This document shows positions 1 to 20,869 of a stretch of 20,869 nucleotides of DNA, piece by piece. A model generated the notes under the pieces. That model ran no database searches. It was not told the origin of the DNA and was given only the letters and a program-made list of their open reading frames with translations. Made by a program: the position numbers and the translations under genes. Within the stretch, counting starts at the first letter, position 1; each line of letters opens with the position of its first letter. Where the stretch lies: the IMG/VR virus record IMGVR_UViG_3300049491_000202, positions 1 to 20,869 of that record, one strand, 5' to 3'. The stretch comes from a virus.

Positions 1-2
1 AC

Positions 3-530
3 CCGGCGATGGTCGCTGCTGGCAACGGTGACTTCGCCATGCTGCGCGCCGATCTGGCGGCCAAGGGAATCCAGGGCTCTGCCGAGTTCCTGGCCCTGGC
101 CGAACAGTCGTGGACCAAGGTGAAGGCCGAGCGAGATGCCATCGAAGCCAAGGACAAGCAATCGATTCTCGATGCTGTCGGCGGCGAGAAGAACTGGAAC
201 GCCATCCGCGAGTGGGGCGCGAAGAACGCCGAGCCCACGGAGCGCACGCAGATCGCTGCTGCTCTCAACGCGGGCGGCTTCGTTGCTCGTGCTACGGCTC
301 GCCTGCTGGCAGAGTCTTTCGCCAAGGCGAGCGGCACCACCATCGAGCCTGCCAACGTGGCCCGCAGTGACGCGGCAGGAGGCAGCCGCGGCTCGTCGGG
401 TGGCCCGCTCAACGGCACTCAGTACATCAGCGCCCTCGCTGAGCTGAAGTCTCGTGTCGGTGCGACCAACCTCGACGGCAACCCCGAGTACCTCGCCCTG
501 GTCCAGCGCCGCCGCGCCTACAAGGGCTAA
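3..530 (+). CDS. Capsid assembly scaffolding protein, 3' part (gp9-like)
   Basis: The reading frame is open from the window edge, so the N-terminus is missing; the ATG at position 9 is probably internal. The visible 176 residues are Ala-, Glu- and Lys-rich and look mainly helical. The last 40 residues (PLNGTQYISALAELKSRV, then NPEYLALVQRRRAYKG) have the pattern seen at the C-termini of scaffolding proteins in T7-like phages: a Gly/Ser-rich linker, then a helical, basic tail that contacts the capsid protein. Scaffolds of this family guide prohead assembly and leave before or during packaging. The identity rests on this C-terminal pattern and on position directly upstream of the major capsid gene, as for T7 gene 9. 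It is followed by a promoter-like motif, so capsid can be made in excess over scaffold. Confidence 0.85.
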   Translation, partial: PAMVAAGNGDFAMLRADLAAKGIQGSAEFLALAEQSWTKVKAERDAIEAKDKQSILDAVGGEKNWNAIREWGAKNAEPTERTQIAAALNAGGFVARATARLLAESFAKASGTTIEPANVARSDAAGGSRGSSGGPLNGTQYISALAELKSRVGATNLDGNPEYLALVQRRRAYKG

Positions 531-534
531 ACTG

Positions 535-554
535 TGGGCACCGCTTGGTGCCCA
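535..554 (+). other. Perfect 8-bp stem-loop overlapping the first promoter-like motif
   Basis: TGGGCACC (535-542), loop GCTT, GGTGCCCA (547-554) form a perfect hairpin five bases after the scaffold stop. There is no T-run behind it, so it is not a standard intrinsic terminator. Its 3' arm is also the first half of the promoter-like motif at 547-564. It may protect or end the 3' end of the scaffold transcript, or form a DNA palindrome at the promoter. The second motif copy, near 13389, has no matching upstream arm, so the hairpin is not an obligatory part of the motif. Confidence 0.6.
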
Positions 555-564
555 TAATACACAG
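544..564 (+). promoter_or_regulatory. Candidate late promoter for the phage RNA polymerase, upstream of the capsid gene
   Basis: GGTGCCCATAATACACAG (547-564) recurs with one substitution at 13389-13406, and identity extends partly upstream (19 of 21 positions over 544-564). No other copy was seen. Both copies are intergenic and sit where T7 has strong class III promoters (phi10 before capsid, phi17 before the tail fibre). The final G is a plausible +1: it starts a stem-loop in both copies. The GGTG element and an AT-rich stretch a few bases later recall SP6-type promoters (GGTGACACTATAG), but this is a loose resemblance. CATAAT matches a sigma-70 -10 box at five of six positions, but no -35 box lies at the right distance. 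Confidence 0.6.
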
Positions 565-612
565 GATTTACCCCAGAGTCTGCATTCCGCTGACCCACTG
601 ACGGGGTAATCC
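564..612 (+). other. Stem-loop in the capsid mRNA leader
   Basis: GGAT plus TACCCC-type sequence at 564-574 pairs with GGGGTAATCC at 603-612: ten base pairs with one bulged T at 567 and a 28-base loop. If transcription starts at G564, the hairpin sits at the very 5' end of the capsid mRNA, where stem-loops are known to protect phage transcripts. The Shine-Dalgarno at 626-631 stays outside the fold. Confidence 0.5.
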
Positions 613-625
613 CAACGCCATTTCC

Positions 626-631
626 AAGGAG
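626..631 (+). promoter_or_regulatory. Strong ribosome binding site of the capsid gene
   Basis: AAGGAG is followed by seven bases (ATACACA) and then the ATG. This is one of the best Shine-Dalgarno matches in the window, as expected for the most abundant virion protein. Confidence 0.85.
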
Positions 632-638
632 ATACACA

Positions 639-1634
639 ATGGCTCTCGACGACGTTTTCTCGGTCATTCGCCCCGGTCAACTGGGTGCAACGGGTGCGGT
701 CGATGCGACCCACATCGAAGAGTACACCGGTGAGGTCGAAGGCACCATCGCCCGCAAGTCGGCGCTGAATGGCTTCGTCAAACTGCGCACGATCCGCGGC
801 ACCTCGACCATCACGAACTTTGCCGTGGGCAAGTCCACGCTCCAGAAGGTCACGCCGGGCGCTGCACCGGACGGCACCACCAACAAGTTCGGCAAGAACA
901 CCTTGACGGTGGACACGCTGATCCTGGCCCGCACGATCTTCCCGCTGCTGGAAACCTTCCAGACCAGCTACGACAGCCGCATGGAAGTCGGTCAGGAGCA
1001 CGGCCGAGAAATCGCCAAGTTCTACGACCAGACCTTCTTCATCCAGGCGATCAAGACCGCGCAACTGACGGCCTCAAAGTTCACCGGGGTCACCACGGGT
1101 GCCGGCCACTACGGCGCGTCGCAATCCACCTTCGCCGGCGCGAGCGACTACCTGGACCCGGCCAAGCTCTACGCCCAGATTGCCGACCTGTTCGTCAAGA
1201 TGGAAACGAAGGACGTGGACCCGCGCACCGATGACGTGATGATCGTCGTCAAGCCCGCCGAGTTCTACACGCTCCAGCAGAACGAAGCGCTGATCGACAG
1301 CACCTACAAGACCAGCAACGGCACCTCCATCGAGGCCCACCTGCTGAAGTCTTACGGCGTGCCCGTCATCTCCAGCAACAACTTCCCCGGTGGTGAAACC
1401 ATTAGCGGCCACCTGCTGTCCAACTCGGACAACAGCAACGCCTATGACGGCGACTTCTCGAAGGTCGTTGCCGTGGCGTTCTCGCCGCGTGCCCTGCTGG
1501 CCGGTGCCACGATCCCGCTGACGACCGGCGTGTTCTGGGACGACGCCTACAAGCACTGGTATGTCGATGCGTGGCTCAGCTTTGCTGTCGGCCCGAATCG
1601 CGCCGAGTTCGCTGGCGTCATCGTCAACCCGTAA
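639..1634 (+). CDS. Major capsid protein (gp10-like)
   Basis: This 331-residue protein should form the icosahedral shell (HK97 fold). The sequence has the typical layout of T7-like capsid proteins: a hydrophilic N-terminal arm, the segment IEEYTGEVEGTIARKSALNGFVKLRTI (residues about 26-52), a beta-rich region with LILARTIFPLLETFQTSYDSR, then QEHGREIAKFYDQTFF and a C-terminal YGVPVISSNNFPGG block. The length is close to T7 gp10A (345 residues). The start is fixed by the strong ribosome binding site. A candidate promoter lies upstream and a terminator directly downstream, the same arrangement as T7 gene 10. I saw no slippery run near the stop that would give a 10B-like frameshifted form. Confidence 0.95.
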   Translation: MALDDVFSVIRPGQLGATGAVDATHIEEYTGEVEGTIARKSALNGFVKLRTIRGTSTITNFAVGKSTLQKVTPGAAPDGTTNKFGKNTLTVDTLILARTIFPLLETFQTSYDSRMEVGQEHGREIAKFYDQTFFIQAIKTAQLTASKFTGVTTGAGHYGASQSTFAGASDYLDPAKLYAQIADLFVKMETKDVDPRTDDVMIVVKPAEFYTLQQNEALIDSTYKTSNGTSIEAHLLKSYGVPVISSNNFPGGETISGHLLSNSDNSNAYDGDFSKVVAVAFSPRALLAGATIPLTTGVFWDDAYKHWYVDAWLSFAVGPNRAEFAGVIVNP

Positions 1635-1643
1635 TCAACGGGC

Positions 1644-1659
1644 GGGGGCTTCGGCCCCC
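1644..1659 (+). terminator. UUCG-capped hairpin after the capsid gene
   Basis: GGGGGC, TTCG loop, GCCCCC: a perfect six-pair stem with the very stable UUCG tetraloop, nine bases after the capsid stop. No T-tract follows directly. It probably protects the capsid mRNA 3' end or acts together with the terminator just behind it. Confidence 0.65.
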
Positions 1660-1664
1660 ACAAC

Positions 1665-1704
1665 AAACCCCCGGTTTGCCTCACGGCAGATGCGGGGGTT
1701 TTTT
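1665..1704 (+). terminator. Intrinsic terminator after capsid (Tphi-like position)
   Basis: AAACCCCCG (1665-1673) pairs with CGGGGGTTT (1693-1701), with a small inner hairpin TGCC/GGCA (1677-1688). The 3' arm runs into six T residues (1699-1704). T7 has its main late terminator Tphi at the same place, between genes 10 and 11, where partial read-through sets the capsid to tail-protein ratio. The same role is inferred here. Confidence 0.85.
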
Positions 1705-1721
1705 CGCGTTTAAGGATTCTC

Positions 1722-2327
1722 ATGCAAACACTTGATGTTGTCAACGAGATGCTCGGGACGATGGGCGAGACGCCTCTTAACACCCTCGAAGACCCGCACA
1801 CTTTCCGCGGTGCTTGCCTGAGCACCCTCACCAACATGAACCGTCAAATCCAGTCGAAGGGTTGGTGGTTCAACCGAGAGACGCTGGAGCTTGCTCCCTC
1901 TGCTCTCGACTCCACGATCTACCTGCCCGGCGACTTCATCAACGTCCGCGTCCCCCGCCTGCCCACGGGCCGTGCGACTCGCAACGTGGTGCAACGAGGC
2001 CGCCGCCTGTACGATCTGGACGAAGGCCGCTATGAGTTCGACAAGGCAGTGACCGTCGAAGTCGTGCGTCTTATCCCGTTCCAAGAGATGCCAGAGACGG
2101 CAGCTCAGTACGTCGCCGCCATGGCCGTGCTCCAGTTCCAGTCCAAGTACGATGGCGACACCGCCAAGAGCCGCGAGATTCGTGGCCGGCTCGAAGGCCC
2201 TATGGGCTTGTTCGCTGCCATCAACACCGAAGAGACGCGCAACCGACAGGTTAACCTGATCGAGTCCAACCCGCGGCTGCTCCGGCTCAAGTTCATCACC
2301 AAAGCGGCTCGACGCCTGCTTCGATAA
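1722..2327 (+). CDS. Tail tubular protein A (gp11-like)
   Basis: This 201-residue protein should form the adaptor ring between the portal and the tail nozzle. The N-terminus (TLDVVNEMLGTMGETPLNTLED) and the following RQIQSKGWWFNRE segment, with its paired tryptophans, are hallmarks of this family, as is the late PETAAQYVAAMAVLQFQSKYDGD helix. T7 gp11 has 196 residues, so it is full length. The start has an AAGGA site eight bases upstream. It opens the tail operon behind the terminator and is followed after nine bases by the gp12-like gene. Confidence 0.95.
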   Translation: MQTLDVVNEMLGTMGETPLNTLEDPHTFRGACLSTLTNMNRQIQSKGWWFNRETLELAPSALDSTIYLPGDFINVRVPRLPTGRATRNVVQRGRRLYDLDEGRYEFDKAVTVEVVRLIPFQEMPETAAQYVAAMAVLQFQSKYDGDTAKSREIRGRLEGPMGLFAAINTEETRNRQVNLIESNPRLLRLKFITKAARRLLR

Positions 2328-2336
2328 GGAGACGCC

Positions 2337-5147
2337 ATGAAGGCTTCAGGTTCCTACGCTTCGCTTGTGCGCGGCGTATCTCAGCAAGTACCGCAGGACC
2401 GTCAACCGGGCCAGCACACCGAGCAGGTGAACCTGATCCCCGACCCGGTGAAGGGCCTTACGCGCCGCCACGGCTCCCGCTGGGTGGCCGAGCAGGCGCT
2501 GGCCCTCGACCCCGCCGATCTGCCCGCTATGATCGCGGACACGGCCAACTGGCGCGCGTTCGACTACAGCAACAATGGCAACGACTTTGTGGTCCTGCAC
2601 CGCACGGCCGCCATTGTCTCGGGCTCGACTCTGCCCCCACTGATTGCGTTCAACCGCACCACGGGCCAGTTCCTGACCTACGTGCGCAACACTGTCGATG
2701 CCCAGCTCGACCTCCTGACCTCAGGCGGCGTGAGCGCCATTACGGCCATCGGCAAGTACGTCTTCATGGCGGGCCACACCACGGTCGCCTCAGCCACCAG
2801 CTCCAACTTATGGGCCGACTCCGGCAACCAGTCCAAGGCTGTGGTCTGGATTCGTGGCGGCGCATACGCGCGGGACTTCACCGCCACTGCCACCAAGCTC
2901 GACAACTCCCAGGTGACCTTCACCTACAAGACCCCGGCCAGCAGCTACCCCGACACCCTTGACACTAGCAAGGTACCCGTATACGCAGCCGACCCGGCTG
3001 GGGGCACGCAGGCGGATACCGAGGCGGCCTATGTGGTCAACGCTTCCGGCGTGTACCGCGCGGAGCTTTCCTGGTTCGCCTGGAACCCGACTTCACTCAC
3101 CATGAAGAAGGGCGCGACGGCCATGACCAACACGTACCCGACTGCCCCGGCGTCGAGCACTCAGTTCTCTTGGGCAACGGGCGATAAGTACGCCGTCTTC
3201 CATTCGAGTAACCTGGGTGCGACTGACCTGACCATGAGCTACACTCATACCAAGACGGTCACCAACCCCAACTACGCCAAGACGGTCAACGACATCACCA
3301 ACGCTTTCAATAGCGCGGTTACCAACTGGATTGGTACCTCCTCGGAAGCGATCACCCCGAACGCCATTGCGGAGCAACTGCGGCTGGCCGCGGTTGCGGC
3401 TGGGCTGACTACCGCCACAAGGCAGCAGTCCACGATCATCTTCGACAACGTGAAGGGCCTCACGGTCCAAGACGGCGGCGACGGCACCCTCATCCGTGGC
3501 GTGGCAAACGAAGTGACCAACATCGATCAGGTGTCGGACATTCACAGCGTTGGAAAGATCGTGAAGGTGCGCACCCGCAATAGTAAAGAAGCCTTTTATT
3601 TGAAGGCCCAGGCCCAGGACGCCGCCATCACAAGCGGCTACACCAAGGTGACTTGGGTGGAAGGGGCGGGGGTGCAGCACACGATCACGAACGCCCTGGT
3701 CTACGCGACAGTGAGCGGCTCCAGCATCTACGTTGCCTCCTCGGCTACGCTGCTGAACACGATCCTCCCAGGCACGCACCCGACATACCCGGTCAGCACC
3801 TGCGGCGACAACGACTCCAGCCCCCTGCCATTCTTCATCGGCAAGAAAATCAGCTACCTCGGCATCTTCCAAGACCGTCTGCTGATCGGCGCGGGTGCCG
3901 TGCTCCGCTGCTCGAAGATCGGAGACTACCTGAACTACTTCCGCAGCTCGGTGCTCACGGTGCCCGCTGACGATTCACTGGAGATGCTGAGCCAAGGCAG
4001 TGAGGATGACGAACTTCGGTTCTCGTGCTTGTACGACCGGGACTTGGTGATCTTCGGCGTGAAGCGCCAGTACGCTATCACGGGCCGCGGCGCGCTGACC
4101 CCGACCTCTGCAAATATGCAGGTGATGTCGAGCCACAGCAACGCCGCTGATATCCCGCCGCTGGCTGTGGGTAGCGTGATCTTCTACGGCCAAGTCGGCG
4201 AGAAGTCTTCGAGCGTCCATCAAATTCAGCCGGGCGTTGTGGCCGAGAGCCCCGAGTCGTTCATTGCCTCGTCGCAGATCGACACGTACCTGCTGGGCAA
4301 GGTGATCGAGCTGAGCAACCACGCGAAGCCGACGCATATCTTTGCTCGCACGCAGGGCTCGCGCAACAGCATCTACTGCTTCAGCTACCTTGACAAGGAG
4401 GGGCAGGGGCGGGTGCAGGATGCGTGGGGGCGTTGGGACTTCAACGAAGACCTTGGGCCGATCATCGGCATGAGCCGCACGCCTGAGGGCTTGCTGGTTT
4501 ACCGCCTGCAATCTGGCGTCAAGTACGATGCCAGTGGCAGCGACGTATGGGTGGTCGCAGACCTCTGCCCGCTCACGACCGGACTGGCGCTGTACCCCTA
4601 CCTTGACTCGATCCGCCCCTTGGCGACCGTCGAAGCGAGCACGGGGGCCACGCACCCGACCACGCTGGGTGACTGGTACACGGCCTTCGACAGCACGAGC
4701 GAGTTCCAGTTCATCGGCGACACGCTTGCCAACTCGGCGGCCCTGGTCACAGAGTTCCCGGCCGCCACAGGCCCTCAGGTCGGCGCACTTCAGCCTTGCT
4801 ACTTCATCCCGACGAACCCATTCGTGAAGGACAAGAACGACAAGGCAATCACGAGCGGCCGGCTGGTCATCACCAGCATCCTGGCCTCGCTGAAGGACTC
4901 TTCGGGGTTCACAACGCAGATCGATGCCAACGAGGGCTCGGTGGTTCACGAGTACAACGGTCGCACCATGGGCGACATCAACAACCTGATCGGGCGCGAG
5001 CCCGTCACGGACACGTTGCAGTCGATCCCCATTGGCCGTGAGACGCGAGAGTACACCATCAAGCTCCTGGCCCGCAAGTGGTTCCCCTTCACCCTGACGA
5101 CCCTCGAATGGATCGGCCAGTTCTACAACCGTACCCAGAGGTTCTAA
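2337..5147 (+). CDS. Tail tubular protein B (gp12-like tail nozzle)
   Basis: This 936-residue protein should form the tail nozzle below the gp11 ring. The N-terminus (GSYASLVRGVSQQVPQDRQPGQHTEQ..NLIPDPVKGLTRR) is the signature of the family, and the C-terminus (KWFPFTLTTLEWIGQFYNRTQRF) is the typical end with WxGxxxxR. A central block, IGKKISYLGIFQDRLLIGAGAVLRCSK, then DYLNYFR, is also typical. It is about 140 residues longer than T7 gp12 (794); the surplus probably lies in the Thr/Ser-rich stretch at about residues 180-320, which may be an exposed insertion. The start is set by AAGGAG six bases upstream of the ATG. Confidence 0.95.
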   Translation: MKASGSYASLVRGVSQQVPQDRQPGQHTEQVNLIPDPVKGLTRRHGSRWVAEQALALDPADLPAMIADTANWRAFDYSNNGNDFVVLHRTAAIVSGSTLPPLIAFNRTTGQFLTYVRNTVDAQLDLLTSGGVSAITAIGKYVFMAGHTTVASATSSNLWADSGNQSKAVVWIRGGAYARDFTATATKLDNSQVTFTYKTPASSYPDTLDTSKVPVYAADPAGGTQADTEAAYVVNASGVYRAELSWFAWNPTSLTMKKGATAMTNTYPTAPASSTQFSWATGDKYAVFHSSNLGATDLTMSYTHTKTVTNPNYAKTVNDITNAFNSAVTNWIGTSSEAITPNAIAEQLRLAAVAAGLTTATRQQSTIIFDNVKGLTVQDGGDGTLIRGVANEVTNIDQVSDIHSVGKIVKVRTRNSKEAFYLKAQAQDAAITSGYTKVTWVEGAGVQHTITNALVYATVSGSSIYVASSATLLNTILPGTHPTYPVSTCGDNDSSPLPFFIGKKISYLGIFQDRLLIGAGAVLRCSKIGDYLNYFRSSVLTVPADDSLEMLSQGSEDDELRFSCLYDRDLVIFGVKRQYAITGRGALTPTSANMQVMSSHSNAADIPPLAVGSVIFYGQVGEKSSSVHQIQPGVVAESPESFIASSQIDTYLLGKVIELSNHAKPTHIFARTQGSRNSIYCFSYLDKEGQGRVQDAWGRWDFNEDLGPIIGMSRTPEGLLVYRLQSGVKYDASGSDVWVVADLCPLTTGLALYPYLDSIRPLATVEASTGATHPTTLGDWYTAFDSTSEFQFIGDTLANSAALVTEFPAATGPQVGALQPCYFIPTNPFVKDKNDKAITSGRLVITSILASLKDSSGFTTQIDANEGSVVHEYNGRTMGDINNLIGREPVTDTLQSIPIGRETREYTIKLLARKWFPFTLTTLEWIGQFYNRTQRF

Positions 5148-5150
5148 ACT

Positions 5151-6023
5151 ATGTGGTGGGATTCAATCGGCGGTGCGTTTGTCGGGATGACCGAGAACGC
5201 GCTCGCCAACAAGAAGATCGAGGTGACCAATCGCCTGGACAAGGTGAACGCGGACGCAAGCAACGCAGTGAGGCAGGCACAGAATGCCTTCACTGCCGCC
5301 AAGGGCTCGCTTGCCCGCTGGACCCAGAGCGTCAACAACAACCGCAGGCTCACGGCTGGCGGTAAGCAGCTCGAAGCGGCCGTTACCAATTACCGCCGCG
5401 AGCGGGACGACCTGGGAAAACAGAGCTTCTCTCAATCGATCCGCATGGCCGAGCAGCAGGGCGCAAGCGCTGCGGCCCAGGCTGCGGCCGGCATCGATGG
5501 CGGTGTGGTAGACATGGTGAACGGGGCCACGGCCCTGCGTGACTCCCTGGTCGCCGAGAACCTGAAGTCCTACGGGGAGCTGGCGGACTACGATGCTGCC
5601 AAGCGCGCGGGTGCCATCACCCTCAATACAGCGCAGGGCTTGGACAATTCGTTGATGCTCGACATGCTGGATTACAACGTGGACATCACGAACCCGCAGG
5701 TGGGCTTCAGCCGCACGGCGGCCATCATGCGGGGCATTGCTAGCTCGCAAGGCGTTAGCCCGGATGCCAGCAACAAGGCAGCGGACAACAGCTACAAATC
5801 CAATGATGCGGGCACCAACGCACGCTTCAGCTTCTCTGGCATGAACGCCAACAACGAGACGCTGAGCGGTGATGCGCACCTCAACAGCAACGGCTACATC
5901 GGCTCGGGCAGTGACTCGTCTTCTTCGCAGCAGCCCTACAAGCTGTGGGACACGGGCAACCTTTACAGCAGCAACTTCGGCAAGCAGGACGAGAACCAGT
6001 CAGGTTCGTTCTGGTCGTTTTAA
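5151..6023 (+). CDS. Internal virion protein B (gp14-like)
   Basis: This 290-residue protein is the expected equivalent of T7 gp14, which is ejected first and forms the outer-membrane part of the DNA-translocation channel. The N-terminus (MWWDSIGGAFVGMTENALANKK) and the following long Ala/Gln-rich helical region (residues about 15-120, for example NAVRQAQNAFTAAKGSLARW) fit the family; the C-terminal third is Ser-, Asn- and Gly-rich and ends in FWSF. T7 gp14 has 196 residues, so this one is longer. It starts three bases after the gp12-like stop with only an AGAGG site, so translational coupling is likely. Assignment rests on N-terminal pattern and synteny. Confidence 0.85.
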   Translation: MWWDSIGGAFVGMTENALANKKIEVTNRLDKVNADASNAVRQAQNAFTAAKGSLARWTQSVNNNRRLTAGGKQLEAAVTNYRRERDDLGKQSFSQSIRMAEQQGASAAAQAAAGIDGGVVDMVNGATALRDSLVAENLKSYGELADYDAAKRAGAITLNTAQGLDNSLMLDMLDYNVDITNPQVGFSRTAAIMRGIASSQGVSPDASNKAADNSYKSNDAGTNARFSFSGMNANNETLSGDAHLNSNGYIGSGSDSSSSQQPYKLWDTGNLYSSNFGKQDENQSGSFWSF

Positions 6024-6032
6024 GGAGGGCCT

Positions 6033-8411
6033 ATGGCTCAGAATGACAACACCCTCGGTGCCCCGACAGAGGGACTGGGGCAGAACGTGACCTTCGCGTT
6101 CAACCCTACGCGCTCCCCGCAGGCGGAAGCCGGCGCAGCGCAGGGCATCCAGGCGTCGCTGGACATCAACGGCAACACGTCGTTCCACAGCCAAGCAGTC
6201 GCCCCGGCGATGCCCGACCATGACCCCACGGTCCAGATGCTGTTCAAGATCGGCGAGCCCCTGGTTCGCCCGTTTGTCCAGCAGCGGCAGACCGAGCAGT
6301 ATATCGCGGGCATGCAGAAGGCAATGCAGGGCGAGGCCATCCAAGACATCGCGGCCAATCGCCCCTGGTACTCCAAGCTGTTCGGCGAGACGGACGTTGT
6401 GGAGGGCGCTCGCCAGTATTACAGCAACACCCGCGCCCAGGAAGTTGTCTCCTCGATGGAAGACAACATGCCCGAGCTGCGCAAGATGCAGCCCGCAGCG
6501 GCTCAGAAGTATTACAGCGAGAACGTGACGGCCGCCCTCACCGGCGATCGGGCCGCGGACGCGGCCATCATGCAGGGCTTTGTGCGGGCCGCTCCGGCGC
6601 TCATGCGGCGTCAGGCGAAGGAGCACTACGGCTGGCGGCAGGAGGAGGCCGCGACGGCTGAGACAGCCAACTTCAAGGCGGGCGCTACGAGCCTCCAGCT
6701 CGCGTCGCAGGGCCTCCAGATGGGGTACATCACCCCTGAGGAATTCGCGGTCAGGAAGGCCGATCTGGTGCGTTCCTGGGCACCTGCTGAAGGCCGGGAC
6801 AGCGAGAACTACCAGAAGACGATGGCGGCAAACCTCATTGCCGCCGCCGAACAGGGGCAGTTCCACGCCATCAACGCTCTGCGCGAGCCCATTGCGCACC
6901 CGGACGGCACAAGCATCAGCTTCCTTGAAGTCCTCACGCCGCAGCAACGCAACGCGGTTGAGGGCGCTGTGAATGCAGGGGAGGCCCGGCTGGTCAACAA
7001 GTACAGCACGGACTGGTCGGAGCGCATCGCGGACCTGAAGTTCAGGGCGCGCATGGGGGGCGACGGCGCAAGCCCGAAGGAGCTGTACGATCAGGGCGTC
7101 TCGATCAACGACGAGTTCCAAAAGGCTACCGGCGTGAGCTACGGCGTGCTGAGCCCCAACGAACTCATCGGCATCAAGGAGACGAGTGGCCTCAAGATCG
7201 CAGCAGCTACCGAAGAGAATGCTCGGCGTGCCGAGGCCAACTTGGAGAAGGCTCGTGCGCTGGGTGACAAGTCCGCGGCGGCACAAGCTGCCGAGAACGA
7301 AAAGGACTCCGTGATCGTGCGCGAGGGGAGCAACGGCAACCTCGGCCTGCTCGTCTCAATGCCGGGCTACACCGAAGAGCGCGCGAACTTCGCCTTCCGC
7401 AACTACTGGCTGACGAAAGACCCGGCCACCCAACTGCGGCTGCTGCAAAGCAACTTCACAAACCACGGCTACACGGTCAAGTCTATTGCCAACGAGATGG
7501 ACGGGCAGGTGAGCAATCAATTGCTCGCCACCAAGCCAACCCTCACCACTGGAATGGAAGCAGCCTCGGCCCGCTTCGACGCGATGTATAACCAGTCGCC
7601 TTCCCTGGCTCTGGCCTACCATCCGGTGAACGGTGCCAAACTGCTGAAGTACCGCCAGCTTCGGGACACAGGTGCCATGGACGCGCCGACTGCATTTGAT
7701 GCTGCCTTCGTGCAGCCTACCCAGAAGCAAAAGGTGCGCGGCGAGACGTTGAAGGCCATCACGGCTGAAATCGTCAGGAGCCAGAACAGCATCGTGCCTG
7801 CGTGGCTGGGTGGCTCGAAGCTCCGCAAGGAGTCCGTGGACGTTCTGACTGATCTGATAGGCCCGGACGTGGAGACGGTGAGCGAGTCCAACCACGACGT
7901 GACCCTCTCAACGAAGATGGTGATTGAGGCCAAGAAGTCCCGCAACGAGCTGGACATCCTGGGCGAGCACGTCGTTCCCAATCGGGGCAACGGTGTGGGC
8001 ATCGAGAGCTACCTCGTGGGCCATGGCGTCAAGCTCCAGCGGGGGCAGGTGCCCATCGGCACGGACAGGGTGGGCGATGTCTTCAACGAAGCGATTCGTG
8101 AGAAGCTGAACACCACCTATGAGACTGGTGCTGACGGCAAGTCCAAAGAGGTCTACGGCATCATGGCCGGCAAGACCCTGACCAACCTGCGCATCGTGCG
8201 CAACCCAGACCGAGAGGGCGTGCCTCAGCTTGCCATCTTAGCGGCCGATGAAGACAACGTGGTTCATACGGCCACCCTCAGTGCCGACTCGATCTTCTCC
8301 CTCTCCGCACGCAAGCGCGCCCGCGGTGGCGACATCATGGGCTTGGACCAGAAGGTCAAGCAAGACCAGAAGCAACTGAACGACGCAATTGCAAAGGCGC
8401 GTCTTCGATAA
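6033..8411 (+). CDS. Internal virion protein C (gp15-like)
   Basis: This 792-residue protein has the size and position of T7 gp15 (747 residues), which forms the periplasmic part of the ejection channel with gp14 and gp16. The sequence is hydrophilic and mainly helical, with several Ala/Glu/Lys-rich stretches (for example EENARRAEANLEKARALG at about residues 395-412) and no clear membrane segment or enzyme motif. The N-terminus (about 60 residues) is low in hydrophobic residues and may be flexible. AAGGAGG six bases upstream fixes the start. I assign it by order between the gp14- and gp16-like genes and by length, not by a diagnostic motif. Confidence 0.82.
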   Translation: MAQNDNTLGAPTEGLGQNVTFAFNPTRSPQAEAGAAQGIQASLDINGNTSFHSQAVAPAMPDHDPTVQMLFKIGEPLVRPFVQQRQTEQYIAGMQKAMQGEAIQDIAANRPWYSKLFGETDVVEGARQYYSNTRAQEVVSSMEDNMPELRKMQPAAAQKYYSENVTAALTGDRAADAAIMQGFVRAAPALMRRQAKEHYGWRQEEAATAETANFKAGATSLQLASQGLQMGYITPEEFAVRKADLVRSWAPAEGRDSENYQKTMAANLIAAAEQGQFHAINALREPIAHPDGTSISFLEVLTPQQRNAVEGAVNAGEARLVNKYSTDWSERIADLKFRARMGGDGASPKELYDQGVSINDEFQKATGVSYGVLSPNELIGIKETSGLKIAAATEENARRAEANLEKARALGDKSAAAQAAENEKDSVIVREGSNGNLGLLVSMPGYTEERANFAFRNYWLTKDPATQLRLLQSNFTNHGYTVKSIANEMDGQVSNQLLATKPTLTTGMEAASARFDAMYNQSPSLALAYHPVNGAKLLKYRQLRDTGAMDAPTAFDAAFVQPTQKQKVRGETLKAITAEIVRSQNSIVPAWLGGSKLRKESVDVLTDLIGPDVETVSESNHDVTLSTKMVIEAKKSRNELDILGEHVVPNRGNGVGIESYLVGHGVKLQRGQVPIGTDRVGDVFNEAIREKLNTTYETGADGKSKEVYGIMAGKTLTNLRIVRNPDREGVPQLAILAADEDNVVHTATLSADSIFSLSARKRARGGDIMGLDQKVKQDQKQLNDAIAKARLR

Positions 8412-8420
8412 AGGAAACCA

Positions 8421-11400
8421 ATGAGCGATATTCGTGACCAACTGAAGTCGGCCATCTACGGCCAAGAGTCCTCCAGCGGCAAGGCTGACACGTCGCAAGA
8501 GAACTATGCCGGGGCGCGCGGCCCCATGCAGGTCACGAAGTCCACCTTCGAGGGCCTCAAAGGGAAGGGCCTGATCCCAACAGCCTGGGACCATGCCAAC
8601 CCCGAGCACACGAAGGCAGCGGGCAACATCCTCATCGATACCCTGGCCGACAAGTATGGAGACGATCCCCGCAAGGTGGCCGCCGCCTACTACGCGGGCG
8701 AGAAGGCAGTGCGTGCCGATGGCACCATCGCTGACTTCCGCGACAAGAAGAACGCCAATGCGCCAACCACGTTGCAGTACGTCTCCCAGGTGCTGAACCG
8801 AATGGGCGTGAGCACCGAGGCAGCGCAAGCAGGCGTCTCCCCTGTCACCAAGATCGAAGCCTTCGACGTGAAGAATTGGGACCAGCAGCGGATGCCGGCC
8901 AAGATCGCCAAGGCGAAGACCCCGCTGTACGACGCGCCCGTACCCAACGGCGACGTGCAGACGATGGCCCCTCTGGCTGTACCCACGGAGAGCCCCATCG
9001 CTGCACAGCAGGCCGCCGCACAAGCGAACGACCAGAAGGCCACCGAGGAGTACGAGAAGTCTACATGGCTGGATCGCAGGCAGAACGGCTGGATGCACAA
9101 CGGCATGTTGGGCTCCGCGCTGAAAGAACTCACCCGCCGTAAGGAGATTCCGGTACCGGGTTTCAACCCACGGGTGCAGGGGATCGAGGCGTACGCCGGC
9201 AAGACGGAAGCGGATCAACTCTTCCTCGACGACGCGGTGAGCCCCCACGATCTGGAACTTCGCAAGGCCGAAATCGAGCAGCGCAATGACGGTATTCGGG
9301 CCGCTAACCTGCACGGCACGGGCGATGCTATCCTGGGCGCGATCTTTGAAGGCCTGCCTGAGGGCATCTTCCTGGGATTCGGCGCGACAAAAGCCTTCCA
9401 GCTTGCCAACATAGCGTCTGCGGCGCGGCTCGCTAGCCAAGGTCGCAAGTGGGCCGCGCTCGGCGCGGAAGCTGCGCAGGGCGCTGTGGGTAACGTGGTG
9501 CCGCTGGCCGTACAAGACCAGTGGGACCACTACGTCGGCGTGGAAGACTACGGCATGCAGGCGTCGTTCGGTGTGCTGTTCGCCGGCCTGCACTACCAGG
9601 GCATCGGCCGGGCTGTAGAAGGCGCGCAGATGAAGGCCCTGGGTCAGAAGATGATGGAGGAGGCCAGCATCCGCGTACAGGCGACGCGGGCCAAGGCCAT
9701 CGACAACCTGGGCGAGGGGCCGCACACGCCCGAGGCCCTGGCCGCCGAGGTGGCCCGCCTGGAAGCCGAGTCTATCCACAAGGACGTAGCCGCTGTCACA
9801 GCCCCCGTGACTGAGGACCGCGTGCTCCTGCCCCGTGAGTTGTTCGAGCCCCCGAAAGCCAAGGCCGTTGCGCCCTCTGGCGACCCCGCCTTGACAACTG
9901 GCCCGAATGGCGCGCAAGTGCCCTCCGGTCAGCAGCGCTTCGGAGAGAGCGCCCTGTACAACGAGGAAGAGGCGCGTAAGGCGCTGAAGTTCGCGGGCAT
10001 TGGCCCTGACGAGATGAGGGCCGAGCTAGCGAAGGTGGACAAGATCGCTACCGGCGAGGCGCAAGCCAAGGCCAAGACGCCTATCGAGATGCAGGCGGCT
10101 GTCCGGTTCCATGGCGAGAAGCCCGTCTGGGACAAGTTCGGAGACAACTACGATCTGACCCGCATCGAGCACTTCAAAAGCGGCCGCACGGCGGCGCAAG
10201 TCGCCGAGGTAGAAGGTGTGCGCGTGAGCTGGCTTCTGCGCCAAGCTCCCGGTCTGCACGTTCTGACGAAGCTCGCAGAGAACTCGCGCATGAAGCCCGT
10301 CATCGAAGCAGCGCGATCGCTGGCAAGCCAGTTTCTCCCGGACTCACGGATCGCCTTTGGTATCGACGAGGGGAAGATCGGCAACACCGGGGTGCGCGAG
10401 CGCCCAACTCACGACGCCATTGTGTACTCCGCGGGGAGCAACCACATCATCGGCGTGCGGGACAACCTGGGCTGGCATGACGCGCTGACTGGAGTGATAC
10501 ACGAGCTGGGACACGCAATCTTCCACGAGAATGCACGGCACATTCCGGCCGAGCTTCTGGGCCGCATGGTCAAAGAGCACGGCGAGTTCCTGGCAGACCT
10601 TCGGGCCGGCAAGGCAAGCGCTCGCTTGAAGCGTTCGTCTGAGGGTAGCGCCAGCGCGTTCAACGCTGACGGCTCCCTCAAGGGCAAGATGGCGAATCTC
10701 GAATACAACGCCAACTTTGACGAGTACACCGCCGAGTCGTTTGTTCGCTACGTGCAGAAGAAGGCCCGTGAGGGTGGCGGCCCTGAGCTGCCGAAGAGCG
10801 CACTTGACATCCTGGCGCAAGCCTGGGAGAAGATCAAGGAGTTCTACACCAAGGCGCTGGACAAGGGATACCTGTCGAAGGACGAGGCGTTCCACGAGTT
10901 CTTCGACCGAGTGCTGAAGGGCACTCTGAAGCAAGAGCAGAACCTGGGGCAACCTGAGTTCTTGGATGCGGGCCTCGTGCTGCCCCAGCTCAGCCAGAAG
11001 TCGCATGGCCTTGACACCATCCCCGAGAAGTCGGTGCAGCAGCAAGCCGAGAAGCAGGCCATCACAAGTCTGTACGCAAAAGCTGTCGAGTGGGCCAAGA
11101 TCAACGTGATCGACAATGCCCGCCTGAAGTCCCTCACGGACAACAGCGTGTTCAACGTCGCAAGCACGGGCCTGCTCATGCTGAAGTCGAAGAACCCTGT
11201 GATGCGCATGGTCGCAAGCGAGCTGGTGGAATCCGCCAGTGGGGCAACGGGCCGCAAGGACACCGCTGCCATCGGCAAGTACATCAACGAACGCGCCTAC
11301 ATGGGCAACACCATCAACGAGGTTCAGTCTGCATACACCATCTGGCGAAACTCCCAGGGCGGCAACGTCTTTGGGGACATCTGGGACGGCAAGCTCAAGC

Positions 11401-13382
11401 AACACTTCGACCGCTTGGTTGCTCAGGAAATCGAATCCAGGCGACCCGGTGCCACGCGCATCGAAGCACCTGAGGCAGTCGTCAAGGCTGCTGACTCTTA
11501 CGAGCGCGCGTACACCCGTATGCGTACTGCTCAGGTCGAAGCCAAGACCATCGGATGGGCAAGCCTGCCGGCCACAAGCGTAGGCTACATGCCCCACCGC
11601 ATGAGCCCGGAGAAGGCTCGCACGATGACGGATGCGGAACGAGGTGCTCTGCACACGACGCTCGTGGACCAGTTCATCAACATCGAAGGCTTTGACATCA
11701 CGTTCAGCGCGCATCTGGCTAACCAGTACATCGACCGGATTCAAAGCCGGGCGCTGGGCGGCTACGAGACGGCGAGCGGCATCCACCAAGTGGGGGCTGC
11801 GGACGTGGTTGAAGAGGCGCTGGGACAGATGGGCTTGTCGCGCGAGCAGATCAGGGAGATGATGAAGAAGTACGTGGCGGGTGGCGCAGGCCACACCAAG
11901 CGGCGTCTTCAGCTCGACCTGAACGCTGAGCACGACAACGGCGCTGGCGGCACGTTCCGCCTGCTGGACCTCTTCGAGACAGACCAGCTCAAACTCCTGC
12001 GCGGGCAGGCTGGCCGCGTGAGCGGCGAGGTGGCCCTGGCCCGTCACGGCGTCATGGGCAAGCCCGGCTTGAAGCTCCTCCGTAAGGCAATGGAGTACGG
12101 CGCTGATGGAGAGAAGACCACACCGCAGGAGATGGAGGCGTTCGACCAAGTGGCCGCAGAGCTGCTGAGCGAGCCCTTCGGCACGGCGGGTGGCAAGTGG
12201 CTCGACCGGGCCATGACGACCAACAGCCTCGCGCGCCTGGGCGGTATGGGCTTCACGCAGTTCGCAGAGTTCATCAACGGCTTCGCGCACATTGGCGTGG
12301 CCGGGACGCTGGACGCTGTGGGAGGCATGGTGCGGCTGCGCGCTGAGGCAAAAGCCCTGGCCCGCGGTGAGAAGGTGGACAACCCCATCCTCTCGTCTGT
12401 GGAGATTCACGGCGGCGCTGAGTTCGGAACCGATGCCTACAAGATCGTGTTCCCGTTCGATAATGGCAATCAAGCGTACCAGACCTACGGGAAGGACACG
12501 CTGACGTTCGCTGACCGCGCACTCCGCGGGGCTTCGCACGTTCAAGCCAAGCTTAGCATGTGGCGCTCGATCCACTCTGCGCAACAGCGCGGGATGGCCG
12601 AGCAGATCATCCACAAGGCGGTGAAGTACGTGCGTGGCGGCGTGGAAGACAAGGCACTTGCAGACATGGGCTTCACGGCCGATGTCCGAGCAGCAATGCG
12701 CGAGAGCTTGGCCGACATAGCCACGTTCGACGCGAACGGTAACCTCGCTCGATTCGACATCACCAAGATGGCGGACACAGCCGCGGCCAACCAGTTCGTG
12801 CAGGCGGTTCACCGCGGCACCTCGCAGATCATCCAGGGCACCTTCATTGGTGAGACTGGCAAGTGGGCGCACAACGACTACCTGAAGCTGATGACGCAGT
12901 TCCGGTCTTTCAGTATCACGTCAGTGGAAAAGCAATGGGCACGGCAAGTGGGCAACCACGGCACCGGCGCTGTCATTGGTCTGCTGCTCGGGTCGATGGC
13001 TGCGGCTGCCCCGATCTACATTGCGCGTACCCTGCTCGCCTCACAAGGGCGGCCGGATCGTGAAGCGTATCTGGAGAAACAACTGAGCGCGGCACAGATC
13101 GCGCGAGCCACGATGAACTACGTGGCGCTAACCGGCTTGACCGGCGACATGCTGGACGCACTCACTGCCGTCTCCGGCGCTGGCACCGTCACAGGTGGGC
13201 GCTCGAATGCAGGGTCGCAGTTTGTCGGCAACGTCGTGGCACCCGCCGCTGGCTTGGTCGATGACTTGTGGCGCGGCATCCAGAACACGAAGGCAGGCAC
13301 AGACCCGTCCGACCTTGTGAAGAATCTTCCCTTCGCAAAGCTGCCGTTCCTCGCACCCGCGATCAACAGCTTCCTCCCGTAA
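8421..13382 (+). CDS. Internal virion protein D with transglycosylase and metallopeptidase domains (gp16-like)
   Basis: This 1653-residue protein should be ejected into the cell envelope and complete the DNA channel. Residues 1-130 are a lytic transglycosylase (SLT) domain: catalytic Glu16 in GQESSSG, the ARGPMQV motif, and AAAYYAGEKAV. A hydrophobic Ala-rich region follows at about 305-370. Residues about 620-790 contain HELGHAIFHE (694-703), a zinc-binding HExxH motif, and downstream FDEYTAESF (766-774), a good source of the third ligand (E768 or E772). A large helical C-terminal half includes a membrane-like stretch at about 1513-1540 (GAVIGLLLGSMAAAAPIYIA). T7 gp16 has 1318 residues; the peptidase region could account for much of the surplus. 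AAAGGA precedes the ATG. The transglycosylase and gp16 roles are secure; peptidase activity is inferred. Confidence 0.92.
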   Translation: MSDIRDQLKSAIYGQESSSGKADTSQENYAGARGPMQVTKSTFEGLKGKGLIPTAWDHANPEHTKAAGNILIDTLADKYGDDPRKVAAAYYAGEKAVRADGTIADFRDKKNANAPTTLQYVSQVLNRMGVSTEAAQAGVSPVTKIEAFDVKNWDQQRMPAKIAKAKTPLYDAPVPNGDVQTMAPLAVPTESPIAAQQAAAQANDQKATEEYEKSTWLDRRQNGWMHNGMLGSALKELTRRKEIPVPGFNPRVQGIEAYAGKTEADQLFLDDAVSPHDLELRKAEIEQRNDGIRAANLHGTGDAILGAIFEGLPEGIFLGFGATKAFQLANIASAARLASQGRKWAALGAEAAQGAVGNVVPLAVQDQWDHYVGVEDYGMQASFGVLFAGLHYQGIGRAVEGAQMKALGQKMMEEASIRVQATRAKAIDNLGEGPHTPEALAAEVARLEAESIHKDVAAVTAPVTEDRVLLPRELFEPPKAKAVAPSGDPALTTGPNGAQVPSGQQRFGESALYNEEEARKALKFAGIGPDEMRAELAKVDKIATGEAQAKAKTPIEMQAAVRFHGEKPVWDKFGDNYDLTRIEHFKSGRTAAQVAEVEGVRVSWLLRQAPGLHVLTKLAENSRMKPVIEAARSLASQFLPDSRIAFGIDEGKIGNTGVRERPTHDAIVYSAGSNHIIGVRDNLGWHDALTGVIHELGHAIFHENARHIPAELLGRMVKEHGEFLADLRAGKASARLKRSSEGSASAFNADGSLKGKMANLEYNANFDEYTAESFVRYVQKKAREGGGPELPKSALDILAQAWEKIKEFYTKALDKGYLSKDEAFHEFFDRVLKGTLKQEQNLGQPEFLDAGLVLPQLSQKSHGLDTIPEKSVQQQAEKQAITSLYAKAVEWAKINVIDNARLKSLTDNSVFNVASTGLLMLKSKNPVMRMVASELVESASGATGRKDTAAIGKYINERAYMGNTINEVQSAYTIWRNSQGGNVFGDIWDGKLKQHFDRLVAQEIESRRPGATRIEAPEAVVKAADSYERAYTRMRTAQVEAKTIGWASLPATSVGYMPHRMSPEKARTMTDAERGALHTTLVDQFINIEGFDITFSAHLANQYIDRIQSRALGGYETASGIHQVGAADVVEEALGQMGLSREQIREMMKKYVAGGAGHTKRRLQLDLNAEHDNGAGGTFRLLDLFETDQLKLLRGQAGRVSGEVALARHGVMGKPGLKLLRKAMEYGADGEKTTPQEMEAFDQVAAELLSEPFGTAGGKWLDRAMTTNSLARLGGMGFTQFAEFINGFAHIGVAGTLDAVGGMVRLRAEAKALARGEKVDNPILSSVEIHGGAEFGTDAYKIVFPFDNGNQAYQTYGKDTLTFADRALRGASHVQAKLSMWRSIHSAQQRGMAEQIIHKAVKYVRGGVEDKALADMGFTADVRAAMRESLADIATFDANGNLARFDITKMADTAAANQFVQAVHRGTSQIIQGTFIGETGKWAHNDYLKLMTQFRSFSITSVEKQWARQVGNHGTGAVIGLLLGSMAAAAPIYIARTLLASQGRPDREAYLEKQLSAAQIARATMNYVALTGLTGDMLDALTAVSGAGTVTGGRSNAGSQFVGNVVAPAAGLVDDLWRGIQNTKAGTDPSDLVKNLPFAKLPFLAPAINSFLP

Positions 13383-13385
13383 TTT

Positions 13386-13406
13386 CTAGGTGTCCATAAT
13401 ACACAG
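13386..13406 (+). promoter_or_regulatory. Second copy of the candidate phage promoter, upstream of the tail adaptor
   Basis: GGTGTCCATAATACACAG (13389-13406) differs from the copy at 547-564 at one base. It begins six bases after the stop of the gp16-like gene, where T7 has promoter phi17. If +1 is the last G, this transcript would feed the adaptor, holin, terminase and the downstream cassettes. Confidence 0.6.
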
Positions 13407-13431
13407 CGGCCCTTCGGGGCCGCTCTCTTTT
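13405..13431 (+). terminator. UUCG hairpin with T-tract at the start of the tail adaptor leader
   Basis: GCGGCCC (13406-13412), TTCG, GGGCCGC (13417-13423), extended by an A-T pair, is followed by TCTCTTTT. It has the form of an intrinsic terminator for transcripts arriving from the ejection-protein operon. It also begins on the last base of the promoter-like motif, so it could serve as a protective 5' hairpin for transcripts starting there. The sequence does not say which role dominates. Confidence 0.7.
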
Positions 13432-13447
13432 ACCTCTGGAGCCATCC

Positions 13448-14146
13448 ATGTCAACCCTTTTGCTTCAACTGTACAGCCAGAATCATTGGCTCGCAGATGG
13501 CTCGCAGACCATCTGGAACTTCACGTTCGCTGACGGCTACTTGAGCAAGTCATTCGTGAAGGCTTACCAATTTGATCCCGTTGGGAACAAGACCCAAATT
13601 TCCGTTGATGACTCCATGTTCATCGGCGAGTTCCAACTTCAGGTCACGCCTGCCATCCCGGCCGGGTACACCTTTGTGGTTCTCCGCGACACGCCGAAAG
13701 ATGCGCCGTTGGTGAACTTCGCTGACGGTGCCCGCGTGTCCGAAGTCTCTCTCGATACCGTCGCCCGGCAGGCTGTTCACATCGCCGCCGAAGTGCTCGA
13801 CGGTTCCGGTTCGACTCTGCTCACCGACGAGCTTGGCTTCAAGAACATGAAGCAGGAAGTCTACACGGGCTCCTCGGTCGTGGTCCTCGCGGATCGCGGC
13901 AAGGCCCACTACAAGTCGGACGGTACGGGTGTCACGGTGCCAAACACTCTGGCAACCACGTTCCTGTCCACGATCATCAACGACAGCGATGACCCGATGA
14001 ACGTGACGTTCGACAGCGCCATCGCAATTCTCCAGGGCTCTGGGGATTACGTGGGGAAAACATCATGGGTGATTGCACCTCGGAACACGCTCTCGATCAT
14101 GAAGGTGGCGGGCGGCCGCTGGTACATTTCAGGGGATGCGACGTGA
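13448..14146 (+). CDS. Tail fibre adaptor protein (gp17 N-terminal type)
   Basis: The 232-residue protein matches the tail-binding N-terminal domain of T7 gp17: YSQNHWLADGSQTIWNFTFADGYLSKSFVKAYQFD (residues 9-43), a beta strand with FVVLRDTP (76-83), and the helix LDTVARQAVHIAAEVLD (102-118). In T7 about 150 such residues are followed by a long shaft and receptor-binding tip; here only about 110 residues follow, ending in a beta-rich stretch. It is therefore probably an adaptor to which separately encoded fibres attach, like the SP6/K1-5 adaptor proteins. The start has TGGAG eight bases upstream. It overlaps the holin gene at GTGA. Confidence 0.88.
   Translation: MSTLLLQLYSQNHWLADGSQTIWNFTFADGYLSKSFVKAYQFDPVGNKTQISVDDSMFIGEFQLQVTPAIPAGYTFVVLRDTPKDAPLVNFADGARVSEVSLDTVARQAVHIAAEVLDGSGSTLLTDELGFKNMKQEVYTGSSVVVLADRGKAHYKSDGTGVTVPNTLATTFLSTIINDSDDPMNVTFDSAIAILQGSGDYVGKTSWVIAPRNTLSIMKVAGGRWYISGDAT
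14131..14135 (+). promoter_or_regulatory. Ribosome binding site that supports the GTG start of the holin
   Basis: AGGGG lies seven bases before the GTG at 14143, inside the end of the adaptor gene. It supports this start over an in-frame ATG at 14065, which would bury 78 more bases in the adaptor gene and add a polar N-terminus not expected for a holin. Confidence 0.7.
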
Positions 14147-14307
14147 AGACTGACACCATCGCAAGTCTCCCTCCTGTCTCTGTAGCTGGCATCAGCTTCT
14201 TCGGGTATCCTGTCGCTGATTGGGTTCAGTGCCTTGCGGGCCTGTGGTTGCTGGTGCAGTTCGGATGGTGGCTCTACAAGAACTTCATCGAGAAGGACAA
14301 GGAATGA
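14143..14307 (+). CDS. Holin, T7 gp17.5-like
   Basis: This 54-residue protein starts with GTG, overlapping the adaptor stop (GTGA). A short polar N-terminus is followed by SVAGISFFGYPVADWVQCLAGLWLLVQF-type sequence (residues 13-40), one clear membrane segment at about 25-44, and a charged tail KNFIEKDKE. T7 holin gp17.5 (67 residues) has the same layout, including SxxFFGxxxxxW before the membrane segment and a Lys/Glu-rich end. Location directly after the tail fibre/adaptor gene and before the terminase genes is also as in T7. Holins make the inner-membrane lesion that triggers lysis. The endolysin is about 5.4 kb downstream and appears to be of the SAR type, so this small holin may mainly depolarise the membrane. 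Confidence 0.82.
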   Translation: MKTDTIASLPPVSVAGISFFGYPVADWVQCLAGLWLLVQFGWWLYKNFIEKDKE

Positions 14308-14741
14308 CAGCCGTACAGCAGTGGTGGTTTTCGGGCGGTAAACGTGCAGCTCCGGTAACCCCGGTTCGTAAGCTCGACATTGACGCCCTCCTGGCGTTCA
14401 GCACTGCCTCTACGGCAGCACTATATCACCCTGCTGGCGTCATGGCCGGGTTTAACCCGGCCAAGGCCTACGAGGTCACGCTCAACAGCGACACGTACCT
14501 CGCCTGGAATGAAGCCACCGTCCTCGATGGCGTGCCTTGGCGAGTCCGCGTCCGCTGGACTGCGGGCGGGATCGACCACGACACCAATGCGCTGGGCTTC
14601 GGGGCCACTGCTGCCCTGGCCCACGTTGAGTTTGTCCCGTTCACCATGACGGGTTATGATACGTACCAGCTCTGGATTCCCGACTCAGCCAACGGCGATA
14701 ACCGAGGGGGATTGTCCCTTACCATCACGGAGCTTCCATGA
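14304..14741 (+). CDS. Hypothetical protein between holin and terminase, possible lectin-like fold
   Basis: The start at 14304 overlaps the holin stop (ATGA), with GAGAAGG upstream; the product has 145 residues. No function is recognised with confidence. After about 45 residues the sequence is rich in beta-type stretches (AYEVTLNSDTYLAW, WRVRVRW) with no membrane segment. The C-terminus, YQLWIPDSANGDNRGGLSLTI (about 122-142), resembles the calcium-binding ND...DNxGxxxVxI loop of PA-IL (LecA)-like galactose-binding lectins, in both placing and spacing. That would fit a virion-associated, sugar-binding protein, but this is inference from one motif. T7 has no gene here. A 21-base palindrome lies within the gene at 14443-14463. 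Confidence 0.75.
   Translation: MTAVQQWWFSGGKRAAPVTPVRKLDIDALLAFSTASTAALYHPAGVMAGFNPAKAYEVTLNSDTYLAWNEATVLDGVPWRVRVRWTAGGIDHDTNALGFGATAALAHVEFVPFTMTGYDTYQLWIPDSANGDNRGGLSLTITELP
14443..14463 (+). repeat. Near-perfect 21-base palindrome inside a coding region
   Basis: Arms TGGCCGGGTT and AACCCGGCCA flank a single central T, giving ten matching pairs. It encodes residues around AGFNPAKA of the 145-residue protein, so it may be partly coincidental, but it is the longest uninterrupted inverted repeat I saw in the window. Confidence 0.6.
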
Positions 14742-15064
14742 GCAAGGCATCAGAAGAGGCCCTGGGCGAGTTGCACGGCCACCTTGCCGTCGCACTCACT
14801 ACCGTCATCAAAGACGGCGCGCAGGTGCTGGATAGGGAAGGCGAGGTCAAGAGCATCACTGCCCCGGCCTCGTACTTCGCAGCGGCAATCGCCCTGCTGA
14901 AGAACAACAACATCACTGCTGACCCGACCCGCAATGCTGACTTGGCCGATCTGGAGAAGCAACTCTCCGAGCAGCGCCAGAGTAGCAAGAGCAAGCTCCT
15001 GTCCAACCAAGCTGCCTTCGAGGAATTCGAGCGGCAACTTGGAGACATGACCAATGGCGCGTGA
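14738..15064 (+). CDS. terS: Terminase small subunit (gp18-like)
   Basis: The 108-residue product should recognise concatemeric phage DNA and regulate the large subunit. The central part TAPASYFAAAIALLKNNNITADP (residues about 40-62) followed by LADLEKQLSEQR is typical of T7-type small terminases: a helix ending in LKxNNIT, then a charged helix. T7 gp18 has 89 residues. The ATG overlaps the upstream stop (ATGA) and has CGGAG in front. The end overlaps the large subunit gene by 11 bases, the usual coupling for these partners. Confidence 0.9.
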   Translation: MSKASEEALGELHGHLAVALTTVIKDGAQVLDREGEVKSITAPASYFAAAIALLKNNNITADPTRNADLADLEKQLSEQRQSSKSKLLSNQAAFEEFERQLGDMTNGA

Positions 15065-16829
15065 GAATGCAACCCAGGCGGCGGTACGGGTAAAGAAACT
15101 CAACCTCCTTCAAACGCACTACAAGGACTTCATCGTCTTCTTGCAGGACGTGATGGAACTGCTGGGATTCAGCACCACTGAGATTCAGGTCGAGATTGGC
15201 AACTACCTTGTTCACGGCCCGCAGTACCTCATGGTGCAGGCGCAGCGCGGGCAGGCCAAGACCACCATCGCAGCAGCCTTCGCTGTCTGGTGCTTGATCC
15301 ACTCACCCGCTCATCGCGTGCTCGTGCTCTCGGCGGGCGGCACCCAGGCTGGCGAAATCGCCATCCTCATCATCCGCATCATCTTGACGATGGACGTGCT
15401 CGAATGCATGCGCCCCGACAAGACCGCAGGTGACCGCACCGCCACGGACGAGTTCGATCTGCACCACTCCATCAAGGGGCTGGACAAGTCGCCATCCGTG
15501 GCCTGCGTGGGTATCGATGCCAACCTCCAAGGCAAGCGCGCCGACTTGCTGATTGCGGATGACGTGGAGTCCACGAAGAACTCCGCGACGGCCGTGCAGC
15601 GCGCCAAGCTCTTGCACATCACCAAGGACTTCGCATCCATCGCCGACCGCCCTTGGTCGCGCGTGGTATGGCTGGGCACGCCCCAGACGATGGAGTCCAT
15701 CTACAATGCGCTGCCGGCGCGGGGTGTACAAATCCGCATCTGGCCGGGCCGCTATCCGACCGCTGCGCAGCGCCACCACTACGGCCTGCACCTCTCCCCC
15801 ACCATCGTCCGCAAGATGGCGGAGAACCCCGCCTTGTGCTCTGGCGGGGGCATGCTGGGCGACCAGGGCCAGCCCGTCGACCCTGTGCTCGTCTCGGAAG
15901 AGGCGCTTCAGATCAAGGAGCTGAACCAGGGCGCGGCGTACTTCCAGCTTCAGCACATGCTGAACACGGCCCTCACGGACGCGGCGCGTTACCCGCTGAG
16001 CCCGCTGAAGCTGACGGTCCTTCGGGGCTCCGGCTCTGCGTTCCCGATGACGGTGACGCGCGGTATGCTGGACACCCAGATCAGGGACTTCACGGTCGCT
16101 GACCACTCGTTCCGCATGATGGCCCCGCATGAAGTCTCTATCGAGACGACACGGCTGCAAAGCATCTGGGCGTACATCGACCCCGCTGCTGGCGGTGCCA
16201 ATGCTGACGAGACGGCCTGGGCCATCGGCGGCTTCCTGAACGGCAACATCCACCTACTTTCCGTGGGCGGTATGCCGGGCGGCTACACCGAAGAGAAGAT
16301 GATCGCGCTTGCCAAGAAGCTCGCGCGATTCAAGCTCGACGGCGTGACCATCGAGAAGAACATGGGCTATGGCGCGTTTGCTGCTGTGTTCACCCCGATC
16401 CTGCGGAAGTACATCCAGTGCCAGATCGAGGAAGACCTCGTGACCGGCCAGAAGGAAACCCGCATCATCAACACCCTGGCCCCGATCATGGGCCGCGGTG
16501 CGCTCATCATTGAAGAGAGCGTGATCGAGGAAGACCAGCAGACCATCGACGATGCAGGCTACGCTGCTGCCAATCGGCAGACATACAGCCTCTTCTTCCA
16601 GCTTGCCAAGCTATCTGCCGCCCGCAACTCGCTCATCCACGATGACCGGGCCGACTCGGTGGAGGGGCTGTGCCGCCACTTCGGTGAGGCCATCGCGCAG
16701 GACCAGAAGAAGAACCTTGACAAGCAGCGCGATAAGCTGCACAAGGAAGCCATGAAAGACCCGTTGAAGCATAACCGCTTCATGCGGAAGCTGCCCACGC
16801 GGCCCAATATGCTGAGGCACAAGCGATGA
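15054..16829 (+). CDS. terL: Terminase large subunit (gp19-like)
   Basis: The 591-residue protein (T7 gp19: 586) is the packaging ATPase and nuclease. The Walker A-like motif is QRGQAKTT (64-71), with the degenerate RGxAKT form usual in T7-like enzymes. Walker B is LLIADDVE (165-172). WLGTPQT (207-212 region) fits the coupling motif. The RNase H-like nuclease domain starts with YIDPAAGG (374-381), with Asp376 a likely metal ligand, and KNMGYGAFAAVF is also typical. TTGGAGA precedes the start. The gene overlaps the small subunit by 11 bases and the next small gene at ATGA. Confidence 0.96.
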   Translation: MARENATQAAVRVKKLNLLQTHYKDFIVFLQDVMELLGFSTTEIQVEIGNYLVHGPQYLMVQAQRGQAKTTIAAAFAVWCLIHSPAHRVLVLSAGGTQAGEIAILIIRIILTMDVLECMRPDKTAGDRTATDEFDLHHSIKGLDKSPSVACVGIDANLQGKRADLLIADDVESTKNSATAVQRAKLLHITKDFASIADRPWSRVVWLGTPQTMESIYNALPARGVQIRIWPGRYPTAAQRHHYGLHLSPTIVRKMAENPALCSGGGMLGDQGQPVDPVLVSEEALQIKELNQGAAYFQLQHMLNTALTDAARYPLSPLKLTVLRGSGSAFPMTVTRGMLDTQIRDFTVADHSFRMMAPHEVSIETTRLQSIWAYIDPAAGGANADETAWAIGGFLNGNIHLLSVGGMPGGYTEEKMIALAKKLARFKLDGVTIEKNMGYGAFAAVFTPILRKYIQCQIEEDLVTGQKETRIINTLAPIMGRGALIIEESVIEEDQQTIDDAGYAAANRQTYSLFFQLAKLSAARNSLIHDDRADSVEGLCRHFGEAIAQDQKKNLDKQRDKLHKEAMKDPLKHNRFMRKLPTRPNMLRHKR

Positions 16830-16999
16830 AACTCAAAGCACTCAACCCCGACCACCAGTACGTGAGCTTGTACGTCGATGAAGACGGGGCTCTCCTCGTT
16901 GCCACCGACGACACAAGCAACCCGCTGCCCGTTGGGGCAGTGCCAGCCAAGTCGCTGCTCGTCAACGCTGACGGCGAACTCGTCGTCTCCACATCATAG
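16826..16999 (+). CDS. Small 57-residue protein with two SLxVxxDGxLxV units
   Basis: This short gene starts on an ATG overlapping the terminase stop (ATGA) and ends eight bases before the fibre gene. No known family is recognised. The protein is made largely of two similar units, SLYVDEDGALLV (residues 14-25) and SLLVNADGELVV (43-54), likely beta-hairpins with a DG turn. The same pattern occurs at the N-terminus of the next protein (SLEVTSDGRLKV, residues 13-24). The gene is probably a tail-associated part, either an adaptor or a copy of the fibre attachment element. Coding is supported by tight packing, by the stop-start overlap, and by the GC-rich third codon positions shared with its neighbours. 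Confidence 0.78.
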   Translation: MKLKALNPDHQYVSLYVDEDGALLVATDDTSNPLPVGAVPAKSLLVNADGELVVSTS

Positions 17000-17006
17000 G
17001 AACACC

Positions 17007-18359
17007 ATGACCATCGTTGACGAAACCACCCGCAAGCTCGTCTCCCTCGAAGTCACCAGTGACGGCCGCCTCAAGGTGACCGGCTCAGGTGGTGGGGGAG
17101 GCGGGGCCTCTGCCTATACCGGCCTGACCGATAAGGCCAGCGTTAACCTTCCGAGCATCAACACGCCGCTTGCCTCTGCCCTGAGCACGCTGACTTCCAA
17201 CGTCGCTGCCAAGGCAGATGCTGCGGCCACTACTGCGGCACTGTCGGGTAAACAGGCATCTCTGGTGTCGGGCACCAACATCAAGACCATCAACGGCTCC
17301 AGCATTCTGGGCAGCGGCGACCTCGTGGTCAGCGGCGGCTCTGGCCCTTCGAGCACGGATGCCTTGACCGAGGGCAGCACCAACCTGTACTTCACGCAGG
17401 CGCGCGTGCGAGCCGCGCCGCTGACCAGCCTGGATACCACCACCACAGGTGCTGTTTCGGCGACCAGCACGGTGCTCGAAGCAGTCGGCCGCTTCATTGC
17501 GCGCTTCTTCACCAAGCGCCTGTTTGTCGGCCAAGCGTATGCCAACTACGACGCCAACAGCATTGGCTCCGATGACCCTCACCTTCTGGAAGTGACCAAC
17601 GACCCTGCGCAGGATGCCGGCCCTCTGGGTGCTGGCTACCAGTTCATGCGGTTCAACAGCTACGGCGCAAGCTATGGCGGCAACATCCACTTCTGTCGCT
17701 ACCAAGGCAGTGTGGCCTCACCCAGCTCGGTGAACAGCAGCAACTACTTCATGAGCTTCGGCTTCCGAAGCTACGCCTCTGGCTCCCTTCAGCCCTCGGC
17801 TGCGGCCTACCAATACCAAGCCACCGAGAACCATACCTCGACGGCGATGGGTGGCAAGTTCATCTGGCAGGTGACGCAGAACGGCTCAGCCTCCCGCAAC
17901 ACGGCCTTCGAGGTCGGCGCTGTGGGCAACGGCAATGTGGCCCAGGTCACGGGCTCGCTGGGTGTTGCTGGCGCGGTCAAAGCCACGAGCCCCACGGGCA
18001 CGTATTGGGAGATGGTGATTGCTGCCTCGGACGAGAGCACCGCCATCACTGCCGGTACTGGCAAGGTCACGTTCCGCATGCCGCGGGCTGTCACTCTTAC
18101 AGCCGTTCGCGCAAGCCTCACGACCGCGCAGTCCGCGGGCTCCATCTTCACGGTGGATATCAACGAGGCAGGCAGCACGATTTTGAGCACCAAGCTCACC
18201 ATCGACAACACCGAGAAGTCCAGCACCACGGCTGCAACGGCGGCGGTCATCAGCGACACGGCCCTTGCAGACGACGCTGAAATCACCATCGACGTGGACC
18301 AGATCGGCACCAGCGGCGCGACGGGTTTGAAGATCACCTTGATCGGAACCATCGCATGA
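17007..18359 (+). CDS. Tail fibre-like protein
   Basis: The 450-residue protein starts at ATG 17007 with AGGA upstream; an earlier in-frame ATG at 16878 is rejected because it would lie inside the 57-residue gene. An N-terminal SLEVTSDGRLKV unit (13-24) is followed by a glycine run (28-33). Then come elements common in phage tail fibres: ADAAATTAALSGKQ (70-83), GTNIKTINGSSILGSGDLVV (89-108) and TEGSTNLYFTQARVRAA (121-137). The C-terminal domain (about 330-450: TYWEMVIAASDESTAITAGT, VTFRMPRAVTLTAVRASL, VDINEAGSTILSTKLTID) is a beta-rich module also frequent in phage tail proteins. It probably trimerises and binds the adaptor with its N-terminus. No enzyme motif was seen, and the receptor is unknown. 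Confidence 0.85.
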   Translation: MTIVDETTRKLVSLEVTSDGRLKVTGSGGGGGGASAYTGLTDKASVNLPSINTPLASALSTLTSNVAAKADAAATTAALSGKQASLVSGTNIKTINGSSILGSGDLVVSGGSGPSSTDALTEGSTNLYFTQARVRAAPLTSLDTTTTGAVSATSTVLEAVGRFIARFFTKRLFVGQAYANYDANSIGSDDPHLLEVTNDPAQDAGPLGAGYQFMRFNSYGASYGGNIHFCRYQGSVASPSSVNSSNYFMSFGFRSYASGSLQPSAAAYQYQATENHTSTAMGGKFIWQVTQNGSASRNTAFEVGAVGNGNVAQVTGSLGVAGAVKATSPTGTYWEMVIAASDESTAITAGTGKVTFRMPRAVTLTAVRASLTTAQSAGSIFTVDINEAGSTILSTKLTIDNTEKSSTTAATAAVISDTALADDAEITIDVDQIGTSGATGLKITLIGTIA

Positions 18360-19027
18360 TGCTCCTGAATCCCTTCCGGGGGTTCGGAGCCCCGCCCGCT
18401 GTGCAGCAATGGGAGTCCTCAGACACCGACCTTAGCTACCTGTCGCTGAGCAACAGCAACCGCACCATGACCCGCCTCGCCTTTGGCAGTAACGGGTACA
18501 AGACTGGCCGCGGGTCTGTTGTCATCAGCGGCAAGAAGTATTGGGAGATTGAGGTTGACGCCAACCGTCAAGGCAGTAGCAACTTCTACCTCATTGGCGT
18601 GAGCCCGGGCAGCGCCAACGGCACCGTCCCCGGCATAACCAGCAACAACTCTTGCACGTTCGGTGGCGGGCGTTCCGGGTACACCAACGGCTCCCAGGTC
18701 TACGTGTCTCCGTTTGCCAGCCAAACGGTGAGTAGCGCGGGCGATACAGGCACCAACTTCTTCGTTGGGTGTCTCGCCTACGATAGCTCCAACCGCTACC
18801 TATGGATGGGCGCTCTCAACGGGAGCAACCAACCCGAGTGGTTTCACAACGGCTCTGGCTATGGCAACCCAGCCGCAGGCACCAACCCCGCATTCGTTGT
18901 CGGGGGCTCTGCTGATATGTACCCAGTTGGGGCGCTCTGGTATGCAGCAGGCGGGGACAATCTTCTGGCTCGCTTCCTGGCCGCTCACATCGTGGGCACA
19001 CCGCCTTCGGGCTTCTCCGCTTTCTAA
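18356..19027 (+). CDS. SPRY-like domain protein, probable tail-tip or receptor-binding component
   Basis: The 223-residue protein starts on an ATG overlapping the fibre stop (ATGA). Residues about 53-200 resemble a SPRY/B30.2-type lectin-like fold: SVVISGKKYWEIEVDAN (54-70), FYLIGVSPG (77-85), FFVGCLAYDSSNRYLWMG (135-152), then DMYPVGALWYAAGGDNLLARF (187-207), with the YWE, IGV and YP elements of that family. Such domains bind proteins or glycans and have been seen in phage tail genes. The protein is rich in Ser, Asn and Gly and has no enzyme motif. Its place in a run of tail genes makes host recognition the likely role. Confidence 0.72.
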   Translation: MMLLNPFRGFGAPPAVQQWESSDTDLSYLSLSNSNRTMTRLAFGSNGYKTGRGSVVISGKKYWEIEVDANRQGSSNFYLIGVSPGSANGTVPGITSNNSCTFGGGRSGYTNGSQVYVSPFASQTVSSAGDTGTNFFVGCLAYDSSNRYLWMGALNGSNQPEWFHNGSGYGNPAAGTNPAFVVGGSADMYPVGALWYAAGGDNLLARFLAAHIVGTPPSGFSAF

Positions 19028-19097
19028 TCCTGTTCTCAATTCTCGAACCGAGAAAGAGCAGCCATGCCCTTCGGGGCCTCTCGCACAAGGGACTTCC
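19028..19097 (+). other. 70-base intergenic region with two small stem-loops
   Basis: TTCTCG/CGAGAA with a three-base loop (19040-19054) is followed by GCCC-TTCG-GGGC (19066-19077). The second shares CCCTTCGGGGCC and a CTCTC tail with the hairpin at 13406-13427, but has no T-run. Processing, mRNA protection or weak termination are all possible. AAGGGA follows as the ribosome binding site of the next gene. Confidence 0.5.
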
Positions 19098-19577
19098 ATG
19101 CGCATCGAAAATCTCCCCTCTCCCGGTATCCTGTCCAGCTCGCTCCGTCTCCGCACTGAAGCCACCAAGGCCATCAACGCTGTGGAGATTGTTGCCGGCC
19201 GCACTCCGGGTGGCAAAACCATCGCCGCGGGCACCCTCGCCACCTTCTTCACCGCATGCGCTTCTGCCATCGCGGCGCTGAGCGACGTGGCGGTGGTTGG
19301 CTTCGCAAGTGTGACCTCGGCCACGGCTGCCTCAGCAACCCAGCTCAACATCGTCTTCCCCGAGTCGATGGACCAAACGGTCGTGCCTGCCCCAACGGCT
19401 TTCGCCATCAGCGGTGACACCATCACTGCCGTGGCCTGGGTCAATGCCACCACGCTGCGCCTGACGGGCACGGGCTTCGCCTCGGGCGAGTCCCTGGTCT
19501 ACACCAAGCCCGCGACGAACGCCCTGCGCGACCGCGCTGGCAACCAGACCGCCTCGGGTACCAAGGTCACGGTCTAA
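19098..19577 (+). CDS. Ig-like (SwmB-type) tail-associated protein
   Basis: The start at ATG 19098 follows AAGGGA. Longer in-frame starts reach back into the SPRY-like gene and are rejected. The 159-residue product has a mixed N-terminal part (1-63) and a C-terminal Ig-like repeat (about 64-159) with the SwmB-type pattern: LNIVFPESMDQTVVPAPTAFAISG, a strand TLRLTGTGFASGESLVYTKP, and a D-x-x-GN ending (DRAGNQTASG). These domains are common on extracellular and phage tail proteins and usually mediate weak surface or glycan contacts. It is the last gene of the tail-decoration group, three bases before the endolysin. Confidence 0.72.
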   Translation: MRIENLPSPGILSSSLRLRTEATKAINAVEIVAGRTPGGKTIAAGTLATFFTACASAIAALSDVAVVGFASVTSATAASATQLNIVFPESMDQTVVPAPTAFAISGDTITAVAWVNATTLRLTGTGFASGESLVYTKPATNALRDRAGNQTASGTKVTV

Positions 19578-19580
19578 AGC

Positions 19581-20087
19581 ATGAAGCGCATCTACGAGAA
19601 GGCGGCCATCGCGGTCGCTGGCATCGGGCTGCGCCGTATTGCTGCTGTGATGACCCTCTCGGTAGCAGGTGCCAGCGGCATCGTCTACCATGAGGGCACG
19701 GTCGGCAAGGTTTACCTCGACCCCGTGGGCATTCCCACGGTCTGTGTGGGCCACACCCGCACAGTGACCAAGGCCGACGTAGGCAAGGACATGAGCGCTC
19801 AATGCGCGCAGCTCCTCGTCTCCGACACCAAAGCAGCTCAGTCTGCGGTGGGCCGGTTGGTTCTGGTGCCTGTCACCCAGGCACAATACGACGCTTTGGT
19901 GTCGTTCACATTCAATGTCGGTGAGGGGAACCTCCGCTCATCGACTCTCCTCCTCAAGCTCAACAGCTACGACTGCCACGGGGCAGCGGCTGAGTTCCCT
20001 CGCTGGAACAAGGCTCGGGGCAAGGTTCTCCCTGGACTGGTCAAACGGAGGGCGGATGAGCGCATCACCTTCGAGCAGGATTGCTGA
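19581..20087 (+). CDS. SAR endolysin, GH24 lysozyme (muramidase)
   Basis: This 168-residue protein should cleave the MurNAc-GlcNAc bond of peptidoglycan. It has the exact E-8aa-D-5aa-T triad of T4-type lysozymes: E38, D47 and T53 in YHEGTVGKVYLDPVGIPTVCVGH. Later family blocks are ALVSFTFNVGEGNLRSSTLL and the PGLVKRRADERxxF end. Residues about 20-36 (IAAVMTLSVAGASGIVY), rich in Ala, Gly and Ser and preceded by Arg18-Arg19, look like a signal-anchor-release segment, so the enzyme can be exported by Sec and activated on release from the membrane. The Shine-Dalgarno is weak and distant, so coupling to the upstream gene is likely. It overlaps the next gene by 32 bases. Confidence 0.9.
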   Translation: MKRIYEKAAIAVAGIGLRRIAAVMTLSVAGASGIVYHEGTVGKVYLDPVGIPTVCVGHTRTVTKADVGKDMSAQCAQLLVSDTKAAQSAVGRLVLVPVTQAQYDALVSFTFNVGEGNLRSSTLLLKLNSYDCHGAAAEFPRWNKARGKVLPGLVKRRADERITFEQDC

Positions 20088-20454
20088 GTACGTCAAGGCT
20101 CATGGACACAAGCCTGTGCAAGTCACCGTGCCCATGCTCCGGTACTGGCACAAGCGCATCAACGATGAGCTGTTCAACGGCTTCTTGCTCCCGTGCCAGC
20201 TCACTACCGGCGAGTCCGACCTGAGCTACGCGGGTGCCCCTGCATCCGTGCTGGGCCTCTGCTACAGCCTCGAAGACGGCCGTGTGCGGGTCCACATCGA
20301 CGAGCAGGTGGGCCTTCGGGCCAGCATGCTCTCGACCCTCCTGCACGAGATGGTCCACCAGTGGCAACACCAGTCGGGCTACCCCATGAACCACGGCTCC
20401 CGCTTCCGCGCTCAGCGCCGCAGGCTGCTTGCCGCCACCGGACTCACGATATGA
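20056..20454 (+). CDS. SprT-like zinc metallopeptidase
   Basis: The 132-residue protein starts at ATG 20056 with GGAGG four bases upstream, inside the end of the endolysin gene. It has the SprT/Spartan core: an N-terminal helix (MLRYWHKRINDELFNG, 27-42), strands around DGRVRVHI, the zinc site HEMVHQWQH (97-105), and MNHGSRFRAQ (111-120), where H113 is the likely third ligand. SprT-like proteins in hosts act on DNA-protein crosslinks or have unknown roles. Sporadic copies are known in phages. Here it sits between endolysin and spanins, with no signal peptide, so a role in lysis cannot be taken for granted. It overlaps Rz at ATGA. Confidence 0.88.
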   Translation: MSASPSSRIAEYVKAHGHKPVQVTVPMLRYWHKRINDELFNGFLLPCQLTTGESDLSYAGAPASVLGLCYSLEDGRVRVHIDEQVGLRASMLSTLLHEMVHQWQHQSGYPMNHGSRFRAQRRRLLAATGLTI

Positions 20455-20774
20455 TCCTGAATCGCCTCTACGCCCTCATCCTGGGGGCCTGCCTCCTGCT
20501 GGGTCTGGGTGCCGGCACTGTCTGGTACCTCATGCACGACGCCGCGGTGCTTGCCAAGGCCAAGATCGTGGACCTGACGGGCCAGATCAAGCAGGCCCAG
20601 GAGGCCGCTGCGCATGATCGAGCTGTGCTGGCCTCTCTTGCCCAGGAAAACGCCGCCCTGGCCCGAAAACAGGCCTCGGTGAGGCTGTCTGCCATGCGCG
20701 CCCTGGCCCAGAATCACCAATGGGCCGAAACTCCCATCCCGCAGGAGGTCCAAGATGCACTTTCAGCGCCCTGA
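20451..20774 (+). CDS. Rz: i-spanin (Rz-like)
   Basis: The 107-residue protein has an N-terminal inner-membrane anchor (about 7-28, LYALILGACLLLGLGAGTVWYL), a periplasmic helical region likely to form a coiled coil (31-85, with KIVDLTGQIKQAQE), and the common Rz ending WAETPIPQEVQDAL (91-104). It should pair with the Rz1 lipoprotein to fuse inner and outer membranes in the last step of lysis. The ATG overlaps the SprT-like stop (ATGA) and no good Shine-Dalgarno is present, so translation is probably coupled. In T7 the spanin genes are between genes 18 and 19; here they have another place. Confidence 0.88.
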   Translation: MILNRLYALILGACLLLGLGAGTVWYLMHDAAVLAKAKIVDLTGQIKQAQEAAAHDRAVLASLAQENAALARKQASVRLSAMRALAQNHQWAETPIPQEVQDALSAP

Positions 20775-20869
20775 AGGCCCTGCCGGGCTCCTGGCCGCCC
20801 TCCTTCTCCTCACGGCATGCGCTACTACCCCGAGCCCTATCAGGGTTTTGCCCCCGGTGGAGCTGTCCA
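20755..20869 (+). CDS. Rz1: o-spanin lipoprotein (Rz1-like), cut by the window end
   Basis: This frame starts within the last 20 bases of Rz in another phase, with AGGAGG well placed upstream. The visible 38 residues begin with a short N-region and a Leu/Ala-rich core, then the lipobox LTAC with Cys22, followed by a Pro-rich mature start (TTPSPIRVLPPVE). This is the standard Rz1 layout: a lipoprotein of the outer membrane with a proline-rich linker that meets Rz in the periplasm. The stop lies outside the window. Confidence 0.87.
   Translation, partial: MHFQRPEGPAGLLAALLLLTACATTPSPIRVLPPVELS

Follow-up and report, generated by a model that had tools for sequence, protein, structure and literature searches.

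Zincin-type metallopeptidase (MPTase) domains form a known superfamily, and the presence of one in an ejected phage protein is also known: the virion RNA polymerase (vRNAP) of N4 carries a zincin-like domain (PMC5512222, PMC8472413, PMC12633501). The MPTases of polyvalent proteins fall into 12 clades (PMC5512222); gp16, T7-like, and internal virion are all absent from the text of that paper. For T7 gp16, a published model places residues 1 to 228 in the periplasm and residues 411 to 1118 (gp16-C) in the cytoplasm (PMC8954989). Two further ejected proteins have deposited structures. The tetrameric ejection protein (TEP) of PhiM1 (PDB 8VB2) belongs to the gp16-type ejectosome proteins and has an inserted domain in its hub; the cryo-EM work named this domain, residues 268 to 528, "endolysin/exotransglycosidase-like" by BLASTP and DALI (PMC11440229). 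The phiKMV/LUZ19/LKD16 protein gp37 (PDB 9SFN chain G) belongs to the same protein family as the one described here, and the records examined for it contain no metallopeptidase annotation.

Here, we analyze a predicted zincin-type domain within a gp16-like protein of a T7-like podovirus. In the literature that we searched, of which coverage was partial, we found no report of a metallopeptidase in a gp16-type protein.

A gp16-like ejection protein in a T7-like structural module

The stretch of DNA analyzed as a whole (the window, 20,869 bases of an IMG/VR virus record) comes from a T7-like podovirus and contains its structural module. It encodes a major capsid protein, tail tube, nozzle, gp14-, gp15-, and gp16-like internal virion proteins, and a tail fibre, in that order and followed by a T7-type large terminase; a lysozyme is encoded in the same module. 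The features of the gp16-like protein and its neighbours are as follows.

5151..6023, +, gp14-like internal virion protein (phrog_5745, E 4.2e-30)
6033..8411, +, gp15-like internal virion protein (phrog_3883, E 2.7e-92)
8421..13382, +, gp16-like internal virion (ejection) protein, 1653 aa (phrog_342, E 1.4e-186; gene order)
8436..8753, +, N-terminal lytic transglycosylase (SLT) domain, aa 6-111 (Pfam PF01464, E 1.7e-9)
11079..13373, +, conserved gp16 C-terminal core, aa 887-1651 (core profile from alignment A2)

The family profile (phrog_342, "internal virion protein with endolysin domain") covers residues 10 to 1651, the SLT domain is N-terminal, and gp14- and gp15-like genes lie upstream. 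The gp16-like identity given in a preliminary description of this DNA is thus borne out by the SLT match, the profile match, and the T7-like gene order. T7 gp16 has the same SLT domain, conserved core, and gene order. In a Pfam scan of the window protein, the N-terminal transglycosylase was the sole domain recognised.

Several other features of the window were observed. The gp14-like protein (5151-6020, +) has a Pfam erythromycin esterase match (E 5e-4) that is below cut-off and that we took as spurious. Very long open frames lie opposite the structural genes at 10344-12872, 8238-9917, and 3975-4949 (all on the minus strand); these are most likely a by-product of high G+C content and codon bias and not genes. 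A second, separate HExxH gene, SprT-like with HEMVH, is located at 19915-20454 (+) in the lysis/late region (Pfam E 3.1e-6, above cut-off), and its 5' part overlaps the lysozyme frame (19581-20087).

The HExxH motif and its conservation among relatives

The preliminary description had proposed a zinc metallopeptidase domain at 10239-10800, with HELGHAIFHE at residues 694 to 703 and a third ligand supplied by FDEYTAESF. Both motifs are located where it placed them (nt 10500 for the first; residue 766, nt 10716, for the second). A domain is indeed present in that interval, and its actual extent is somewhat longer.

10242..10928, +, zincin-like metallopeptidase domain, aa 608-836 (model pLDDT 89, pTM 0.87; conserved family)
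10500..10514, +, HExxH active-site motif H694-E695-L-G-H698 (sequence, conservation)
10632..10634, +, R738, invariant within the window's subtype
10704..10706, +, Y762, invariant within the window's subtype
10722..10724, +, E768, predicted third zinc ligand, invariant (40/40 inserts)
10734..10736, +, E772, one helix turn past E768, invariant in the window's subtype only

HELGH is the sole HExxH in the 1653-aa protein. When the protein was shuffled, HExxH occurred in 5.3% of the shuffled sequences, and HExxH with E..A 60 to 80 residues further on occurred in 0.9%. At these rates the motif alone is weak evidence, and relatives therefore had to serve for ruling out chance.

Relatives were reached in several ways. 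With the insert alone as a tblastn query, the sole relative reached was Curvibacter phage P26059B, at 23% identity; HE.GH and FDE..AE.FV are among the residues common to the two inserts. A scan of viral contigs with the single 360-aa insert found no relative, and the same kind of scan with a two-sequence alignment (window and P26059B) recovered further relatives. Scanning with only the conserved gp16 core, a query that takes no account of the insert, gave 80 gp16 loci. A genome-contig scan with a seq­uence set of seven aligned rows yielded 0 relatives among 587 pattern matches. Profiles from the full 31-row alignment are too divergent for pattern scans.

Among 40 gp16 inserts, with a mean column identity of 20%, the only invariant columns are H694, E695, H698, and E768; because HExxH was the criterion for entering the first alignment, the invariance of that motif is partly circular, and that of E768 is not. 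We also searched with a profile in which the motif columns were masked. This profile matched 47 non-redundant gp16 proteins, one of which has HEALH (L077), and HExxH was kept in 47 of 47, a tally that differs from a population frequency in that the loci were gathered from window-like cores. Within the window's own subtype, R738, Y762, A771, and E772 are additionally invariant. The alignments thus make E768 the universal candidate for the third ligand, the invariance of E772 being limited to the window's subtype. The relatives retain the His and Glu residues whose loss would have spoken against the proposed site.

A predicted zincin-type fold and its nearest families

AlphaFold2 models built with 30 to 31 family sequences reached a pLDDT of 83.6 for a 315-aa construct, and a pLDDT of 89.0 and pTM of 0.87 for a 228-aa construct. 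The predicted elements are a helix at 622-638, strands at 643-648, 666-671, and 674-679, the HExxH helix at 685-707, and the E768 helix at 766-784 (in the domain numbering of the model, H15-31, E36-41, E59-64, E67-72, H78-100, ..., H159-177).

10416..10457, +, second and third core strands, aa 666-671 and 674-679, immediately preceding the active-site helix (predicted secondary structure)

The strand-like stretch IVYSAGSNHIIGV, which begins at residue 667, falls in this region, so the earlier reading of a beta-type stretch followed by a HELGH helix agrees with the model. The order of elements matches that of the core fold described for polyvalent-protein MPTases (PMC5512222), with HExxH on the first C-terminal helix and the conserved Glu on the second. 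In the model, E768 falls on the helix where the third ligand would be expected. Together, the predicted fold and the conserved residues support a zincin-type architecture in which all catalytic residues are retained, and with it the metallopeptidase call as a model-based assignment.

Fold comparison was divided. Searched against viral predicted structures (BFVD), the model found its best match in a protein with a "large polyvalent protein associated domain" (E 1.9e-4, probability 1.00), in agreement with the likeness to polyvalent proteins suggested at the outset; weaker matches include M34, SprT-like, IrrE, and a phiKMV-type internal core protein. Foldseek against the PDB gave no significant match (best E 0.06 to 0.08, M61 aminopeptidase), and the entries near the top, several of them HExxH proteins, include M61 aminopeptidase, SPRTN, and alphaKG-HExxH oxygenases. 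A sequence profile searched against the PDB matched the internal virion protein 9sfn_G (1337 aa, E 5.8e-7), IrrE (8e-4), and thermolysin (about 0.01).

At the level of family profiles, the window domain sequence matched no peptidase family above cut-off in Pfam, NCBIfam, or PHROG, and the NCBIfam and PHROG scans gave no coherent match. The Pfam MPTase-PolyVal model (PF18818) left the window unmatched and matched 1 of 40 inserts (E 0.012). This part of the expected polyvalent relationship was not recovered; the other part was, in that subtype B of the domain (see below) matches the vRNAP of Schitoviridae (Kc283) at E 1.4e-6. Subtypes A and B match each other at E 2.1e-5. Because a single model may fail to span 12 clades, the PF18818 result need not exclude a polyvalent MPTase, and we filed the window domain as a polyvalent-type zincin and not as a PF18818 member. 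The SLT domain of the same large protein is an unrelated enzymatic domain fused in polyvalent style. Pfam M78 (PF06114) matched 10 of the 40 inserts (best E 5.2e-5), the window sequence not being one of them. Peptidase M78/IrrE-ImmA proteins share the HExxH...E gluzincin arrangement, and IrrE is the best non-phage sequence match in the PDB; however, the window domain has neither a helix-turn-helix nor a repressor-cleaving context.

A slot in gp16 with variable content

Multiple alignment with T7 gp16 and relatives without the insert delimits a cargo slot in the window protein. Residues ~497 to 886 align at T7 gp16 residues ~472 to 478, where the slot is closed, and T7 gp16 thus lacks the cargo domain, as had been claimed.

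9909..11078, +, cargo slot, aa ~497-886, absent from T7 gp16 (multiple alignment with T7 and slot-less relatives)
L057:6434-7036, L083:6416-7033, and L092:6428-7030, GNAT-like slot domains in three relatives (QGIA/QGIG-type motif, sub-cut-off Pfam match)

In short gp16 proteins (~1200 to 1350 aa), the slot is mostly empty. In the three relatives listed, a GNAT acetyltransferase-like domain occupies the slot instead of the zincin; its best Pfam E values (1.3e-4 for L057 and L092, 9e-4 for L083) are below the curated cut-offs. Relatives of the L057 domain were sought in named phages, and none were found. Mapped on the core tree, slot states comprise 45 zincin, 18 none, and 3 GNAT, and require seven changes. 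The HERLH at residue 559 of T7 gp16 (L097) was considered as a relic of the domain and rejected, since it is located in the conserved core, outside the slot; we took it as a chance occurrence.

Exchange of two zincin subtypes between gp16 backbones

The inserts fall into two zincin subtypes, A with FDExxAEQF (the window's) and B with DEFxAGLYSG. The domain tree separates them, with full support for the branch between A and the remainder. A core tree in which the carriers of subtype B were forced into one clade was rejected (delta lnL 128.7, AU p 2.5e-5), with groups that were defined after inspection of the sequences. Pairs of proteins point the same way: L017 and L022 share 65% identity in the core and 28% in the domain, and the corresponding values for L006 and L023 are 42% and 39%. 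Given the AU rejection and these identities, the zincin insert has been exchanged, subtype for subtype, among gp16 backbones. We do not claim that the domain evolves faster than the core, since branch lengths compared inside one subtype are similar in both trees; the claim is limited to exchange of subtypes. Among the matches listed, subtype B occurs in named phages of Pseudomonas, Achromobacter, Bordetella, Erwinia, Variovorax, and Providencia, where the proteins are labelled internal virion protein, internal protein, or hypothetical protein.

Related domains in other ejected proteins

In the phiKMV group, the equivalent slot of LKD16 gp37 contains HEAVH (423) and a Glu (496). Over this stretch LKD16 is 99.5% identical to LUZ19v, and the gp37 domain is subtype-B-like, unlike that of the window. 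The PhiM1 ejection protein (L101, 2198-5989) has HEAAH at 385 and Glu at 449, and comparison with the profile of subtype B matched its residues 268 to 528 at 97.2% probability (E 3.5e-11). This zincin match stands against the published endolysin/exotransglycosidase-like label, and judging from sequence comparison the domain was probably misassigned and merits re-examination. The same partial literature coverage returned no mention of this probable misassignment.

The N4 vRNAP MPTase shares HExxH, the Glu on the second C-terminal helix, and a three-strand core with the window domain, and both carriers are giant virion proteins that are ejected, or in the window's case would be ejected, ahead of or with the DNA. 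The carriers differ, that of the window being a T7-type gp16 with SLT domain and gp16 core and that of N4 a vRNAP, and subtype A is only distantly like the N4 type, as seen in its distance from subtype B and in its match to Kc283 (E 0.005). A window-type zincin also occurs in a 1711-aa giant phage protein (L016:5219-10354), with HEVGH at 601 and FDEYAAE, accompanied by a weak match to LPD39 and a C-terminal antirestriction region resembling DarB; L118 lies on the same contig.

Proposed mechanism and alternative explanations

We propose that residues 608 to 836 form a gluzincin-type (HExxH...E) metallopeptidase domain of the polyvalent-protein kind, inserted in gp16, the ejectosome component that in T7-type phages occupies the inner membrane and cytoplasm, as exchangeable cargo that is ejected and cleaves host proteins before phage gene expression, and we give this reading a probability of roughly 0.5. 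If the protein behaves as the gp16 family does, few copies of it would be packaged per virion, and the cargo would thread through the tail ahead of the genome. The position equivalent to T7 residues ~472 to 478 lies within the 411 to 1118 region, and by analogy with T7 the cargo would therefore reach the cytoplasm, where the zincin would refold at the cytoplasmic face of the inner membrane. Zn2+ would be bound by H694, H698, and E768, with E695 as the general base, and the enzyme may, ahead of phage gene expression, cleave at least one host protein that serves in defence or DNA processing or is otherwise a target of takeover. We favour a host-directed role over a fixed step in ejection because the domain can be absent, replaced by a GNAT-like domain, or swapped for the other subtype while the core is kept; we infer that such a role explains the variability of the slot better.

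The main rival, though an unlikely one, is that an active metallopeptidase processes the ejection proteins themselves, either gp16 in cis or gp14/gp15, for example by releasing the cytoplasmic gp16 core or by disassembling the channel after DNA entry. The domain lies between the periplasmic/membrane half and the core, so that cleavage there would split them, and autoprocessing has been proposed as a common role of polyvalent MPTases, as in DdrB of phage P1 (PMC5512222). However, the channel works without the domain in T7 and many relatives with empty slots and in others with GNAT-like domains, N4 vRNAP is packaged unprocessed despite its own MPTase (PMC5512222), and PhiM1 TEP was modelled in the virion with the homologous domain present (PMC11440229). 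Less likely again is a metal-binding domain that is not a protease, with other HExxH chemistry such as that of alpha-ketoglutarate-dependent oxygenases, or with a structural site for packing or refolding of gp16. Two such oxygenases (SjiH, 22ob; ChlB HExxH, 8s5f) appear beside peptidases among the weak PDB fold matches, and encapsidation of N4 vRNAP requires the MPTase-containing region (PMC5512222). Purely structural metal sites would not require the general-base Glu, though, which is invariant here; the sequence-profile neighbours are peptidases and IrrE; and slots that are empty or GNAT-filled indicate that the domain is dispensable for assembly.

A peptidoglycan-acting, endolysin-like domain would accord with the role published for PhiM1 TEP 268-528 (PMC11440229) and with the ability of certain zinc enzymes to cleave peptidoglycan peptides. 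We regard it as improbable: the window protein has its own SLT domain at residues 6 to 111, from which the "endolysin" label on gp16 families may derive, the slot follows the membrane region within the half assigned to the cytoplasm, and the PhiM1 domain itself has the HEAAH, Glu, and subtype-B match given above. That HExxH arose by chance in a helical protein and marks no functional site is hardly credible. Such a motif does appear in 5% of shuffled versions, but four catalytic-type residues are invariant over deeply diverged inserts, in independent subtypes, and in other ejected proteins, and we rejected this explanation on the conservation data.

Implications for short-tailed phages

Our preferred reading, a host-directed zincin, can be extended to the slot as a whole, more tentatively. 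The gp16 slot, which would lie past the membrane region toward the cytoplasm, may be a dedicated cargo bay for interchangeable effectors (two zincin subtypes, GNAT acetyltransferases, or nothing) that would hit host proteins before phage expression, which would make the podophage channel an effector-delivery machine. Neither an exchangeable slot with a GNAT alternative nor the spread of zincins in T7-type gp16 was found in the literature searched, with partial coverage.

Cultured phages with laboratory hosts have the domain, including Pseudomonas putida KT2440 phages such as Villemi and the phiKMV group, and related domains are present in two deposited structures (8VB2 and 9SFN); the question is therefore open to immediate testing. 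In the best-studied injection machine of a short-tailed phage, gp16 is the component about which least is understood. Should many of its relatives bring a protease or an acetyltransferase into the cytoplasm before the DNA arrives, anti-defence or host takeover could precede transcription.
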